From Flavobacteriales bacterium (lineage in GTDB: Bacteria; Bacteroidota; Bacteroidia; Flavobacteriales_F; PHOS-HE28): DNA of 64,000 nucleotides. The stretch lies in assembly GCA_030584065.1 (NCBI GenBank), contig CP129489.1:1388640-1452639 (forward strand), written 5' to 3'. The notes under the pieces were generated by a model. That model had not been told where the DNA came from, made no database searches, and saw only the letters and a list, made by a program, of their open reading frames with translations. Shown here piece after piece: positions 1-64,000 of this stretch (its first letter is position 1; each line of letters opens with the position of its first letter). The position numbers and the translations under genes are program-made.

Positions 1-230
1 AGAAGGGCCAGCGCTCCGTGGTGCTCGACATGGGCGACCTGCAGTACATGAACAGCACCGGCCTCAACATCCTCATCAGCGTGCTCACCCGCACCCGCAA
101 CAGCGGCGGAGACACCCTCATCGCACGGATGAGCAACAGCGTTCGGCAGCTGTTCGTGGTCACCAAGCTCGATTCGGTGTTCGTGATCGCCCCCACCGTG
201 GAGGAGGCCGTCGCCAAACTCAACGGCTGA
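1..230 (+). CDS. STAS-domain anti-anti-sigma factor-like protein, 5' end outside window
   Basis: The reading frame is open from base 3, so the start lies to the left of the window; the GTG at 18 is only an internal codon. The visible part is the C-terminal half of a STAS domain. It holds LDMGDLQYMNSTGLNIL, in which the Ser of the NSTGL loop is the usual phosphorylation site of SpoIIAA-type antagonists, followed by the typical IARMSNSVRQLFVVTKLDSVF strand and helix. Family members bind anti-sigma or partner-switching kinases in the cytoplasm. It ends two bases before the GTG at 233 ahead of purA, so it may be co-transcribed with it. Its partner proteins are not in view. Confidence 0.8.
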   Translation, partial: KGQRSVVLDMGDLQYMNSTGLNILISVLTRTRNSGGDTLIARMSNSVRQLFVVTKLDSVFVIAPTVEEAVAKLNG

Positions 231-247
231 CCGTGGCGGCCGCGCGG

Positions 248-1510
248 ATGGATGTGCTCCTCGGTGCTCAATGGGGCGACGAGGGCAAGGGCAAGGTCGT
301 GGATGTGATCGCCCCCGATTACGAGGTGATCGCCCGGTTCCAAGGAGGGCCCAACGCCGGGCACACCCTCATCTTCGAGGGCGCCAAGCACGTGCTCCAC
401 ACCATCCCCAGCGGGGTGTTCCGCGAGGGGACCATGAACCTCGTGGGCAATGGCGTGGTGGTGGACCCCGTGATCTTCCTGAAGGAGGTGCGCACCCTGG
501 AGGCCGCGGGCGTGGATATCCGCGCCTCGCTCCTGCTGGCGCGGCGCGCCCACCTCATCCTGCCCACGCACCGCGCACTCGATGCCGCCAGCGAGGCCGA
601 GAAAGGCAAGCTGAAGATCGGCAGCACCCTGAAGGGCATCGGCCCCACCTACATGGACAAGACCGGGCGCAATGGCCTGCGCGTGGGGGACCTGAACCAG
701 CCCGATCTCAAGGAGCGCTACGCCGCCTTGGTGCGCAAGCACGAGCGCCTGCTCTCCCTGTACGACCATCCCGGGGCCACGCCCGAGGCCGAGGCCGAAT
801 GGCTCGATGCCGTGCAGCAGCTGCGCCAATTCCGCACCGTGGATTGCGAGCATTACCTGGACCAGGCCTTGCGCAGCGGCAAGCGCGTGCTCGCCGAGGG
901 CGCGCAGGGCACGCTGCTCGACATCGACTTCGGCACCTACCCCTACGTGACCAGCAGCAGCACCATCTGCGCAGGGGCTTGCACCGGGCTGGGCGTGGCG
1001 CCCAACCGGATCGGGACGGTCACCGGCATCTTCAAGGCCTATTGCACCCGTGTGGGCAGCGGCCCCTTCCCCACCGAGCTCGAGGACGACCAGGGCGAGC
1101 GCATCCGCCAGGCCGGCCATGAGTTCGGCAGCACCACCGGCAGGCCGCGGCGCTGCGGCTGGCTCGACCTGCCGGCACTGCGCTATGCCGTGATGGTGAA
1201 TGGCGTCACCGAGCTGGCCATGATGAAGGCCGATGTGCTGAATGGCATGGACACCGTGCGCGTTTGCACCCATTACCGCGTGAAGGGCGAACCCACCGAC
1301 CGCATGCCCTACGATGTGGCCGCAGGGGTGGAACCGGTCTACCGGGACATGCCCGGATGGGACCGGGCGCACGCGCAGGGCGGGCTGCCCGATGCGCTGG
1401 AGCGCTACATCACGGCCATCGAGGAGGCTGTGGGCGTGCCCGTTACGCTCGTCTCCTTGGGCCCTGACCGGGCCGAGACCATACTCCGCCCGGCGGTGTC
1501 TCGTGCTTGA
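248..1510 (+). CDS. purA: Adenylosuccinate synthetase PurA
   Basis: Converts IMP, Asp and GTP to adenylosuccinate, the first step from IMP to AMP. I chose ATG 248 because family members begin almost directly with the strand before the P-loop. The GTG at 233 would add five residues (MAAAR). Visible motifs are GDEGKGK (residues 10-16), GGPNAGHT (33-40), GSTLKGIGPTYMDK in the first half, and TTGRPRRCGWLD near residue 297. The length of 420 aa matches the usual 420-430. It is followed nine bases later by the rRNA methylase gene on the same strand. Every expected motif is present, so I see nothing suggesting loss of function. Confidence 0.97.
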   Translation: MDVLLGAQWGDEGKGKVVDVIAPDYEVIARFQGGPNAGHTLIFEGAKHVLHTIPSGVFREGTMNLVGNGVVVDPVIFLKEVRTLEAAGVDIRASLLLARRAHLILPTHRALDAASEAEKGKLKIGSTLKGIGPTYMDKTGRNGLRVGDLNQPDLKERYAALVRKHERLLSLYDHPGATPEAEAEWLDAVQQLRQFRTVDCEHYLDQALRSGKRVLAEGAQGTLLDIDFGTYPYVTSSSTICAGACTGLGVAPNRIGTVTGIFKAYCTRVGSGPFPTELEDDQGERIRQAGHEFGSTTGRPRRCGWLDLPALRYAVMVNGVTELAMMKADVLNGMDTVRVCTHYRVKGEPTDRMPYDVAAGVEPVYRDMPGWDRAHAQGGLPDALERYITAIEEAVGVPVTLVSLGPDRAETILRPAVSRA

Positions 1511-1519
1511 GAGCGGGCC

Positions 1520-2917
1520 ATGGCGCATCACGGAACAGGGAAGCGCCGTTTCGCCGCGCGGGATGAAGCCCCGCTTCACCCTGCCTTTCTGGAGCGCTTG
1601 ACCGGCATGCCGGGCGCGGAGCCCGAGGCCTTGGTGAAAGCCCTGGATGCAGTTCCTCCGGTGAGCATCCGGCTGAATCCGCTCAAGCCCTTCCCCATCC
1701 AAGCGGATCAGGTGCCCTGGTGCACCCAGGGCCGCTACCTCCCTGAGCGTCCTTCATTCACGCTCGACCCACTGCTGCACGCTGGTGCCTATTACGTGCA
1801 GGAAGCCGCTTCCATGCTGCTGGAGCAGGCGGTCCTTGCCTCTGGTGCCATGCAGCGCGATACGCTGGCGCTGGATCTCTGCGGGGCGCCGGGCGGCAAG
1901 ACCACGCACCTGCTGTCGTTGCTGACACCCGGATCGCTGGTCATCGCCAATGAGGTGGAACCGGGCCGCCGCCGGATCCTTGCGGAGAACTGCTGGAAGT
2001 GGGGCGCACCGAATGTGGCGATTGCCGGAAGCGACCCGGCTGCGCTGGAGGATCTCTCCGGGATCTTCGACCTCATCGTAGTGGATGCGCCCTGCTCAGG
2101 CGAAGGCCTCTTCCGCCGCGACCCCTTCGCCCGCCGCCAATGGTCGCCGCAGCTGGTGCAGCAGTGCGCCGCTGTGCAGCAGCGCATCGTGGAGCAGGCC
2201 TGGGACGCCTTGGCCCCGGGCGGAACGATCATCTACAGCACCTGCACCTGGGAGTTGGAGGAGGATGAGGCCCGCATGGCCCAGTTGCTGGCCCTTGGTG
2301 CGGAACCCCTTCCGCTCCCCATCAGCGCGGCCTGGGGCGTGGTGCTGTCTGAAAGGGACGGCGCCATCGCCTACCGCTGCTATCCGCACCGGCTGCAGGG
2401 GGAAGGCTTCTTCCTCTTTGCGGCCCGCAAGCCCGGGCAGCTGCCGTCCCGCGATGCCCGACCGGTGATCCACCGCACGGATCCACCGCCTTGGATCGAC
2501 CAGCAAGCCTGCCTCTCGCTGGTCGAACGGGCAGGAATCCGGTACGCGAGGCCTGCAGCCTGGGCCGCGGCGCTCGACCGCATCGCCGGAGCGCTGGCGC
2601 TGGAGGCGCCCGGCATCCCCGTGGCCGAGCGCAAGGGCGACGGCTGGGTGCCGCATGCCGCCGCGGCACTGTCGGCGCTGCGCGCTGCGGACCATCGGCC
2701 GGTTCTGGACCTCAGCCTGCCGGAGGCACTGGCCTACCTGCGCGGTGCGGCCCTCAGCGCCGCCGATGCGCAGGGTACGGCGTTGGTGCGGCACCGCGGC
2801 CTTGGCCTGGGCTGGGCCCAGGGCGCCGGACGCCGCTGGAACAACCGCTGGCCCTCGCCTTGGCGCATCCGCATGCTAGCGGCCGGCGCGCCTCCCGTAC
2901 CTTGGTCGGAGCCGTGA
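1520..2917 (+). CDS. RsmF/NOL1-NOP2-Sun family rRNA (cytosine-5) methyltransferase
   Basis: A predicted SAM-dependent m5C methyltransferase acting on rRNA. Motif I is CGAPGGKT at residues 121-128. The two family cysteines are both present: DAPCSGEG (Cys192) and STCTWE (Cys242). The N-terminal part matches the RsmF-type lead-in (IRLNP, then YYVQEAASML). About 200 residues after the catalytic domain form the PUA-like extension seen in RsmF relatives, which makes RsmF a better fit than RsmB. Length is 465 aa. The stop is 13 bases before the next gene, so it probably sits in a purA-rsmF-like-tonB-like transcription unit. The exact target cytosine cannot be read from sequence. Confidence 0.9.
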   Translation: MAHHGTGKRRFAARDEAPLHPAFLERLTGMPGAEPEALVKALDAVPPVSIRLNPLKPFPIQADQVPWCTQGRYLPERPSFTLDPLLHAGAYYVQEAASMLLEQAVLASGAMQRDTLALDLCGAPGGKTTHLLSLLTPGSLVIANEVEPGRRRILAENCWKWGAPNVAIAGSDPAALEDLSGIFDLIVVDAPCSGEGLFRRDPFARRQWSPQLVQQCAAVQQRIVEQAWDALAPGGTIIYSTCTWELEEDEARMAQLLALGAEPLPLPISAAWGVVLSERDGAIAYRCYPHRLQGEGFFLFAARKPGQLPSRDARPVIHRTDPPPWIDQQACLSLVERAGIRYARPAAWAAALDRIAGALALEAPGIPVAERKGDGWVPHAAAALSALRAADHRPVLDLSLPEALAYLRGAALSAADAQGTALVRHRGLGLGWAQGAGRRWNNRWPSPWRIRMLAAGAPPVPWSEP

Positions 2918-2930
2918 ACGCCAGGCGTGC

Positions 2931-3662
2931 ATGCTGAGCAGTTTCCTTGACTGGTTCGAAGAGCATAAAGCGGGGGTGATCGGCACCCTCGCGGTACACA
3001 CGGCCGCCCTCTTCATCTGCACCCTGCTCTACCTGCGGTCAACGCCACGCGAGGATGAGGTGAGCGACATGCGGATCGAAGTGGTCTCGGAGCCCGAGGC
3101 CGAGGAGATGGTGCAGCGCATCCTCAATGAAGAGGGGATCGCCGAGAAGGTCACCAACCTGAGCAGCAACATCACGGCCCAGGTGCGTCCCCATTTCTCG
3201 GCAACGAAGCTCGCCGAGCGCGTGGAGGGCGAGCTGCGCGACCTGGAGCAGGCCGAATTCGACCGCCTTGCCGAGGAGCGGCGCGCACGGGGCGAGACGG
3301 AGCCCGAGGTGCCAGCGCTCGACCCGAGCAAGTGGAGCAAGGAGCGTTACATGGACAAGGCCGTGGAGCCGGTGAAGGTGGAGGGCGCCACCACCGTATG
3401 GCACGACCTGAAGGACCGCGTTCGCGCGGAGGGCATCCCGGCCTACCTGTGCAAGGAGCAGGGCCGTGTGGCCATCCGTGTCACGGTGGAGCGGAGCGGA
3501 CGGGTGCGCAAGGCCGAACTCGACCGCAGCCAGAGCTACAACTGGGACGACTGCATGCTGGAGCAGGCCATGCAATCCGCCCAGCGGACGCCGTTCCTGC
3601 CGAACGCCGGTGCGGCGGACCCGCAGGTGGGCACCGTCTACTTCCGTTTCATGCCCCAGTGA
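2931..3662 (+). CDS. TonB-like single-pass membrane protein
   Basis: A protein of 243 aa with one membrane helix near residues 17-36, a charged, helix-forming middle region rich in Glu and Arg (roughly 45-130), and a C-terminal domain. The C-terminus has the energy-transducer TonB look: GRVAIRVTVERSGRVRKAEL followed by DDCMLEQAMQSAQRTPFLP. There is no Pro-rich periplasmic spacer of the classical TonB kind. The family would couple inner-membrane energy to outer-membrane receptors, but no ExbB/ExbD or receptor gene is nearby. I therefore call it TonB-like rather than TonB. The ATG at 2931 is used because it directly precedes the cytoplasmic lead of the helix. Confidence 0.7.
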   Translation: MLSSFLDWFEEHKAGVIGTLAVHTAALFICTLLYLRSTPREDEVSDMRIEVVSEPEAEEMVQRILNEEGIAEKVTNLSSNITAQVRPHFSATKLAERVEGELRDLEQAEFDRLAEERRARGETEPEVPALDPSKWSKERYMDKAVEPVKVEGATTVWHDLKDRVRAEGIPAYLCKEQGRVAIRVTVERSGRVRKAELDRSQSYNWDDCMLEQAMQSAQRTPFLPNAGAADPQVGTVYFRFMPQ

Positions 3663-3696
3663 GCGGAGGCCGGGGCAGCGCCTCGCACTGGTGGAC

Positions 3697-3704
3697 TACC
3701 TTCG
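3697..3704 (+). promoter_or_regulatory. Bacteroidota -7 element TACCTTCG
   Basis: TACCTTCG matches TAnnTTTG with one drifted base and lies 18 bases before the aldolase ATG, in the short gap after the TonB-like gene. No TTG at the ideal -33 distance is evident. Confidence 0.55.
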
Positions 3705-3722
3705 CCGGCCCAGCCCACGCGC

Positions 3723-4388
3723 ATGAAATTCTTCATCGACACCGCCAGCTTGGCGCAGATCAAGGAAGCCCAGGACCTCGGCGTCCTCGATGGCGTCACC
3801 ACCAACCCCTCGCTCATGGCCAAGGAAGGCATCAGCGGCGATGACCGGGTGCGCCAGCACTACATCGACATCTGCGGCATCGTGGATGGGCCGGTGAGCG
3901 CGGAAGTCATCGCCACGGACTTCGCAGGCATCGTGCGCGAAGGCGAGTCGCTGGCCGCGCTGCACCCCAACATCGTGGTGAAGGTGCCGATGATCCGCGA
4001 TGGCGTGAAGGCCTTGCGGCACTTCAGCAACAAGGGCATCCGGACGAATTGCACCCTGGTCTTCAGCCCCGGCCAGGCGTTGCTCGCCGCCAAGGCCGGC
4101 GCCACCTTCGTTTCCCCCTTCATCGGCCGGCTCGATGACGTGAGCACCGATGGCGTGGCCCTCATCCAGACAATCCGCACCATCTACGACAACTACGGCT
4201 ACGCCACCGAGATCCTCGCCGCCAGCATCCGCCACCCGATGCACATCATCCAGTGCGCGGAGGTGGGCGCGGATGTGGCCACCTGCCCCTTGAGCGCCAT
4301 CACGGCCCTCTTCGATCATCCGCTCACCACCATCGGACTGGAGAAATTCCTGGCCGACCACCGCAAGGCCGGCGCCGTGAAGGCCTGA
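3723..4388 (+). CDS. Transaldolase / fructose-6-phosphate aldolase family protein
   Basis: A 221-residue single-domain TIM barrel, the short transaldolase type (TalC/FSA). It starts MKFFIDTA and has the VTTNPSL loop at 25-31. The Schiff-base lysine is Lys87 in NIVVKVPM. TNCTLVFSPGQALLAAKAG and the C-terminal FLADHRKA stretch are also family-typical. The expected role is either transfer of a dihydroxyacetone unit between sugar phosphates in the pentose phosphate pathway or cleavage of fructose-6-phosphate. Sequence alone does not separate the two. It has its own upstream promoter-like element, and the YciO/TsaC-like gene starts four bases after its stop, suggesting a two-gene unit. Confidence 0.92.
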   Translation: MKFFIDTASLAQIKEAQDLGVLDGVTTNPSLMAKEGISGDDRVRQHYIDICGIVDGPVSAEVIATDFAGIVREGESLAALHPNIVVKVPMIRDGVKALRHFSNKGIRTNCTLVFSPGQALLAAKAGATFVSPFIGRLDDVSTDGVALIQTIRTIYDNYGYATEILAASIRHPMHIIQCAEVGADVATCPLSAITALFDHPLTTIGLEKFLADHRKAGAVKA

Positions 4389-4392
4389 GCCC

Positions 4393-5013
4393 ATGCTGCT
4401 GCCGATACACCCCAAGGACCCCGAGCCCCGCAAGGTGCGCATGGTGGCCGAGGCGCTGCGCAACGGCGGGGTGGCCATCTGCCCCACGGACACCGTCTAC
4501 GCGTACGTCTGCAGCCCGCTCCACCAGCGTGCCATCGAAGTGGTGGCCCGGCTCAAGGGCGCCAAGCCCGGGAAGGCCGACCTATCGCTGATCTGCGCGG
4601 ACCTGAGCCAGCTGAGCCTCTATGCGCGCAATGTCGACACCGCCGCCTTCCGCCTCTTGAAGCGCCACCTTCCCGGCCCCTACACTTTCATCCTGAACGC
4701 CAGCAGCGAGATCCCGAAGCTGTTCAAGAACAACCGGCGCACCGTGGGTATCCGGGTGCCCGACCACCCCATCCCACAGGCCCTGGTCAAGGAACTGGGC
4801 CACGCCCTGGTGGTGGCCAGCGTGCACGATGCCGATAAGGTGGTGGACTATACCACCGATCCCGAGCGCATCGAGGAGCACATCGGGCATCAGGTGGATT
4901 GGGTGATCGATGGCGGAATGGGGGGCCTGGAGCCCTCAACCGTGGTCGACCTCACCTCCGGCGAGCCTGTGCTGCTCCGTTCGGGGAAGGGCCCATGGGA
5001 CACGGCCGATTGA
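4393..5013 (+). CDS. YrdC/Sua5/YciO-family L-threonylcarbamoyladenylate synthase-like protein
   Basis: A 206-aa YrdC-fold protein. The family makes threonylcarbamoyl-AMP for the t6A37 modification of ANN-decoding tRNAs. Seen here are GGVAICPTDTVYAYVC, LKGAKPGKADLSLICADLSQLS, LPGPYTFIL, RTVGIRVPDHPI and the closing PSTVVDLTSGEPVLLRSGKG. The segment KADLSLICADLSQLSLYA resembles the YciO branch more than classical TsaC. YciO proteins share the fold, but it is less certain that they act alone in t6A synthesis. The stop codon abuts the stop codon of the convergent nnr gene. Confidence 0.85.
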   Translation: MLLPIHPKDPEPRKVRMVAEALRNGGVAICPTDTVYAYVCSPLHQRAIEVVARLKGAKPGKADLSLICADLSQLSLYARNVDTAAFRLLKRHLPGPYTFILNASSEIPKLFKNNRRTVGIRVPDHPIPQALVKELGHALVVASVHDADKVVDYTTDPERIEEHIGHQVDWVIDGGMGGLEPSTVVDLTSGEPVLLRSGKGPWDTAD

Positions 5014-6537
5014 TCAGCCGACCAGCTGTCGCCATGCCTCGGGCAGCGCGGCCACCAGGTCGCCGGCTGTCATGCCTTGGGCGCTGAGGCGGGCGGCGGC
5101 GATATCGCCTGCGAGGCCATGCAGGTGCACCCCGACCATCGCGGCTTGGCCGACGGGGAGCCCTTGGGCCAGCAGGCCGGTCAGCAGGCCGGTGAGCGCA
5201 TCACCGCTGCCGCCCTTGGCCATGCCCGGGTTTCCCGTTCCATTGAATACCACCAGGCCATCCGGCGCGCAGACCGCGGTGAAAGCGCCCTTCAGGACCA
5301 CGGTGCACCCGTGCTGCTGCGCGAATGCACGCGCCGCCTGCAGGCGCTGGAAGCCGGAGGGGTGCGATTGACCGGCCAATCGGTCGAACTCTCCCGGATG
5401 CGGCGTCAGCACCATGCGCGCGCCGAGATGGCTCCACAACCCATGATGCAGCGCCAGTGCATTGAGCCCATCGGCGTCGATCACCACGGGGCAGGTGCTC
5501 CGATGCAGGAGGTCGCTGAGCACAGCGGCCGTGTCATCGGTGGCCCGCAGGCCGGGACCAAGGCCGATGGCCGCATAGTCAACCAGTTCCGGCAGCGCGG
5601 TGACGTAATCGGCGGCCCTGTCCGGCGAGAGCATGGCCTCCGGAACAGCCGATTGGAGGATGGGGCCGCCAGCGGCCGGCGCATGGACGGTCACCAAGCC
5701 GCACCCGCTGCGCACCGCCGCTGCGCTGGCCAGCACAGCCGCCCCCATCATGCCTTCGCTGCCCGCCACCAGCAGCGCATGACCGTACCTGCCCTTGTGA
5801 TCGAAGCGGGCGCGGGGGCGCAGGAATGCGCGGACATCCGCGGTCTGCAACAGATGGAACGCGGTCCTCTGACTGGCCAGCGCGACTGGCGACAGTCCGA
5901 TGTCCAGCAATTCCCAATCGCCTAAGTAGGGCGCGCTCTCGGCAAGGAAGAAAGCGAGCTTCGGCACCTGGAAGCTCAGTGTCAGCGTGGCCCGGACGAT
6001 GGCCCTTCCCTCATGGTCCGTATTGTCCTCGGCGAACAGCCCTGAAGGCATATCGACCGCCACGATCGGCAGGCCGCTGCCATTCATGATGCCCACCGCG
6101 TGAGCGGCAGCGCCCTGGAGCGGGGCATTCAAGCCGGTTCCGAACAGGGCATCGACCAGCACCTCCGTGCCCACATCCACCTGGAACGCACCATCCGCGC
6201 ATTCGCGCAATGGAACACCGGCTTCCGCCGCAGCCGCCCAGTTCGCGGCATGGTCGTCGGAGGGTTCCGCCCCATGGCGCACCCGCACCGCGCGCACCGG
6301 CCAGCCCTGCTGGTGGAGCATCCGCGCCACCGCGAGGCCATCACCGCCGTTGTTGCCCATTCCGGCTATCACCAGCACAGTGGGCCTGCCCTCTCCGTGC
6401 GCCGCCATCCGCTCGGTGAAGCGCCGGGTGAAGGCCGCTGCTGCGCGCTCCATCAGGGCCAGCGAGCCGATAGGCTCCTCCTCAATGGTGCGACGGTCCA
6501 CCTCACGGATGGCCGGGGCACTGAGGACGGGGATCAT
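5014..6537 (-). CDS. nnr: Bifunctional NAD(P)HX epimerase / ADP-dependent NAD(P)HX dehydratase
   Basis: Repairs hydrated NADH and NADPH. The N-terminal YjeF_N epimerase domain carries GMGNNGGDG at residues 59-67 and later VDMPSG. The C-terminal ribokinase-like dehydratase domain carries TPHPGEFDRL and GNPGMAKGGSGDALTG, the ADP/hydrate-binding motifs. The length of 507 aa is normal for the fused enzyme. It is the downstream gene of a minus-strand pair, starting nine bases after the stop of the lipoprotein gene at 6547. The ATG at 6537 is the natural start, since the family begins with a short lead into EVDRRTIEE. Confidence 0.95.
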   Translation of the reverse strand: MIPVLSAPAIREVDRRTIEEEPIGSLALMERAAAAFTRRFTERMAAHGEGRPTVLVIAGMGNNGGDGLAVARMLHQQGWPVRAVRVRHGAEPSDDHAANWAAAAEAGVPLRECADGAFQVDVGTEVLVDALFGTGLNAPLQGAAAHAVGIMNGSGLPIVAVDMPSGLFAEDNTDHEGRAIVRATLTLSFQVPKLAFFLAESAPYLGDWELLDIGLSPVALASQRTAFHLLQTADVRAFLRPRARFDHKGRYGHALLVAGSEGMMGAAVLASAAAVRSGCGLVTVHAPAAGGPILQSAVPEAMLSPDRAADYVTALPELVDYAAIGLGPGLRATDDTAAVLSDLLHRSTCPVVIDADGLNALALHHGLWSHLGARMVLTPHPGEFDRLAGQSHPSGFQRLQAARAFAQQHGCTVVLKGAFTAVCAPDGLVVFNGTGNPGMAKGGSGDALTGLLTGLLAQGLPVGQAAMVGVHLHGLAGDIAAARLSAQGMTAGDLVAALPEAWRQLVG

Positions 6538-6546
6538 GGCCTGCGG

Positions 6547-7389
6547 TTACTCCACGAATACCGCCCACTTCATGTTGAAGGTGTAGCGGTCATTGTCAGC
6601 GCTGCCCGGCTCATCGAGGATGTCCGTGATGCGCAGCACGGCGTAGTGGCTGATGTTCGGCGGGAGGCTGCCCAGCCGGACGATGATGATGTCGTTCACC
6701 GCGATGTTGTTGAGCTGCTCCGCCGGTACGCCGGAGTTGAACGCACTGCGGACGCTCACATTCGTGGCATTGGCATAGTCGAAGCCGTTGAAGCGCACCA
6801 TGCGGCCGCCCGCCGGTGAGATCCAGGAACGGCTGATGTCGACCTCTGACCCGGAGGCCGGATTGTCCTGCAGGTCGCGGCGGGCACTATCCACGGTATA
6901 GAGCACAGGAATGCGCTCCTCCAGGTCGAAGGCGGATTCGCCCGTCGTCGCCGAATTCCGGGAGCTGAACTGGTGGCCGGTGCTTTCCGCCAGCAGCACC
7001 GCACCCAGCGAGACCTCCAGGATCCGCGTCACGCCCATCTGGTCGCCATCGCTCTCGTAGAGCTCGAACCGCAACTGGTTGTCGTAGGGCTCCGTGGCGT
7101 GCGCCACCGCGTACTCCCAGGTCCAGGCGAAGGTGCTGCCGCTGATCGCCGTATCCGCCACGGTGATGGTGAATCCGTTGTCGCGCTTGGAGGTGATGCG
7201 CAGGCGGCTGAGCTTACCGCCGTCGGATGAGCCATTGATGCGGAACGCGACGACGTTGCCGGAAGTGACGGCCATGACCGGTGTTCCGGGACTCACGGTG
7301 AGCACGGGTATCTGATTCTCTTTCTTGCACCCTGCGGAGAGCAGGAGCAGGGCGGAGGCGGAAACGGCCGCCCAGTGATTGCGGGTCAT
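6547..7389 (-). CDS. Putative lipoprotein of unknown function
   Basis: Start chosen at ATG 7389 because it gives a clean lipoprotein signal: MTRNHWAAVSAS then LLLLSAGC, lipobox Cys near residue 19, followed by KKEN. A longer reading from 7467 would run through a promoter-like element and a terminator. The mature part of about 260 aa looks beta-rich (NVVAFRINGSSDGG, SDGDQMGVTRILEVSLGAVL) and ends with ISHYAVLRITDI. I do not recognise a named domain. The surface lysine-rich stretch after Cys is common in Bacteroidota lipoproteins. It is followed by nnr on the same strand. Confidence 0.75.
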   Translation of the reverse strand: MTRNHWAAVSASALLLLSAGCKKENQIPVLTVSPGTPVMAVTSGNVVAFRINGSSDGGKLSRLRITSKRDNGFTITVADTAISGSTFAWTWEYAVAHATEPYDNQLRFELYESDGDQMGVTRILEVSLGAVLLAESTGHQFSSRNSATTGESAFDLEERIPVLYTVDSARRDLQDNPASGSEVDISRSWISPAGGRMVRFNGFDYANATNVSVRSAFNSGVPAEQLNNIAVNDIIIVRLGSLPPNISHYAVLRITDILDEPGSADNDRYTFNMKWAVFVE

Positions 7390-7410
7390 GGGAAGGAGGA
7401 ACGTATGGTG

Positions 7411-7418
7411 TAAAGGTA
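7411..7418 (-). promoter_or_regulatory. Candidate -7 element TACCTTTA for the 6547-7389 lipoprotein
   Basis: Read on the minus strand, TACCTTTA differs from TAnnTTTG at the last base and lies 21 bases before ATG 7389. It supports the shorter start of that gene. Confidence 0.45.
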
Positions 7419-7434
7419 GGGGGCTTAAGCACGA

Positions 7435-7461
7435 GAGCCGCGGTGCAATGCACCGCGGCTC
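7435..7461 (-). terminator. Hairpin terminator after the 7488-7898 gene
   Basis: A 13-bp perfect stem around a single-base centre: GAGCCGCGGTGCA, then A, then its exact complement, giving a 27-base near-palindrome. It lies 26 bases beyond the stop of the minus-strand lipoprotein at 7488 and just upstream of the next gene's promoter element. No T-run follows, as is usual in this window. Confidence 0.7.
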
Positions 7462-7487
7462 CCGCACTTGTCAGCCGATGGCTGTTC

Positions 7488-7898
7488 TTATTTCGACTTG
7501 ATGCGGAAGGCCTTGGCACGCACGGTGAGCGTGGTGCGGTGGCCCAGGAACATCTGGTCGCGAACCGAGCTGGAGCTGAGGGGGAGCACGAAGTCGGCAT
7601 CCTCACGCTGCATCAGCGCGTCGTACAGGGCATTGTTCGTGAGACGGTCCTGCGGGATGAGGCCGCCACCGCCGATGTTCGCCACGTGGAAGCGGCGACC
7701 GCCGATGGGCAGGGTTCCGAACAGGAAGGACTGGCTCGCCGTGCCGCTCACGTCACCGATGTACTCGAGGTCCTCCATCTTGAAGTGGATCTGCGTCTGC
7801 ACCGAGGTCCCTGCGATGGACTTGGTGTAGGTGGTGCAGGAGGAGAACAGAAGCACTACGGCCAGTGGCAGCAGGATAATCGCTTTGAACTTCTTCAT
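7488..7898 (-). CDS. Small putative lipoprotein of unknown function
   Basis: 136 aa. The N-terminus MKKFKAIILLPLAVVLLFSSC is a lipoprotein signal with Cys at 21. The mature part contains QTQIHFKMEDLEYIGDVSG and ends with LGHRTTLTVRAKAFRIKSK. It is Gly-rich near residue 70 (HVANIGGGGLI). I do not recognise a named family. It lies 25 bases downstream of the beta-barrel gene at 7924-8742 on the same strand and is followed by a strong hairpin, so the two probably form an operon placing a lipoprotein and a barrel in the outer membrane. Confidence 0.75.
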   Translation of the reverse strand: MKKFKAIILLPLAVVLLFSSCTTYTKSIAGTSVQTQIHFKMEDLEYIGDVSGTASQSFLFGTLPIGGRRFHVANIGGGGLIPQDRLTNNALYDALMQREDADFVLPLSSSSVRDQMFLGHRTTLTVRAKAFRIKSK

Positions 7899-7923
7899 TG
7901 CTGCTGTGGTTACGTAGTGATTC

Positions 7924-8742
7924 TTAGTTGAAGTACAGGTTCAGCACCAGACGCACCTGGTCGTTGCTGTTCATGGTCATGTAGCGCTGCTTCACGCTGC
8001 TGTACTGCACATTGGCGCCGCTCTCGCTGCTGGGGTCGTTGCCCACGGTGTAGTACTCGTAGGAGTCGCTGCCGCTCTCCACCTCGTTCTTGGTGCGGTT
8101 GCCCATCTGCCAGAAGGCGCTGAGGCCGTACTCCAGGCCCACGCTCAGGGGCAGGTCGAGCACGAACACGTTCACACCGATGATACCGCCCAGACCGACG
8201 ATGGTGTAGGGGGTGGTGCGGGTGATGGACGAGTTGAAGTCGGTATCGCGGTAGATGTAGGACTCAACGCTCTTGTCGCGACCGAAGCCGAGGAACAGGT
8301 CACCGGCCACGTACACGTCGAAGATGTTGCTGTTGCTGAAGTGCTTTTCGATACCGGGCACCAGCATGTACTCGCGGGTGCTCTCGCGGAACTCGAACTC
8401 GGCCAGGCTGGAGGGAACGAACTGGTTCGAATCCAGCTCAGCCTTGATCGTGCGCGAAGAACGGGTGAGGCGCAGACCGGCGCGGATGGCCATGTCGTCG
8501 GCGATGAACTTCTTGCCCGTGATCAGGTTGCCGCGCATGAACGCGTTCCAGCCGGACACCTCACGCTCGCCCTCGGCGAACTCGGGCTTGCTCAGGTCGA
8601 GACCGAACACCAGCGCATAGTCGCCGGCCACCGGACGGGCGCCGAACTTGTAGCGGGTATCCTGATTCTCCCGGGTGGACAGCTGGGCGCTCGCCAGCGA
8701 GCAGATGCCCAGCAACGCAAAGGACAGTACTGTCTTTTTCAT
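7924..8742 (-). CDS. Secreted outer-membrane beta-barrel-like protein
   Basis: 272 aa. A cleavable signal peptide (MKKTVLSFALLGICSLASAQ) is followed by alternating hydrophobic and polar strands with frequent aromatic residues, and the chain ends VRLVLNLYFN, a terminal aromatic as in outer-membrane barrels. Examples of strand-like stretches are DYALVFGLDLS, AIRAGLRLTRSS, VAGDLFLGFGRD and LSVGLEYGLSAFWQ. No specific family is recognised; OmpW/PorT-like small barrels are possible. It is preceded by the best-matching promoter pair in the window (8780-8832) and is the first gene of a likely two-gene operon. Confidence 0.75.
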   Translation of the reverse strand: MKKTVLSFALLGICSLASAQLSTRENQDTRYKFGARPVAGDYALVFGLDLSKPEFAEGEREVSGWNAFMRGNLITGKKFIADDMAIRAGLRLTRSSRTIKAELDSNQFVPSSLAEFEFRESTREYMLVPGIEKHFSNSNIFDVYVAGDLFLGFGRDKSVESYIYRDTDFNSSITRTTPYTIVGLGGIIGVNVFVLDLPLSVGLEYGLSAFWQMGNRTKNEVESGSDSYEYYTVGNDPSSESGANVQYSSVKQRYMTMNSNDQVRLVLNLYFN

Positions 8743-8779
8743 TGGGTGTGGTTTGGTTTTTTACCTGTTTTTGCCCGGC

Positions 8780-8832
8780 CAAATGTAGGTCTGGCGGGGC
8801 GCAAACATAGAAACGGCATTTCGCATTGTCAA
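8780..8832 (-). promoter_or_regulatory. Tandem Bacteroidota promoter for the 7924-8742 operon
   Basis: Two exact TAnnTTTG boxes lie on the minus strand: TATGTTTG at 8802-8809 and TACATTTG at 8780-8787. The upstream box has TTG (TTGACA context) at 8830-8832 with exactly 20 bases between, the spacing expected for the Bacteroidota housekeeping sigma factor. The interval is visibly A+T-richer than the coding DNA around it. The remaining intergenic DNA to 8930 shows nothing else recognisable. Confidence 0.75.
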
Positions 8833-8930
8833 CGAAGGGCTGTTCACTACCGACCTGATTGTTGAAAAGGTCGACGAACGGCGAATGAGGCTAAATCCCT
8901 CGGGTTGAGCGGAATGCCTCGCGAATCCGG

Positions 8931-9593
8931 TCAGCTCGCCTTGTCGGCGAGCATGGGAACGAACCGGAAATCGCCCTTCGCCTCGGTGCTCAGGCGGCCA
9001 TCCGCTCCCTTCTGGATGAGCATCATCCGTTGCACGGCGCCCTCCCCCACCGGGATCACCAAGCGCCCCCCCGGCTTGAGTTGGCCGATGAGCGCCTCGG
9101 GGATGAAGGGGGCCCCGCAGGTGACCAATACCCGGTCGAACGGCGCTTCCCGCTCCAAACCGATGAATCCGTCGCCATGGAAGAGCATGACCTTGTAGCC
9201 CATCCGGGCAAGGCGCTCCTTGGTCTGCAGGTAGAGCGGCCGGTGCCGTTCGATGCTGAACACCCGGGCGCCCAGCTCGCAGAGCACGGCGGTCTGGTAG
9301 CCGCTGCCGGTCCCCACCTCCAGCACGCGATGCCCGGGCCTCAGTTCGAGCAGCTCGGTCTGAAAGGCCACGGTATACGGTTGGGAGATGGTCTGGCCGC
9401 AGGGGATGGGGAATGCGGCATCCTCATAGGCGCGCACCAGGAAGGCCGAATCGTCGATGAACTGGTGGCGCGGCACCTTGCCGATGGCCTGCAGCACGGG
9501 TTCCGAGGTGATGCCTTTACCGCGCAGGTGCTCCACCAGCTTCCGGCGAAGGCCTTGGTGACGATAATCGTCCGCGTTCGCTCCGCTCTTCAT
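8931..9593 (-). CDS. pcm: Protein-L-isoaspartate O-methyltransferase
   Basis: Repairs isoaspartyl residues in damaged proteins with SAM as methyl donor. ATG 9593 (MKSGANADDYRHQGLRRKLV) is chosen over 9620 because a perfect TACATTTG promoter box at 9604-9611 lies inside the longer reading. Visible motifs are the substrate loop CGQTISQPYTVAFQTE (about 65-80), SAM motif I VLEVGTGSGYQTAVL (about 88-102), and LKPGGRLVIPVG near the C-terminus. Length 220 aa is normal. It is transcribed away from the Gfo/Idh gene, with divergent promoters in the gap. Confidence 0.95.
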   Translation of the reverse strand: MKSGANADDYRHQGLRRKLVEHLRGKGITSEPVLQAIGKVPRHQFIDDSAFLVRAYEDAAFPIPCGQTISQPYTVAFQTELLELRPGHRVLEVGTGSGYQTAVLCELGARVFSIERHRPLYLQTKERLARMGYKVMLFHGDGFIGLEREAPFDRVLVTCGAPFIPEALIGQLKPGGRLVIPVGEGAVQRMMLIQKGADGRLSTEAKGDFRFVPMLADKAS

Positions 9594-9603
9594 GGTCCGG
9601 CGC

Positions 9604-9611
9604 CAAATGTA
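9604..9611 (-). promoter_or_regulatory. Perfect -7 element TACATTTG for pcm
   Basis: An exact TAnnTTTG match on the minus strand, 10 bases before ATG 9593. It implies a very short leader. Confidence 0.6.
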
Positions 9612-9636
9612 CCCGAGCACCGGTGGAATGCACTTC

Positions 9637-9644
9637 TATTTTTG
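9637..9644 (+). promoter_or_regulatory. Perfect -7 element TATTTTTG for the 9682 oxidoreductase
   Basis: An exact TAnnTTTG match, 37 bases before ATG 9682, in the same 88-base gap as the pcm promoter. The two boxes point in opposite directions. Confidence 0.6.
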
Positions 9645-9681
9645 CCGCCCTTCGCAGAAAGCGCCGAAGGGCAAGCCAGAG

Positions 9682-10668
9682 ATGGGTGACCGGATACGGA
9701 TCGGTGTGTTGGGCGCAGGGCACCTGGGCCGCATCCACATGCAACAGGCCCGGGAGGTGCCGGAACTCGAGCTCGTCGGCTTCCATGATGCGGACCCCGC
9801 ACGCGCGGAGGCCATCCGGGAAGAGTTCGGCGTGCCTGCCTTCAGCACCTCGGAGGAGCTGCTCACCGCGGTGGATGCCGTGGACATCGTCACCCCCACC
9901 ATCACGCACCATGCCTTGGCCAAGGCTGCCTTGGGCCGAGGGCTCCACATATTCATCGAGAAGCCGGTTACGACCACGGTGCGGGAGGCCGAGGAGCTGG
10001 CCGCCCTCGCCGCCGAGCGGGGCTGCACCGTGCAGGTGGGCCATGTAGAGCGGTTCAACCCCGCCTTCCTCGCGGCGCAGCCCTTCTTCCGGGAGCCCAT
10101 GTTCATCGAAGCGCACCGGCTCGCCCAGTTCAATCCGCGCGGCACCGACGTGAGCGTGGTGCTCGACCTGATGATCCATGACATCGACCTGGTGCTGAGC
10201 GTGGTGAAGAGCCCGGTGCGGGAGGTGATCGCAAGCGGGGTGGCCGTGGTGAGCGACACGCCGGACATCGCCAATGCACGGATCGCCTTCGCCAATGGCT
10301 GCGTGGCCAACCTCACCGCCAGCCGCATCAGCCTGAAGAACATGCGCAAGAGCCGGTTCTTCCAGCGCGATGCCTACATCGCGGTGGACATGCTCGCCAA
10401 GGAATCGGAGATCGTGCGGATGCGCGCGGTGGAGGGCGAGCCCGACCCCTTCGCGGTGGTCATGGACCTCGGTGCCGGCAAAGGCCGACGCGAGATCTCG
10501 TTCGAGAAGCCGGCCGTGCAGCCCACCAACGCGATCCGCGAGGAGCTGCGCAGCTTCGCGCACAGCATCCTGGAAGGCAGCGCGCCCACCGTGACCCTCG
10601 CCCAGGCCACCGAGGCGCTCCGCACCGCATTGCTGGTGCTCGAGCGGATGGCCGCGATAAATCCGTGA
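9682..10668 (+). CDS. Gfo/Idh/MocA-family NAD(P)-dependent oxidoreductase
   Basis: 328 aa. The N-terminal Rossmann domain starts RIRIGVLGAGHLGRIHM, with DAVDIVTPTITHHALAKAAL and the family EKP signature in IFIEKPVTTT (about residue 95). The second half carries LMIHDIDLVLSVV, the catalytic-region His-Asp motif. Start 9682 is chosen because upstream codons overlap the promoter box and have no similarity to the family. Such enzymes oxidise or reduce sugars or NDP-sugars. Together with the sugar transferase and epimerase genes that follow, a part in surface glycan precursor synthesis is plausible but not shown. Confidence 0.88.
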   Translation: MGDRIRIGVLGAGHLGRIHMQQAREVPELELVGFHDADPARAEAIREEFGVPAFSTSEELLTAVDAVDIVTPTITHHALAKAALGRGLHIFIEKPVTTTVREAEELAALAAERGCTVQVGHVERFNPAFLAAQPFFREPMFIEAHRLAQFNPRGTDVSVVLDLMIHDIDLVLSVVKSPVREVIASGVAVVSDTPDIANARIAFANGCVANLTASRISLKNMRKSRFFQRDAYIAVDMLAKESEIVRMRAVEGEPDPFAVVMDLGAGKGRREISFEKPAVQPTNAIREELRSFAHSILEGSAPTVTLAQATEALRTALLVLERMAAINP

Positions 10669-10714
10669 GCCCGCATACTGATCCGACGCGCGCTGCGTTT
10701 CCCCCTGCCCCTTG

Positions 10715-11581
10715 ATGCCAAGAACCCTGCCCGTCATGCTTCCGCTCTGCGGCCTTGCCTTGGGCTGCTCCAAGGGCGATGCTGTGCCGGCCTATGCCGA
10801 TGTGCAGGCCTTCACCATGACGACGGCATCGGCGCAGGGCGCCGCGACCATCAAGGTCACCGACGCCTGGGTGACCCTGGACGATGAGCTCATCGGGGTG
10901 TGGGAGCTGCCCGCGCGGATACCCCTGCTCGGGGAAGGGAGCCGCAAGCTGGCGCTGGAGCCCGCCATCAAGCGCAACGGCACCTTCGACGACCGCTTGC
11001 GGTATCCATTCTATACAGCGTGGTCCGGAACGGTGCAGTTGCAGCGGGGGGCCACCGTGGTGGTTCAGCCCGCCACGGCCTACACGGCCGAGACGGCGGT
11101 ATGGAACGAGGGCTTCGAGGACCCCTTCAGCCAGTTCCAGATGGCCGATGACAGCGATACCGCCCTCATCCGCTTCACCCCGGCGATGAACCCCGATGTC
11201 AACTTCCTCGGGGACTCGCCCTGCGCGGGGTTCAGGCTGGACGCGGAGCATCCCTTCGCCCGCGTGCAGACGGACGGGGACTTCGAATCCTACGGAGGGC
11301 CGGCCTTCCTGGAGATCGACCACCAGGGCGATGCGACCATCACCGTTGGCCTCCTCTACTTCGCCGGCGGCCAGCAGCGCTATGAGCCTTACATCTACCT
11401 GCCCCCCACCCAGCGCGCGGATGGCACCCTGGCCTGGAACAAGGTGTACGTGGACCTGAGCGGATTCTTCAACAGCAACGTCAGCGAGCGGGACCTCTTC
11501 ATCTCCGCCCAGCTGCCCACGGGGCGGTCGTCGGCCCAGGTCTATTTCGACAACATCAAGCTCCTGCGCATCGAGCCATGA
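10715..11581 (+). CDS. Putative lipoprotein upstream of the sugar transferase
   Basis: 288 aa from ATG 10715. MPRTLPVMLPLCGLALGC is a lipoprotein signal. The mature part has an N-terminal beta-rich domain (VQAFTMTTASAQGAATIKVTDAWVTLDDELIGVWELP) and a second beta-sandwich-like domain near residues 130-285 (NEGFEDPFSQFQ, AYIDN-like ending VYFDNIKLLRIEP), which has the look of a carbohydrate-binding sandwich. No named family is recognised. Its TGA overlaps the ATG of the polyprenyl sugar transferase by four bases (ATGA), indicating translational coupling and suggesting a role with surface glycans. Confidence 0.75.
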   Translation: MPRTLPVMLPLCGLALGCSKGDAVPAYADVQAFTMTTASAQGAATIKVTDAWVTLDDELIGVWELPARIPLLGEGSRKLALEPAIKRNGTFDDRLRYPFYTAWSGTVQLQRGATVVVQPATAYTAETAVWNEGFEDPFSQFQMADDSDTALIRFTPAMNPDVNFLGDSPCAGFRLDAEHPFARVQTDGDFESYGGPAFLEIDHQGDATITVGLLYFAGGQQRYEPYIYLPPTQRADGTLAWNKVYVDLSGFFNSNVSERDLFISAQLPTGRSSAQVYFDNIKLLRIEP

Positions 11582-12993
11582 CCTCGCGACGGGCACTGGT
11601 GGCCAAGTACGTGATCGCCGATGTGATCGGATCAGCGGTGGCCTGGTCCCTGTTCTACCTGTACCGCAAGGCGGAGCTCGACCCGATGAAGCTGGGCTAT
11701 GCGCCGCCCCTGGAGCTGGACGCCAACTTCTACAAGGGGCTCGTGCTGGTTCCCCTGTTCTGGTTCGGGCTCTACACGGCGATCGGCGGCTACCGCGATG
11801 TGTTCCGCCGGTTCCGCACCAAGGAGCTGGGCCAGACCCTGCTGGTGACGACGCTGGGGGTGCTGGTCATCTTCTTCGTGCTGCTGCTCGATGACCAGGT
11901 CCCGAGCACGCGCTATCACTACCAGTCCTTCATCGCGCTCTTCCTGCTGCACTTCGGCATCACCTTCCCGGCGCGCTTCCTCATCACCAGTGCCACGGTG
12001 CGCAAGGTGCACAGCCGGCGCATCGGCTTCAACACGGTGCTCGTCGGCGGCAACGAGCGGGCGCTCGCCGTGTACCAGGAGATCGAGGCCATGCCCAAAT
12101 CGCCGGGGAACCGTTTCGTGGGATTCGTGAACGTGAATGGCGGGGACCAGCAATTGGCGGGCATCCTTCCCCGGCTCGGCAAATGGCACCAGCTGCGGCA
12201 GGTGATCCAGGAGCACGGCGTGGAGGAGGCCATCATCGCGGTGGATTCCGGCGAGCACGAGCACATGAGCCGCATCATGAACGAGCTGGAGGGCACCGGC
12301 GTGCGGATCAAGGTGATTCCGGATATGTACGATATCCTCTCCGGATCGGTGAAGATGTCGAGCATCTTCGGCACCCCGCTCATCGAGGTGAACCCGGAGA
12401 TCATGCCGGCGTGGCAGTTCACCCTGAAGCGCGTGGTGGACATCGCGGTGAGCGCCGTGGCGCTGCTGCTCCTGGCCCCAGCGCTGCTGGTGCTGGCGGT
12501 ATTGGTGAAGTGGAGCTCCTCCGGGCCGGTGTTCTTCCGGCAGGAGCGGATCGGCAAGCACGGCCGGCCGTTCCGCATCATCAAGTTCCGCAGCATGTAT
12601 TGCGATGCGGAGCGGAACGGCCCGCAGCTCAGCAGCGCCACCGATCCGCGCATCACGCCGATCGGCCGCTGGATGCGCCGCACGCGGATGGATGAGCTGC
12701 CGCAGTTCTGGAACGTGCTCAAGGGCGAGATGAGCCTGGTGGGCCCGCGACCGGAGCGACAGCACTTCATCAACGCCATCCTGGAGGTGGCGCCGCACTA
12801 CCGCCACCTGCACAAGGTGCGGCCCGGCATCACCAGCTGGGGGCAGGTGAAATTCGGCTACGCGGAGAACGTGGAGCAGATGGTGCGCCGCTTGAAGTAC
12901 GACATCCTCTACATCGAGAACATGAGCCTGGCCGTGGACCTGAAGATCCTGGCCTATACCGTGCTCATCATCCTGAAGGGCGACGGGAAATGA
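11578..12993 (+). CDS. Exopolysaccharide polyprenyl-phosphate sugar transferase (WcaJ/WbaP-like)
   Basis: Likely first enzyme of a polysaccharide repeat unit, moving a sugar phosphate from an NDP-sugar to undecaprenyl phosphate at the inner membrane. Of 471 aa, the first ~150 hold several membrane helices, followed by a CoA-binding-like domain (NTVLVGGNERALAVYQEIE) and a C-terminal bacterial sugar transferase domain. The latter shows KRVVDIAVSAVALLLL, FFRQERIGKHGRPFRIIKFR, RTRMDELPQFWNVLKGEMS and LVGPRPER, the usual catalytic and metal-binding motifs. It is coupled by an ATGA overlap to the lipoprotein gene before it. Confidence 0.93.
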   Translation: MTSRRALVAKYVIADVIGSAVAWSLFYLYRKAELDPMKLGYAPPLELDANFYKGLVLVPLFWFGLYTAIGGYRDVFRRFRTKELGQTLLVTTLGVLVIFFVLLLDDQVPSTRYHYQSFIALFLLHFGITFPARFLITSATVRKVHSRRIGFNTVLVGGNERALAVYQEIEAMPKSPGNRFVGFVNVNGGDQQLAGILPRLGKWHQLRQVIQEHGVEEAIIAVDSGEHEHMSRIMNELEGTGVRIKVIPDMYDILSGSVKMSSIFGTPLIEVNPEIMPAWQFTLKRVVDIAVSAVALLLLAPALLVLAVLVKWSSSGPVFFRQERIGKHGRPFRIIKFRSMYCDAERNGPQLSSATDPRITPIGRWMRRTRMDELPQFWNVLKGEMSLVGPRPERQHFINAILEVAPHYRHLHKVRPGITSWGQVKFGYAENVEQMVRRLKYDILYIENMSLAVDLKILAYTVLIILKGDGK

Positions 12994-13011
12994 CCGTTGG
13001 CGCGGCGGGGC

Positions 13012-13019
13012 TACATTCG
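13012..13019 (+). promoter_or_regulatory. Bacteroidota -7 element TACATTCG
   Basis: TACATTCG, 20 bases before the ATG of the 3-hydroxyacyl-CoA dehydrogenase gene. The same octamer recurs at 16021 and 57950. Confidence 0.6.
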
Positions 13020-13039
13020 CCGTCCATCCATCCCTGAAC

Positions 13040-13927
13040 ATGAAGATCTCCGTCATCGGTGCCGGCCAGATGGGCAATGGCATCGCCCATGTCTTCGCCC
13101 AGAGCGGGCACGCCGTCACCCTCATCGACATCGCACAGGCCAGCCTGGACAAGGCCATGGCCACCATCGGAAAGAACATGGACCGCCAGGTGGCCAAGGG
13201 CGCCCTGACCGAGGAGCAGAAGGCCGCCGCGCTCGCCGCGATCGCCACCACCACCGACCTGGCCGCCGGAGTGAAGGATGCCGAGCTCGTGGTGGAGGCC
13301 GCCACCGAGCAAGTCGAGCTGAAGCTCCGCATCTTCCGCGACATCGACGCCCACGCTCCGGCATCGGCGATCCTCGCCACCAACACCAGCAGCATCAGCA
13401 TCACCCGCATCGCCGCCGCCACCAGGCGACCGGGCCAGGTGATCGGCATGCACTTCATGAATCCCGTGCCGGTGATGAAGCTCGTGGAGGTGATCCGCGG
13501 CTACGACACCACCGACGCCGTGACCCAGGCCGTGGTGGACCTGAGCACCGCCATCGGCAAGGTGCCGGTGACGGTGAACGACTATGCGGGATTCGTGGCC
13601 AACCGCATCCTGATGCCCATGATCAACGAGGCCATCCAAACCCTGTGGCAGGGCGTGGGCGGCGTGGCCGAGATCGACAGCATCATGAAGCTGGGGATGG
13701 CCCACCCCATGGGGCCGCTGCAGCTCGCCGACTTCATCGGCCTGGACACCTGCCTCGCCATCCTCCGCGTGCTGCACGAGGGACTCGGAGACCCCAAGTA
13801 CGCCCCCTGCCCGCTCCTGGTGCAGATGGTGACCGCCGGCAAGCTCGGGGTGAAGAACGGCGAGGGCTTCTACCGGTACACCGCTGGCAGCAAGGAATCG
13901 GTGGTGGCGCCGGCGTTCACGCGCTGA
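13040..13927 (+). CDS. 3-hydroxybutyryl-CoA dehydrogenase-like 3-hydroxyacyl-CoA dehydrogenase
   Basis: 295 aa. An N-terminal NAD-binding Rossmann fold (MKISVIGAGQMGNGIAHVFA, glycines 7-12) leads to ATNTSSISITRIA and the catalytic-region GMHFMNPVPVMKLVEVI. VNDYAGFVANRILMPMINEA marks the switch to the all-helical C-terminal domain. It reduces acetoacetyl-CoA or oxidises 3-hydroxybutyryl-CoA, in fatty-acid beta-oxidation or butyrate-type metabolism. No other beta-oxidation genes are adjacent. It has its own promoter box, and the GNAT gene follows after 18 bases. Confidence 0.93.
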   Translation: MKISVIGAGQMGNGIAHVFAQSGHAVTLIDIAQASLDKAMATIGKNMDRQVAKGALTEEQKAAALAAIATTTDLAAGVKDAELVVEAATEQVELKLRIFRDIDAHAPASAILATNTSSISITRIAAATRRPGQVIGMHFMNPVPVMKLVEVIRGYDTTDAVTQAVVDLSTAIGKVPVTVNDYAGFVANRILMPMINEAIQTLWQGVGGVAEIDSIMKLGMAHPMGPLQLADFIGLDTCLAILRVLHEGLGDPKYAPCPLLVQMVTAGKLGVKNGEGFYRYTAGSKESVVAPAFTR

Positions 13928-13945
13928 GGCGACCCGGCTTGCGCG

Positions 13946-14446
13946 ATGACGCATCTCCGCACGGCCTCCATCGCTGACATCGCAGCCATCCGCTCCATCG
14001 CGCATGCCGCATGGCCGGCGGCATATGCCGCGATCCTCAGCCCCGCGCAGCTTGCCTACATGCTCGATCTCATGTACAGCGAGGCCGCCCTGGAGGAGCA
14101 GATGACGGCGAAGGGCCATCGCTTCCTGATGGCTGAGCGGGACGGCCACGCCGTCGGCTTCGCGGCATTCGAGCATGGCCATGGCGCGGTGCGGAGCACC
14201 CGCCTGCACAAGCTCTATGCACTGCCGATCGTCAAGGGCACGGGCGTGGGCAGCGCGCTGCTGGCCGGCGTGGAGGCAGCTGCCCTCTCAGCCGGCGATG
14301 CACAGGTGGAGCTGAACGTGAACCGATTCAACCCGACCAAGGCGTGGTATGCACGCAAGGGCTTCGCCGTTGTGCGCGACGAGGTCATCGAAATCGGCGA
14401 GGGCTTCGTGATGGACGACCATGTGATGGTGCGGGCGCTGCGCTGA
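13946..14446 (+). CDS. GNAT-family N-acetyltransferase
   Basis: 166 aa. A single GNAT domain, acting in the cytoplasm with acetyl-CoA. Seen are the N-terminal RTASIADIAAIRSIAHAAWP, the central beta-bulge strands HAVGFAAFEHG, the acetyl-CoA loop LPIVKGTGVGSALLAGVEAA (motif A, Q/R-x-x-G-x-G/A type) and the closing NPTKAWYARKGFAVVRDEV. The substrate cannot be predicted. It lies 18 bases after the dehydrogenase gene and may be co-transcribed. Confidence 0.88.
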   Translation: MTHLRTASIADIAAIRSIAHAAWPAAYAAILSPAQLAYMLDLMYSEAALEEQMTAKGHRFLMAERDGHAVGFAAFEHGHGAVRSTRLHKLYALPIVKGTGVGSALLAGVEAAALSAGDAQVELNVNRFNPTKAWYARKGFAVVRDEVIEIGEGFVMDDHVMVRALR

Positions 14447-14465
14447 GCCGTGGCGCGGCGGCGCG

Positions 14466-14473
14466 TATGTTCG
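14466..14473 (+). promoter_or_regulatory. Bacteroidota -7 element TATGTTCG
   Basis: TATGTTCG overlaps an in-frame ATG at 14467, so that ATG is unlikely to be the start of the glycosyltransferase. The gene's ATG 14512 lies 38 bases downstream. Confidence 0.5.
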
Positions 14474-14511
14474 CCGCGCAACCCCTGCCTCAGCCGGCCG
14501 TCAGTCCACCG

Positions 14512-15996
14512 ATGCCCCGTCGCACGCCGCTCCTCCTGACCTTGTTGGTGGCCCTCGCCTTCGCGGTGCGCTTCCATGCCATCGACCGGTTCGCCACGGG
14601 ATACGACGAGCTGTTCTCCGCGCTGGAGGCCAATGGCCTGTTCCCGGCGCTGATCGGGCCTGGGACGGCCTTCACCGGAGCGGACCTCAGCGCCCATGAC
14701 AGCTGGCGGGGCGCGGCCCGGGCCTGCGTGGCCACCGATGGCGGCAACGGCATCCTCTACATCCTTGCCCTCCACGCCTGGACCGAAACCTTCGGGAACA
14801 GCAACCTCGCCATACGGCTGTTCTCGCTGTGCTGCGGACTGGTGGTGGTGCTCCTCACCCACCGGCTGGCCCTGGAGCTGAACGGCGATGGGACCGCCGC
14901 GCTGCTTGCCGCAGGCCTGGCCGCCATGGCGCCGCTGCTGGTCGATTACTCGCAGGAGGCGCGCGGCTATATGCTGGGGACGGCGCTCACCCTGGAGGCC
15001 ACGCGCCTCTACCTCCGCATCTCCCGCAGCGCGGATGCATCCGTCTCCGCCCTTGCGCGCTACGGCCTCGTCGCCGGCATGGCGCTGCTGGTGCACTACT
15101 ACGCCGCTTACATCCTGGTGGCGCATGCCGCACATGCCGTGCTCCGGCACGCGCCCCGGCGATGGCTGGGCTGGGGCGCGGTGGCCGTTCCCATAGCCGC
15201 AGCCTGCATGGGCGCCTGGATGCTGCTCGGCGGCTGGGAAGGCCTGGGCAACATGGCCCGTCACCAGGCGAGCTATGCGGCGCTGCTCGTGGCCAATCCG
15301 GAATACGATACCTATTACCGCGCAGCCACCCCGCTGCACCTGGCGCAGGAGCTCTTCGTCCAGTTCCTCTGGCTGAGCGGCAACAGCCTGCTCAACCTGG
15401 GTCCTTCGCTGCGGGTGGTGGCGCTGCTCCTGGCCGTTCCGGCAGGGCTGCTGGCAGGGCTGCGCTGGGCCGCAGCGAAGCAGGGCGATGGCGCGCTGCT
15501 CCTCGCCCTGCTCGCGATCGCCGGTCCGGCCTACACGCTCCTGCTCTCAGCCCTGTCCGGACACACTTTCGGGATGCGGTACTACTACGTGATGTTCTCC
15601 GCGCCGGCTGCGGTGATGCTGCTTGCGCGCGGGGCGCTCGGTTGGCTGCGCGCTGCCCGCGCCCCGCAGCGCCTCATGGGCGGTACGCTGCTCGCCTGCC
15701 TGGTGGCGGTGATGGCCCTTTCCATTTCCACCTTCTACCGCTACGGGTATCGCGGCAACAACCAGCCCGAACAGGTGGCCCCCCTGGCCCTGGCGGTGGA
15801 TGCGCTGGCCGCCGCTGCGCCCCATGCGCGAATCGGCCTTGTGCATGCGACGGACCGTGATGCCATCGCCTTCAACCTGCACCTGGGCCCTGATGCTGCC
15901 GGGGTGCCCCAGGTCATCGATGGCCTCTCCCCGCAACGGCATGCGGTGATCGCCACCCTTGGCGGTGAGCCGCGCGTGGTGCTCCGCCTGCGCTGA
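14512..15996 (+). CDS. GT-C-type membrane glycosyltransferase (ArnT/PMT-like)
   Basis: 494 aa with about ten or more membrane helices. The first helix (LLLTLLVALAFAVRF) is followed by a periplasmic loop carrying DRFATGYDELFSALEAN, with the acidic pair expected of lipid-phosphosugar-dependent GT-C enzymes. EARGYMLGTALTLEATRLYLR is typical of the GT39/GT83-like fold. It would transfer a sugar from a polyprenyl-phosphate donor on the periplasmic face. Start 14512 is preferred because the earlier ATG sits inside the -7 box. It falls within the surface-glycan block. Confidence 0.85.
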   Translation: MPRRTPLLLTLLVALAFAVRFHAIDRFATGYDELFSALEANGLFPALIGPGTAFTGADLSAHDSWRGAARACVATDGGNGILYILALHAWTETFGNSNLAIRLFSLCCGLVVVLLTHRLALELNGDGTAALLAAGLAAMAPLLVDYSQEARGYMLGTALTLEATRLYLRISRSADASVSALARYGLVAGMALLVHYYAAYILVAHAAHAVLRHAPRRWLGWGAVAVPIAAACMGAWMLLGGWEGLGNMARHQASYAALLVANPEYDTYYRAATPLHLAQELFVQFLWLSGNSLLNLGPSLRVVALLLAVPAGLLAGLRWAAAKQGDGALLLALLAIAGPAYTLLLSALSGHTFGMRYYYVMFSAPAAVMLLARGALGWLRAARAPQRLMGGTLLACLVAVMALSISTFYRYGYRGNNQPEQVAPLALAVDALAAAAPHARIGLVHATDRDAIAFNLHLGPDAAGVPQVIDGLSPQRHAVIATLGGEPRVVLRLR

Positions 15997-16020
15997 GCCC
16001 CTCCGGTCGGCGCGGCTGGC

Positions 16021-16028
16021 TACATTCG
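16021..16028 (+). promoter_or_regulatory. Bacteroidota -7 element TACATTCG
   Basis: TACATTCG, 34 bases before the epimerase ATG, in a context (GGCTACATTCGCCG) almost identical to that of 13012. Confidence 0.6.
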
Positions 16029-16062
16029 CCGCTCTCCCCCCGCGCCACCTGCGAAGACCATC

Positions 16063-17040
16063 ATGCCCCAGACCGTCATCATCACCGGAGCCGCGGGATT
16101 CGTGGGCTCGAACCTCACCCAGCGCCTGCTCCAGGAGGGGCACCGTGTCATCGGCGTGGACAACATGAGCTATGGGAGCCCGGCCAACCTGGCGGCGGTG
16201 AAGGGGCATGCCGGCTTCCGGTTCGTGGAAGGCGATGTTTGCGACCCGGCGGTGCTCGCCGCCCTCGAGGGCGACACCATCGTTCACCTCGCTAGCCAGA
16301 AGATACCACGGTACACCAACAGCTACCGCACGATCGAGGAGAACCACCGGATGAGCTCGCTGGTCATCCAGCGCGCGCTCGACCTCGGTGCGCGATTGGT
16401 GTTCGCCTCCACGAGCGATGTGTACGGGAAGAATCCCCGCATCCCCTTCAGCGAAGAGAGCGACCTGGTGCTCGGCCCCACCAAGGTGAAGCGCTGGGCC
16501 TATGCGGCGAGCAAGATCCACAGCGAGCACAAGATCATCGCCACGGGCGAGGAGAAGGGCCTGCGCTACGCCATCCTCCGGCTCTTCGGCTCCTATGGCC
16601 CCAACCAGAACCTCACCTGGTGGGGCGGTCCGCAATCGGTGTTCATCGGGAAGGCCTTCCGCAACGAGGCCATCGAACTGCATGGCGATGGGCAGCAGAC
16701 ACGCACCTTCACCTATGTGGACGACACGGTGCAGGGCTTCATGCTGGCCATCACGAAGCCCGAGGCGGAAGGCGAGGTCTTCAATGTCGCCTCCGATCCC
16801 TCGACCGAGACCACCATTGAAGGCCTTGCCCGCTTGATCTGGCGCCTGATCCGCCCGACGGACCTCGAGCCGAAGCTCACCTTCATCCCATACGCCAGCT
16901 TCGGCGGCGGCTATGAGGATGTGCTGCGCCGCGTGCCCGACATCGGCAAGATCAGCAGGATGCTCGGCTTCGCCCCGCGCTACGGGCTGGAGGAGGGCAT
17001 GCGCCTCACGATCGACTGGCAGCGCGGGCGCACCGCTTAG
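16063..17040 (+). CDS. NAD-dependent NDP-sugar epimerase/dehydratase (extended SDR)
   Basis: 325 aa extended short-chain dehydrogenase. The NAD loop is TGAAGFVGSN (residues 7-16). The catalytic Tyr and Lys are in WAYAASKIHSEHK (YxxxK), with the Ser/Thr in VFASTSDVYGKN. It acts on NDP-sugars, probably in making precursors for the polysaccharide assembled by the neighbouring transferases. LRLFGSYGPNQNLTWWGGPQ and TFTYVDDTVQGFMLAI match UDP-glucose 4-epimerase-like and dTDP-sugar dehydratase-like proteins, but the sugar cannot be set from sequence. The GT2 gene starts three bases after its stop. Confidence 0.92.
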   Translation: MPQTVIITGAAGFVGSNLTQRLLQEGHRVIGVDNMSYGSPANLAAVKGHAGFRFVEGDVCDPAVLAALEGDTIVHLASQKIPRYTNSYRTIEENHRMSSLVIQRALDLGARLVFASTSDVYGKNPRIPFSEESDLVLGPTKVKRWAYAASKIHSEHKIIATGEEKGLRYAILRLFGSYGPNQNLTWWGGPQSVFIGKAFRNEAIELHGDGQQTRTFTYVDDTVQGFMLAITKPEAEGEVFNVASDPSTETTIEGLARLIWRLIRPTDLEPKLTFIPYASFGGGYEDVLRRVPDIGKISRMLGFAPRYGLEEGMRLTIDWQRGRTA

Positions 17041-17043
17041 GGC

Positions 17044-17775
17044 ATGCGGTACTTCATCGTGCCCACCTACAACGAGGCGGCCAACCTGCCCAATCTGGCG
17101 CGTGAGCTGGCGCCGTTCCTCGCCCAGGCGGACACCTGGCTGGTGCTGAGCGACGACGGTTCGTCGGACGGCACGCGCGAGCTGGCCCCCACCCTGTTCC
17201 CACAGGAACGACTCGTGGTACTCGGCGATGGCACCAATCACGGGCCGGGGCATGCCTTCAATACCGGTTTCGAGTGGGTGCTGGCCCGCGCCAAGGACGA
17301 GGACCTCGTGGTGACCATGGAGGCGGATTGCACCTCGGACATCGGCATCCTGCCGCAGATGCTGGCCATCGCCGACCTCGGCTACGACCTGGTGCTGGCC
17401 TCGGTGTATGCGCAAGGCGGCGGATTCGACCGCACCACATGGCTGCGCAAGCTGCTTTCGGCGACGGCCAACTTCATCTACCGGTTCATCTTCGACCTGA
17501 AGGTGAGCACCCTGAGCAGCTTCTACCGCGTGTACCGCGCCGGCACGCTGCGCAAGGCGCGCGCGCGCTGGCCGCAGCTGATCGCGGAGCCCGGCTTCAT
17601 CTGCATGCTGGAGCTGCTCATCAAGCTCATCCGCGTCGATGCCCGGGTGATCGAAGTGCCCATGGTGCTGGCCTCGCAGAAGCGGATCGGCCGCTCGCGG
17701 ATGAAGCTGGTGCGGACGACCCTCGAATACTTCCGCTTCCTCTGGCGGTTCCGTTCGGAGAACCGACGGCGGTGA
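17044..17775 (+). CDS. Family 2 glycosyltransferase (dolichol-phosphate-mannose synthase-like)
   Basis: 243 aa GT-A enzyme. It begins MRYFIVPTYNEAANLPNLAR and has the nucleotide-sugar DDGSSDGTRELA site and an EADCTSD metal-binding region (residues near 95-101). The C-terminal half shows KLLSATANFIYRFIF and a rather basic end, compatible with peripheral membrane association. DPM1-like members make polyprenyl-phosphate sugars, which would feed the GT-C enzyme at 14512. It is tightly linked to the epimerase gene and ends six bases before the convergent DUF4294 gene. Confidence 0.9.
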   Translation: MRYFIVPTYNEAANLPNLARELAPFLAQADTWLVLSDDGSSDGTRELAPTLFPQERLVVLGDGTNHGPGHAFNTGFEWVLARAKDEDLVVTMEADCTSDIGILPQMLAIADLGYDLVLASVYAQGGGFDRTTWLRKLLSATANFIYRFIFDLKVSTLSSFYRVYRAGTLRKARARWPQLIAEPGFICMLELLIKLIRVDARVIEVPMVLASQKRIGRSRMKLVRTTLEYFRFLWRFRSENRRR

Positions 17776-17781
17776 GTCCGG

Positions 17782-18480
17782 TCAGTTGGCGGCATCGGCC
17801 CTGATGGGCATGCCGTACTTGCGGTAGAGCCGTGCCTTCCGCTTTTCGAGGCGTGCCTGCGCCTTGGCCGTGCGGGCCGCGCGCGCAGCAACGGCGAGCT
17901 CGCCGCGCTCGATCCGCTGCACGATCAGCTCCATCATCCGGTCCTCGCCCTCCCGGTCGTATCCGCTTCGCAGATCCTGGCCGAAGAGGCGCGCCATCCC
18001 CTGCCAGACGAAAGCGGTGAAGGAACCGCGAAGCTCCTTCACCAGCTCGAAGGAAGTCTTGCCGGTCTCACGGTCGATCAGCTTCACCAGCACCCTGCCC
18101 TGGCTGGTCGTAAGGTCCTTCACCTCCGCCTCGAACTCGGCGCGCAGCTCAGCCTCTGCGAGCTTGATGTACAGCTCCTGGTCGCCCTCCTTGGCGATGC
18201 GCGCCAGGTCATGCTCATACTCGCGGAGCAGGTCACCGGTGAGCCGTGCATAGGGGTAGACCTTGATGACGTTGCGGGTGAGTTTGTCATACCGCTCGGC
18301 CTGCCGCCGGTCACGCGCCGTCCAGCGGGTCTCCACCACTGCAGGACCCAGATCGATCACCGGCACGGTATCCCCGCCGATGATCACCGCCCGGTGCACG
18401 GTGCGCTGATGCTCCACCTGTGCCGAAGCGGCGGCCGGCGCGGTCAGCAGGGCAATCAGCAGGATATGGGGGAGACGCAT
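17782..18480 (-). CDS. Secreted DUF4294-family protein
   Basis: 232 aa. A signal peptide (MRLPHILLIALLTAPAAASA) is followed by the family core: RRQAERYDKLTRNVIKVYPYARL, then LYIKLAEAELRAEFEAEVKDL, GRVLVKLIDRETGKTSFELVKELRG and FTAFVWQGMARLFG. This protein family is restricted to Bacteroidota and has no assigned function. The C-terminal ~50 residues are basic and helical. It is a stand-alone minus-strand gene with its own TAGCTTCG promoter box. Confidence 0.85.
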   Translation of the reverse strand: MRLPHILLIALLTAPAAASAQVEHQRTVHRAVIIGGDTVPVIDLGPAVVETRWTARDRRQAERYDKLTRNVIKVYPYARLTGDLLREYEHDLARIAKEGDQELYIKLAEAELRAEFEAEVKDLTTSQGRVLVKLIDRETGKTSFELVKELRGSFTAFVWQGMARLFGQDLRSGYDREGEDRMMELIVQRIERGELAVAARAARTAKAQARLEKRKARLYRKYGMPIRADAAN

Positions 18481-18508
18481 GGGACAGCGGCGCGGGGATG
18501 CGCTACAG

Positions 18509-18516
18509 CGAAGCTA
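18509..18516 (-). promoter_or_regulatory. Bacteroidota -7 element TAGCTTCG for DUF4294 gene
   Basis: TAGCTTCG on the minus strand, 28 bases before ATG 18480. The same octamer is found at 43418. Confidence 0.55.
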
Positions 18517-18553
18517 CAACGCCGATCCCGTGCCGATATTCCCTTATACCCCC

Positions 18554-20047
18554 TCAGCGTCTGCTTAGTTTCCAGGGACTTGGGGCACTCGCAGCCGCAA
18601 CCGGAGCAGATGGCCGTGATGCGGCATGCGTCACAGCCGCCACCAGGGCCGCCGCTGCCGCCTCATCCGGTGTCAAGCCCTCCAGGACCTCGGGACGGAA
18701 GTGGTCGCGGACGAAATGGGTGTCGTACCCGCCGCTGCGGAAAGCGCCATGCCCCATGACGAATCGGCAGAAGGGCAGGGTGGTCTCCACCCCGGTGATG
18801 GCATAGTCATCGATGGCCCGTTCCATGCGGCTGATGGCCTCCTCACGGGTGGCCCCATGGGTGATCAGCTTGGCGATCATGGGGTCGTAGTGGATGGGGA
18901 TGGTCATCCCCTCTTCGAAGCCATCGTCCACCCGGACACCGGGTCCTTGCGGGGGCCGGTAGGTGCTGAGCCTTCCGATGTCCGGGAGGAAGTTGTTCAT
19001 CGGGTCCTCTGCATAGACGCGTACCTCGATCGCGTGTCCATTGATCCGCAGATCCTCCTGCGTGAAGGGCAGCTTCTCCCCTTCCGCCACGCGGATCTGC
19101 AGCTTCACCAGGTCGAGACCGGTGATCATCTCCGTCACCGGGTGCTCCACCTGCAAGCGCGTGTTCATCTCCATGAAGTAGAAATCGCCGCCCTCATCGA
19201 GCAGGAACTCCACGGTGCCTGCGCCGACATAATCCACGCTCCTGGCCACGGACACGGCAGCCTCTCCCATACGCTTGCGCAGCTCCGGGGTGAGCACGGC
19301 ACTGGGAGCCTCCTCCACCACCTTCTGGTGGCGGCGCTGCACGCTGCACTCCCGCTCGAAGAGGTAGCAGGTGTTGCCGTGGGTATCGGCCATCACCTGC
19401 ACCTCGATGTGGCGTGGACCGGCCACGTACTTCTCGATGAACACGCTGCCATCGCCGAAGGCATTCGTGGCCTCGCTGATGGCTCGCTCCAGGCCCTCCT
19501 TCAGGTCGGCCTCTTTCTCCACCACGCGCATACCCTTGCCCCCTCCGCCGGCCGCGGCCTTGATGAGGATGGGGAACTTGATGCTCTTGGCCACCGCGAT
19601 CGCCTCCTCCAGCCCGCTCACGGCCCCCTCCGTGCCGGGCACCAAGGGCACGCCGAACTTCTTCACGGCCTCCTTGGCGGCCAGCTTGTCGCCCATCACC
19701 TTCATGGCATGGGGCGAGGGGCCCACGAAGACGACACCAGCCTTCTCCAGCTCACGGGCGAACGCCCCGTTCTCGCTCAGGAAGCCGTAGCCGGGGTGAA
19801 CCGCATCGACCTTGAGGTCCTTGCAGACCTTCACGAGCTTGTCGATCACCAGGTAGCTCTCCTTGCTGGGCGGAGGCCCGATGCACACGGCCTCGTCGGC
19901 GAAGCGGACGAAGGGCGCGGTCCGATCGGCCTCGGAATATACGGCAACGGTGCTGATGCCCATCTCGCGGGCCGAGCGCATCACGCGCAGGGCGATCTCG
20001 CCGCGGTTGGCGACGAGCAGTTTCTGTATCCTCTTCGGCTTGGCCAT
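18554..20047 (-). CDS. accC: Biotin carboxylase subunit of an acyl-CoA carboxylase
   Basis: Carboxylates biotin on its carrier protein using ATP and bicarbonate, for malonyl-CoA (or propionyl-CoA) synthesis. 497 aa from ATG 20047 (MAKPKRIQKLLVANRGEIALR). Visible are VDAVHPGYGFLSEN, the ATP-grasp Gly loop AAAGGGGKGMRVV, the ECSVQRRHQKVVEEAPS stretch, and FYFMEMNTRLQVEHPVTE. The last ~30 residues are an Ala-rich tail. No biotin carrier gene (accB) lies beside it, so it may serve a carboxylase encoded elsewhere. The start sits opposite the gene at 20112. Confidence 0.93.
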   Translation of the reverse strand: MAKPKRIQKLLVANRGEIALRVMRSAREMGISTVAVYSEADRTAPFVRFADEAVCIGPPPSKESYLVIDKLVKVCKDLKVDAVHPGYGFLSENGAFARELEKAGVVFVGPSPHAMKVMGDKLAAKEAVKKFGVPLVPGTEGAVSGLEEAIAVAKSIKFPILIKAAAGGGGKGMRVVEKEADLKEGLERAISEATNAFGDGSVFIEKYVAGPRHIEVQVMADTHGNTCYLFERECSVQRRHQKVVEEAPSAVLTPELRKRMGEAAVSVARSVDYVGAGTVEFLLDEGGDFYFMEMNTRLQVEHPVTEMITGLDLVKLQIRVAEGEKLPFTQEDLRINGHAIEVRVYAEDPMNNFLPDIGRLSTYRPPQGPGVRVDDGFEEGMTIPIHYDPMIAKLITHGATREEAISRMERAIDDYAITGVETTLPFCRFVMGHGAFRSGGYDTHFVRDHFRPEVLEGLTPDEAAAAALVAAVTHAASRPSAPVAAASAPSPWKLSRR

Positions 20048-20067
20048 GGATCGGTGTCGGGGGAGCG

Positions 20068-20097
20068 CGAAGATGCGAAGGGTTGGCCCGAACTTTG
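20068..20097. promoter_or_regulatory. Divergent promoter region between accC and the 20112 gene
   Basis: On the minus strand CATCTTCG (20068-20075) lies 20 bases before the accC ATG. On the plus strand GAACTTTG (20090-20097) lies 14 bases before ATG 20112. Each differs from the TAnnTT(T/C)G form only at its first base. CATCTTCG recurs before other genes at 21633 (minus) and 40604. Confidence 0.4.
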
Positions 20098-20111
20098 GCT
20101 GAAGACCTGGC

Positions 20112-20927
20112 ATGCGCCGATCCTCCCTGCCCCTGCTCCTGCTGCTCGCCACCGCGGCTGCGGCCCAGCCGAAGGAGCGCACCTTCAGCACCGACACGGG
20201 CACCGTGGTGGTGCGCTACTTCACCAGCGGCCAGGTGAGCACGAAGGAGTGGCGCGACAAGGACGACCGCTGGGGCCGCAGCTGGGCCTACACGAAGAGC
20301 GGCGCGGTGATCTTCAAGGGTCAGACCAGGCGATTCGCTGGGCATGCATCGGTCCGCTTCAGCTACCACCCCAATGGCGCGGTGAGCAAGGCGGAGACGA
20401 GCGATGCGGCCGATGGCGGCATCCAATGGCACAGGAGCACCACCACCTTCGACGAAGAGGGCAACCGGACGGGCTTCTGGGAGGAAGGCCGTGATGACTA
20501 TGGCCCCCTCCCGCGGCTCACCATGCCGCCGCGCACCTTTCCGCCCAACCCCAGCGACCCGCGCGAACCGGGCCAGCCGGGCCTTGTGGAACCGAGCCCT
20601 CCCCCATGCCAGCGGCTCTTCGTCAACGAGGTCTTCCTGGTGAATGCCACACGGCAGGCGGGCAAGGCCAGGGTGAAGGCGCTGCACCCCTCGCCTGCCT
20701 TGAAGGATAGCGAGCACACCCTGGCCCCGGGTGATACCGTGCGCTTGGGCAGCTACAGCATGGGCGAAGCGTTCGCACCGCCGGAGAAGCAGTTGAACGT
20801 GGAGGTGCGCCGCGCCTTGCGGAACAGGAGGAAGGTCGCGGCACAGGGGGTGCTGCGCACGGAACAGGTGCAGGTCGGTGCCGAGCACCGGAGGTACTAC
20901 CTCGTGGTGCGGGGGTGGAGCCGTTGA
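20112..20927 (+). CDS. Secreted protein of unknown function with MORN-like repeats
   Basis: 271 aa. A signal peptide (MRRSSLPLLLLLATAAAAQ) is followed by strands resembling the toxin-antitoxin/MORN-variant repeats found in many Bacteroidota secreted proteins: VVVRYFTSGQVSTKEW, SVRFSYHPNGAVSKAE and TTTFDEEGNRTGFWEEG. The middle is Pro-rich (PPRTFPPNPSDPREPGQPG) and the C-terminal part (VNEVFLVNATRQAGKARVKA) looks like a separate domain. I assign no function. The stop directly abuts the stop of the convergent hydrolase gene. Confidence 0.7.
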   Translation: MRRSSLPLLLLLATAAAAQPKERTFSTDTGTVVVRYFTSGQVSTKEWRDKDDRWGRSWAYTKSGAVIFKGQTRRFAGHASVRFSYHPNGAVSKAETSDAADGGIQWHRSTTTFDEEGNRTGFWEEGRDDYGPLPRLTMPPRTFPPNPSDPREPGQPGLVEPSPPPCQRLFVNEVFLVNATRQAGKARVKALHPSPALKDSEHTLAPGDTVRLGSYSMGEAFAPPEKQLNVEVRRALRNRRKVAAQGVLRTEQVQVGAEHRRYYLVVRGWSR

Positions 20928-21623
20928 TCAGGCCCCCACCGCCAGCCCCCAGAAAGCGCGCAGGTGCGGCAGCAGCACGTCCAGGTCAACGGCATCGAAG
21001 GGATGCTGGGTATTGGGCAGCACCAAGGCACCGGCCTGGGGCATGTGCCGGGCGGCCTCGAGGGTATGCTCGGGCACGGCCGTGCGGTCGCGGTCGCCCA
21101 CGCAGAGCAGCGCTGGTGCCGTGATGGTGCCGAGCACCTCGGGCGTGAGCAGCGGACGCTCATGCAGGCCGGTGATCAACGCGGCCGTAGCGCGCAACAG
21201 GCCTTCCCACCGCGCCGGGCCATGTGCATGCTGAAGCTGCATGGCGAATTGCGGCACCTTCTCCTGCATCTTCTGCGGGTCCAGCATCCGCCGCTCGCGA
21301 TCCAGGCCCTGGCGGTCCCACTTGACCTTGGTACCGAGCGTCACCGCCGACCTCACCTGCTCCGGGAAGCGGCTGGCGTACAGCAGCGCCGCATAACCGC
21401 CCATGCTGTAGCCGAACAGGTGCGCCTCGCTCCACCCTGCCTCATCGAGCGCATCATGGATGTCGCCAAGGAAATCCTCCATGGAAAGGCCCTCCTCCGG
21501 AATGGGCCTTTCGCCGTGGCCGCGGAACTCGAGGGCATGGGTGCGTACACCGGGCAGTGCCTCGCGCAGCCGGGCAAGCTGTTCGCGTGTACCGAGGGCG
21601 CCATGGAGCAGAAGGAGGTTCAT
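20928..21623 (-). CDS. Alpha/beta-fold hydrolase
   Basis: 231 aa from ATG 21623 (MNLLLLHGALGTREQLARLR). The nucleophile elbow is GYSMGG, with the oxyanion-region LLLHGALG at the start. The acid is likely the Asp in LCVGDRDRTAV and the His the one in LPNTQHPFDAVD. It belongs to the small single-domain esterase/thioesterase-like group (MenH- or YbfF-like). The substrate is unknown. A longer start at 21683 gives 20 extra residues with no similarity and would cover a CATCTTCG promoter-like box at 21633-21640. Confidence 0.87.
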   Translation of the reverse strand: MNLLLLHGALGTREQLARLREALPGVRTHALEFRGHGERPIPEEGLSMEDFLGDIHDALDEAGWSEAHLFGYSMGGYAALLYASRFPEQVRSAVTLGTKVKWDRQGLDRERRMLDPQKMQEKVPQFAMQLQHAHGPARWEGLLRATAALITGLHERPLLTPEVLGTITAPALLCVGDRDRTAVPEHTLEAARHMPQAGALVLPNTQHPFDAVDLDVLLPHLRAFWGLAVGA

Positions 21624-21950
21624 GGATGGAAGCGAAGATGCTGCAAAGGACGGGGCCTTGGACGCGATGCCCAGCTGATCCAAGGGCGGACCTCACCCGC
21701 CTCATCAACAGGCATGAACTGGAATGCAGTCCGAAGGCAAAGCAGCAGTTCATTACTGTCCGGTGCATCGGATAACCGGAGGACGGAGGGAAATGCCATG
21801 ATGGACCTTGTGGCGCGCAAGGCATCCCAGCCGCGTCACCCTCGCTGCGCGAACGGCCGCACCTCCGCCTGAAGAGGCTGCAGGCCATCAGGCGCGCAGT
21901 CGCCGGTCACACGGGCATTGACCCATCATGCGTGTTCACCGCTTGGTCAT
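21624..21950. other. Intergenic region without a recognisable gene
   Basis: About 330 bases between the hydrolase start and the T9SS-sorted protein. It contains a CATCTTCG box on the minus strand at 21633-21640 that probably serves the hydrolase. Short readings exist in several frames but none has family similarity, a signal peptide or consistent codon use. No tRNA or convincing stem-loop was seen. Confidence 0.5.
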
Positions 21951-21958
21951 TAGCTTGG
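21951..21958 (+). promoter_or_regulatory. -7-like element TAGCTTGG
   Basis: TAGCTTGG lies 17 bases before ATG 21976. The TTGG variant also occurs at 33770 and 51183. Because the box lies between the two candidate starts, it argues for ATG 21976 over 21928. Confidence 0.45.
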
Positions 21959-21975
21959 CGGAGCAAGCCGCTCCC

Positions 21976-22446
21976 ATGCTCCGCCTCACTTTCCTCCCAC
22001 TCGTCCTGGCCGCGCACGTCCTCCATGCTCAGCAGGCCAGTGTGGCCACCGGCGGCGACGCCGGCGGAGCCGGTGGAAGCATGAGCTACACCGTGGGCCA
22101 GCCCGCCTGCATCACCCTTGCCGGCGCGGCCGTTTCATTGGCGCAGGGCGTGCAGCAGCCGTACGAGATCAGCGTGACCACCGGCATGGGCGAGCGGGCC
22201 GATGGATTCACGCTCGCTGCCTGGCCCAATCCCACCGCCGAGGACCTTGAACTGACCGCGGCTGGCGACCTCCCCAAGCCCCTGCGCTACCAATTGCATG
22301 ATGCCGCCGGCCAGTTGCTCGCGGAAGACCGCATCACCACCGACCGCACGCGCATCCCCATGGCCGGCCGCGCAGCGGGCACCTACCTCTTTGGCGTGCT
22401 GGGCCCCACAGGCCCGCTGCGCACCTTCAGAATCGTGAAACACTGA
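21976..22446 (+). CDS. Small type IX secretion-sorted protein
   Basis: 156 aa. The signal peptide MLRLTFLPLVLAAHVLHAQ is followed by a short Gly-rich region (ATGGDAGGAGGSMSYTVGQP) ending in LAQGVQQPYEIS. The last ~80 residues form a type A T9SS C-terminal sorting domain: LAAWPNPTAEDLEL, YQLHDAAGQLLAEDRI and a final GTYLFGV...RTFRIVKH. The C-terminal domain directs export through the type IX system and attachment to the cell surface, and the mature passenger is only about 60 residues. It lies 22 bases before the S74 protein gene on the same strand, so both are probably co-expressed. Confidence 0.85.
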   Translation: MLRLTFLPLVLAAHVLHAQQASVATGGDAGGAGGSMSYTVGQPACITLAGAAVSLAQGVQQPYEISVTTGMGERADGFTLAAWPNPTAEDLELTAAGDLPKPLRYQLHDAAGQLLAEDRITTDRTRIPMAGRAAGTYLFGVLGPTGPLRTFRIVKH

Positions 22447-22468
22447 TCCGCACCCACCCCGCTCCCCC

Positions 22469-23872
22469 ATGATGAAGCCCTTCACCCTTCCCTCCGCGCT
22501 GCTTCTCGCGACTGCCCTCTGCGCCCAGGCCCCGCAGCGCCTCAGCTACCAGGCCGTGGTGCGCAATGCCGCAGACGCCCTGGTGACCAACGCCCCTGTG
22601 GGCATGCGGGTGAGCATCCTGCAAGGAAGCGCCAATGGCACGCCGGTGTATGTGGAGACCCACAACGGCATCACCAACGACAATGGCCTGCTCACCGTGG
22701 AGGTTGGCGGCGGCGCCGCCGTGAGCGGCAGCTTCGCGAGCATCAACTGGGGCGCCGGCAGCTACTGGCTGCGCACCGAGGCCGACCCCAACGGCGGCAC
22801 CAGCTACACCATCACAGGCACCAGCCAGCTGCTCAGCGTGCCCTATGCGCTGCATGCCGCCACGGCAGGCAGTGGCGGGGGCACCTTCACGGCGGGCACG
22901 GGCCTCAGCTGGAGCGGCAACACCCTCAACGCCCTGTCCAACTCGCCGATCTGGAACGCCAACGCGCTGCTCAACATCCCCGTGAGCGGCAATGCCCCGG
23001 CGGTCAACAATGTGCTGCTCTTCAACGGCAGCGCGTGGGTTCCCGGCACGGTGAGCGGCAGTGGCGGCACCACGGTGGACTGCAGCACGAGCTTCAACAC
23101 CAACCACACCATCCGCGGCACCGGCAGCGGCGGATGGGAATGCACCGACGCCGTGTGGGTGACGAGCACGGACCGCGTTGGGATCGGCACCACCTCGCCC
23201 AGCAGCAGCTTCGACCTCACCATCGGAAGCGGCGGCTTCCTGGCGGAAGGCAGCACCACCACCAGCAACATCGCCGGGCGGCTGCGCGTGGGCGGCACCA
23301 CCAGCACCAGCTACGACCTGCAGGTGGACGGCCAGGGCTACTTCACCAATGGCCTGCGCGTGGGCACCACCAGCAGCCCGGCGAGCGGCGGCCTGCTGGC
23401 CAACGGGAACATCGAGACCAACGCCCGCTTCGTGCAGGGCAGCAGCACCAGCGGCACAGGCACAGTGATGGTGCGCACCAGCAGCGGCGAGCTGCGGCCG
23501 CAGAGCAGCACCCTGCGCGTGAAGACCAATGTGGCCCCCTTGCACGTGGACAAGGAGCGGCTCTTCGCGCTGCGACCGGTGGAGTACGATCTGAAGCCGG
23601 CGCTGGGCGGAGGCCACGAGGTGGGCCTCATCGCCGAGGAGGTGGAACGGGTGCTGCCCCAGCTCGTGGTGTACGGCCCTGCCCGCACCTGGACGGACGA
23701 CAGCGGCATCCCCGCCACCGATGCGCAGGGCCGCGAACTCGTGGACCCCAGCCGCACCGAGGCCTACAGCGTTCACTACGACCGCTTGGCCGTTCTGCTG
23801 CTGCAGGTGGTGAAGGAGCAGGAGCAGCGCATCGCCGAGCTGGAGCGGCGGCTGGCGGAGGGCGGCAGGTGA
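22469..23872 (+). CDS. Secreted tail-fibre-like protein with C-terminal S74 intramolecular chaperone domain
   Basis: 467 aa. A signal peptide (from MMKPF or the next Met at 22472) is followed by an N-terminal domain (RLSYQAVVRNAADALVTNAPVG) common to Bacteroidota surface proteins. A long Ser/Thr/Gly-rich repetitive beta-region follows (GIGTTSPSSSFDLTIGSGG, GLRVGTTSSPASGG). From about residue 349 there is a peptidase S74-type domain: LRVKTNVAPLHVDKERLFAL, then GLIAEEVERVLPQLV. S74 domains trim themselves after helping trimeric beta-helices fold. There is no T9SS sorting domain at its end, which is a short coiled coil (EQEQRIAELERRLAEG). Confidence 0.85.
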   Translation: MMKPFTLPSALLLATALCAQAPQRLSYQAVVRNAADALVTNAPVGMRVSILQGSANGTPVYVETHNGITNDNGLLTVEVGGGAAVSGSFASINWGAGSYWLRTEADPNGGTSYTITGTSQLLSVPYALHAATAGSGGGTFTAGTGLSWSGNTLNALSNSPIWNANALLNIPVSGNAPAVNNVLLFNGSAWVPGTVSGSGGTTVDCSTSFNTNHTIRGTGSGGWECTDAVWVTSTDRVGIGTTSPSSSFDLTIGSGGFLAEGSTTTSNIAGRLRVGGTTSTSYDLQVDGQGYFTNGLRVGTTSSPASGGLLANGNIETNARFVQGSSTSGTGTVMVRTSSGELRPQSSTLRVKTNVAPLHVDKERLFALRPVEYDLKPALGGGHEVGLIAEEVERVLPQLVVYGPARTWTDDSGIPATDAQGRELVDPSRTEAYSVHYDRLAVLLLQVVKEQEQRIAELERRLAEGGR

Positions 23873-23943
23873 GCGGCTCCGCATTGATCGACAGCGTCGA
23901 GCATCCATCGTGATCCGCTGAAGGCTTCACCGCTCTAGGAACC

Positions 23944-24897
23944 ATGCGCACCCGCCTTACCGACATGCTCCGGTTGGAGCACCCGCTCATCATGGCCCCG
24001 ATGTTCCTGGTCTCCAACACGGCCATGGTGAAGGAGGGCCTGCGCTGCGGCGTGGCGGGCTGCATCCCGGCGCTGAACTACCGCACCCTGGAGGAACTGC
24101 GGGCCGCCTGCCGCGAATTGAAGGCCGCCAAGGCGGAGTGCGGCAAGGGCGCCTATGGCTTCAACCTCATCGTGAACAAGAGCAACCCCAAGGCTGCCAA
24201 GCAGCTGGAGGTCCTTTGCGCGGAAGGCTGCGACTTCATCATCACTTCGCTCGGCAGTCCGGAGACCGCGATCAACGCGGCGCACAAGGCGGGCATCAAG
24301 GTCTTCTGCGATGTCACGGACCTGCGGTTCGCCCAGAAGGTGGAAGCCCTGGGGGCCGATGCGGTGATCGCCGTGAACAACGAGGCGGGTGGCCACCGGG
24401 GCAACATCCCGCCCAAGGACCTCATCGAGCTGCTGAAGAAGCACTGCACCATTCCGGTGATCTCGGCCGGTGGGGTGGGCAACAAGGCGGAGATGGACCG
24501 GATGCTGAGCTACGGCGCAGAGGGCGTGTCGGTGGGCAGTCCCTTCATCGCCTCGGTGGAAGCCCCCATCACGGACGACTACAAGCAGGCCTGCGTGCAG
24601 TATGACGCCAAGGATATCGTGCTCACCGAGCGCATCAGCGGCACGCCGTGCACGGTGATCAACACACCCTACGTGCAGAAGGTGGGGCTGCGTTCCCCTT
24701 GGCTGGAGCGCTTACTGAACAAGAACAAGCGCCTGAAGAAGTGGGTGAAGATGCTCCGCTTCTACATCGGCATGAAGGCCACGGAGGTGGCGGCCCAGCA
24801 GGTGACCTACAAGACCGTGTGGGTGGCCGGCCCCAGCATCCAGCACACCAAGAAGGTGGAGCCGGTGCGGGAGATCATCCGGCGCTTGGTGGGGTGA
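23944..24897 (+). CDS. Nitronate monooxygenase-family FMN protein
   Basis: 317 aa TIM-barrel flavoprotein of the 2-nitropropane dioxygenase/NMO group. It starts with TDMLRLEHPLIMAPMFLVSN and has VNNEAGGHRGNIPPKDL and the FMN phosphate-binding segment VISAGGVGNKAEMDRML, then GAEGVSVGSPFIAS. Family members oxidise nitronates or act as enoyl-ACP-type reductases (FabK-like), and sequence does not decide between these. It is a single plus-strand gene followed by a hairpin. Confidence 0.9.
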   Translation: MRTRLTDMLRLEHPLIMAPMFLVSNTAMVKEGLRCGVAGCIPALNYRTLEELRAACRELKAAKAECGKGAYGFNLIVNKSNPKAAKQLEVLCAEGCDFIITSLGSPETAINAAHKAGIKVFCDVTDLRFAQKVEALGADAVIAVNNEAGGHRGNIPPKDLIELLKKHCTIPVISAGGVGNKAEMDRMLSYGAEGVSVGSPFIASVEAPITDDYKQACVQYDAKDIVLTERISGTPCTVINTPYVQKVGLRSPWLERLLNKNKRLKKWVKMLRFYIGMKATEVAAQQVTYKTVWVAGPSIQHTKKVEPVREIIRRLVG

Positions 24898-24902
24898 GGG
24901 TT

Positions 24903-24928
24903 GCAGGGTCCTCTGCAGGAGACCCTGC
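24903..24928. terminator. Hairpin after nitronate monooxygenase gene
   Basis: GCAGGGTC (24903-24910) pairs with GACCCTGC (24921-24928) around a 10-base loop, six bases after the stop. It lies between convergent genes and may act on both strands. No T-run follows. Confidence 0.5.
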
Positions 24929-24978
24929 GAAGGCATCGGGCCCGTTTCGCAAGACCAGGTTCCACGGCAAGGCCTGAC

Positions 24979-25353
24979 CTAGCCCAGGAACGTTGTCAGG
25001 AGAACAGGTACTGCGAGTGCGATCATCAAGGGCAGCACATGGACCGCCACATCGCACCAGTCCTGGCTACGCCCCTCATGCCAATCATACCAAGCACCGC
25101 GATTATAAGTCGGCTCGCGGCGAAATACGCGCTTGTACAGGTATCGAAATGAAGCGTAGCAGGCTACATAGGAGAACGGCCCGAGAAGCCCATCCCACGT
25201 GTTCAGCCGTAGGTTCTCCGGCACGCGCCCGATGATCCCGACGACCGCCAATGCACCGGTCGATACGAGCAAGACCAAGAGCAGATGGTCGTTCCTGAGC
25301 CACTTCATGAAGCCACAGAACGCCGGGCAACAGGTGATAGCGACCCCGATCAT
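24979..25353 (-). CDS. Small integral membrane protein of unknown function
   Basis: Up to 124 aa. ATG 25353 is the longest reading; ATG 25308 (MKWLRNDHLLLVLLVSTG) is an equally good start and gives 109 aa. Membrane helices are seen near the N-terminus (LLLVLLVSTGALAVVGIIG) and C-terminus (HVLPLMIALAVPVLLTTFLG), with an amphipathic middle containing YKRVFRREPTYNRGAWYDW. It follows sucC by 24 bases on the same strand. Base composition is lower in G+C than the neighbours: I counted 32 of 60 in 25081-25140. No family is recognised. Confidence 0.6.
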   Translation of the reverse strand: MIGVAITCCPAFCGFMKWLRNDHLLLVLLVSTGALAVVGIIGRVPENLRLNTWDGLLGPFSYVACYASFRYLYKRVFRREPTYNRGAWYDWHEGRSQDWCDVAVHVLPLMIALAVPVLLTTFLG

Positions 25354-25377
25354 GCCGCCAGAGGATTCGGCGCGGCT

Positions 25378-26568
25378 TTACGCCAGCACCTCCTTCACCC
25401 GATCCGCCGCCTCCTGCAGCGCCACGGCGCTCAGCACCTTCAGGCCGCTCTTGTCGATCAGGTCCTTGGCCTCCTGGGCGTTGGTGCCCTGCAGGCGCAC
25501 GATGATCGGCACCTTGATGTCGCCGATGTTCTTGTAGGCGTCCACGATGCCCTGGGCCACGCGGTCGCAGCGCACGATGCCCCCGAAGATGTTCACCAGG
25601 ATCGCCTTCACCCGCTCGTCCTTCAGGATGATGCGGAAGGCCTTTTCCACCCGCGCCGCATCCGCCGTACCGCCCACATCGAGGAAGTTGGCCGGCTCGC
25701 CACCGCTGAGCTTGATGATGTCCATGGTGGCCATGGCCAGGCCGGCACCGTTCACCATGCAGCCCACGTTGCCATCCAGGCGCACGTAGTTCAGGCCGGC
25801 CTCCCCGGCCTCCACCTCGATGGGGTCCTCCTCCGTCTTGTCGCGCATCTCCACGTAGTCCGGATGGCGGTACAGGGCGTTGCCGTCGAGCCGCACCTTG
25901 GCGTCCACTGCAGCGATCTTGTCATCGCTGGTCTTCAGCACGGGGTTGATCTCGAACATGGCGGCATCGCAGCCCTCATAGGCCTTGTAGAGCGCGGCCA
26001 CGAACTTCACCATCTCCTTCTTCGCGTTGCCGGTGCAGCCCAGGTTGGTGGCCACCTTGTTGCACTGGAAGGGGCGCAGTCCCACGCGGGGGTCCACCAC
26101 CTCCTTGAAGATCTTCTCCGGGTGCTTCTCGGCCACCTCCTCGATGTCCATGCCGCCCTCGGTGCTGTACATGATGATGTTCTTCCCGCTGGCGCGGTCG
26201 AGCAGCACGCTCATGTAGTACTCCTTGGTCTCGCTGGCGCCGGGGTAGTACATGTCCTCGGCGATGAGGACCTTGTGCACCTTCTTGCCCTGGGGCGGGG
26301 TCTGCGGGGTGATCAGCTGCATGCCGATGATGGCTCCGGCCTTCTCGCGCACCTCATCGATGCTCTTGGCGAGCTTCACGCCACCGCCCTTGCCGCGTCC
26401 GCCCGCATGGATCTGGGCCTTCACCACCCAGAACTTGGTGCCGGTCTCCTGGCTGAGGCGCTTGGCCTGATCCACCGCCTCATCGGCGTTGTAAGCGACG
26501 TGGCCGCGCTGGATGCGGACTCCGTATTGGGCGAGGATGCTCTTGCCTTGGTACTCGTGCAGGTTCAT
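25378..26568 (-). CDS. sucC: Succinyl-CoA ligase (ADP-forming) beta subunit
   Basis: The TCA-cycle enzyme converting succinyl-CoA to succinate with ATP or GTP formation. 396 aa from ATG 26568 (MNLHEYQGKSILAQYG), the universal SucC start. The frame stays open far upstream, but that part is antisense to the ABC ATPase and is not coding. Seen are the ATP-grasp KAQIHAGGRGKGGGVKLA, EINPVLKTSDDKIAAVDAK, the GCMVNGAGLAMATMDII loop and FGGIVRCDRVAQGI. The alpha subunit gene (sucD) is not adjacent. It has a TACTTTCG promoter box. Confidence 0.97.
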   Translation of the reverse strand: MNLHEYQGKSILAQYGVRIQRGHVAYNADEAVDQAKRLSQETGTKFWVVKAQIHAGGRGKGGGVKLAKSIDEVREKAGAIIGMQLITPQTPPQGKKVHKVLIAEDMYYPGASETKEYYMSVLLDRASGKNIIMYSTEGGMDIEEVAEKHPEKIFKEVVDPRVGLRPFQCNKVATNLGCTGNAKKEMVKFVAALYKAYEGCDAAMFEINPVLKTSDDKIAAVDAKVRLDGNALYRHPDYVEMRDKTEEDPIEVEAGEAGLNYVRLDGNVGCMVNGAGLAMATMDIIKLSGGEPANFLDVGGTADAARVEKAFRIILKDERVKAILVNIFGGIVRCDRVAQGIVDAYKNIGDIKVPIIVRLQGTNAQEAKDLIDKSGLKVLSAVALQEAADRVKEVLA

Positions 26569-26592
26569 TGCGGGTGGGTCGTTTTCGCGGGG

Positions 26593-26600
26593 CGAAAGTA
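26593..26600 (-). promoter_or_regulatory. Bacteroidota -7 element TACTTTCG for sucC
   Basis: TACTTTCG on the minus strand, 24 bases before the sucC ATG, in the 72-base gap to the divergent ABC gene. Confidence 0.6.
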
Positions 26601-26640
26601 GCCCCTGCCACGGTTCGCGCGCGGTGGTTTCCTTTACGGC

Positions 26641-27288
<648 letters not shown>

Positions 27289-27311
27289 ATCATCCCGACC
27301 GCCCCCACCCC

Positions 27312-29591
27312 ATGCGTTCGCTGCTTCTCGCTCTGGCACTTTGCCTTTCCTTATCGCATGCCGCCCAACCCGCACTGCCGGTAGACCTCGCCACGCTTCC
27401 CGGATGGATGGCGGAACTGGTGACTGGGGAGAAGGCGGATAAGCCGATGAAGCCTGCCGGTACCCACCTGCACACCAACGCCTTCATCGGCACCTGGACC
27501 GTGGAGGTCAGAGGCGGCCGCCGGATCGAGTATTGGGGCGATGCCCACCGCGTGGTACTGCGCGAACTGACCGGTCCCTACACCCTGCAACGCGCCACCC
27601 TGCTGGACCTGCAGCACAACGTGAAGATGGAGGCCCGATGGGGTGGTCAGCAGGTCGGTGCCAAGGTGGAGGACCTGTACATCCCGCAGGCCGGCTACTT
27701 CCATGACATCTGGAACGACAGCCTCACCGCCACAGGCCGTACTGCGGAGATCGTGGGCCACACCTGCCGCGAGCACTGGGGCACGAGCAACGAACGGGAC
27801 AGCTCGTGGTATTGGACCACCACCGCGCATCCGAAGCTGTTCAGCGACCTGAGGGTTTGGGCACGCTGGTTGACCGAAGGCGACCTCGAACACCTCATCG
27901 CCTTCGCCGACAGGCACGCAGGTGCTGCACTGCGCGTCACGTGGAGCAAGCATGAGTACGGCCCGCCTGCGGGGGGCATGGAATTCATCGCGATCACGCC
28001 CGGTCGTGTGCCGATGCCGGAACTACCTATGACCGGCGCAAGGCTGGTGGAACAGCGGTTGGCCTGGATCAACAACAGCGGCACTGGCCGGCTGCCCGAT
28101 TGGATGCGCGCCTACCTCGGCAACCTGCCGCCCGACAGCCTGCCCCTCGCCTACTCGCCGGCTCCGGTGGACCGCGGAATTCCCGACAACCGCTTCATCG
28201 GTAAGCTCACTGCCGAGACCCCGACCCGGTACATCGACGAGCACAGCGACACCACCCTGCGCGTGGCGAAGTACAGCTATTGGGCCGATGCGCGGCGCGC
28301 CGTGCTGCAACTGAACGACCCGGAGGACGAGGGCACCATCTTCTACGCCGTTGACCTTGATGCTGATGTGGTGATGGTGTCGCGCAACGAAGGGCACGGC
28401 CACGTGATCCCCAAGTTGGAGATCGCGAGCCTGGAAACGGTCGGGCTCAACGAGTTCGGGCGCGGACTGGAGCTGGAGTTCGCCCCGCAAGGACGTTACC
28501 AGACCATCCTGGGGCGCAAGTGCGAGCTGCACACTGCGCCGGAGCGCTACCTCCACTTCTTCTGGTTCCCGCAGGACAGCGTGGTGAACCCCGTCTTCGA
28601 CATGCGGAACTGGCTGGTGCAGCGCATCGGCCAGCAGTTCAAGGACCTGATGTTCTTCGGCGTGGCGGACAAGCCGATGCCGATGGCCGTGATGGGCACG
28701 CAGCTCACCAGCTACAAACCCGGCAAGGCCAAACCGCCCGTGGTGGACCTGAGCAAGTGCATCGTGCGGGACGAGCGCTTGCGGGAGCGGCGCCGGCGTG
28801 GCCGGGAGGTCGAGGTGCCGGAAATACAGGTGCGGGAGATCACTGTGGAGGACATCATGCGCGGCGATGACGTGGCTGTTGAAGTAGCCGAAGCACCCGT
28901 TGCGGTGGAAGAGATCGCGCCCGCCAGTGGAGCAACCTACGCGCCGCCCGTCTTCAAGCTCGAACCAGCGATGGACTCCCTGATGAAGGCCACCACGAAC
29001 CGCTTCATCGGTACCGCCACCATGCAGTTCACCAGCCTGCGCGGTGACAAGACCACCACGTGGACCGTGCGGTACGCCAGCACGGCCGACCGCATGGTGG
29101 TCATCGGCCGCGACGAGCAACCGGAACACACCGAGCACACCTATGCCACCGTGATCGACCGCCGGGCCGGCACGGAAACGAACTACCTGATGGTCGGTGG
29201 GGAGCTTCGGTCAGTGACGCGAACGCTGGACAGCCGCTTCGCTTCACCATTCCCACCCGCCACCCGGGACAGCGTGCTGGCCGATACGCGCAAGCTCCTG
29301 GGACGCAACGCGCAGCACCGCCTGCTGCAGGAGCCCGACCGTCGGCGCGAGTCGTGGGTGGACGCGAAGACCCCTTCACTCTTCCACGATGTGCTGGGCG
29401 CGCGCAAGAGCTGGGGCGGTGTGGAGGTGCTGCTGCGCGGCCCCATGATCGCCAGCACGCGACCTGGCATGCCGCTGGAGGTGACTTACCGCTACAGGAA
29501 CGAGGAAACGATGACCATGCGCGTGCTGGAGCTGAAGCCCGGCGACAGGGACCCGAAGGCGTTCCACATCACTCCGGCGAGCTTCCGTTGA
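27312..29591 (+). CDS. Secreted protein with three tandem DUF4412-like modules
   Basis: 759 aa with a signal peptide (MRSLLLALALCLSLSHAA). The motif N-x-F-I-G, beginning a predicted beta-rich module, occurs three times: NAFIG at 56-60, NRFIG at 293-297 and NRFIG at 563-567. Each is followed by a strand of charged and aromatic residues (RIEYWGDAHRVVLRE; KYSYWADARRAVLQL; TWTVRYASTADRMVVIG). Modules 1 and 2 include a Cys in an I(V/L)G(H/R)(T/K)C context (IVGHTCREHW, ILGRKCELHT), as in DUF4412-type proteins. A low-complexity Arg/Glu/Val linker (about 490-550) precedes module 3. The related single-module gene follows. Function unknown. Confidence 0.75.
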   Translation: MRSLLLALALCLSLSHAAQPALPVDLATLPGWMAELVTGEKADKPMKPAGTHLHTNAFIGTWTVEVRGGRRIEYWGDAHRVVLRELTGPYTLQRATLLDLQHNVKMEARWGGQQVGAKVEDLYIPQAGYFHDIWNDSLTATGRTAEIVGHTCREHWGTSNERDSSWYWTTTAHPKLFSDLRVWARWLTEGDLEHLIAFADRHAGAALRVTWSKHEYGPPAGGMEFIAITPGRVPMPELPMTGARLVEQRLAWINNSGTGRLPDWMRAYLGNLPPDSLPLAYSPAPVDRGIPDNRFIGKLTAETPTRYIDEHSDTTLRVAKYSYWADARRAVLQLNDPEDEGTIFYAVDLDADVVMVSRNEGHGHVIPKLEIASLETVGLNEFGRGLELEFAPQGRYQTILGRKCELHTAPERYLHFFWFPQDSVVNPVFDMRNWLVQRIGQQFKDLMFFGVADKPMPMAVMGTQLTSYKPGKAKPPVVDLSKCIVRDERLRERRRRGREVEVPEIQVREITVEDIMRGDDVAVEVAEAPVAVEEIAPASGATYAPPVFKLEPAMDSLMKATTNRFIGTATMQFTSLRGDKTTTWTVRYASTADRMVVIGRDEQPEHTEHTYATVIDRRAGTETNYLMVGGELRSVTRTLDSRFASPFPPATRDSVLADTRKLLGRNAQHRLLQEPDRRRESWVDAKTPSLFHDVLGARKSWGGVEVLLRGPMIASTRPGMPLEVTYRYRNEETMTMRVLELKPGDRDPKAFHITPASFR

Positions 29592-29689
29592 ATCGGGGAT
29601 TCAGCCCAGTCGCGCAGGCATGCTCCCTTCGTGCTTGGAGAAGCGGCGGCGAGGCATGGATCCGCCGGACGCCCTGCGCCGCGACGGGT

Positions 29690-29697
29690 TACCTTCA
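29690..29697 (+). promoter_or_regulatory. -7-like element TACCTTCA
   Basis: TACCTTCA lies 18 bases before ATG 29716 and supports that start over the earlier in-frame ATG codons at 29620 and 29656. Confidence 0.4.
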
Positions 29698-29715
29698 GCG
29701 CCCAATCCAGCCACC

Positions 29716-30441
29716 ATGCGCACCCTGCTGCTCAGCATCGCCTTGACCGGTGCCCTTTCTTCCACCACCGCCTCCGTGCCACGCAGCCCCTCGGCACCGC
29801 AGGCCACCAATGCCTTCACGGGCAGCTTCCGCATGGAGACGCACCTCTTCCGCAACGGCAAGGAGGACCGGAACAGCCCGATGAACCTGCTCTATTGGAG
29901 CCGGCCCGACATGACGCTCTACCAGGTGATGGTGCCGGGGCAGAAGGAGACCATGAGGATGCTGACCGACCTGCGGAGCGATTGGACCTACACCATCGTT
30001 GACGACGGGCAGGGCAACCGTACCGCCATGAAGATGCGCATGCCCGACCTGGCCGCCATGGCCGACGATGAGGCGGAGCGCGGTGACAAGCCCACAGTGA
30101 CGGTGACCAAGGAGACACGGACCATTGAAGGCCACACCTGCACCAAGGTGATCGCCACCAGCAAGGAAGGCACATGGACCGGCTGGATCGCCATGGGGCT
30201 GAAAGGGCCATTCGCCGACATGGCGCGGAGCCTCGATCAGCGCGCCGGCCAGCAGAGCCTGAAGGGGCATCCTCATCTGGAGGGCTTCCCGCTCGAATTC
30301 GAGTGGGTGCCGGTGAAGGATCAGGAACGCGTGGTCTGCTACGTCAAGGACCTGGTGGCCGGCAAGGTGGACGACAGCCTCTTCGACCTGAGCGGCTACC
30401 AAGTGATCGAGCTGCCGAGCTTCGCCATGCCGCAGCGCTGA
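29716..30441 (+). CDS. Secreted DUF4412-like single-module protein
   Basis: 241 aa from ATG 29716 (MRTLLLSIALTGALSSTTAS). After the signal peptide comes NAFTG (32-36), the same opening motif as the three modules of the preceding 759-residue protein, then MNLLYWSRPDMTLYQVMVPG, a Met-rich stretch (MKMRMPDLAAMADDE) and the Cys segment TIEGHTCTKVIATSKEGTWTGWI. The C-terminus has VICYVKD-like strands and VIELPSF. This fits the DUF4412 pattern of secreted Bacteroidota proteins that may bind a hydrophobic ligand, but no activity is known. Confidence 0.75.
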   Translation: MRTLLLSIALTGALSSTTASVPRSPSAPQATNAFTGSFRMETHLFRNGKEDRNSPMNLLYWSRPDMTLYQVMVPGQKETMRMLTDLRSDWTYTIVDDGQGNRTAMKMRMPDLAAMADDEAERGDKPTVTVTKETRTIEGHTCTKVIATSKEGTWTGWIAMGLKGPFADMARSLDQRAGQQSLKGHPHLEGFPLEFEWVPVKDQERVVCYVKDLVAGKVDDSLFDLSGYQVIELPSFAMPQR

Positions 30442-30474
30442 TACGAAGCCGTGCGCCCGGTGCGTTCATCGGGC

Positions 30475-31098
30475 ATGCGCCGCGCCATCGGGATCGCCTG
30501 CTGCTCCATCGCCCTTGCGGCGCACGGCCAGCCGCTGAAGCCCCGGGGCGGGCCGGGCGGCACGCTGTCCTTGGGCGGGCGCAGCGCCATCAGCCTCTTC
30601 AACGATGGCCATGGCGGCGCTCCGGGCCTGGGCACGGGGGGGCAGTTCCGCATCCGGCTCAGCGAGCGCGTCAACACCGATTGGTTCTACGACTACCTGG
30701 CGGGGCCCGCAGGCACCGGCGCCCATCGCATCGACCAGCACATCGGCTGGAGCGCGCTGTACTACCTGCGGGCGTCGCGTCCCGCGCAGCCCTTCTTCCA
30801 GCCCTACGTGCTCGCCGGCCACTGCTTCGACTACACCCGGCAACGCGCGAACAACGACCCCGCGAACCAGGCCGAACGGTGGAGCAGCGCCGTGCAGGCC
30901 GGGCTGGGCGCGCACTTCAACCTCACTCCCCGTTGGGACATCAGCACCGTGGTGCAGTACATGTCGCACCTCGGCACCGACGTGCATGCCGAGGAGCATG
31001 ATGGCGAAGTCCACTTCCATCAGGAGAAGGGCGGCAGCCTGGAGGGCCACCTGCTGCTGCACCTCAGCTTCAACTACAAGCTCCTCGACGCATGGTGA
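30475..31098 (+). CDS. Putative outer-membrane barrel protein
   Basis: 207 aa from ATG 30475 (MRRAIGIACCSIALAAHG). Beta-strand alternation and aromatic girdles are seen in TNWFYDYL-like segments (VNTDWFYDYLAGPAG), RIDQHIGWSALYYL, FFQPYVLAGHCFDYT and the closing LLLHLSFNYKLLDAW. HFHQEKGGSLEGH near the end is His-rich. The size and pattern fit a small barrel of 8-10 strands. No family is assigned. It overlaps the start of the next gene by seven bases, so the two are probably translated as a unit. Confidence 0.65.
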   Translation: MRRAIGIACCSIALAAHGQPLKPRGGPGGTLSLGGRSAISLFNDGHGGAPGLGTGGQFRIRLSERVNTDWFYDYLAGPAGTGAHRIDQHIGWSALYYLRASRPAQPFFQPYVLAGHCFDYTRQRANNDPANQAERWSSAVQAGLGAHFNLTPRWDISTVVQYMSHLGTDVHAEEHDGEVHFHQEKGGSLEGHLLLHLSFNYKLLDAW

Positions 31099-31664
31099 GG
31101 CGCATGCTGTTGCTGATCGCCGTGGCGCAGGGGCTGCATGCAGCGGCCCAGGAGACGGCTCCCGCCCCTTCGCCCTGGCTGCTGCGCGGCTCGGGCGCCA
31201 TCAGCCCGGGATTCATGTCGCAGCACCCCATCACCAACATCTACCTGGTGGGCAAGGCCGAGCTCTTCACCGATGCGCGCATGAGCTTCCGCGGCGAGCT
31301 GCTCTGGTACGTGGATGCGCAGCAGCAAACGCCGCTGCTCGACCAGAACCATCAGATCGCCGCCGGCCCCTTCTACCACTGGGTGGTCGGCCGTCTCGAC
31401 CTGGCACTGGGCTTCGAGCCCGGCCTTTCCTTCACGCGGCCGCGGCAAGGCATCTTCGCACCTGAGGAGGTCGCACCCGTGCGCGCCATTCCCAACATCG
31501 CGCTCTGCTCGGGCCTCACCTTCTCCGTGTGGGAGTACTTCCAGTTCTTCATCGATGCGCGCTACATCCACGGGAACTACACCGGCCCGTACAGCGCTGC
31601 CGTCCCCTTGGATGAATTCGTGGTCGGCGCAGGCCTCGGCTGGCAGGTGCGGCTCAAGAAGTGA
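31092..31664 (+). CDS. Putative secreted outer-membrane protein
   Basis: 190 aa. A short signal (MVRRMLLLIAVAQGLHAAAQ) leads to beta-strand-like segments: AISPGFMSQHPITNIYLVGKAE, SFRGELLWYVDAQQQ, GPFYHWVVGRLDLALGFEPG, IALCSGLTFSVWEYFQFFID and the closing VVGAGLGWQVRLKK. The start overlaps the end of the 30475 gene (GCATGGTGAGG), suggesting translational coupling of two barrel-like proteins. Neither has a named family that I can recognise. Confidence 0.65.
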   Translation: MVRRMLLLIAVAQGLHAAAQETAPAPSPWLLRGSGAISPGFMSQHPITNIYLVGKAELFTDARMSFRGELLWYVDAQQQTPLLDQNHQIAAGPFYHWVVGRLDLALGFEPGLSFTRPRQGIFAPEEVAPVRAIPNIALCSGLTFSVWEYFQFFIDARYIHGNYTGPYSAAVPLDEFVVGAGLGWQVRLKK

Positions 31665-31680
31665 GCGCGACCTTCGCGCC

Positions 31681-32469
31681 ATGCGATCACGCACGGCGAT
31701 GCAGGCGCTGCTCGATGAAGCCTACGAGCGCTACGCGCAGCCGGGCTTCATCGCCGACGATCCCATCCAGCTGCCGCGAGCATTCAGCCGCCGCGCCGAT
31801 GCGGAGGTCATCGGCTTCCTCACCGCCACCATCGCCTGGGGCCAGCGCAAGACCATCATCGCCAACGCCTGGAAGCTGGTGCAGCTGATGGACGAAGCGC
31901 CCCACGACTTCGTGATGAACGCCTCCCCCGCCGAACTGCGACGCGTGGAGGGCTTCGTGCACCGCACCTTCAACAGCATCGACCTGACGCACTTCGTGAA
32001 GGGGCTGCGCCATGTGTACACGACCTACGGCGGGCTGGAGGACGCCTTCCTCGACGAGGGGCGTCCGGGACCGATGGACCAGGCCATACACCGCTTCAAG
32101 CAACGCTTCTTCGAGCCCCGGCACCAGGCTCGCACCGAGAAGCACGTGGCCGACCCGCTGAAAGGCAGCAACGCCAAGCGCATCAACATGTTCCTGCGCT
32201 GGATGGTGCGCCCCGGCGACCGCGGCGTGGACCTGGGCCTGTGGCGGCGCATCGCGCCCGGCGAGCTGATGATGCCGCTTGACGTGCACTCCGGCCGCGT
32301 GGGGCGCGAGCTGGGGCTGCTCGTGCGCAAGCAGGACGACTGGAAGGCGGTGGAGGAGCTCACGGATGCCCTGCGCGCCTTCGATGCCCGCGATCCGGTG
32401 AAGTACGACCTCGCGCTCTTCGGGCTGGGGGTGGCCGCCGGCCGGCCCTCCGGGCCGCGCGGCCGGTAA
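31681..32469 (+). CDS. TIGR02757 / DUF2400 family protein
   Basis: 262 aa. Conserved family segments are present in order: AFSRRADAEVIGFLTATIAWGQRKTI, APHDFVMN, RTFNSIDLTHFVKGLRHVY, KRINMFLRWMVRPGDRGVD, PGELMMPLDVHSGRVGRELGLL, RKQDDWKAVEELTDALR and DPVKYDLALFGLGV. The fold resembles HhH-GPD DNA glycosylases, and the family is common in Bacteroidota with no proven activity. Start 31681 leaves the expected short N-terminus. It stands 16 bases after the barrel gene. Confidence 0.85.
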   Translation: MRSRTAMQALLDEAYERYAQPGFIADDPIQLPRAFSRRADAEVIGFLTATIAWGQRKTIIANAWKLVQLMDEAPHDFVMNASPAELRRVEGFVHRTFNSIDLTHFVKGLRHVYTTYGGLEDAFLDEGRPGPMDQAIHRFKQRFFEPRHQARTEKHVADPLKGSNAKRINMFLRWMVRPGDRGVDLGLWRRIAPGELMMPLDVHSGRVGRELGLLVRKQDDWKAVEELTDALRAFDARDPVKYDLALFGLGVAAGRPSGPRGR

Positions 32470-32474
32470 TTTCG
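32467..32474 (+). promoter_or_regulatory. -7-like element TAATTTCG
   Basis: TAATTTCG straddles the stop of the TIGR02757 gene and ends eight bases before the ABM gene ATG, so any transcript from it would be nearly leaderless. Confidence 0.45.
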
Positions 32475-32482
32475 CCCGCACC

Positions 32483-32779
32483 ATGATCGTCCGCATCGTC
32501 AAGATGACCTTCGCCCCGGAGCACATCGGCCGCTTCCAGCAGCTCTTCGAGGGCTGGAAGGGCCGCATCCGCGCTTTCCCCGGCTGCCGCCACCTGGAGC
32601 TGCTGCACGACACGGCCGACCCGCGCGTATTCTTCACCTACAGCCATTGGGACGGCCCGGACGACCTGGAACGCTACCGCACCAGTGCCGTCTTCAGCGA
32701 GGTGTGGCCCACGGTGAAGCCGCTCTTCGCCGCGCCCACCGAGGCCTGGACCGTGGAGCGCGCGCACCTGCTGCCGTAA
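32483..32779 (+). CDS. Antibiotic biosynthesis monooxygenase (ABM) family small protein
   Basis: 98 aa ferredoxin-like ABM fold. It begins MIVRIVKMTFAPEHIGRFQQLF, contains GCRHLELLHDTADPRVFFTYSHW (the central strands with conserved Trp), and ends FSEVWPTVKPLFAAPTEAWTVERAH. Members are dimeric, cofactor-free monooxygenases or heme-degrading enzymes, and many have no known substrate. The ATG is well supported by the family lead. Confidence 0.85.
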   Translation: MIVRIVKMTFAPEHIGRFQQLFEGWKGRIRAFPGCRHLELLHDTADPRVFFTYSHWDGPDDLERYRTSAVFSEVWPTVKPLFAAPTEAWTVERAHLLP

Positions 32780-32834
32780 GGCACCGCCTTTGCACGATCT
32801 TCGCAGTCGGCCCCTTCCACCCTCACGCACCCCC

Positions 32835-33707
32835 ATGACCCGGACCCTTCTCTCGGCCCTCCTGCTCCTCCCCTGCACGCTGCTGGCGCAGCGCTCCGCC
32901 CAGGACCACCTGGATGCCGCCCGCGCCGCGTACGGCTCCGGCGCCCTGGAGGCCGCCCTGGCACATGCCGACAGCGCCCTCCGCATGGAGGAGGGCCTCG
33001 ATGGCGCCCTCAAGCTCCGCGGCGACATCAAGCAGCGGCAGCGCAACTTCCACGGCGCCCTCATGGACTATGCCCGGGCCGAGAAGCAGGACCCGGACGA
33101 CCCGCGCCTCTTCGTGAGCCGCTCCGCCGTGCACATCACCCAAGGCAACCTGCGCGAGGCCGTGCGCGACTGCGACCTCGCCCTGAACCTGGACCCCAAC
33201 GATGCCGACGCCTGGTACAATCGCGCCTGCGCCGACTACATGGGCCGCAACAACGACGGGGCCATGAAGAGCCTGGAGCGCGCCGTGAAGCTGAAGGGCG
33301 ACCACGCCGACGCACTCTTCCTGCGCGGCGTGGTGCGCGGGGAGCAGTACAAGGAGGCCGCCGGCATCGCCGACCTGCAGGCCGCGCTGCGCATCAACCC
33401 CGACATCCCCGGCGGCTGGATGAGCCTGGGCGTGCTGCAATTCGAGCATCAGGCCTACGACGAGGCCATCGCCACCTTCACCCGCGTGATCGACGCCGAC
33501 GACCCCGAGCGCCGCACAGCCCACTTCTACCGGGCCGACTGCCACTACCAGAAGGGCGACAAGGATGCCGCCTGCCCCGACTACCGGCGCAGCGCCGAGC
33601 TGGGCGACAAGGACGCCCAGTTCATCGTGCGCAACTATTGCAACACCGACGCGGAGAAGATCCCCAAGAAGCCCCGCAAGGAGCGCAAGACGGTGATCGA
33701 ATTCTGA
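32835..33707 (+). CDS. Secreted tetratricopeptide-repeat protein
   Basis: 290 aa from ATG 32835 (MTRTLLSALLLLPCTLLAQRSAQ). At least five TPR-like helix pairs follow: AYGSGALEAALAHADSALRM, RNFHGALMDYARAEKQDPDD, GNLREAVRDCDLALNLDPND, NNDGAMKSLERAVKLKGDH and AYDEAIATFTRVIDADDPE. The C-terminus is basic (AEKIPKKPRKERKTVIEF). It presumably scaffolds periplasmic or surface protein complexes. It stands just before gldF on the same strand, though an element at 33770 suggests a separate gldF promoter. Confidence 0.85.
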   Translation: MTRTLLSALLLLPCTLLAQRSAQDHLDAARAAYGSGALEAALAHADSALRMEEGLDGALKLRGDIKQRQRNFHGALMDYARAEKQDPDDPRLFVSRSAVHITQGNLREAVRDCDLALNLDPNDADAWYNRACADYMGRNNDGAMKSLERAVKLKGDHADALFLRGVVRGEQYKEAAGIADLQAALRINPDIPGGWMSLGVLQFEHQAYDEAIATFTRVIDADDPERRTAHFYRADCHYQKGDKDAACPDYRRSAELGDKDAQFIVRNYCNTDAEKIPKKPRKERKTVIEF

Positions 33708-33769
33708 GCGCTGCCGGGCAACGCGCCTGCGGCACAGGCAACGGCACTCGGCACCCGCGCAGCGCCCGC

Positions 33770-33777
33770 TATCTTGG
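33770..33777 (+). promoter_or_regulatory. -7-like element TATCTTGG before gldF
   Basis: TATCTTGG lies 15 bases before the gldF ATG, in the 85-base gap after the TPR gene. It is likely the promoter of the gldF-gldG-DUF4340 unit. Confidence 0.5.
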
Positions 33778-33792
33778 CCGCCCATCTCAGGC

Positions 33793-34722
33793 ATGCTGGC
33801 GCTCATCCGCAAAGAGGTCCGGGGCTTCCTCGGCTCGCTCATCGGCCACATCGTGATCGCGGTGTTCCTGCTGCTCACCGGGCTGTTCCTCTGGGTGTTC
33901 CCGGACAACATCCTGGACAGCGGCTTCGCTGACCTTGGCCCGCTTTTCTTCGTCGCCCCCTGGGTCTTCCTCTTCCTGGTGCCGGCGGTGACCATGCGCA
34001 GCTTCAGCGAGGAGAAGCGCACCGGCACCATCGAGGTGCTGCTCACCAAGCCCCTGAGCGAGCTGCAGATCGTGCTGGCCAAGTACACCGCCGCCGTGCT
34101 GCTGCTGGGCGTGGCGCTGCTGCCCACCCTGGTGTACGTGTGGAGCGTGGACCAGCTCTCCACCGCGGTAACCGCCGTGCCCCCCGGTTCGGTGAGCTGG
34201 CGCATCTGGCTCTGGCACCTCCTCTCGGCGCTGAATGCCGGCGCGTGCGCCTGGCTGCTTGTTCGCCGGGGGCGGAGCCGCGGCTGGAGCCGCACCGGCT
34301 GGCTCACCCGTGCGCTGGCGGTGCTCGGCTGGGCCATCGCCTTCCGCGCCGTGGTGCATTGGATGCTCTTCATCGGCGGGGTGGACGCCGGCGCCACCTG
34401 GGGCTCCTACATCGGCCTCTTCCTGCTGGGTGCCTGCTTCGCCGCCATCGGCCTGCTCGCCTCGGCCCTCACCGACAGCCAGATCGTGGCCTTCCTCATC
34501 GCCGTCTTCCTCTGCTTCTTCCTCTACCTGGGCTTCGACCTCATCGCCAGCTTCGACGTGATGGGCGGCCTCGAGGGCCCCATCAAGGCCATCGGCATCC
34601 AGCAGCACTACCAGAGCCTCGGCCGCGGCGTGCTCGACCTGGGCGATGTGCTCTACCACCTGGGCGTGATCACCATCTTCCTGCTGCTCACCCGGGCAGC
34701 GCTGCAAAGCCGCACCTGGTAG
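33793..34722 (+). CDS. gldF: Gliding-motility ABC transporter permease GldF, enlarged
   Basis: 309 aa permease. Family hallmarks are LFLWVFPDNILDSGFADLGPLF, WVFLFLVPAVTMRSFSEEKRTGTIEVLLTKPLSELQIVLAKY, ATWGSYIGLFLLGACFAAIGL and ALTDSQIVAFLIAVFLCFFLYLGFD. GldF proteins are usually near 240 aa. Here residues about 135-198 (from RIWLWHLLSALNAG through AFRAVVHWMLFIGGVDAG) look inserted between the VYVWSVDQL and GATWGSYIG segments that normally join. The extra part has two hydrophobic stretches, so topology may be kept. GldG starts one base after its stop. In other Bacteroidota GldA/F/G are linked to gliding and T9SS-related surface functions. Confidence 0.92.
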   Translation: MLALIRKEVRGFLGSLIGHIVIAVFLLLTGLFLWVFPDNILDSGFADLGPLFFVAPWVFLFLVPAVTMRSFSEEKRTGTIEVLLTKPLSELQIVLAKYTAAVLLLGVALLPTLVYVWSVDQLSTAVTAVPPGSVSWRIWLWHLLSALNAGACAWLLVRRGRSRGWSRTGWLTRALAVLGWAIAFRAVVHWMLFIGGVDAGATWGSYIGLFLLGACFAAIGLLASALTDSQIVAFLIAVFLCFFLYLGFDLIASFDVMGGLEGPIKAIGIQQHYQSLGRGVLDLGDVLYHLGVITIFLLLTRAALQSRTW

Positions 34723-34723
34723 G

Positions 34724-36481
34724 ATGAGCCCGAAATCCGCCCTGCGCAGCAAGCGCCTCACCGACCTCACCGAGCTGCTCATCGGCATCGGCATCGTAGG
34801 CCTGGTGCTCTTCATCGCCTCCTTCGCCCGGGTGCGGGTGGACCTCACCAGCGAGCAGCGCTATACCCTCACCCCCGCCACCAAGGAGCTGGTGGCGGGG
34901 CTGGAGGACGTGATGTACGTGAAGGTGTACCTCACCGGCGAGCTGCCCGCCGACCTCAAGCAGCTGGAGCGCGCCACGCGCGATGTGCTCGACGAGATGC
35001 GCGCCGCCAACCCCGACCGCATCCACTACAGCTTCGTGGACCCCAGCGCCAGCCCCGACGACAAGACGCGGCGCGAGGTGTACGACCAGCTGCAGGGCCA
35101 GGGCCTCACCTACAGCAGCATCCGCATCAAGGAGAAGGGCGGCTTCAGCGAGAAGATCGTCTTCCCCGGCGCGCTGGTGACCTACCGCGACAAGACCGTG
35201 GCCGTGCAGCTGCTGAAGACCCAGCTGCGCACTCCCGATGCCGACATCGTGGCGCGGTCCATCACCAACCTGGAGTACGAGCTGGCCAGCGCCTTCCGGC
35301 AGGCCACCACGCGGCAGCGGCCCCGCATCGCCTTCCTCGAGGGGCACGGCGAGCTCTCCGAGCTGGAGACGGCCGACATCAGCAACGCGCTGAGCGCCCT
35401 CTACGACGTATCACGCGTGCGCATCGACGGCCGCATCGACGCCCTGAGCTCGAAGAACGAGGTGATGCGCTACCGCACCAACAACTACGAGGCGCTCATC
35501 GTGGCCAAGCCCGACAGCGTGTTCAGCGACCGCGACCGCTACGTGCTGGACCAGTTCGTGATGAACGGCGGCCGCATCCTGTGGTGCATCGATGCCATGG
35601 ACCCGCGCCTCGACAGCCTGCGCAAGAACCAGTTCAGCATGGCCACGCCCCGCGAGCTGGGCATCGAGGAGCTCCTCTTCGCCTACGGCGCGCGCATCAA
35701 CAAGGACCTGGTGCTCGACCGCAGCTGCGCGCCCATCGAGATCTTCACCCAGCCCTACGGCAACCAGCGCAAGCTGGAGCGCTTCCCGTGGTACTTCGAG
35801 CCGGTGGCCGTGCCCCAGAGCGCCCACCCCGTGGTGGCCAACATCGACCCGGTGCACTTCCGCTTCGCCAGCACCGTGGACACCATCGGGGCCGACAGCA
35901 TACGCAAGACCATCCTGCTCACCTCCTCGCCCCTGTCGTTCGCCCAGCGCAACCCGGTGCGGGTGAGCCTGGGCATCGTGGAGGTGGACCCCGGCTTCGA
36001 CAAGCGCAGCACGCCCTACCTGCCGCTGGCCGTGCTGCTGGAGGGCAGCTTCCGGAGTGCCTACTACGACCGGCTGCCCACTGCGCTCATCAGCGACCCC
36101 AACGTGGCCTACCGCGAGCGCAGCCCCCGCACCGCCCAGCTCGTGATCGGCGACGGCGACGTGATCGGCAACCGCGTGGACCCCGCCAAGGGCATGTACT
36201 ACATGCTGGGCTTCGACCGCTACGCCAACGCCAAGATCTACGGCAACCGCGAGCTGATCATGAACGCCATGAACTACCTGCTGGACGACCGCAGCCTCAT
36301 CAGCATCCGCTCGCGCGCCATCACCCTGCGCCAGCTCGATGCCCCGCGCGTGGAGCGCGAGCGCCGCACCTGGCAGGCCATCAACCTGGGCGTGCCGCTC
36401 CTGCTCACCCTGCTCCTGGGCCTCGCCTACCACCAGCACCGGCGCCGCGCCAACGCCGCGCCCCCCGCACGCTGCGCATGA
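34724..36481 (+). CDS. gldG: Gliding-motility ABC transporter auxiliary subunit GldG
   Basis: 585 aa. An N-terminal membrane helix (LLIGIGIVGLVLFIASFARV) is followed by the conserved RVDLTSEQRYTLTPATKEL and VYLTGELPADLKQLERATRDVLDEM, a large periplasmic ABC_transp_aux domain with RPRIAFLEGHGELSE and GGRILWCIDAM, and a C-terminal helix (LGVPLLLTLLLGLAYHQH). It works with GldF and the ATPase GldA, which is not in this window. Its TGA overlaps the next start (ATGA), so the DUF4340 protein is translationally coupled. Confidence 0.95.
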   Translation: MSPKSALRSKRLTDLTELLIGIGIVGLVLFIASFARVRVDLTSEQRYTLTPATKELVAGLEDVMYVKVYLTGELPADLKQLERATRDVLDEMRAANPDRIHYSFVDPSASPDDKTRREVYDQLQGQGLTYSSIRIKEKGGFSEKIVFPGALVTYRDKTVAVQLLKTQLRTPDADIVARSITNLEYELASAFRQATTRQRPRIAFLEGHGELSELETADISNALSALYDVSRVRIDGRIDALSSKNEVMRYRTNNYEALIVAKPDSVFSDRDRYVLDQFVMNGGRILWCIDAMDPRLDSLRKNQFSMATPRELGIEELLFAYGARINKDLVLDRSCAPIEIFTQPYGNQRKLERFPWYFEPVAVPQSAHPVVANIDPVHFRFASTVDTIGADSIRKTILLTSSPLSFAQRNPVRVSLGIVEVDPGFDKRSTPYLPLAVLLEGSFRSAYYDRLPTALISDPNVAYRERSPRTAQLVIGDGDVIGNRVDPAKGMYYMLGFDRYANAKIYGNRELIMNAMNYLLDDRSLISIRSRAITLRQLDAPRVERERRTWQAINLGVPLLLTLLLGLAYHQHRRRANAAPPARCA

Positions 36482-37494
36482 ACCGACGCCTCCTCCTCCT
36501 CATCGCCCTGCTCGCGGCCCTGGCCGCTGCCGCATGGTGGCTCAGCCGCCGCTCCTCCTCCAGCACGCTCGACACCGTGCTCGCCGACTTCCCCATCGCC
36601 GACACCGCCCGGGTGGACCGCATCTTCATCTCGGACCGCAAGGGCCGCAGCGTGGACCTGCGCCGCACCCCGGCCGGCTGGACGGTGAACGGCACTTACA
36701 TGGCCCGCCAGCCCGAGGTGACCACAGCGCTCAAGACCTTCCTGCGGGTGGAGGTGCGCAGCCCCGTGCCCAAGAGCATGGAGGAGATGACCCTCCGCAC
36801 CATGGGCGCCTCCAGCACCAAGGTGGAGATCTACACCGGCGGCAGCAAGCCCGAGAAGATCTGGATCATCGGGCACGCCACCAAGGACCACTTCGGCACC
36901 TACATGGTGCTGGAGAAGCCCGGCCTGGGCCGCAGCAGCGCGCCCTTCGTGATGGGCATGAGCGGCTTCACCGGCGTGCTCAACACCCGCTTCCCCACCC
37001 TGGTGGACAACTGGCGCAGCCCCCGCATCTTCCACTTCCCCGACCTGCACGCCCTGGCCAGCGTGGAGGTGGAGCACATGGCCCGCCCCGCCGCCTCGTA
37101 CCGCATCGAGAACCCCGACGCCGGCCTGCCCCGCCTGCAGGACCTGAAGGGGCGCCCCCTGCCCATGGACACCGTGCTGGTGCAGGCCGCCCTGCTTCCC
37201 TACAAGGAGTTCAACTACGAGTACATCGAGCGCGGCATGAAGCCCGCCAGCCGCGATTCGCTGCTGGGCGTGGCCCCCAACTTCCAGGTTCGCGTGAAGG
37301 CGCGCTCCGGCACCGAGGAGCGCATGAAGCTCTGGTACATGCCCTATGTAGGCGAGCAGGGCGGCTTCGACACGCCCCGGCCCCTGCAGGACCCCCTGCG
37401 CATGTACGCCCTGGTGCAGGACACCCTGCTGGTGGTGGTGCAGCGCCAATACACCGACGTGATGACGCAGCCCGCCTCGGCCTTCCTGCCCTGA
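36478..37494 (+). CDS. DUF4340-like membrane-anchored protein
   Basis: 338 aa with one N-terminal membrane anchor (RLLLLIALLAALAAAAWWLS) and a beta-rich periplasmic part. DRIFISDRKGRSVDLRRTPAGWTVNG and a later VKVEIYTGG-like segment resemble DUF4340. DUF4340 proteins are often encoded after GldG/ABC_transp_aux proteins and are thought to belong to the same envelope complex. The start ATG 36478 overlaps the gldG stop. The C-terminus ends QRQYTDVMTQPASAFLP without further anchors. Confidence 0.8.
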   Translation: MNRRLLLLIALLAALAAAAWWLSRRSSSSTLDTVLADFPIADTARVDRIFISDRKGRSVDLRRTPAGWTVNGTYMARQPEVTTALKTFLRVEVRSPVPKSMEEMTLRTMGASSTKVEIYTGGSKPEKIWIIGHATKDHFGTYMVLEKPGLGRSSAPFVMGMSGFTGVLNTRFPTLVDNWRSPRIFHFPDLHALASVEVEHMARPAASYRIENPDAGLPRLQDLKGRPLPMDTVLVQAALLPYKEFNYEYIERGMKPASRDSLLGVAPNFQVRVKARSGTEERMKLWYMPYVGEQGGFDTPRPLQDPLRMYALVQDTLLVVVQRQYTDVMTQPASAFLP

Positions 37495-37512
37495 CACCGG
37501 GCCCGCCCCGGC

Positions 37513-37542
37513 TGTGGAAAACGCCCCGTTCCTGTTGAAAAC
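37513..37542. promoter_or_regulatory. Two DnaA-box-like repeats upstream of dnaN
   Basis: TGTGGAAAAC (37513-37522) and TGTTGAAAAC (37533-37542) are related decamers exactly 20 bases apart. TGTGGAAAA differs by one base from the reverse DnaA box TGTGGATAA; the second differs by two. They lie 28 bases before the dnaN -7 box. They could be DnaA sites controlling dnaN. There is no dnaA gene here and no clear unwinding element. Confidence 0.35.
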
Positions 37543-37570
37543 TAGGGGGTGCCTCCGGAGGCCCCCCGGA

Positions 37571-37578
37571 TACCTTTG
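37571..37578 (+). promoter_or_regulatory. Perfect -7 element TACCTTTG for dnaN
   Basis: An exact TAnnTTTG match, 30 bases before the dnaN ATG. A TTG at 37535-37537 is too far (33 bases) to be the usual -33 element. Confidence 0.7.
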
Positions 37579-37608
37579 CGCGTCCCGGAAAAAACCCTGC
37601 ATCCACCG

Positions 37609-38730
37609 ATGAAATTCATCGTCTCCAGCACCGCCCTCCTCAAGCAACTGCAGCTGCTCCAAGGGGTGCTCGCCAGCAGCAACACCCTCCCCATCCTCGA
37701 CAACTTCCTGTTCGAGATCGACGGCAAGCAGCTCACCGTCACCGCCAGCGACCTGGAGACCACCATCACCGCAACCATGGCGGTGGAGGCCAAGGACAAG
37801 GGCAGCGTGGCCATCCCCGCCCGCCTGCTCCTCGACACCCTGAAGGCCTTCTCCGAGCAACCCCTGACCTTCAGCATCGACGGCAAGCACCACGGGGTGG
37901 AGATCAACAGCGAGCAGGGCAAGTACAAGATGACCGGCTTCAACGGCGCGGAGTTCCCCAAGAGCCCTGTGCTCGAGGGCGCCGCAGCCCTTACCCTGCC
38001 CGCCGGCACCCTGGCCAAGGCCATCAACAAGACCATCTTCGCCACCGGCAACGACGATCTGCGCCCGGTGATGAGCGGCATCTTCTTCGAGCTCACCCCC
38101 GAGGACGTGCGTTTCGTGGCCACGGACGCCCACAAGCTGGTGCGCTACAAGCGCACCGATGTGCAGGCCCCCAAGTCGGCCAGCTTCATCGTGCCCAAGA
38201 AGCCCCTCAACCTGCTGAAGAACGCCCTGGCCTCGAGCAATGCGGACCTCACCGTGGAGTTCAACGAGAACAACGCGGCCTTCCGCTTCGACAACACCGT
38301 GCTGGTGTGCCGCCTCATCGATGGCAAGTACCCCAACTACGAGGCCGTCATCCCCAAGAGCAACCCCAACAAGCTCACCATCGACCGCGGCACCTTCCTC
38401 AGCACCATCCGCCGGGTGAGCATCTTCGCCAACAAGACCACCCACCAGGTGCGGCTGCACATCAACGGCAGCCAGCTCGCCGTGAGCGCCGAGGACCTCG
38501 ACTTCGCCAACGAAGCCAACGAGAAGCTCACCTGCAGCTACGACGGCGAGGAGATCACCATCGGCTTCAACTCGCGCTTCCTCATGGACATGCTCAGCAA
38601 CATCGAGGCCGAGCACGTGATCCTGGAGATGAGCGCCCCCAACCGCGCGGGCATCCTGCTCCCCGGTGAGGCAGGCGAGGCCGGCGAGGACATCCTCATG
38701 CTGGTGATGCCGGTGATGCTCAATAACTAG
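37609..38730 (+). CDS. dnaN: DNA polymerase III beta sliding clamp
   Basis: 373 aa clamp that tethers the replicative polymerase. It starts MKFIVSSTALLKQLQLLQGVLASSNTLPILDNFL at ATG 37609. Family segments include TASDLETTI, LLDTLKAFSEQPLTF, GFNGAEFPKSP, TDAHKLVRYKR, VECRLIDGKYPNYEAVIP-like (here VCRLIDGKYPNYEAVIP), RRVSIFANKTTHQVRL and the closing LVMPVMLNN, which matches the usual C-terminal VMPMR(L) region. All three clamp domains are present. The locus places dnaN after gldF-gldG-DUF4340 rather than next to dnaA. Confidence 0.97.
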   Translation: MKFIVSSTALLKQLQLLQGVLASSNTLPILDNFLFEIDGKQLTVTASDLETTITATMAVEAKDKGSVAIPARLLLDTLKAFSEQPLTFSIDGKHHGVEINSEQGKYKMTGFNGAEFPKSPVLEGAAALTLPAGTLAKAINKTIFATGNDDLRPVMSGIFFELTPEDVRFVATDAHKLVRYKRTDVQAPKSASFIVPKKPLNLLKNALASSNADLTVEFNENNAAFRFDNTVLVCRLIDGKYPNYEAVIPKSNPNKLTIDRGTFLSTIRRVSIFANKTTHQVRLHINGSQLAVSAEDLDFANEANEKLTCSYDGEEITIGFNSRFLMDMLSNIEAEHVILEMSAPNRAGILLPGEAGEAGEDILMLVMPVMLNN

Positions 38731-38775
38731 GCCCAGGCCATCGGCCCCGGCAGCGCCTGCCGGCTGCGGCCCCGT

Positions 38776-38797
38776 GCAGGCCGCATATCCGGCCTGC
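38776..38797 (+). terminator. Hairpin after dnaN
   Basis: GCAGGCCG (38776-38783), loop CATATC, CGGCCTGC (38790-38797), 45 bases after the dnaN stop. A smaller CGGCAG/CTGCCG stem just upstream may add to it. No T-run follows. Confidence 0.5.
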
Positions 38798-38848
38798 CTC
38801 GCGCCCACCGGCCCGGAGTTTGATTACTTCGCGGCAACCACCACCGCC

Positions 38849-39259
38849 ATGAGAACCTTCGCCCTGGCCCTTGCCGCCTTCACCGTGCTCAGCGCCAACT
38901 CCTGCAAGCAGAAAGCGCCCGACGCGGCCCAGCTGCTCGAGAAGAAGTGGGTGTTCCAGACCCTCAACGGCCTGCGGCTCGAACTGCCCGAGGGCGCCGA
39001 AACGCCCTGGCTGAAGCTCACCGGCGACCGCCTGCAGGGCTTCGGCGGCTGCAACGCCCTCATGGCCGGCTACACCTTGGCCGGCGACAAACTCAGTTTC
39101 TCCGACATCGGCAGCACCAAGAAGTACTGCGAGGGCATACAGCCCACCGAGAACGCCGTGAAGGACGTGCTGAAGCAGACCGACAGCTTCCGCTTCGACG
39201 ATGGCGCCGTGCGGCTGATGGCGGCCGGCAAGGAGCTGGCCACACTCCGCGGCGAATAG
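38849..39259 (+). CDS. META-domain lipoprotein
   Basis: 136 aa from ATG 38849. MRTFALALAAFTVLSANSC is a lipoprotein-type signal followed by KQKAPDAA. The META (HslJ-like) core is seen in EKKWVFQTLNG, GDRLQGFGGCNALMAGYTLAGDKLSFSDIGSTKKYC and ENAVKDVLKQTDSFRFDDGAVRLMAAGKELATL. HslJ/META proteins sit in the outer membrane and have been linked to stress tolerance; the molecular activity is unknown. It ends 14 bases before the stop of the convergent rhomboid gene. Confidence 0.85.
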   Translation: MRTFALALAAFTVLSANSCKQKAPDAAQLLEKKWVFQTLNGLRLELPEGAETPWLKLTGDRLQGFGGCNALMAGYTLAGDKLSFSDIGSTKKYCEGIQPTENAVKDVLKQTDSFRFDDGAVRLMAAGKELATLRGE

Positions 39260-39273
39260 GTACCGGCCGGCGC

Positions 39274-40044
39274 TCAGTCCGTGTGGCCGCGCAGGGGGTC
39301 CCAGGTGGTGCTCACGTTGTTACCTGAGCGGGCCTGCTCGGCCAGCTTGCGCTTCCACGCCAGCTCGCGCTCGTCCACCGCATCGCCCGTATCGTCCTCC
39401 AAGTAGGGCGGCGGCTCCTCCTCGTCCTCCTCGTCGAGGAAGGCCGGTCGCGGGTCGCTCACCGCGGGCGGCACACGGCGGTGGAAGAAGGCCAGCACCA
39501 CGCCCACCGCAGCGCCCCAGAAGTGGCTCTCCCAGCTCATGCCGTGCACGATGGGGAAGATGCCCCAGATGAGGCTGCCGTAGAAGAAGACCACCAGCAG
39601 CGAGAGCGCCATCAGCGTGCGCTGGCCGCGCAGCAGCCCGCTCACGAAGAGGAAGGCCGCCATGCCGTAGATGACGCCACTGGCCCCCACATGGTAGCTG
39701 CCGCGGCCCGTGAGCCACACGCCCAGCCCGCCCAGCAGCCAGGTGAGCAGCACCACGCGGCCCGCGATGCGCGGGTAGAAGTAGAGCAGGCACCAGCCGA
39801 GCAGGAAGACCGCCGTCACGTTGTTGAAGAGGTGCTCCCAATCGCCGTGCAGCCATGGCGCGGTGAGGATGCCCCACAGCCCGTAGGCCGTGCGCGGGTA
39901 AAGGCCATAGCGCGCCAGGTCGAGCTCCAGCACGAAGTCGAGCAGGCTGATGGAAACCAGCACCACCACGCCCACGGCGGGCAGGATGGCGGCCGTGAGC
40001 GCCCGGCTACGGGTGCGGGGCTTCACCGGGTGCGGCGGCTGCAT
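39274..40044 (-). CDS. Rhomboid-family intramembrane serine protease
   Basis: 256 aa from ATG 40044. The rhomboid core shows the L1-loop APWLHGDWEHLFNN, the nucleophile in GASG (Ser122) and the partner His174 in SWESHFWGA. Both catalytic residues are present, so activity is likely. The C-terminal ~60 residues are an acidic tail (LDEEDEEEPPPYLEDDTGD) followed by a basic stretch, outside the protease fold. Longer readings from 40209 add residues antisense to the cytochrome gene promoter and are rejected. Six or so membrane helices are visible. Confidence 0.9.
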   Translation of the reverse strand: MQPPHPVKPRTRSRALTAAILPAVGVVVLVSISLLDFVLELDLARYGLYPRTAYGLWGILTAPWLHGDWEHLFNNVTAVFLLGWCLLYFYPRIAGRVVLLTWLLGGLGVWLTGRGSYHVGASGVIYGMAAFLFVSGLLRGQRTLMALSLLVVFFYGSLIWGIFPIVHGMSWESHFWGAAVGVVLAFFHRRVPPAVSDPRPAFLDEEDEEEPPPYLEDDTGDAVDERELAWKRKLAEQARSGNNVSTTWDPLRGHTD

Positions 40045-40110
40045 GCCGCGAAGGTGGCACGAATCGTTCCCCGCAGCGCCGGCGGCCAGATCGGCAGGAT
40101 CCTTGCCCAT

Positions 40111-40118
40111 TACCTTGC
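40111..40118 (+). promoter_or_regulatory. -7-like element TACCTTGC before the cytochrome gene
   Basis: TACCTTGC ends three bases before ATG 40122, implying a leaderless or nearly leaderless mRNA. The same octamer lies before the DPP-IV gene at 48773. Confidence 0.45.
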
Positions 40119-40121
40119 GCC

Positions 40122-40565
40122 ATGCGCCGCATCGCCCGCCTCCTCTTCCCCCTCGCCCTGGTGGCCATCGTGGCCGGCGCCGCCCGGGTGGCCCCCGCAC
40201 CCGCCGCACCGCAGGAACTCACCCCGCCCAGCGAGCTGGCCCTGCTCATGCGCGCCATGGCCGCCCACGCCGACAGCGTGAAGGCCGGGCTGGCGCGCGG
40301 CGACAAGAAGCTGCCGCCCCCGCCCGCGGGCATCAAGGCGCTGCTCACCGCCACCCCCACCAAGGACATGCACATCGACCCCATCACCTTCCCCACCTTC
40401 GGCAAGGACTACCAGGCCAAGGTGCAGGCGCTTTACAAGGCGGCGCGGAAGGACCGGCCTGCGGCCTATAACGCGCTGGTGCAGAGCTGTGCAAACTGCC
40501 ACAGCACGCACTGCCCCGGCCCGATGATGCGCATCCGCAAGATGTACGTGAAGCTGGGCGACTGA
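40122..40565 (+). CDS. Periplasmic monoheme c-type cytochrome-like protein
   Basis: 147 aa. A signal or anchor helix (LLFPLALVAIVAGAARVA) is followed by an Ala/Pro-rich spacer and a helical domain. One heme-attachment site, CANCH (Cys123, Cys126, His127), lies close to the C-terminus, as in cytochrome c'/class II-like four-helix proteins. SELALLMRAMAAHADSVK in the first helix could supply the axial or packing residues. A nearby CPGP (Cys131) is an extra Cys. The gene overlaps nothing but has a promoter box only three bases upstream. Confidence 0.75.
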   Translation: MRRIARLLFPLALVAIVAGAARVAPAPAAPQELTPPSELALLMRAMAAHADSVKAGLARGDKKLPPPPAGIKALLTATPTKDMHIDPITFPTFGKDYQAKVQALYKAARKDRPAAYNALVQSCANCHSTHCPGPMMRIRKMYVKLGD

Positions 40566-40603
40566 GGCCGCCGCCCCTGCGCCGCGCACATGCGCGAAAC
40601 GCC

Positions 40604-40611
40604 CATCTTCG
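40604..40611 (+). promoter_or_regulatory. Candidate -7 element CATCTTCG before the MFS gene
   Basis: CATCTTCG lies five bases before ATG 40617. It supports that start, because the earlier ATG at 40590 would be upstream of the box. The octamer also precedes accC and the 20928 hydrolase. Confidence 0.35.
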
Positions 40612-40616
40612 CAGGC

Positions 40617-41921
40617 ATGCCCGCCCGCACCTTCGACCGCCGCACGCTGCTGCTGGTCACTGTGGCCGCCCTGGGCTACTTCGTCGACATCTACGACCTC
40701 GTGCTCTTCAACGTGGTGAAGCGCGAGAGCCTCGAGTTCATCCTGGGCCCCGGCCACCCCGCCATCAAGGACCGCGGCATCGACCTCTTCAACATCCAGA
40801 TGCTGGGCATGCTGGTGGGCGGCGTGCTCTGGGGCGTGTGGGGCGACAAGAAGGGGCGCATCACCGTGCTCTTCGGCAGCATCCTCCTCTACTCCGCGGC
40901 CAACATCGCCAACGCCTTCACCTTCGACCTGGTGAGCTACGGCGCGGTGCGCTTCATCGCCGGCGTGGGCCTGGCCGGCGAACTGGGCGCGGGCATCACC
41001 CTCATCGCCGAGACCATGCCGCGCGAGCAGCGCGGCTGGGGCACCATGATCGTGGTCACCGTGGGCGCGCTGGGCGCCGTGGCCGCCAGCCTGGTGGGCG
41101 GCTATGGCGAGGGCATCAGCGCCTTCATCGCCTCCTTCACCGGCCACCGCTTGATGAACTGGCAGGTGGCCTACGTGGTGGGCGGCACCATGGGCCTGGC
41201 GCTGCTGGTGATGCGCATGGGCACCTTCGAGAGCGGCCTCTACCGCAGCGCTGAGCGGGCCGCCGTAGCACGCGGCAGCCTGCGCATGCTCTTCGGCGAT
41301 CGCACCCGCGCCCTGCGCTACCTGAAGACCATCCTCATCGGCGTGCCCATCTGGTACGTGATCGGCCTGCTGGTGAGCCTGAGCCAGGACGTGTTCGTGC
41401 CCGAGCTGGGCATCGACACCAGCGCGCTCGATGAGGCCGGCAATCAGCGCATCAACGGCACCGCCATCCGCTACGCCTATATCGGCCTGAGTCTCGGCGA
41501 CCTGCTGAGCGGGCTGCTGAGCCAATGGCAGCGCAGCCGCCGCAAGGTGATCATGCTCTACCTGGGCCTCAACCTCGCGCTCACGCTCTTCTTCCTCTTC
41601 GGCCTGCGCGGCGCCACCATCGCCACTTACAACTGGATGTGCCTGGGCCTGGGCATGGCCACGGGCTACTGGGTCATCTTCGCCACCGTGGCCAGCGAGC
41701 AGTTCGGCACCAACCTGCGCGGCACCGTGGCCATCACCGCGCCCAACTTCGTGCGCGCCAGCGTCTACCCCCTCACCACCCTCTTCCGCGCCCTGGTGCC
41801 CCCCGTGGGCAACCTCACCGCCGCCCTGCTGGTGGGCCTGCTCTGCATCGCCGGCGCCTTCTGGGCGGTGCGCCGCAGCAGCGAGACCTTCAGCAAGGAC
41901 CTGGATTTCGTGGAGGAGTGA
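40617..41921 (+). CDS. Major facilitator superfamily transporter
   Basis: 434 aa from ATG 40617 (443 from 40590). About twelve membrane helices. The MFS loop 2-3 motif appears as GVLWGVWGDKKGRITVLFG, and a helix-4 Arg is in YGAVRFIAGVGLAGELGAGITLIAE, the sugar-phosphate/metabolite transporter style. GYFVDIYDLVLFNVVKRESLEF opens the first helix. The substrate cannot be assigned. It is followed by the long minisatellite in a convergent intergenic region. Confidence 0.9.
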   Translation: MPARTFDRRTLLLVTVAALGYFVDIYDLVLFNVVKRESLEFILGPGHPAIKDRGIDLFNIQMLGMLVGGVLWGVWGDKKGRITVLFGSILLYSAANIANAFTFDLVSYGAVRFIAGVGLAGELGAGITLIAETMPREQRGWGTMIVVTVGALGAVAASLVGGYGEGISAFIASFTGHRLMNWQVAYVVGGTMGLALLVMRMGTFESGLYRSAERAAVARGSLRMLFGDRTRALRYLKTILIGVPIWYVIGLLVSLSQDVFVPELGIDTSALDEAGNQRINGTAIRYAYIGLSLGDLLSGLLSQWQRSRRKVIMLYLGLNLALTLFFLFGLRGATIATYNWMCLGLGMATGYWVIFATVASEQFGTNLRGTVAITAPNFVRASVYPLTTLFRALVPPVGNLTAALLVGLLCIAGAFWAVRRSSETFSKDLDFVEE

Positions 41922-42031
41922 GCGGGCGCCGGTGCCCCATGAAGCAGAGGTAGGGGGGCGCCACCCGACCGGGAACAGCGCCACTGATGGCCGCTGCCCG
42001 CGCCGGGCGTAATGCGGAGGCCGCTGCACGC

Positions 42032-42451
42032 GTGTCGATCGCCGCTGCGCAGGTGTCAACCGCCGATGCGCGCGTGTCGATCGGCGCTGCGCAGGTGTCA
42101 AAGGGCGCTGCGCGGGTGTCGATCGCCGTTGCACAGGTGTCAAAGGGCGCTGCGCGCGTGTCGATCGCCGCTGCGCGGGTGTCAACCGCCGCTGCGCGCG
42201 TGTCGATCGCCGCTGCGCGGGTGTCAACCGCCGCTGCGCGGGTGTCGATCGCCGTTGCGCAGGTGTCAAAGGGCGCTGCGCGGGTGTCGATCGGCGCTGC
42301 GCAGGTGTCAACCGCCGCTGCGCGGGTGTCGATCGCCGTTGCGCAGGTGTCAAAGGGCGCTGCGCGGGTGTCGATCGCCGCTGCGCAGGTGTCAAAGGGC
42401 GCTGCGCGGGTGTCGATCGCCGTTGCGCAAGTGTCAAGGACGCTGAAAGGG
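42032..42451. repeat. 21-bp tandem repeat (minisatellite) with 42-bp higher-order period
   Basis: Twenty contiguous 21-base units, nineteen well conserved and the last (42431-42451) decayed. Odd units start GTGTCGATCG, holding the palindrome CGATCG; even units start GTGTCAACCG or GTGTCAAAGG. All share a core such as CGCTGCGC. Because the two types alternate strictly, the true period is 42 bases, about ten copies. There are no spacers. It lies between the convergent MFS and FISUMP genes. It is open in several frames on both strands. In one plus frame it spells heptads such as VSIAAAQ, VSTAAAR and VSKGAAR, but unit differences fall mostly in codon position 2, which argues against selection for a protein. 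Confidence 0.95.
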
Positions 42452-42516
42452 TTGGCGCATTGCAGAATGGCTGCAGCAGGCCCCGGCACAGCCAGAGGTC
42501 GGTTCAGAGATGGCTT

Positions 42517-43299
42517 CTAATCCCTCACGCAGCGCACGCAGCGGCCGGTCCTGAAATCATCCACCGTGCGCGAGATGGCTCCGTACTGGTAGTTCAGGAA
42601 CCGGTAATAGGCGCCTGCTGTCGGGTTCGGCTCCCAGGGCGTGGCGCTCCACCAGCTGCCCATGTAGCCCATTGCCATGAAGGCCCCGTCCTCATCCTCG
42701 CGGACGCCCGTGGCATAGGCGGCAAAGCAGACCTCGTCGGTGGCCCCGGTGTTGGGCGCTAGCCAGAGGGTGGCGGCCTTCAATTTGCCGCCTACGTTCT
42801 GTGCACCGCCGCGCGAGGCATTGAAAAGGTCCACCTCACTGGCAGGCATGCCCAGGGTGGTCTCCAGCTGCTTCCATTCCGCATCGGTAGGCAGGTGCCA
42901 GCCCGCGGGGCAGAGGTCGGGTGCGGCGGCGGCGTACCAGTTGTAGAGCTTGCCGTACAGGGTATCGTTGGCGGGATCATTGAGGTAGTTGCACCAGGCA
43001 CCCGTGGCGAGGGCGCTCCACGCCGCGCTGTCCGTCACGTTCGGGACAGGGCTTCCATCGCGGTAGCGCGTGGTGCGGAGGTTCGCGGCCATCCATTGCT
43101 GGCTGCCGATGGTGACCACGGGGTACACGTTGCCATCGATGTCGGTGACGGTGCCGGTGGCCTGGCAGCCGGTGGGCGTGCTGGAGCCATTGCCGCCGCC
43201 CGCAGCCGGTGTCTCCTCGTTGTCCTTCTTGCATGCGATGAGGAGCAAGAGGCTCAAGGCTCCGAGTAAGGCCGGTGCGGATGTCATGTGACGCATCAT
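42517..43299 (-). CDS. FISUMP-domain lipoprotein
   Basis: 260 aa. Start ATG 43299, with internal Met at 43296 and 43287; the 43287 start gives the cleanest lipoprotein signal (MTSAPALLGALSLLLLIAC). The mature protein is a single Fibrobacter-succinogenes-paralog (FISUMP) domain: VTDIDGNVYPVVTIGSQQWMAANL, YLNDPANDTLYGKLYNWYAA, LCPAGWHLPTDAEWKQLE, and the Cys-rich end GRCVRCVRD. The domain has a C-type lectin-like/sulfatase-modifying fold. Many secreted Bacteroidota proteins carry it; its ligand is unknown. The gene ends just past the minisatellite. Confidence 0.88.
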   Translation of the reverse strand: MMRHMTSAPALLGALSLLLLIACKKDNEETPAAGGGNGSSTPTGCQATGTVTDIDGNVYPVVTIGSQQWMAANLRTTRYRDGSPVPNVTDSAAWSALATGAWCNYLNDPANDTLYGKLYNWYAAAAPDLCPAGWHLPTDAEWKQLETTLGMPASEVDLFNASRGGAQNVGGKLKAATLWLAPNTGATDEVCFAAYATGVREDEDGAFMAMGYMGSWWSATPWEPNPTAGAYYRFLNYQYGAISRTVDDFRTGRCVRCVRD

Positions 43300-43417
43300 G
43301 CTTGATCAGGTTTCGGTTGCCGGTGGCCGCATTCAAGGATGGCCCTCCGGGGTTCAATCTATCCAAAACACCGGAGCTGAAGGCCGGAGCGAGAGCACCG
43401 CGTCCCCTTCCCCAGCC

Positions 43418-43425
43418 TAGCTTCG
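43418..43425 (+). promoter_or_regulatory. Bacteroidota -7 element TAGCTTCG
   Basis: TAGCTTCG (in CAGCCTAGCTTCGCCGCC), 11 bases before ATG 43437. It supports the small gene downstream being real. Confidence 0.5.
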
Positions 43426-43436
43426 CCGCCGCTTTC

Positions 43437-43853
43437 ATGAACCGCAGCCCCATGCCGCACCAACCGTCGCCTGCGCGGGCCCGCAGGCCGACCCTCGCTG
43501 GTGTGCTGCGGGTTGGGCTCCTGCTGGCGGCCGCGCTGCTGTTGGCGGCGGTGCCCCGTGGCGGCAGCGTTCGCTCAGCGGGGCACCCCGGCCACGAGGC
43601 TCAGGGCGGCATGGCCTTCGACCAAGGGGCCCTGCTGTTCACTACGGCGCCTGCCGCCGAACGCTGGACCTCACCCAGCGGTGGGGCGCCGCCCGGCACA
43701 GCCAAGACCCAGGCCCCCGACGCGCTCGGGCTGGCCCTGGCCGCCGAGCGCCAAGTGCGCACCGCAGCGGTGCGCATAGCCGGGACGCAGCGCATGGCGC
43801 TGGTGGCCCTGCGGCGGTGCCGCAGCCTCTTCCCCTTCCACTTCTTCTGGTAG
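43437..43853 (+). CDS. Small Ala/Arg-rich protein with one membrane helix, unknown function
   Basis: 138 aa from ATG 43437 (MNRSPMPHQPSPARARRP). A single hydrophobic stretch (VLRVGLLLAAALLLAAVP, about 26-43) follows a basic start, then a low-complexity region of Ala, Gly, Pro and Arg (GHPGHEAQGGMAFDQG; SPSGGAPPGTAKTQAP), and an aromatic C-terminus LFPFHFFW. No family is recognised, and composition bias means a random open frame cannot be excluded. A promoter box just upstream favours a real gene. Confidence 0.45.
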   Translation: MNRSPMPHQPSPARARRPTLAGVLRVGLLLAAALLLAAVPRGGSVRSAGHPGHEAQGGMAFDQGALLFTTAPAAERWTSPSGGAPPGTAKTQAPDALGLALAAERQVRTAAVRIAGTQRMALVALRRCRSLFPFHFFW

Positions 43854-43959
43854 CCGCTGCGGCACGTGGCGGCGCGGCCGTGCTGCGCCACGCACCACCG
43901 GGTTGCGCCAGGGCGCGGCCCCAGGCTATTCATGTACCCACAATAAACAGAAGAAGACC

Positions 43960-44430
43960 ATGGAATTCGATGCAACGAGCATTGCGGTGGCAGCGGCGAT
44001 CCTGCTGCCCTTCGCGATCATGTTCGCCGTGGACCGGCGCAATCGCGCAAAGCAGCGCGGGCAGCTGCTCAACGATCTGAAAGCGGCGGCCCTCACCAAA
44101 GGCCACACCCTGCACCGGCACGAGACGCTCGGCGACCTGGTGCTGGGCCTCGACGAGGAGAAGGGCGTGCTCTACTTCAACGACCCGCTCGGCCATGCCG
44201 CGCCGCAGCGGGTAGAGCTGGAGCGCGTGCGCAGCTGCGAGGCGCACATCGGCATGCACGGCAAAGGCGCCGACGCCACCATCGAGCGCGTGGAACTGCG
44301 CTTCGCCCCGGCCGAGGGCGGCAGCGGCGCAAGCCTGCTGCTCTACCGCGCCGGCGGCCAGCGCCTGCCGAATGACGAGGCCCCCCTGGCAGAGCGCTGG
44401 GCGCGCATCGTGAACCAGCGGCTGAAATAG
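43960..44430 (+). CDS. Small membrane-anchored protein of unknown function
   Basis: 156 aa from ATG 43960 (MEFDATSIAVAAAILLPFAIMFAVDRRNRAKQ). The start is supported by a purine-rich AGAAGAAG seven bases upstream, one of the few Shine-Dalgarno-like sequences here. One N-terminal helix is followed by a cytoplasmic domain (LNDLKAAALTKGHTLHRHETLGDLVLGLDEEKGVLYF, then RVELERVRSCEAHIG) and a closing WARIVNQRLK. I recognise no named domain, though the arrangement resembles small membrane proteins of Bacteroidota. It ends next to a 30-base palindrome. Confidence 0.75.
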   Translation: MEFDATSIAVAAAILLPFAIMFAVDRRNRAKQRGQLLNDLKAAALTKGHTLHRHETLGDLVLGLDEEKGVLYFNDPLGHAAPQRVELERVRSCEAHIGMHGKGADATIERVELRFAPAEGGSGASLLLYRAGGQRLPNDEAPLAERWARIVNQRLK

Positions 44431-44448
44431 GCCGGACGTAAAAGTGGA

Positions 44449-44478
44449 AGCGCCCCGTGGAAGCTTCCACGGGGCGCT
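44449..44478. terminator. Perfect 30-base palindrome between convergent genes
   Basis: AGCGCCCCGTGGAAG is followed directly by its exact reverse complement, a 15-bp stem with no loop base, centred on AAGCTT. It lies 18 bases after the plus-strand stop at 44430 and 19 bases before the minus-strand stop at 44498, so it very likely terminates both. It is the strongest hairpin in the window. Confidence 0.85.
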
Positions 44479-44497
44479 CGTGCTTCAGCAGGACCGT

Positions 44498-45997
44498 TCA
44501 CGCCTCCTCCTCGTCGTCGCTGTTGCTCATCAGCGCGCCCAGCACATCGCCGAAACGATGGCCTTGCGTGAGCTTGCTGCGCCCGATGCGGCTGTGCTCC
44601 GCCAGGCCGTGCAGCATGAACTCCATCCAGAGCGGCACCTCATCGGCCTGCAGGTAGCTGTGCTTGGCGGTCACTTTCTCGCGCAGGCCCGGCACCGAGC
44701 CGAGCGCCTTCAGGTGCTGCTTGTCGGGCGCGTCGGCCAACAGGTCCAGCTGGTCGTTGTCGAACCAGTCGAGCAGCGCGGAGTAATCGTCGCGGCCCTG
44801 CGGCTTCTTGCTGGCCTGCTCGGCGGCACGACGGGCCTTCACCGCATCGGGGAAGAGTTCCTTGAACACGTTGCGCATGGCGGTGGCGATGAGGATGCGC
44901 GCCACGCTGTCGGCGCCCTCCTGCTCGCCCTCGTACACCAGCTCGATCTTGCCGTTGATGGCGGGCACCACGGCCCAGAGGTCGGCGATGCGGGCCACGG
45001 TGCGCTCCTCGCCGTTTCGCAGCGCACGGCGCTCGGCGGCGCCGATGAGGCTCTCCAGCGCGCTGATGGTGAGGCGCGCGCTCACCCCGCTCTTCGGGTC
45101 GATGTACTCGCTGGCGCGCGCCTCCAGGGCGATGCGCTCCACCAGCACGCGCAGCAGGTCGGGCACGCGCACGCGGGTGGCCTGCTCCGGGGTGATGCGC
45201 GCCTCCTGCGCAGTGATGCGCATGCCCAGATCGATGCTCGTGGGGTAATGCGTGAGGATCTGGCTCTGGATGCGGTCCTTCAGCGGGGTGATGATGGCGC
45301 CTCGATTGGTGTAGTCCTCCGGGTTGGCGGTGAAGACGAACTGGATGTCGAGCGGCAGGCGGAGCTTGAAGCCGCGGATCTGCACATCGCCCTCTTGCAG
45401 GATGTTGAAGAGCGCCACCTGGATGCGCGGCTGCAGGTCGGGCAGCTCGTTGATCACGAAGATGCCGCGGTGGCTGCGGGGCACCAGCCCGAAGTGGATC
45501 ACGCGCTCATCGCTGTAATCGAGCTTGAGGTTGGCGGCCTTGATGGGGTCGCTGTCGCCGATGAGGTCGGCCACGGTGACATCGGGCGTGGCCAGCTTCT
45601 CCGTGTAGCGCTGGTCGCGGTGCAGCCAGCTGATGGGCGTGGCATCGCCCTGCTGCGCGATGAGGTCCTTGGCGTAGCGCGAGATCGGCGCCAACGGATC
45701 ATCGTTCAGCTCGCTGCCCGCCACCACGGGGATCCATTCATCCAGGAGCTGCACGAGCGAGCGGGCCATGCGCGTCTTGGCTTGTCCGCGCAAGCCGAGC
45801 AGGTTGATGCTGTGCCCGGCGAGGATGGCGCGCTCCAGCGCCGGGATCACGGTCTCGTCGTAGCCGTGGATGCCAGCGAAGAGCGGCTCGCCGCCGCGGA
45901 TGCGGGCGATGAGGTTGGCGCGGAGCTCGGCCTTCACGGAGCGCGGCGTGTAGCCGCTCTTCTTCAGTTCGCCGAGGGTGGTGGGGAGCTTGTTCAT
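44498..45997 (-). CDS. Mg-chelatase/MoxR-like AAA+ ATPase
   Basis: 499 aa. The ATP-binding site is GLRGQAKTR, with the last Gly of the classic GxxGxGK replaced by Ala (G68 L69 R70 G71 Q72 A73 K74 T75). I recall this Ala form in this Mg-chelatase-like branch. The Walker B/sensor region is GIFVINELPDLQPRIQVALFNILQEG and the arginine finger region includes VPRSHRGIF. LPLDIQFVFTANPEDYTNRGAIITPLKDR continues the pattern. It is paired with the VWA gene upstream (44-base gap), as is typical of chaperone-like MoxR/VWA systems. Confidence 0.9.
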   Translation of the reverse strand: MNKLPTTLGELKKSGYTPRSVKAELRANLIARIRGGEPLFAGIHGYDETVIPALERAILAGHSINLLGLRGQAKTRMARSLVQLLDEWIPVVAGSELNDDPLAPISRYAKDLIAQQGDATPISWLHRDQRYTEKLATPDVTVADLIGDSDPIKAANLKLDYSDERVIHFGLVPRSHRGIFVINELPDLQPRIQVALFNILQEGDVQIRGFKLRLPLDIQFVFTANPEDYTNRGAIITPLKDRIQSQILTHYPTSIDLGMRITAQEARITPEQATRVRVPDLLRVLVERIALEARASEYIDPKSGVSARLTISALESLIGAAERRALRNGEERTVARIADLWAVVPAINGKIELVYEGEQEGADSVARILIATAMRNVFKELFPDAVKARRAAEQASKKPQGRDDYSALLDWFDNDQLDLLADAPDKQHLKALGSVPGLREKVTAKHSYLQADEVPLWMEFMLHGLAEHSRIGRSKLTQGHRFGDVLGALMSNSDDEEEA

Positions 45998-46041
45998 GGG
46001 GCAAGGGAGGGCGCATCACAACGCGCCCGCAGGCTGAACAT

Positions 46042-47130
46042 TCAAGAGGCTTTCCGGTTGGAGGCGTGATCGCGGAACACCATGTCCGCAAGGCCCTGCA
46101 GGCCGGTGTAGAAGGCGCGGCCCTGGTTGGCCTCGGTGAAGCGCTCGATGAAGCGCTGCAGGTAGGGATCGCGCGCGATCATGAAGGTGGTGATGGGAAT
46201 CTGCGCCTTGCGCGCCCGCACGGCGGCATCGAGGCAGCGCGCCACGATGAAGTCGTCGAGCCCGAAGCTGTTCATATAGTACTCGCCGTCGCGCTTGATG
46301 CAGCTGGGCTTGCCGTCGGTGATCATCACGATGCGGCGGTTGCGCACCTTCCTGCGGCGTAGCAGGTCCATGGCCAGCTCCAGGCCGGCCACGGTATTGG
46401 TGTGGAAGGGCCCCACCTGCAGGTAAGGCAGGTCCTTCAGGCTCACCTGCCACGCATCGTTGCCGAAGACCACGATATCGAGCGTGTCCTTCGGGTAGCG
46501 GCGCTTGATCAGCTCGGCCAGCGCCATGGCCACCTTCTTGGCGGGCGTGATGCGGTCCTCGCCGTAGAGGATCATGCTGTGGCTGATGTCGATCATGAGC
46601 ACGGTGGCACAGGCGCTCTGGTGCTCGGTCTGGATCACCTCCAGGTCGTCCTCGCTCAGGCGCAGGTCGTCGATGCCGCGCTGCTGGGCGTTGCGGATGC
46701 TGTCGCTCATGGCCACCTGCTCGATGCGGTCGCCGAAGCGGTAGGCGCGTCGGTCGCTGGTGGGCTCATCGCCGGGACCGGCCTTGCGCAGGCCGTGGCT
46801 GCCGCGCTCGCTCTTCTTCAATTTGCCGAAGACCTGGTCCAGCGCGCGCTCGCGGATCAGCTTCTCGGCCTTGCCGGTGAGCGGCGTCTTGCCGCCTTTG
46901 GCGGGGCGGCCGATCATGCCATGCTTCCGCAGGTCATCCTCGAACTCCTTGCGGCCGTAATCCTTCGTGTAGAATCCGTGCTCCTTGTCCAGCTCGTCCA
47001 TCCAGTCCAGCGCCTCCTCCACATCGCCGCTGGTGTGGGTGAGCAGCTCCAGGAAGAGCGGCAGCAGCTGCTCGAACGGCGTGCGGTCGTCGCGCGGGGG
47101 CACGTACTTGGAGAAACGGTGGCCGAGCAT
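46042..47130 (-). CDS. VWA-domain protein (MoxR-associated)
   Basis: 362 aa. A C-terminal von Willebrand A domain carries an intact metal site (MIDISHSM: Asp181, Ser183, Ser185) and IVMITDGKPSCIKRDGEYYMN. The N-terminal ~170 residues are helical and charged (FSKYVPPRDDRTPFEQLLPLFLELL, LRKAGPGDEPTSDRRAYRFGDRIEQ). In MoxR systems the ATPase and VWA partner together insert metal or remodel a target protein. The client here is unknown. It is the first gene of the operon, with GTTACTTCG just before the ATG as a weak -7 box. Confidence 0.9.
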   Translation of the reverse strand: MLGHRFSKYVPPRDDRTPFEQLLPLFLELLTHTSGDVEEALDWMDELDKEHGFYTKDYGRKEFEDDLRKHGMIGRPAKGGKTPLTGKAEKLIRERALDQVFGKLKKSERGSHGLRKAGPGDEPTSDRRAYRFGDRIEQVAMSDSIRNAQQRGIDDLRLSEDDLEVIQTEHQSACATVLMIDISHSMILYGEDRITPAKKVAMALAELIKRRYPKDTLDIVVFGNDAWQVSLKDLPYLQVGPFHTNTVAGLELAMDLLRRRKVRNRRIVMITDGKPSCIKRDGEYYMNSFGLDDFIVARCLDAAVRARKAQIPITTFMIARDPYLQRFIERFTEANQGRAFYTGLQGLADMVFRDHASNRKAS

Positions 47131-47270
47131 GCAGCGAAGTAACAGCGGGAAGGGGCCGGGGTTCGCCTCTGGAGGAAAAGGCAGCGCCCAAGCCCGAAGC
47201 CCTCCTTTGGTGTTTCGGCCCCCTCATTCGTTTCTTGCTGTCCCTGATCCGAGATTTCCTGCCCTGACCC

Positions 47271-47456
47271 ATGCCCCTCTCCCGCATCGAGATCCGCCGC
47301 CGCGCCACCGCCTTCGCGAAAGAGTGGGGCGATGCCGCCGACGAGCACGCCGAGGCCAAGAGCTTCTGGGACGGGTTCCTCCAGGTCTTCGAAGTGCTCA
47401 ATAGGGACCGCTTTGCCTTGTTGGCGGGGAAAACCCAACAGAGGAATCAGGAATGA
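47271..47456 (+). pseudogene. Remnant N-terminus of an MmeI/type IIG-like DNA methyltransferase
   Basis: Sixty-one codons. The first ~41 residues (MPLSRIEIRRRATAFAKEWG, DAADEHAEAKSFWDGFLQVF) match what I know of the N-terminus of single-polypeptide restriction-methylation enzymes of the MmeI/BREX-methylase kind, normally ~900 aa and continuing VFG(V/I)SRRRVASFE. Here the similarity stops after FLQVFEV and a short unrelated tail (RFALLAGKTQQRNQE) leads to the stop. The catalytic NPPY and SAM motifs are therefore absent. Its stop overlaps the ATG of the next gene. Best read as a truncated gene; whether it is translated is unknown. Confidence 0.7.
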
Positions 47457-48400
47457 GTGCAGCAACAAATACTTCGTCCAAGGCCGACCCTGACCTGCGC
47501 GGCACGGACCGCTGGCTCTTTGGGTTCGGAATTGGGTTCCTCAGCTTGTCGGTTGGTGCTCTCTTACTTCTGGGTTTCGTCTTCATCAGCGATTACGGCT
47601 CAGATTTCTTGACATTCGATGGCGTGCTTGCTGCCGCTGGTGCTGTCCTAGGCTCAGTGGCGACAACATTCGCCGCAATAGGCAGCGCACTTCTCTTTAT
47701 CGTCTCCTTGCGTGTACAAGCGCGCGAGTTACAGAACTCAATTTTTGAAATGAGAAACTCAGTCGCTGCGCAAAGACAGACGGCTGATAATCACAAGCAA
47801 GCCTTGACCATTGCACAACAGGAACTACTAGTGGCAAAGCAGGAGAAGGAGTTTAATGTGATCTCCACTGTCATTGGCGAAGTGAATGTTCATGTTGCCA
47901 GTATCACGGTGCAGACCAATACCGTCGGGAGCAACCATTCGGGCTTCGAGGCTATTTCCACTAGCATAGAACAATGGACAAAAGCTTTGGACGAAAAGAA
48001 TTTTAGTCATGGGAGAGAAGGCGCAACGCGAATCTTGCTGAGTGGAGAAAACCCAGACTCAGTGCTGGTAAACTACCGATAGATTCACGACCTTTTGATC
48101 AAAGCTACATGGCTACAGAATGAGGTGATGACCAAACTCTTGGATAAGGGAGATAGAGCCTACCTTAAATCACGCATCAATCCAATCGTAGATTATTTGG
48201 CCAATGCTATGGAGGGAGTTTTCGAACTAGAGCAGGATTTAGCCAACCTTCTGAAATCCGCTGAGCGCGAGAACTCCCTTCTCGACATTATCAATGGATT
48301 GAATGCTTGTGCGGTGCACATAAACGCGCTCGCAGAAATGGCAAGGGGACTTCGACCGGATTCAATGGTTGTGAGTCAGCAGCTCCCTCCCTATGAGTAA
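47453..48400 (+). pseudogene. Two-TM coiled-coil protein split by an in-frame TAG; defence-like
   Basis: One frame (316 codons) interrupted once. Part 1 (47453-48082) has two membrane helices (FGFGIGFLSLSVGALLLLGF; AAAGAVLGSVATTFAAIGSA), then a coiled coil (RVQARELQNSIFEMRNSV; QALTIAQQELLVAKQEKEF). It stops at TAG 48080-48082 and reopens at once in the same frame (IHDLLIKATWLQNEVM), running to 48400 as a helical C-terminal domain. A single TGG-to-TAG change would explain it. The helix-helix-coil plan resembles putative phage abortive-infection membrane proteins, but I cannot assign a family. Base composition is clearly lower in G+C: I counted 30 of 60 (47881-47940) and 25 of 60 (48181-48240). 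Confidence 0.7.
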
Positions 48401-48803
48401 AGTACTCGTTAGTCGCCCCCTGTCCCTCAGCCCCCAGCGGTTCACTAAACGCACCGCCCGCATGGGCTTCCTCGCCATCAAACAAGAACACGCGGAGATC
48501 GAGCCATTCATGAGCGCCTGCGGCTCCACATGGGATGACCTCGTGCGGGCCGGACTCCTGAGGTCGAAGCGGGCGCGCTCCACCGCCGAGTTGCCCGACC
48601 ATGAGCCCACACGAAAAGGGCGCTCCCTCTTCCACCGGGAAAAGGACTACGACATCCTCATGGTGAAGAAGGGCATGGGCCTGGCCATCGTGGATGCGGT
48701 GCGGGCGGCACGCCCTGTGCCCAATCGTTCGCTCCGTGCCGCACCGCCGTCCCCTTTCACCACCCGCCCCGCTACCTTGCCTGCCCCTCAACTCCGACCA
48801 TGA
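48393..48803 (+). CDS. Small protein of unknown function in the accessory insert
   Basis: 136 aa. The ATG overlaps the stop of the interrupted gene (ATGAGTAA), so it could be coupled. The first ~105 residues (LSPQRFTKRTARMGFLAIKQ; EIEPFMSACGSTWDDLVRAG; LFHREKDYDILMVKKGMGLA) look protein-like with G/C-ending codons, then the reading becomes low complexity and runs through the promoter of the next gene, even overlapping its ATG. The true stop is therefore unsure, and the last ~25 residues may not matter. No family is recognised. Confidence 0.45.
   Translation: MSKVLVSRPLSLSPQRFTKRTARMGFLAIKQEHAEIEPFMSACGSTWDDLVRAGLLRSKRARSTAELPDHEPTRKGRSLFHREKDYDILMVKKGMGLAIVDAVRAARPVPNRSLRAAPPSPFTTRPATLPAPQLRP
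48773..48780 (+). promoter_or_regulatory. -7-like element TACCTTGC for the DPP-IV gene
   Basis: TACCTTGC, 19 bases before ATG 48800, inside the end of the preceding open frame. Confidence 0.5.
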
Positions 48804-51013
48804 ACGCACGCACCCTCCTGATCACGGCCGCCATCGGCCTCGCAAGCGCCACGGCCACCGCCCAGCAAGCCCTCACCAACCGCGACATCTGGGCCAGCCC
48901 GCTCTTCAGCGCCGAGATGGTGGGCGGCCTGGCCAGCATGAAGGACGGCCTGCACTACACCGTGCTCGAGGAGGAAGGCGGACAGCCGGCCATCAACCAG
49001 TACGCCTACCGCACCGGCGCCAAGGTGGCCACGCTGGTGAAAGCCGATGAGCTGGTGCCGGCGGGCGGCAAGGAGCCCATCGCCATCGAGGGCTACAGCT
49101 TCAGCGGTGATGAGCGGAAGCTGATGATCGAGACCGAGGGCGAGCCGATCTACCGCTACAGCTCCTTCGCCTACAACTACGTGTTCGACCGCGCCAGCAA
49201 GAAGCTGGTGCCCCTGAGCGATGTGAGCAAGCCGAAGCAGCGCCTGGCCACCTTCAGCCCCGATGGCAGCAAGGCCGCCTTCGTGCGCGACAACAACCTC
49301 TTCGTGGTGGACCTGGCCACGATGAAGGAAGAGCAGATCACCACCGACGGCGAATGGAACAAGGTGCTCAACGGCGCCACCGACTGGGTGTACGAGGAGG
49401 AATTCACCCTGGTGCAGGGCTACGCCTGGAGCCCCGATGGCAGCAAGCTCCTGTACCTGCGCAGCGACGAGAGCGGCGTGAAGGAGTTCGACATGACCTA
49501 CTACAAGGGCCAGCTCTACCCCAGCGAGTACCGCTTCAAGTATCCCAAGGCAGGCGAGGACAACAGCAAGGTCTCCCTGCACCTGCGCGACCTCAGCGGC
49601 GGCCTCACCTACAGCATACCGCTCGGCACGGAGGAGACCGACATCTACGTACCGCGCCTCGGCTTCACCCCCAAGGGCGAGCCCTGGTTCATGCGCATGA
49701 ACCGCCTGCAGAACGAGAAGGTCATCCTCACCGTGAAGCTGCCGCCGCCCGGCACCAAGGCGCGCCCGGTGCCCACCGAGGTGTACAAGGAGACCAGCAA
49801 GACCTACATCGAGGTCACCGACGACCTGCACTTCCTGGCCGATGGCAGCGGCTTCATCCTCACCAGCGAGAAGGATGGCTGGAACCACATCCACCGCGTG
49901 AGCCTGAAGGACGGCAGCCAGCAGCAGCTCACGCGCGGCGCCTGGGACGTGATCGGCGTGAAGGGCATCGACGAGAAGGGCCAGCGCGTGGTGTTCACCG
50001 CCGCGAAGAGCGCGCCCGAGAACCAGGACGTGCTGGCCGCGCCGCTCAGCGGCAAAGGCGTGATCGCGCTCTCCCCCACCGGCGGCGTGAACGATGCGGA
50101 GTTCAGCACGGGCTTCCGCTTTTTCATCAACACCCGCAGCACCTTGAACACCCCGCCGGTGATCACCCTGCACGAGGGCAACGGCAAGCAGGTGAAGGTG
50201 CTGAAGGACAATGCCAAGCTGGCCAAGACCTGTGCGGAGTACGGCTTGGCGCAGCGCGAGTTCTTCTCCTTCACCACCGAAGAGGGCGTGGAGCTGCGCG
50301 GCTGGATGATGAAGCCGAAGGGATTCCAGAGCCGCGAGCGCTACCCGGTGCTGCTCACGCAGTACAGCGGTCCCAACAGCAACCAGGTGGTGGACCAATG
50401 GGGCGGGCGCGCCTCCATGTGGCACAGCCTGCTCGCGCAGCAGGGCTACATCGTGGTGAGCGTGGATCCGCGCGGCACCGGCCATCGCGGGCGCGACTTC
50501 CGCCACATCACCTACGGCCAGCTGGGCAAGTACGAGACCATCGACCACATGGCCGCCGCCAAGTGGCTGGGCCAGCAGCCCTGGGTGGACAAGGACCGCA
50601 TCGGCATCTGGGGCTGGAGCTACGGCGGCTACATGAGCAGCCTGTGCATCACCAAGGGCGCCGACCTCTTCAAGGCCGCCATCGCCGTGGCGCCCGTGAC
50701 CAACTGGCGCTACTACGACAGCATCTACACCGAGCGCTACATGGGCCTGCCCAAGGACAACGCCAGGGGCTACGACGACAACAGCCCGGTGTTCCACGCC
50801 GCCAAGCTGAAGGGCAATTACCTGCTGATCCACGGCCTGGCCGATGACAACGTGCACTACCAGAACGCCGCCGAGATGACCAACGCGCTGATCAAGGCCA
50901 ACAAGCCCTTCGATCAATTCATGTACCCCGACCGCAACCACGGCATCTACGGCGGCACCACACGGCTGCATCTCTACGAGATGATGACCGCCTGGCTGCT
51001 GCGCAACCTGTAG
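48800..51013 (+). CDS. Dipeptidyl peptidase IV-type S9 serine peptidase
   Basis: 737 aa. A signal peptide (MNARTLLITAAIGLASATATAQ) is followed by a beta-propeller (TFSPDGSKAAFVRDNNLFVVDL; YAWSPDGSKLLYLRSDESGVKEF) and a C-terminal alpha/beta hydrolase domain. The nucleophile is Ser607 in GWSYGG and the catalytic His is His714 in RNHGIYGG; the Asp lies near residue 682 (HGLADDNVHY). It removes N-terminal X-Pro dipeptides in the periplasm. Two POT peptide transporters follow on the same strand, so it probably feeds dipeptides to them. Confidence 0.94.
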   Translation: MNARTLLITAAIGLASATATAQQALTNRDIWASPLFSAEMVGGLASMKDGLHYTVLEEEGGQPAINQYAYRTGAKVATLVKADELVPAGGKEPIAIEGYSFSGDERKLMIETEGEPIYRYSSFAYNYVFDRASKKLVPLSDVSKPKQRLATFSPDGSKAAFVRDNNLFVVDLATMKEEQITTDGEWNKVLNGATDWVYEEEFTLVQGYAWSPDGSKLLYLRSDESGVKEFDMTYYKGQLYPSEYRFKYPKAGEDNSKVSLHLRDLSGGLTYSIPLGTEETDIYVPRLGFTPKGEPWFMRMNRLQNEKVILTVKLPPPGTKARPVPTEVYKETSKTYIEVTDDLHFLADGSGFILTSEKDGWNHIHRVSLKDGSQQQLTRGAWDVIGVKGIDEKGQRVVFTAAKSAPENQDVLAAPLSGKGVIALSPTGGVNDAEFSTGFRFFINTRSTLNTPPVITLHEGNGKQVKVLKDNAKLAKTCAEYGLAQREFFSFTTEEGVELRGWMMKPKGFQSRERYPVLLTQYSGPNSNQVVDQWGGRASMWHSLLAQQGYIVVSVDPRGTGHRGRDFRHITYGQLGKYETIDHMAAAKWLGQQPWVDKDRIGIWGWSYGGYMSSLCITKGADLFKAAIAVAPVTNWRYYDSIYTERYMGLPKDNARGYDDNSPVFHAAKLKGNYLLIHGLADDNVHYQNAAEMTNALIKANKPFDQFMYPDRNHGIYGGTTRLHLYEMMTAWLLRNL

Positions 51014-51103
51014 TCAGCGCCCCAGGCCCTTGTTCAATCGGCCGCCTGAGCCCATGGACCGCTGAGCGCACAGGCCCCTGCGCCCTTCGGCATCCTTGGA
51101 TAT

Positions 51104-51120
51104 GCGTCCCCACGGGACGC
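51104..51120 (+). terminator. Short hairpin after the DPP-IV gene
   Basis: GCGTCCC, loop CAC, GGGACGC, 91 bases after the stop. Only a seven-bp stem and no T-run, so it is a tentative terminator. Confidence 0.35.
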
Positions 51121-51182
51121 TGAGCACTTGACCACGCCCCCTCCCCCTTGCCCGCCGGGCCACCGTGATTCAGCCCCTTTTC

Positions 51183-51190
51183 TACCTTGG
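51183..51190 (+). promoter_or_regulatory. -7-like element TACCTTGG for the first POT gene
   Basis: TACCTTGG (in TTTTCTACCTTGGCGC), 25 bases before ATG 51216. The frame's earlier ATT/ATG codons from 51165 overlap it, so 51216 is preferred. Confidence 0.5.
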
Positions 51191-51215
51191 CGCACCTCAC
51201 TTCCAACCCCATCCG

Positions 51216-52724
51216 ATGAGCTCGAGCATCGACACCATGACCATCCCTGTCGGCGAACCGCCCACCCACGGCCATCCCAAGGGGCTGTACTGGCTCTTCA
51301 TGGCCGAGATGTGGGAGCGCTTCTGCTACTACGGCATGCGCGCCCTGCTGCTGCTCTACCTGGTGAAGAGCCTGGCCATGGGCGACAACATGGGCTTCGC
51401 GGTGTACGGCGCCTACACCGCGCTGGTGTATGTGATGCCGGTGATCGGCGGCCGCATCGCCGACAGCATCCTGGGCTCGCGCCTGGCGGTGCTGCTGGGC
51501 GGGGTGCTCATGGCCATCGGTGAGTTCATCATCGTGGGCGGCACCGAGATGCTCCTCTTCTGGGGCATGGCCGTGATCATCGTCGGCAACGGCCTGTTCA
51601 AGCCCAACATCAGCACCATGGTGGGCCGCCTCTACCCCGACGGCGACAAGCGCAAGGACAGCGGATTCACCATCTTCTACATCGGCATCAACCTGGGCGC
51701 GCTGCTGGCCACCACGGTATGCGCCGAAGTGGGCAACATCTACGGTGCCCGTGCCGGCTTCGCGCTGGCCGGCATCGGCATGCTGGCGGGCATCCTCATC
51801 TTCCAGCTCGGCAGCCGGCACTACGGCCACGTGAGCGCCCCGCCCTCCCCGGAGACGCTGCACAAGCCCAAGTACGGTCCGCTGAGCCCCTTCACCGCGG
51901 TGATCCTGGGCTGCCTGGCGCTCATCCCTGTCCTCTACTTCCTGCTGCGCAACACCGACATCGCGGGCTATGTGCTGCTGGCCGTGGCCGTGCTGGTCAT
52001 CGGAAGCCTCATCATGCGGGGCATCAAGGACGGCAAGCAGCAGCTCGACAAGATGTTCGGCTTCATCATCCTCATGTTCTTCAACGTGGTGTTCTGGGCC
52101 TGCTTCGAGCAGGCGGGCAGCAGCCTCACCCTCTTCGCCGACCGCAACGTGGACCGCCATGTGTTCGGCTGGGAGATGGGGGCCGCGACCACGCAGTTCT
52201 TCAACCCGGCCTTCATCCTGCTCTTCGGCTCGGTGTTCTCCATCATGTGGGTGAAGCTGAAGACCGCCGGCAAGGACCCGAGCATCCCCATGAAGTTCGG
52301 GCTCGGCATCACCCAGCTGGGGCTCGGCTACCTGGTGGTGCTGCTGGCCGCGCCGCTGGCGATCGAGTACCAGGTGCCCCTGTGGACACTGGCGCTCCTC
52401 TACATGCTGCACACCACGGGCGAGCTCTTCCTCAGCCCCATCGGCCTGAGCATGGTGACCAAGCTGGTGCCCAAGGACATGACCGGCACCGCCATGGGCG
52501 CCTGGTTCCTGAGCATCGCCGGAGCCAACTATGCAGCCGGCATGCTGGCCAAGCTCACCGGCGCCGAGCACGGCAGCGGCGAAGGCGAAGCCGTGGACAC
52601 CGCGGCCAGCCTGGCCACCTACGTGGATGTATACAGCACCATGGGCTATGTCACCGTGGGCATCGGCCTGTTCCTGGTGGTGATGAGCCCCTTGGTGAAC
52701 CGCCTCTTCCACGGCATCCGCTAA
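51216..52724 (+). CDS. POT/PTR-family proton-dependent peptide transporter, copy 1
   Basis: 502 aa, about 14 membrane helices. The PTR2 signature ExxERFxYY appears as EMWERFCYYGMRALLLLY near the N-terminus. GADSILG-like RIADSILGSRLAVLLGG, FKPNISTMVGRLYPDGDKRKDSGFTIFYIGINLGAL and a later FWACFEQAGSSLTLFADRNVDR are also typical. Imports di- and tripeptides with protons across the inner membrane. Its ~50% similar-looking partner lies 21 bases downstream. It follows the DPP-IV gene on the same strand, forming a likely peptide-use locus. Confidence 0.95.
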   Translation: MSSSIDTMTIPVGEPPTHGHPKGLYWLFMAEMWERFCYYGMRALLLLYLVKSLAMGDNMGFAVYGAYTALVYVMPVIGGRIADSILGSRLAVLLGGVLMAIGEFIIVGGTEMLLFWGMAVIIVGNGLFKPNISTMVGRLYPDGDKRKDSGFTIFYIGINLGALLATTVCAEVGNIYGARAGFALAGIGMLAGILIFQLGSRHYGHVSAPPSPETLHKPKYGPLSPFTAVILGCLALIPVLYFLLRNTDIAGYVLLAVAVLVIGSLIMRGIKDGKQQLDKMFGFIILMFFNVVFWACFEQAGSSLTLFADRNVDRHVFGWEMGAATTQFFNPAFILLFGSVFSIMWVKLKTAGKDPSIPMKFGLGITQLGLGYLVVLLAAPLAIEYQVPLWTLALLYMLHTTGELFLSPIGLSMVTKLVPKDMTGTAMGAWFLSIAGANYAAGMLAKLTGAEHGSGEGEAVDTAASLATYVDVYSTMGYVTVGIGLFLVVMSPLVNRLFHGIR

Positions 52725-52745
52725 GGCGCAGGGCGCATCGCACGC

Positions 52746-54233
52746 ATGGCAGCCGCCGCTCCCTCCCTGGCCGAGATCCGGGGCTTCAAGGGCCAGTACC
52801 CGCGACAGCTCTGGAGCCTGTTCTTCACCGAGATGTGGGAGCGCTTCTGCTTCTACGGCATGCGGGGCATGCTCACCGTCTTCATGGTGAGCAACCTCGG
52901 CCTCGACGACCCAACGGCCAACCTCCAGTACGGCGCCATCCAGGCCTTCGTATACGCCTTCACCTTCATCGGCGGGGTGTTCGCCGACCGGATCCTCGGC
53001 TTCCAGAAGTCGCTCTTCTGGGGCGCCCTGCTGATGATCGCCGGCGGGCTCATCGTGGCCGTCTCGCCCAAGGAGCACTTCTACATCGGCACCTGCTTCT
53101 CCATCATCGGCACGGGCTTCTTCAAGCCCAACATCAGCACCATGGTGGGCCAGCTCTACCACGCTGACGACAGCCGGCGCGACGCGGGTTTCAGCCTGTT
53201 CTATGCCGGCATCAACGTGGGGGCCCTGCTCGGGGGCGCCATCATGGTGAGCGTGGGCAAGTACTACAGCTGGCGCCTGGCCTTCGCCTTGGTGGGCGTG
53301 GTGATGTCCATCAGCCTGGTGAACTTCCTGCTCACCCGGCGCAGCCTGGGCCCCATCGGCCTGAGCCCGCTGCACGCCGACATGCCGCGGAACCGGCGCC
53401 GCTTCTATGAGGTCGCCACCTACATCGGCTCCCTGCTCGTGATCCCCCTGGTGCTGCTGCTGGTCACCAACACGCGCTACACGGACCTGTTCATGTACAT
53501 CATCGGGCCCGCCACCCTGGCCTACCTGGCCTGGGAGATGCGTCGGTTCACCGCCCAGGAGAACAAGCGCCTGCTCGCCGCCCTGGTCTTCATCCTCTTC
53601 TCCATCCTGTTCTGGGCCTTCTTCGAGCAGAGCGGCGGGTCGCTCAGCCTCTTCGCGCTCAACAACCTGCGGCATTCGCTGCTGGGCCTGCCGATGGACC
53701 CCAACGTGGTGAACAATGGCGTGAACTCGCTCTTCGTGATCCTGTTCGCCGCGCCCATCGGCATCCTGTGGGTGTGGCTGAGCAAGCGGCGCATGGAGCC
53801 GAACAGCGTGGTGAAGTTCGGGATGGGCTTCCTGCTGCTGGCCCTGGCCTTCTTCGTCTTCCACGCCACCATCTACCTGGCCAGCCCGGACGGCCTCACT
53901 TCGCTCGACCTCTTCACCCTTGGCTACTTCGTCATCACCTTCGGGGAGCTGTGCCTATCGCCGATCGGCCTGTCGCTGATGACCAAGCTTGCGCCTCAGC
54001 CCGTGCAGGGGCTGATGATGGGGATGTGGTTCCTGGCGAGCGCCTATGGCCAATACGTGGCCGGTCTGCTCGGCGCGGGCATGAGCCTGGCCGACGAGAC
54101 CGCCACCAACATCGAGAAGCTGCAGTCCTATACCGACGGCTACCAGCAGCTGGCCCTGTATGCGCTCGTAGCGGGGCTGGCCCTGCTGGCCATCTCTCCC
54201 TTCGTGCGCCGCCTGATGCGCGGCGTCCACTGA
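52746..54233 (+). CDS. POT/PTR-family peptide transporter, copy 2
   Basis: 495 aa. It has EMWERFCFYGMRGMLTVFMV as the ExxERFxxYG motif, FADRILGFQKSLFWGALLM, FKPNISTMVGQLYHADDSRRDAGFSLFYAGINVGALLGG and FWAFFEQSGGSLSLFA, in the same order as copy 1. The two are clearly a tandem duplication that has diverged, perhaps in peptide preference. The start ATG 52746 is 21 bases after the stop of copy 1. The next gene begins 45 bases downstream. Confidence 0.95.
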   Translation: MAAAAPSLAEIRGFKGQYPRQLWSLFFTEMWERFCFYGMRGMLTVFMVSNLGLDDPTANLQYGAIQAFVYAFTFIGGVFADRILGFQKSLFWGALLMIAGGLIVAVSPKEHFYIGTCFSIIGTGFFKPNISTMVGQLYHADDSRRDAGFSLFYAGINVGALLGGAIMVSVGKYYSWRLAFALVGVVMSISLVNFLLTRRSLGPIGLSPLHADMPRNRRRFYEVATYIGSLLVIPLVLLLVTNTRYTDLFMYIIGPATLAYLAWEMRRFTAQENKRLLAALVFILFSILFWAFFEQSGGSLSLFALNNLRHSLLGLPMDPNVVNNGVNSLFVILFAAPIGILWVWLSKRRMEPNSVVKFGMGFLLLALAFFVFHATIYLASPDGLTSLDLFTLGYFVITFGELCLSPIGLSLMTKLAPQPVQGLMMGMWFLASAYGQYVAGLLGAGMSLADETATNIEKLQSYTDGYQQLALYALVAGLALLAISPFVRRLMRGVH

Positions 54234-54278
54234 CCCGAACCCGGCACGATGCTTGAAAGCCCCCGTCATCCATTGACC

Positions 54279-54878
54279 ATGCGCAACGCCCTCCGCCCCG
54301 CCCGCGTGCTGCTCCTGGCAGCCCTGCTCGCCCCCCTTCACATGGCCGCCCAGACGGGCAGGACCGCCGCAGCGGCCGCACCTGCCAAGGGCATCCGCTG
54401 GCTGAGCATGGAGGATGCCCAGGCCCAGGCCAAGAAGGCCCCCAAGCCGCTCTTCGTGGACGTCTACACCAGCTGGTGCGGGCCGTGCAAGATGCTCGAT
54501 GCCAGGACCTTCGCTGACCCCAAGCTGGCCGAGTACGTGAACAAGCACTTCTATCCCGTGAAGTTCAACGCGGAGAGCGGCGAACCCGTGACCTTCAAGG
54601 GCCAGAAGTTCACCAACCCGGACTTCAACCCCGGCATGGTGGGCGGCCGCAACGGCACCCACCAATTGACCATGGCCATCGCCAATGTGCAGGGCCGCAT
54701 CGCCTATCCCACCGTGGTCTACCTGGACAGCGACCTGAATGTGCTGGCACCGGTACAGGGCTACATGACGCCGGAGCAGATCGAGCCGATCCTGGTCTAC
54801 TTCGGCGAAGGGCACTACAAGAACCAGGAGTACCAGGCTTTCCTCAACGGCTTCAAGAGCCGCTGGACCGCGCCGTAG
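54279..54878 (+). CDS. Secreted thioredoxin-fold protein
   Basis: 199 aa from ATG 54279 (MRNALRPARVLLLAALLAPLHMAAQ). After the signal and an Ala-rich linker comes a thioredoxin-like domain with active site WCGPCK (Cys67, Cys70) and YPTVVYLDSDLNVL, followed by a helical C-terminal tail (LVYFGEGHYKNQEYQAFLNGF). The intact CGPC suggests disulfide redox activity in the periplasm, of the DsbD-C/thioredoxin_7 type. A 10-bp hairpin follows the gene. Confidence 0.88.
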   Translation: MRNALRPARVLLLAALLAPLHMAAQTGRTAAAAAPAKGIRWLSMEDAQAQAKKAPKPLFVDVYTSWCGPCKMLDARTFADPKLAEYVNKHFYPVKFNAESGEPVTFKGQKFTNPDFNPGMVGGRNGTHQLTMAIANVQGRIAYPTVVYLDSDLNVLAPVQGYMTPEQIEPILVYFGEGHYKNQEYQAFLNGFKSRWTAP

Positions 54879-54896
54879 GGCCTGAAGCCGTCGCGC

Positions 54897-54922
54897 GGAA
54901 AGCCCCCGTGATGGGGCTTTCC
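54897..54922 (+). terminator. Hairpin terminator after the thioredoxin-like gene
   Basis: GGAAAGCCCC (54897-54906), loop CGTGAT, GGGGCTTTCC (54913-54922): a perfect 10-bp stem 18 bases after the stop, flanking the gltA promoter region. Confidence 0.75.
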
Positions 54923-55020
54923 CGTTGTCGCCCACCTTGCCGGAAGCCGGGATCGGCATGGCCTTGAGCGGGCCCGCACGTATCCTGATGAACCTTCGCC
55001 CGGCGACGTTGTTCGCATGC

Positions 55021-55028
55021 TACTTTAG
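55021..55028 (+). promoter_or_regulatory. -7-like element TACTTTAG for gltA
   Basis: TACTTTAG, one base from TAnnTTTG, 39 bases before the citrate synthase ATG. Confidence 0.5.
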
Positions 55029-55067
55029 CGGCCATTCATTCCACATCCACCTTTTCAACGAGCGGCG

Positions 55068-56357
<1,290 letters not shown>

Positions 56358-56378
56358 GGAGGACGTGGACGACCCTGG

Positions 56379-56410
56379 ACGGCCGCCCGCGGGCGGCCGT
56401 TCTTCTTTCC
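56379..56410 (+). terminator. GC-rich hairpin terminator with T-rich tail after gltA
   Basis: ACGGCCGCCCG followed directly by its reverse complement (22-base perfect palindrome, 56379-56400), then TCTTCTTTCC. The only terminator here with a clearly pyrimidine-rich tail, 22 bases after the stop. Confidence 0.8.
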
Positions 56411-56436
56411 GGCAGCGCGTCTGGTGCAGCTTCTTC

Positions 56437-56518
56437 CTGACGGATATCAGCCCGGAAACAGGATATCCGTCAGCCCGCCTTGAGCTTCGTCAGGCTTCCT
56501 TCGGGGCGGAGCCGAAGG
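56437..56518 (+). promoter_or_regulatory. Two stem-loops upstream of the first universal stress gene
   Basis: CTGACGGATATC (56437-56448) is exactly repeated in inverted form as GATATCCGTCAG (56462-56473), a 12-bp stem with a 13-base loop. A second inverted pair, CCTTCGG (56498-56504) and CCGAAGG (56512-56518), lies closer to the gene. Neither sits at the end of a gene, since the gltA terminator is upstream. They could be an operator for a dimeric regulator or a leader RNA structure controlling the universal stress protein at 56545. Confidence 0.5.
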
Positions 56519-56544
56519 CCTTGGTTCGTTGAACCCTGAATCCC

Positions 56545-57402
56545 ATGAAGAAGATCCTGGTACCCACCGATTTCAGCGCACCCGCACAAGGAGCAGTTGA
56601 GCTTGCCATGCGCCTTGCAAAGGAGCATGGCGCCGCAGTGCATCTCCTCCACGCCGTGGATGTGCCGAGCACCTGGCAGGACGCCCAATTCAGCACTGCT
56701 GTGCTGGCCACCAAGCCGACCAAGACGCAGCATGAGCTCTACCCCGAGGCGCGCGAACGGGTGGGCGCGGCCCGTCAGCGGCTTGAAGATGCGACCAACA
56801 ACATGGCCAAGCGCGGCATCAAGGCTACGTACACCTTGGTACCCAACGCGGCCTGGAAAGAAGTGGTGGATGCCACCGGCAAGCTTGGCGCCGATCTGGT
56901 GATCATGGGCACCCATGGAGCCGGGGCCCTCAAGGAGGCCTTCCTCGGCAGCCACGCCCAGCGCGTCATCCGCGTGAGCAGCGTGCCCGTGCTGACGATC
57001 CGGACGAAGGCCGGGCCGCGCATGGAGCGCGTGCTGCTGGTCGCCGACCCCGGCGAGAAAGGCATTGAGCGGCACCTGTCGAAGCTCATGGCCCTGGTGG
57101 CCGGACCGCGCACCCGCTTCCACCTGCTCTGGGTGAACACCCCGAACCGGTTCCAGGATAGTGCGGCATCGATGGACCAGCTGGACCAGCTTGCGCGAAA
57201 GCTCCCGAAGACCGTGGGCCTCCATACCACGGACCACTACACCGCTGCAGAAGGTGCCATCGATTTCGCCTTGAGGGGCCGTATGGACCTCATCGCCCTG
57301 GTCACCCACGGACGCACCGGGGCCAATGCCTTCCTGAATCCCAGCGTAGCCGAGACCATCGCGAACCTCAGTCCGTTGCCGACCCTTACCTTGAAAGCCT
57401 GA
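56545..57402 (+). CDS. Tandem-domain universal stress protein, copy 1
   Basis: 285 aa with two Usp domains. The N-terminal one has the ATP-binding G-2x-G-9x-G-S form in GTHGAGALKEAFLGSHAQRV (about residues 131-150), with MKKILVPTDFSAPAQGAVELAMRLA at the start. The C-terminal domain (RMERVLLVADPGEKGIERHL onwards) lacks the full Gly motif (THGRTGANAFLNPSVAETIA in its place). It acts in the cytoplasm in stress or redox adaptation. It is followed by the His-rich protein gene and forms the first half of a stress cassette ending with another Usp and an S2P protease. Confidence 0.9.
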   Translation: MKKILVPTDFSAPAQGAVELAMRLAKEHGAAVHLLHAVDVPSTWQDAQFSTAVLATKPTKTQHELYPEARERVGAARQRLEDATNNMAKRGIKATYTLVPNAAWKEVVDATGKLGADLVIMGTHGAGALKEAFLGSHAQRVIRVSSVPVLTIRTKAGPRMERVLLVADPGEKGIERHLSKLMALVAGPRTRFHLLWVNTPNRFQDSAASMDQLDQLARKLPKTVGLHTTDHYTAAEGAIDFALRGRMDLIALVTHGRTGANAFLNPSVAETIANLSPLPTLTLKA

Positions 57403-57406
57403 TGCG

Positions 57407-57414
57407 ATCTTCGC
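57407..57414 (+). promoter_or_regulatory. -7-like element GATCTTCG
   Basis: GATCTTCG lies 37 bases before ATG 57452. It differs from TAnnTTCG only at its first base and may start the downstream gene separately from the stress protein. Confidence 0.35.
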
Positions 57415-57451
57415 AACCGGCCATCCTCCCGAACCCCAAACATCCATATCC

Positions 57452-57853
57452 ATGACGACCGCCACCCAGACCGCCAAGCACGCCAACTTCGCCGACCTCC
57501 ACTTCGACCACATGGAGTGGATCAATGCCCTCAAGTTCTACAAGGACGAGGTCGGCATCTTCGAGCACCGCCTGGAGGATATCGTGCGCCGCAACAACAA
57601 GACCGAGGTGCTTGCGGAGCTGGAGCACTTCCAGAACCAGTTCATCCGCGAGAAGGAGGTCATCGACGTGCTCCGCCACGACATCAAGGAGCATGAGAAC
57701 TTCCTCGAGAAGGAGAGCAAGGAGAACCCGGTGGCCATCGACCATCGCCACTATCACGACCATGCCGGCCTGCGCGACCGGTTCCAGACCTTCGAGAAGC
57801 TCTACCGCGAGCTGAAGGGCGAGTTCCACCAGTGGCTCGCCAAGCGGATGTGA
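57452..57853 (+). CDS. His-rich helical protein of unknown function
   Basis: 133 aa, almost entirely helical and charged. Heptad-like regions occur in ALKFYKDEVGIFEHRLEDIV, HFQNQFIREKEVIDVLRHDI and LRDRFQTFEKLYRELKGEF. It is rich in His (HFDHMEW; DHRHYHDHAGL), with a HxxxDHxxYHDH-type cluster near residues 97-105. Such clusters could bind metal. No signal or membrane helix. It lies between two universal stress protein genes on the same strand. I recognise no family. Confidence 0.8.
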   Translation: MTTATQTAKHANFADLHFDHMEWINALKFYKDEVGIFEHRLEDIVRRNNKTEVLAELEHFQNQFIREKEVIDVLRHDIKEHENFLEKESKENPVAIDHRHYHDHAGLRDRFQTFEKLYRELKGEFHQWLAKRM

Positions 57854-57949
57854 GACGACCGGCCAATGCGCAGCGGGGCGGAGGGGAAGCCCGGCCGCTC
57901 CGCTGTCCGCACCCCTGCGCGCACAGCGAAGCGGCTGCCGCAGAGGCTA

Positions 57950-57957
57950 TACATTCG
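57950..57957 (+). promoter_or_regulatory. Bacteroidota -7 element TACATTCG
   Basis: TACATTCG (in GGCTATACATTCGCCG), 20 bases before ATG 57978. The same octamer and spacing as at 13012. Confidence 0.6.
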
Positions 57958-57977
57958 CCGCACCAAACCCTAGCACC

Positions 57978-58196
57978 ATGAAGAAGATCATCGGCCTGGC
58001 CCTGTGGATCCTCGCGTTCATCATCCCCTTCCGGTACGCCATCCTTGAAACGGATTCCGTGGTGCTGGAAAGCGGCCGCGCGGACAACACCACGGGCCTG
58101 ATCAGCTTCCTGGTGATGATGGCCCTTCTCTTCATCGGCTATGCGCTGGTTGATTCCTCCAGCACGAAGGCCGGTGCGCACAGCGACGGCCACTAG
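57978..58196 (+). CDS. Small two-helix membrane protein
   Basis: 72 aa. Two membrane helices (KIIGLALWILAFIIPFRYAI; TTGLISFLVMMALLFIGYAL) are joined by a short loop (ETDSVVLESGRADN) and end in a short polar tail (TKAGAHSDGH). It has a strong promoter box 20 bases upstream and is followed 14 bases later by the second universal stress gene. Function unknown, but the context suggests a link with the stress cassette. Confidence 0.8.
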   Translation: MKKIIGLALWILAFIIPFRYAILETDSVVLESGRADNTTGLISFLVMMALLFIGYALVDSSSTKAGAHSDGH

Positions 58197-58210
58197 TCCA
58201 ACCCCACCGC

Positions 58211-59035
58211 ATGGCCCGCATCCTCATCCCAACCGATTTCAGCAGCAACGCCCTGAGCGCGGCCGTTTACGCCATCCGCCTGCATGGCGTGGAGGGCAAC
58301 CGCTTCGTGCTGCTCAACACCTACATGATGCCGCATGGCGCCGCAAGCACCATGTGGAACATGGATGACCTGCTGGCCCGCGAGGCCCTGGCCGGCGTGA
58401 AGGCCTTCGCCGAGGTGGTGCGGAAGGCGGTGCCGGAACCCGGCCTGGAGCTCGATGCCGTGGCGGAGCACGGCGACCTGCCCAATGTCATCGACCGGTA
58501 CCGGACCGATGCCGAAAGGCCGGCCATGGTGGTGATGGGCACTCAGGGTGCCAGCGGGCTGCAGGAAGTGCTCTTCGGCAGCAACACCGCGAGCGTCATC
58601 AAGCAGGGCGCCTTCCCCGTGCTCGCCGTTCCGGCCAAGGCCGTCTACCGAGCGCCCAAGCGCATCCTCCTCGCCGATGATGGCGGGCCGGTGGACCGCG
58701 AAACACTCGCTCCGGCGATCGAACTGGCCCGTTGGAACCACGGCGAGATCCGCGTGGTGCGCGTCATCACCGAGCGCAAACCCGCCGAATCGACCTCGTC
58801 CGGCACGCCATACGATGCGCTCTTCGGGGCCATCCCGCACAGCCTCCAGTACATCAGCGGCGAGAACGTTGAGTCGGCCCTCAACGACCTTGCCGAGCAG
58901 GGCGATGCGGACCTGCTGGTGGTGCTGCACCGCAAGCGCGGCATCTTCCAAGGCCTGTTCCACAGGAGCACGGCGGCCGCCTTGGCCATGCACACGCACC
59001 TGCCGCTGCTGGTGCTGCAGCAAGCCGACCGCTGA
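58211..59035 (+). CDS. Tandem-domain universal stress protein, copy 2
   Basis: 274 aa. The first Usp domain starts ARILIPTDFSSNALSAAVYAIRL and has the ATP-binding GTQGASGLQEVLFGSNTASVI motif (G-2x-G-9x-G-S). The second (PKRILLADDGGPVDRETLAPAIELA) ends with VVLHRKRGIFQGLFHRSTAAALAMHTHLPLLVLQ and has no matching Gly loop. Its TGA overlaps the next start by one base (TGATGG), so the S2P protease is coupled to it. A related copy lies at 56545. Confidence 0.9.
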   Translation: MARILIPTDFSSNALSAAVYAIRLHGVEGNRFVLLNTYMMPHGAASTMWNMDDLLAREALAGVKAFAEVVRKAVPEPGLELDAVAEHGDLPNVIDRYRTDAERPAMVVMGTQGASGLQEVLFGSNTASVIKQGAFPVLAVPAKAVYRAPKRILLADDGGPVDRETLAPAIELARWNHGEIRVVRVITERKPAESTSSGTPYDALFGAIPHSLQYISGENVESALNDLAEQGDADLLVVLHRKRGIFQGLFHRSTAAALAMHTHLPLLVLQQADR

Positions 59036-60153
59036 TGGCCGGTGCCCTCGCGCGCGGCGCGCTGCCGCTCTTCGCGTTCAAGGGCATCCAGGTGAGGCTG
59101 CATTGGTCCTTCATCGCGCTTCCCCTCTACATCGTCGTCTCCGGCCTGGCGGACGACCTCGGCTGGCCGGCCATCGGCCTGCGGCTCGGCATGGTCGGCA
59201 TCGTCTTCGTGTGCGTGGTGCTCCATGAATTCGGGCATGCCCTCACCGCCCGGCGGTTCGGTGTGGGCACGCGCGACATCACCCTGCTGCCCATTGGCGG
59301 CGTCGCCTCCCTGGAGCGCATGCCCGAGGAGCCGCGGCAGGAATTCTGGATCACCGTGGCAGGGCCAGCGGTGAACCTCGCCATCGCCGTGATCGCCTTC
59401 ATCATCATGGCGGCCATGGGCCTGGTGACGCTGTTCTCTGACCTGCTGCTGGGCGCCACGCTGTACACCAACGCCCTCTTCTTCCTGGTGGGCGCCAACC
59501 TCTGGCTCTTCCTCTTCAACCTCATCCCGGCATTCCCCATGGACGGGGGCCGTATCCTGCGCTCCCTGCTGGCGATGCGGATGCCCCGCGAGCGTGCCAC
59601 CCGCATCGCTGCGGCCATCGGGCGCGGAGCGGCCGTAATCGGCGTCGGCTACGGCCTCCTCAGCGGGCAGCCCTTCCTGGCGCTCATCGGCTTGTTCATC
59701 TTCCTGGCCGCCGGGGCCGAGGCGCGCAATGTGGCCCAGCGCGAGCAGCTCCGCGGCATCGCGGTCCGCCAGGTGATGCGCACCCGCTTCTGGACCTTGG
59801 GCGCAAGCGCCAGTGTGCGCGAGGCGCTGGACCAGCTGCTCAGCGGCGGCGACGGGGCCTTGGTGGTGACCGGCCTTGATGGCCTGCCCATCGGCGTGCT
59901 CGGCCGGCAGGACCTCTTCCGGGCCGTGGAATCCGGGTCGGAGCATGTCCGCCTGGCCGACCTGCCCCCGCACATGGCCGCCGCAATCGCGCCGGATGAC
60001 GATGCCCACGAGTCCACCCAGCGCATGGTGGCCGCCGGCCTGCCCTTGCTCCCGGTGGTGGAGCACGGTGCGCTGATCGGCGTGCTGGAGCTGGAGAACC
60101 TGGAAGAGTACCTGCTCCTGCGCCGTGCGCAGGCCACGGCCGGCAGCCGCTAG
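59035..60153 (+). CDS. Site-2-protease-family (M50) membrane metalloprotease with CBS domains
   Basis: 372 aa. The zinc site is HEFGH (64-68) and the second motif is NLIPAFPMDGGRI, with Asp170 as third zinc ligand. Both are intact. About six membrane helices are followed by a pair of CBS domains (AVRQVMRTRFWTLGASASV; QRMVAAGLPLLPVVEHG). CBS-carrying S2P proteins cleave membrane-bound substrates, and the CBS part may sense nucleotides. It overlaps the universal stress gene, so it may act in the same response. The gene ends four bases before the convergent barrel gene. Confidence 0.92.
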   Translation: MAGALARGALPLFAFKGIQVRLHWSFIALPLYIVVSGLADDLGWPAIGLRLGMVGIVFVCVVLHEFGHALTARRFGVGTRDITLLPIGGVASLERMPEEPRQEFWITVAGPAVNLAIAVIAFIIMAAMGLVTLFSDLLLGATLYTNALFFLVGANLWLFLFNLIPAFPMDGGRILRSLLAMRMPRERATRIAAAIGRGAAVIGVGYGLLSGQPFLALIGLFIFLAAGAEARNVAQREQLRGIAVRQVMRTRFWTLGASASVREALDQLLSGGDGALVVTGLDGLPIGVLGRQDLFRAVESGSEHVRLADLPPHMAAAIAPDDDAHESTQRMVAAGLPLLPVVEHGALIGVLELENLEEYLLLRRAQATAGSR

Positions 60154-60157
60154 CCGA

Positions 60158-61099
60158 TCAAGGCTTCTTCTTCGGCTCGTGCACGGTGAATACGCGCGAG
60201 ATGTTGAAGCCGAACTGGAACCCGCCGCCCTTCGTGGCCGGCTGGAATGCATTGGCCCAATCCCCGGTGGTCTCCGTGATGAAGGCCCGCTCGAACATGC
60301 CCGAGCTGTTGGTGAAATGCAGCTGGAACACGTGGCCGCCGGTCTCGATGTCGAAGCCGATGGAGAGTGAGTTGCGGAAGGCATCGGGGACCTGATCGCG
60401 CAGCACGTGGAAGTATTCCGCGTTGAAGGCCAGCCGCTTGGTGAGCTTCACCCGGCCGGCACCGCTGATGTGGAAGACATCGTTGGGGTCCTCCACCGTG
60501 GCCACCAGGTTGCGGTGCACCACGCCGGGGTTGAGCTGGAAGGAGACGCTTTCACTGAACTTGCGCCCGATGATGAGCGTCCAGGCATAGGAAAGCCGGT
60601 GCGAGAAATAGTCGGTCCGGTCAGGGGAGTACCAGGGCACATCGGTAGCGCTCATGGTGGTCATGGAGGCCGCCCCCACCACGGCCAGCGTAAGCGGCGT
60701 GCTACAGCCCGCATCGCACTGCCGCAGCAGCTTGTACTTCACGAACCCGTCCACCGTCTTCTGGTAGCTGCTGCGACCGATGCCCACCATGAGGCGGTCC
60801 GTGACGCCGTAGTCGAGGCCCAGGCGCACCGTCGCGCCATCGAGGCCATAGAATTGGGCGGCGCCGCCGTTCGCGGGGCCGAAGCGGTGGCCGATGCGGA
60901 AATCGAGCACCCCATGCGCCGTGTTCTCCAGGCTGTGCCCGTTGATCACACGGGTGGTCTTGAACGCGGCATTCGTGTACTCAGGGCCTGTCTCCTCCTC
61001 GCCGAGCAGGCCGATGAGGTCGTCCTGCGCCGCGAGCGGCGGGGCGATGAGGGCTGCGCCCAGCAACGGCGCAAGGAAGAGGTGGCGCAGGGGCTTCAT
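60158..61099 (-). CDS. DUF5777-family outer-membrane beta-barrel protein
   Basis: 313 aa from ATG 61099 (MKPLRHLFLAPLLGAALIAPPLAA). The family pattern is seen in AAFKTTRVINGHSLENTAHGVLDFRIGHRFG, GLDGATVRLGLDYGVTDRLMVGIGRS, TVDGFVKYKLLRQ, FSESVSFQLNPGVVHRNLV and the last strand GFQFGFNISRVFTV. It is the last gene of a five-gene minus-strand operon. The family often accompanies YceI and cytochrome genes in Bacteroidota, and its role is not known. Confidence 0.88.
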   Translation of the reverse strand: MKPLRHLFLAPLLGAALIAPPLAAQDDLIGLLGEEETGPEYTNAAFKTTRVINGHSLENTAHGVLDFRIGHRFGPANGGAAQFYGLDGATVRLGLDYGVTDRLMVGIGRSSYQKTVDGFVKYKLLRQCDAGCSTPLTLAVVGAASMTTMSATDVPWYSPDRTDYFSHRLSYAWTLIIGRKFSESVSFQLNPGVVHRNLVATVEDPNDVFHISGAGRVKLTKRLAFNAEYFHVLRDQVPDAFRNSLSIGFDIETGGHVFQLHFTNSSGMFERAFITETTGDWANAFQPATKGGGFQFGFNISRVFTVHEPKKKP

Positions 61100-61110
61100 G
61101 CGGGACTCCA

Positions 61111-61656
61111 TCACATGCGCGTGTAATCCATGCGCACCTTCACATCGATCGACTCGGCGATGTTCTTGCGCACGGCGCCGGGGATCTTGATGTCATGGTC
61201 CGCGGGCTTCACCTGGAAGGCGCTTTCGGCCCGCACGGCGCCCTTCCCGTCAGCCGTGACGGTGCCGGTGGCCTTCATGGGCTTCTCCACGCCATGGATG
61301 GTGATGGTGCCCTCCACGGTCACCGGGTAGGAACCGGCTTGCTTGAGCTGCTCGGCCGTCACCCCTGCGATGCGGCCCTTGAAGGTAGCCTTCGGATAGG
61401 TATTGCTCTCCATGTAGTTCTCATTGAAGTGCTCCTGCATCAGCGCCTTCTCGAAGGCGAAGGCCTTGATCACCGCCACGAACTCCACGGCTCCGGTGGT
61501 CGCGTCCCATACGCTGGTCACCTTGTCGTTATCGGCATGGATATCCTCCATGGGCGTGGAGGAGTGGAAATCGATGTGGCCGGTGCGGGTCATGTAGCGC
61601 TCTTGCGCCGCAGCGGTCAAGGGCAGCAGGGCTGCGAGGAGGAGTGCGTTCTTCAT
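61111..61656 (-). CDS. YceI-family periplasmic protein
   Basis: 181 aa from ATG 61656 (MKNALLLAALLPLTAAAQ). The lipocalin-like YceI fold shows RTGHIDFHSSTPMEDIHADNDKV, FVAVIKAFAFEKALMQEHFNENYMES, YPKATFKGRIAG and YPVTVEGTITIHGVEKPMKATGTV. YceI proteins bind long isoprenoid or amphiphilic ligands in the periplasm. The stop is 11 bases before the next gene, the DUF5777 barrel. Confidence 0.92.
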   Translation of the reverse strand: MKNALLLAALLPLTAAAQERYMTRTGHIDFHSSTPMEDIHADNDKVTSVWDATTGAVEFVAVIKAFAFEKALMQEHFNENYMESNTYPKATFKGRIAGVTAEQLKQAGSYPVTVEGTITIHGVEKPMKATGTVTADGKGAVRAESAFQVKPADHDIKIPGAVRKNIAESIDVKVRMDYTRM

Positions 61657-61702
61657 GGCTGTTCTGTTGTTCGTTGGTGTGCGGGAGGCGGGGAGGCAAG
61701 GA

Positions 61703-62143
61703 TCATTCCACGGCGGCGCAGCGCTGCAGGAGGACATCGCCCGGTATCATGCCGTCGCCGGTATAGCCCTGGCAGATGCCCTTCACGAAGACCTTGTCGC
61801 CGACCTTCCAGCCGGCAGGCAGGCTGCCCGGCTCGAATTCGCAGACGATGCCGGCCATGGGGTCGCCGGTATCGAGGATGACGCTCATCCGCGTGCCGTC
61901 CCCCTCATCGATGGTCCGGATGACGCCCTTCACCTTGATGGCCTGCGCCGTGGAGCCCACGTACTTGGCCGTGGCGGCCGGCTCGTCGGCAAGGAAATCC
62001 GCCAGCAGCTGCGGCGCATCCACCGTGTGCGCCTCGGCCATGCCGGCCGCGCCCTCGGGCTTGCGGCTGTACTCCTTCCACGCGTATGCGCCGCCAAGGA
62101 CGGCTGCCACAGCGACTGCGGCGATGATGGTTCGGGCTTTCAT
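61703..62143 (-). CDS. Membrane-anchored OB-fold (tRNA_anti-like) protein
   Basis: 146 aa from ATG 62143 (MKARTIIAAVAVAAVLGGAYAWKEY). One N-terminal membrane anchor is followed by a domain like the tRNA_anti-like OB-fold of Bacteroidota: LADFLADEPAATAKYVGSTAQAIKVKGVIRTID, then MSVILDTGDPMAGIVCEFEPG and GDKVFVKGICQGYTGDGMIPGDVLLQRC. Two Cys (VCEF, GICQG) plus a C-terminal Cys could form a disulfide or metal site. Despite the name, tRNA is not its likely ligand in the periplasm. It stands between the cytochrome genes and YceI. Confidence 0.85.
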   Translation of the reverse strand: MKARTIIAAVAVAAVLGGAYAWKEYSRKPEGAAGMAEAHTVDAPQLLADFLADEPAATAKYVGSTAQAIKVKGVIRTIDEGDGTRMSVILDTGDPMAGIVCEFEPGSLPAGWKVGDKVFVKGICQGYTGDGMIPGDVLLQRCAAVE

Positions 62144-62148
62144 GCGGT

Positions 62149-62508
62149 TCAATTGTTCGGTGCGCCGGCATTGAGCCAGGCCTCCACCTTGCTGCGGTCG
62201 CAGCTGGGCAGCCCGAGCGGGGCCGGCATGAAGAAGGGCACGCCTTGGATGATGACCCCGCGCAGCTGGCCATTGTCCGCAGCAGCCTTCACCAAGGCAT
62301 AGGTGGTGAGGTCGGGGGACTGCGCCCCGGTGACGTGGCAGCCCGGGATGGCGCACGAGGATTGGATCAGGGGCTGAATGGTGCCGCTCCAGGTAACGGC
62401 GGACGTGTCGCAGAAGGAGCCCGGATAGAGCTCCTGCTCATTATCATAGTAGCAGCCGGGCACCAGGAGCAGAAGGGCTGGAACGAGGAGCAGGAAGGCC
62501 TTGCGCAT
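62149..62508 (-). CDS. c-type cytochrome lipoprotein with CX4CH heme motif
   Basis: 119 aa. The lipobox is LLLLVPGC (Cys19), then YYDNEQE. The domain begins VTWSGTIQPLIQSSC. The heme motif is CAIPGCH: Cys52, Cys57, His58, with four residues between the Cys, not the usual two. A Met-Pro pair at 94 (FMPAPLGLP) can supply the sixth ligand, and the end is WLNAGAPNN. It is clearly related to the two domains of the neighbouring 62518 protein. It sits five bases before the OB-fold gene. An outer-membrane or periplasmic electron carrier is likely. Confidence 0.82.
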   Translation of the reverse strand: MRKAFLLLVPALLLLVPGCYYDNEQELYPGSFCDTSAVTWSGTIQPLIQSSCAIPGCHVTGAQSPDLTTYALVKAAADNGQLRGVIIQGVPFFMPAPLGLPSCDRSKVEAWLNAGAPNN

Positions 62509-62517
62509 GGATGCCGG

Positions 62518-63249
62518 TCAGTTATTGGGGGCGCCTTGGCCGATCCAGAGCTGAATCTGACGGATGCGGCAGGCGCTCAATTGGGGACCCGAGGGCGGCA
62601 TGGGGGCATACGGATCGCCGAGATGCCGCACGGAGCCCTCGAGCCGCCCGTCCATCGCAATGGTGTTCATGGTGCTCCATTGGGTGAGGTCGAGCCCCCC
62701 CGATGGGCTGCCGCCGCTATGGCAGGTTCGGCAGCGCGCCTGCACAAGGGGCACGATGGTTCCGCTGTAGGTGACGTTCAGGGTATCGCACACCGCGGTT
62801 TCGCAGCTGTTGTTCTGGGCGCCCTGCTGGATCCACTGCTGGATGATCGCGATCTGCTCCGCGGTGAGCGGCGGGAAGGGCGGACGGGGCATGATCTTGT
62901 CCGGGTCGTCATCGGTGATCGCCTCCATCAGGTCACCGTCCTGCACGATGCCGCTGGCCATGAGGGTCTGGTAGCTGGTGATCTGGATGTCGTCGTTGTC
63001 GTCGTTGGGCGTGTGATGGCAATTGAGCCCTGCCCCCGGATTGGTGCAGCTGCTGGTGAGGATGGGCAGTACCTGCTGCTGAAAGTAGATGGTATTGGGG
63101 TCGCACCCCGGCTCCTCCTCCCCTCCGCCTCCGTTGTTCCCGTTCTGAAACAGCGGACCCTGGATCGGCTCGTGCTTGCAGGACGACAGGGCGAGCGCTG
63201 CGCCGAAGGCGAGCGATACCGGATGCAGGATGCGTTTCATGTGTTGCAT
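62518..63249 (-). CDS. Two-domain c-type cytochrome lipoprotein with unlike heme motifs
   Basis: 243 aa. The lipobox is LALSSC (Cys24), followed by a Gly/Glu-rich linker. Domain 1 (about 52-147) has Cys68 and Cys77-His78 with eight residues between (CTNPGAGLNCH), an unusual spacing. Domain 2 (about 158-243) has a standard CRTCH (Cys173, Cys176, His177). Both have a Met-Pro pair (MPRPPFPPLT at 120, MPPSGPQLS at 217) that may supply the sixth heme ligand, and both end in QWIQQGAQNN or LWIGQGAPNN. It heads the operon; ATG 63249 or 63240 both give good signals. Probable diheme electron carrier. Confidence 0.83.
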   Translation of the reverse strand: MQHMKRILHPVSLAFGAALALSSCKHEPIQGPLFQNGNNGGGGEEEPGCDPNTIYFQQQVLPILTSSCTNPGAGLNCHHTPNDDNDDIQITSYQTLMASGIVQDGDLMEAITDDDPDKIMPRPPFPPLTAEQIAIIQQWIQQGAQNNSCETAVCDTLNVTYSGTIVPLVQARCRTCHSGGSPSGGLDLTQWSTMNTIAMDGRLEGSVRHLGDPYAPMPPSGPQLSACRIRQIQLWIGQGAPNN

Positions 63250-63274
63250 GCAATCAAGGACTGATCAAAAGTAC

Positions 63275-63538
63275 CTACCCCGCCTTGCCCGCTGCACGCG
63301 AATCCGATGGACCGGGAAATGCGGGCGACCAACCGGACGCGCCATCAAGTGTCCCTGAAGCCTCCATGAGCAGGCTCAGGAGTTCCACCGCGTTGAGGCG
63401 GTTCGCATAGCCGTCCGCCTGATTCATGCGCAGGATGAGGCCGATGCGCTCATCCGGCGCGGCGGCCATCAGCCGGGCCCAGTCGGCTGCGTGAATCCGC
63501 CTTGGCAGCGAGGGCTGGCTTATCCTCTTACTGTGCAT
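63275..63538 (-). CDS. Small protein of unknown function, uncertain
   Basis: 87 aa. A basic start (MHSKRISQPSLPRRIHAAD) leads to a helical core (ERIGLILRMNQADGYANRLNAVELLSLLMEASG) and a Pro/Ala-rich tail. No family is recognised. There is no strong promoter box, and it ends 25 bases before the cytochrome operon, so it could be a short gene or just an open frame. Confidence 0.35.
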   Translation of the reverse strand: MHSKRISQPSLPRRIHAADWARLMAAAPDERIGLILRMNQADGYANRLNAVELLSLLMEASGTLDGASGWSPAFPGPSDSRAAGKAG

Positions 63539-63638
63539 GGCATCGCTTATGGTGCCCTGAAGGTCCCACGCGCGCCGCTCTATCGTCGCATCGGCACCGA
63601 TGGGACGGGCATTCCGGCCGACGACCCGGGAAAGGGGG

Positions 63639-64000
63639 TTACTCGCCCGCCAGCCAGCGCTTGAACGCCGCGCTGCGCTCGCTGCTCACCACGGCATCCT
63701 CGCCGTAGGGCGGATCCAGCACCACCTTCACCCGGCTCTTGCTGTAGGCCAGGAGTTCCTTGATGCTTTGGAGGCTCACGATCAGCTGCCGGTTCAGGCG
63801 GATGAAGCGCTGGGGGTCCAATTGGCGCTCAAGCTTGTCCAGGCTCTCATCCAGCGGGAGGTCTCGCCCCTCACGCGTCCGCAGGAAGGTGTTCTTCATC
63901 AACGAGTGGATGTAGGCGATCTGCTCGGGCTCCACCACCTTGAAATGCTCCCCGTAGCGAATCAGGAAGCGCTTCACCGGTGCCACGGGCACCTCGGCAG
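63639..64000 (-). CDS. LytTR-type DNA-binding response regulator, 5' end outside window
   Basis: The frame is open to the right edge, so only the last ~120 residues are seen. They form a LytTR DNA-binding domain: RFLIRYGEHFKVVEPEQIAYIHSLMKNTFLRT, then LDESLDKLERQLDPQRFIRLNRQLIVSLQSIKEL and SRVKVVLDPPYGEDAVVSSERSAAFKRWL. In Bacteroidota this domain usually follows a CheY-like receiver and works with a histidine kinase of the LytS/YehU group. The receiver and kinase are not in view. Confidence 0.88.
   Translation of the reverse strand, partial: AEVPVAPVKRFLIRYGEHFKVVEPEQIAYIHSLMKNTFLRTREGRDLPLDESLDKLERQLDPQRFIRLNRQLIVSLQSIKELLAYSKSRVKVVLDPPYGEDAVVSSERSAAFKRWLAGE

Follow-up and report, generated by a model that had tools for sequence, protein, structure and literature searches.

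A non-coding 21-bp direct-repeat array in a Flavobacteriales genome and its possible place in a class of gene-linked 21/22-bp arrays

Bacterial tandem repeats are generally regarded as neutral markers. A spacer-free array of 21-bp direct repeats in the genome of a Flavobacteriales bacterium (GCA_030584065.1, contig CP129489.1, a single contig of 3.92 Mb) raises the question of whether this view is adequate, or whether the array belongs to a larger assemblage with a function. The window analysed here is the 64,000-nucleotide stretch at positions 1,388,640 to 1,452,639 of that contig, and the features of the locus are given in window coordinates (Table 1).

Architecture and turnover of the window array

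With head-to-tail units that TRF and the unit listing place at 21 and 42 bp, the window array (array 1) lies within the range of 10-100 bp by which minisatellites or VNTRs are defined. TRF calls a period of 42 with 10.2 copies, 89% matches and a score of 639, and additionally a period of 126. The two unit types, GTGTCGATCGCCGCTGCGCRG and GTGTCAA(CCGCC|AGGGC)GCTGCGCRG, alternate in 19 of 19 steps (p ~2e-5 by permutation), and the self-identity of the array is 0.75 at a lag of 21, 0.88 at 42 and 0.90 at 126. The original prediction, made from the letters alone, had recognised this strict alternation and had placed the array between the 3' ends of two convergent genes; both statements hold, the genes being those for an MFS transporter on the plus strand and a Fib_succ_major (FISUMP) lipoprotein on the minus strand. 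Its coordinates (42032-42451) need a small correction and its count of 20 units needs revision: the spacer-free tandem array is real, and it comprises 19 full units with degenerate edges. The accompanying proposal of growth in 42-bp pairs is supported, a hidden dimer period of this kind recurs in many unrelated arrays (see below), and the array may have expanded by 126-bp blocks as well. Neither palindromes nor dyads were found within 300 bp on either side of the array.

Table 1. Features of the window array and its flanking genes, in window coordinates
Feature	Position	Strand	Basis
Window array, 21-bp direct repeats with hidden 42-bp period	42018..42445	+	TRF, unit listing, alternation and lag identities
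Nineteen full-length 21-bp units	42032..42430	+	Unit listing from sequence
Degenerate edge unit (AATGCGGAGGCCGCTGCACGC)	42011..42031	+	Unit listing
Terminal partial (20th) unit; GTGTCAAG matches, rest diverges	42431..42451	+	Unit listing
MFS transporter gene, 3' end flanks the array	40590..41921	+	ORF; PF07690 6e-18
Fib_succ_major (FISUMP) domain lipoprotein gene, 3' end flanks the array	42517..43299	-	ORF; PF09603 1e-43

A conspecific MAG, Flavobacteriales bacterium UBA2426, is spread over 260 contigs, and copy numbers from it are provisional. It carries the array at the same site, with flanks that are 99% identical and an array that is only ~90% identical, which bears out the predicted hypervariability, the copy number coming from this one fragmented MAG. 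The alternation of unit types is broken in the UBA2426 copy, which shows that the species as a whole does not keep to it strictly; moreover, one unit of that copy carries an in-frame TAG (plus frame) and another is 22 bp long. Taken together, the broken alternation, the TAG and the 22-bp unit establish that the window array is a non-coding, fast-turning-over array of direct repeats. The window array is itself open in several reading frames. A coding repeat, the reading that the original prediction had set against its own, is rejected, since the 22-bp unit shifts all frames of the UBA2426 copy and the TAG interrupts the plus frame. A more general coding role fails on this frameshifting unit and stop, on a TAG in the sister array described below, and on the 22-bp sister arrays, which are non-coding. 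Gene order near the MFS gene varies within the genus, and among the relatives no clean empty site was found at which conserved flanks might be seen lacking the array.

A sister array and a gene-linked class

A search for the unit in the genome and in relatives, as had been suggested with the prediction, recovered one further array (array 2) at 2068217-2068795 of the same genome (L017 4217-4795). The unit is thus represented by two arrays in this genome, and neither of them is present in the 43 further genomes of the genus that we examined. The sister array contains 27.6 copies at 79% identity; the consensus units of the two arrays are identical at 19 of 21 positions, and a GACAC core is invariant across all units compared in both arrays of this genome. 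Both arrays are present in both strains. The palindrome CGATCG, in which the prediction had seen a potential key to protein binding, is confined to the window array, and its absence from a sister array of the same unit argues against such a role. The sister array is situated between a type ISP restriction-modification gene and the gene for a 228-aa all-helical protein, here called MNKQQ (2067210-2067893), lying 322 bp upstream of the latter. Its units differ mostly at the third positions of an RPLTPAQ frame (65 differences synonymous and 25 not, the UBA2426 copy included).

We surveyed half of the same genome (2.06 Mb) for tandem arrays. Setting aside one dinucleotide run, a 7-bp repeat in a long open frame and long repeats in large genes, arrays of at least 10 units were confined to arrays 1 and 2, an array of 21-bp units with a hidden 42-bp period (L099) and an array of 22-bp units (L088). 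The L099 and L088 arrays are unrelated in sequence, and each lies upstream of a gene for a ~206-aa protein with an FN3 domain, just as the L017 array lies upstream of the gene for the 228-aa helical protein. In 2.0 Mb of this genome all 21/22-bp arrays of at least 10 copies outside the window stand beside FN3 or MNKQQ genes. Conversely, all four FN3 paralogs (~206 aa) of the genome have an upstream 21/22-bp array of 17-20 copies, and the sequences of these arrays are unrelated to one another. The 22-bp array that precedes the FN3 gene is split in UBA2426 into two blocks (9 and 17 copies; L204 508-711 and 847-1228), as against one block of 18 here. The arrays of L088, L099 and L017 adjoin restriction-modification, HNH or NO VEIN C-terminal (PDC-S36-like) genes, and the modules may accordingly sit in variable islands.

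The linkage extends well beyond this genome. With loci oriented by gene and TRF applied to up to 1.5 kb on either side, an array was recovered upstream of 26 of the 33 FN3 loci of the genus and downstream of none (Fisher p 5e-12). Among MNKQQ loci the counts are 9/19 upstream and 1/19 downstream; among FN3 loci of other Bacteroidia families, several of which are truncated upstream, they are 13/21 and 1/21. About one-fifth of the FN3 genes of the genus and half of the MNKQQ genes have no array called by TRF, some of these cases arising from contig ends. The 559 kb of control DNA yielded no array of this type other than a borderline 67-bp repeat. The distance from array to gene is ~140-500 bp, most often 210-380 bp, and this interval is enriched in palindromes (31 across 46 loci against 8.3 expected), of a kind that the flanks of the window array lack. 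Between a 22-bp array and its FN3 gene, paired palindromes TATGCCATATGGCATA occur ~60 bp apart (L201 ~1316-1400, L088 ~15580-15660), with different palindromes at the corresponding place in other loci.

Across these loci, the unit has a locked length, 21 or 22 bp depending on the clade of the protein, and a free sequence. One FN3 clade is associated with arrays of 22-bp units, or their multiples of 44 and 66, in each of its 16 labelled rows; the remaining FN3 genes and the MNKQQ genes are associated with 21-bp units (42, 63, 84), with few exceptions (43 in L215, 64 in L236, and slightly under 21 in L256 and L258). On the maximum-likelihood tree the 22-bp label requires a single change, at a node with 100/100 support, as against 12 changes in shuffles. 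Hidden periods of 42/44 and 63/66 recur among the arrays, some of which have an exact period of 44 or 66 bp even though their 22-bp parts match one another at just 0.34-0.5. The linkage of period and clade could partly reflect vertical descent of gene and array together, in the absence of functional coupling. Nevertheless, a length that stays fixed through loss of sequence and turnover of arrays is not easily explained by descent alone.

The FN3 family was found in 37 and the MNKQQ family in 29 of 296 Bacteroidia genomes, and both in 23, against 3.6 expected if both counts are taken as one draw of 296 genomes and relatedness is ignored. Neither family has a match in PADLOC, NCBIfam or Pfam, save for the FN3 domain in Pfam, and no DNA-binding domain was recognised in either. 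In profile searches of the PDB, the FN3 domain returned FN3-fold matches only and the helical family coiled-coil noise; a single-sequence structure model of the MNKQQ protein is unreliable (pLDDT 43). The possibility that the FN3 family came from phages or plasmids was considered and set aside, as searches of viral-contig, plasmid and phage collections gave no match; the MNKQQ protein likewise has none in viral contigs.

The window array itself resembles this class in its 21-bp unit and 19 full copies, the class being defined by units of 21 or 22 bp in ~10-28 copies. It departs from the class in not lying upstream of an FN3-type or MNKQQ-type gene, the position that the sister array does occupy with respect to its MNKQQ-type gene. 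Its neighbours are the 3' ends of the MFS and FISUMP genes, the FISUMP lipoprotein gene belonging to neither array-linked family, and we therefore call it an orphan.

Comparison with described repeat systems

The direct repeats of plasmid iterons and partition centromeres span about two helical turns, stand beside a small-protein gene and are bound cooperatively. The class discussed here shares with them both the repeat spacing and the adjoining small-protein gene. It differs in being chromosomal, with several unrelated arrays per genome and up to 27 copies, and no replication initiator or partition ATPase was recognised among the array-neighbour genes scanned.

The nearest described element is BrickBuilt of Porphyromonas gingivalis (PMC4596501), which like the window array is spacer-free, intergenic, found in Bacteroidota, and built of units whose length (23 nt) is close to two helical turns. 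Elements of this MITE type are defined by a leader and tail with small inverted-repeat ends (PMC4596501). The 19 copies of BrickBuilt share one sequence and have a leader, a tail and inverted ends, whereas in our class each locus has its own sequence and the arrays are linked upstream to specific genes; in the 300-bp flanks of the window array, moreover, no palindromes were found. TIGR/Tas systems come close in a different way, having an array beside a small-protein gene, an alternating two-part unit, and a sequence that varies between loci while the architecture is kept (PMC12045711). TIGR arrays consist of two 8-12-nt repeats with variable 9-nt spacers between them, give 36-nt RNAs and are associated with a Nop-domain protein (PMC12045711), in contrast to the class, which has no variable spacers, has 21/22-bp units and is linked to FN3 or all-helical proteins with no Nop match. 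For the window array we reject an assignment to TIGR: its unit variants are common to many copies rather than being unique spacers, and no Nop match was obtained among its flanking genes or the proteins linked to the sister arrays. CRISPR is rejected in the same way, in agreement with the original prediction, the units having no unique spacers between them. The tandem repeats of Borgs are likewise many unrelated short arrays per genome, fast evolving and partly intergenic (PMC9879509); their unit lengths vary and their copies are perfect (PMC9879509), whereas the class has imperfect copies locked at 21/22 bp and linked to genes.

In the open-access literature we found no description of 21/22-bp arrays linked to FN3 genes, and the class is apparently undescribed. 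The original prediction had known of no described element with this unit. For the literature searched this stands; the unit is nevertheless not solitary, recurring as it does at 2.068 Mb in an array of the class.

Proposed cooperative binding and its alternatives

The window array may well be an orphan member of the class that normally lies upstream of the gene for an FN3 (~206 aa) or MNKQQ (228-aa) protein, its repeats serving as cooperative binding sites. We place it there because its period, copy number and hidden dimer resemble those of the class and one of the gene-linked arrays has the same unit. We infer that, as the likeliest mechanism, the cognate small protein binds cooperatively with a phasing of two helical turns. 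The repeats would form stacked sites two turns apart, presenting identical faces to the protein, which would oligomerise cooperatively upon them in an operator-like or centromere-like fashion. The free sequence of the unit would then suggest either that sequence counts for less than spacing or that the array sequence evolves together with the protein. Growth and turnover of the arrays would come about through unequal recombination or slippage, in blocks of several units. Given that the window array has neither an adjoining gene of the class nor flanking palindromes, its function, if any, is exercised in trans or has been lost: it might be a copy occupied in trans by the MNKQQ protein of the 2.068-Mb locus or, alternatively, the relic of a lost module. 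In its broadest form, which we advance tentatively, the proposal is of a two-part module of Bacteroidia, in which a length-locked, sequence-free array of ~20 repeats (21/22 bp, often hidden dimers or trimers) is paired with a small protein, FN3-domain or all-helical, in co-evolution with the unit length; the window array would then be a trans site.

For the window array taken alone, the main rival is a neutral, functionless minisatellite (VNTR), generated by slippage and unequal exchange and descended from a copied fragment of array 2. This account is plausible, if somewhat doubtful. It accords with a site that tolerates insertions, flanked as it is by the 3' ends of convergent genes, with the confinement of the array to this species, and with degenerate edge units, block-wise homogenisation and sequence variation between strains; the frameshifted unit and broken alternation in UBA2426 are also what it would lead one to expect. 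It sits less easily with an exact period of 21 and a hidden dimer that match those of the gene-linked class, with a GACAC core that is invariant throughout arrays 1 and 2 of this genome, and with the presence of both arrays in both strains. The original prediction had also offered a structured RNA. In a general form of this idea, which we consider unlikely, the arrays would be transcribed into repetitive structured RNAs, guide-like or decoy, bound by the linked small protein. Several gene-linked arrays do fold better than their unit-shuffled counterparts (mean z of -1.0 sense and -1.5 antisense over 42 arrays); many others show no excess, there is no Rfam match, and the linked proteins contain no recognised RNA-binding domain or nuclease. 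The window array gives z of -0.3/+0.5 against unit-shuffled arrays and belongs to no Rfam family, which for this locus tells against the predicted structured RNA.

A MITE-like mobile minisatellite comparable to BrickBuilt is similarly improbable. The window-array unit does occur at two distant sites, and BrickBuilt too is a spacer-free tandem array of 23-nt units, intergenic and from Bacteroidota (PMC4596501); against this, the flanks of the window array have no palindromes, the genome has two arrays of this unit as opposed to 19 copies of BrickBuilt, and the other arrays are of unrelated sequence. The proximity of dnaN, 4 kb from the window array, and a local change of GC skew near 41-42 kb might suggest an origin, terminus or partition site of the chromosome. 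We regard this as very improbable indeed, as the genome-scale skew switches at ~2.95-3.0 Mb and between 0.8 and 1.2 Mb, away from the array, dnaA is at 1.53 Mb, and a search of the window found no cluster of DnaA boxes.

Should the cooperative-binding reading be correct, the conservation of unit length across families in which sequence is not conserved, together with the tie to two unstudied protein families, would constitute a new protein-DNA (or RNA) partnership, in which each protein would be expected to recognise how the units of its own array are spaced and perhaps their sequence as well. The window array alone is of modest interest, and gains more as an entry to this length-locked, gene-linked class.

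Repeats of other lengths were also encountered near genes of these types. In a relative, tandem 52/67-bp repeats with CCCCGAAGGG hairpins precede an MFS gene (L027 167-559). Directly downstream of one FN3 gene is a 229-bp tandem repeat of 4.9 copies with 93% matches (L201 2246-3375), and downstream of another, in a relative, are 24.8 copies of a 39-bp repeat (L212 293-1318).
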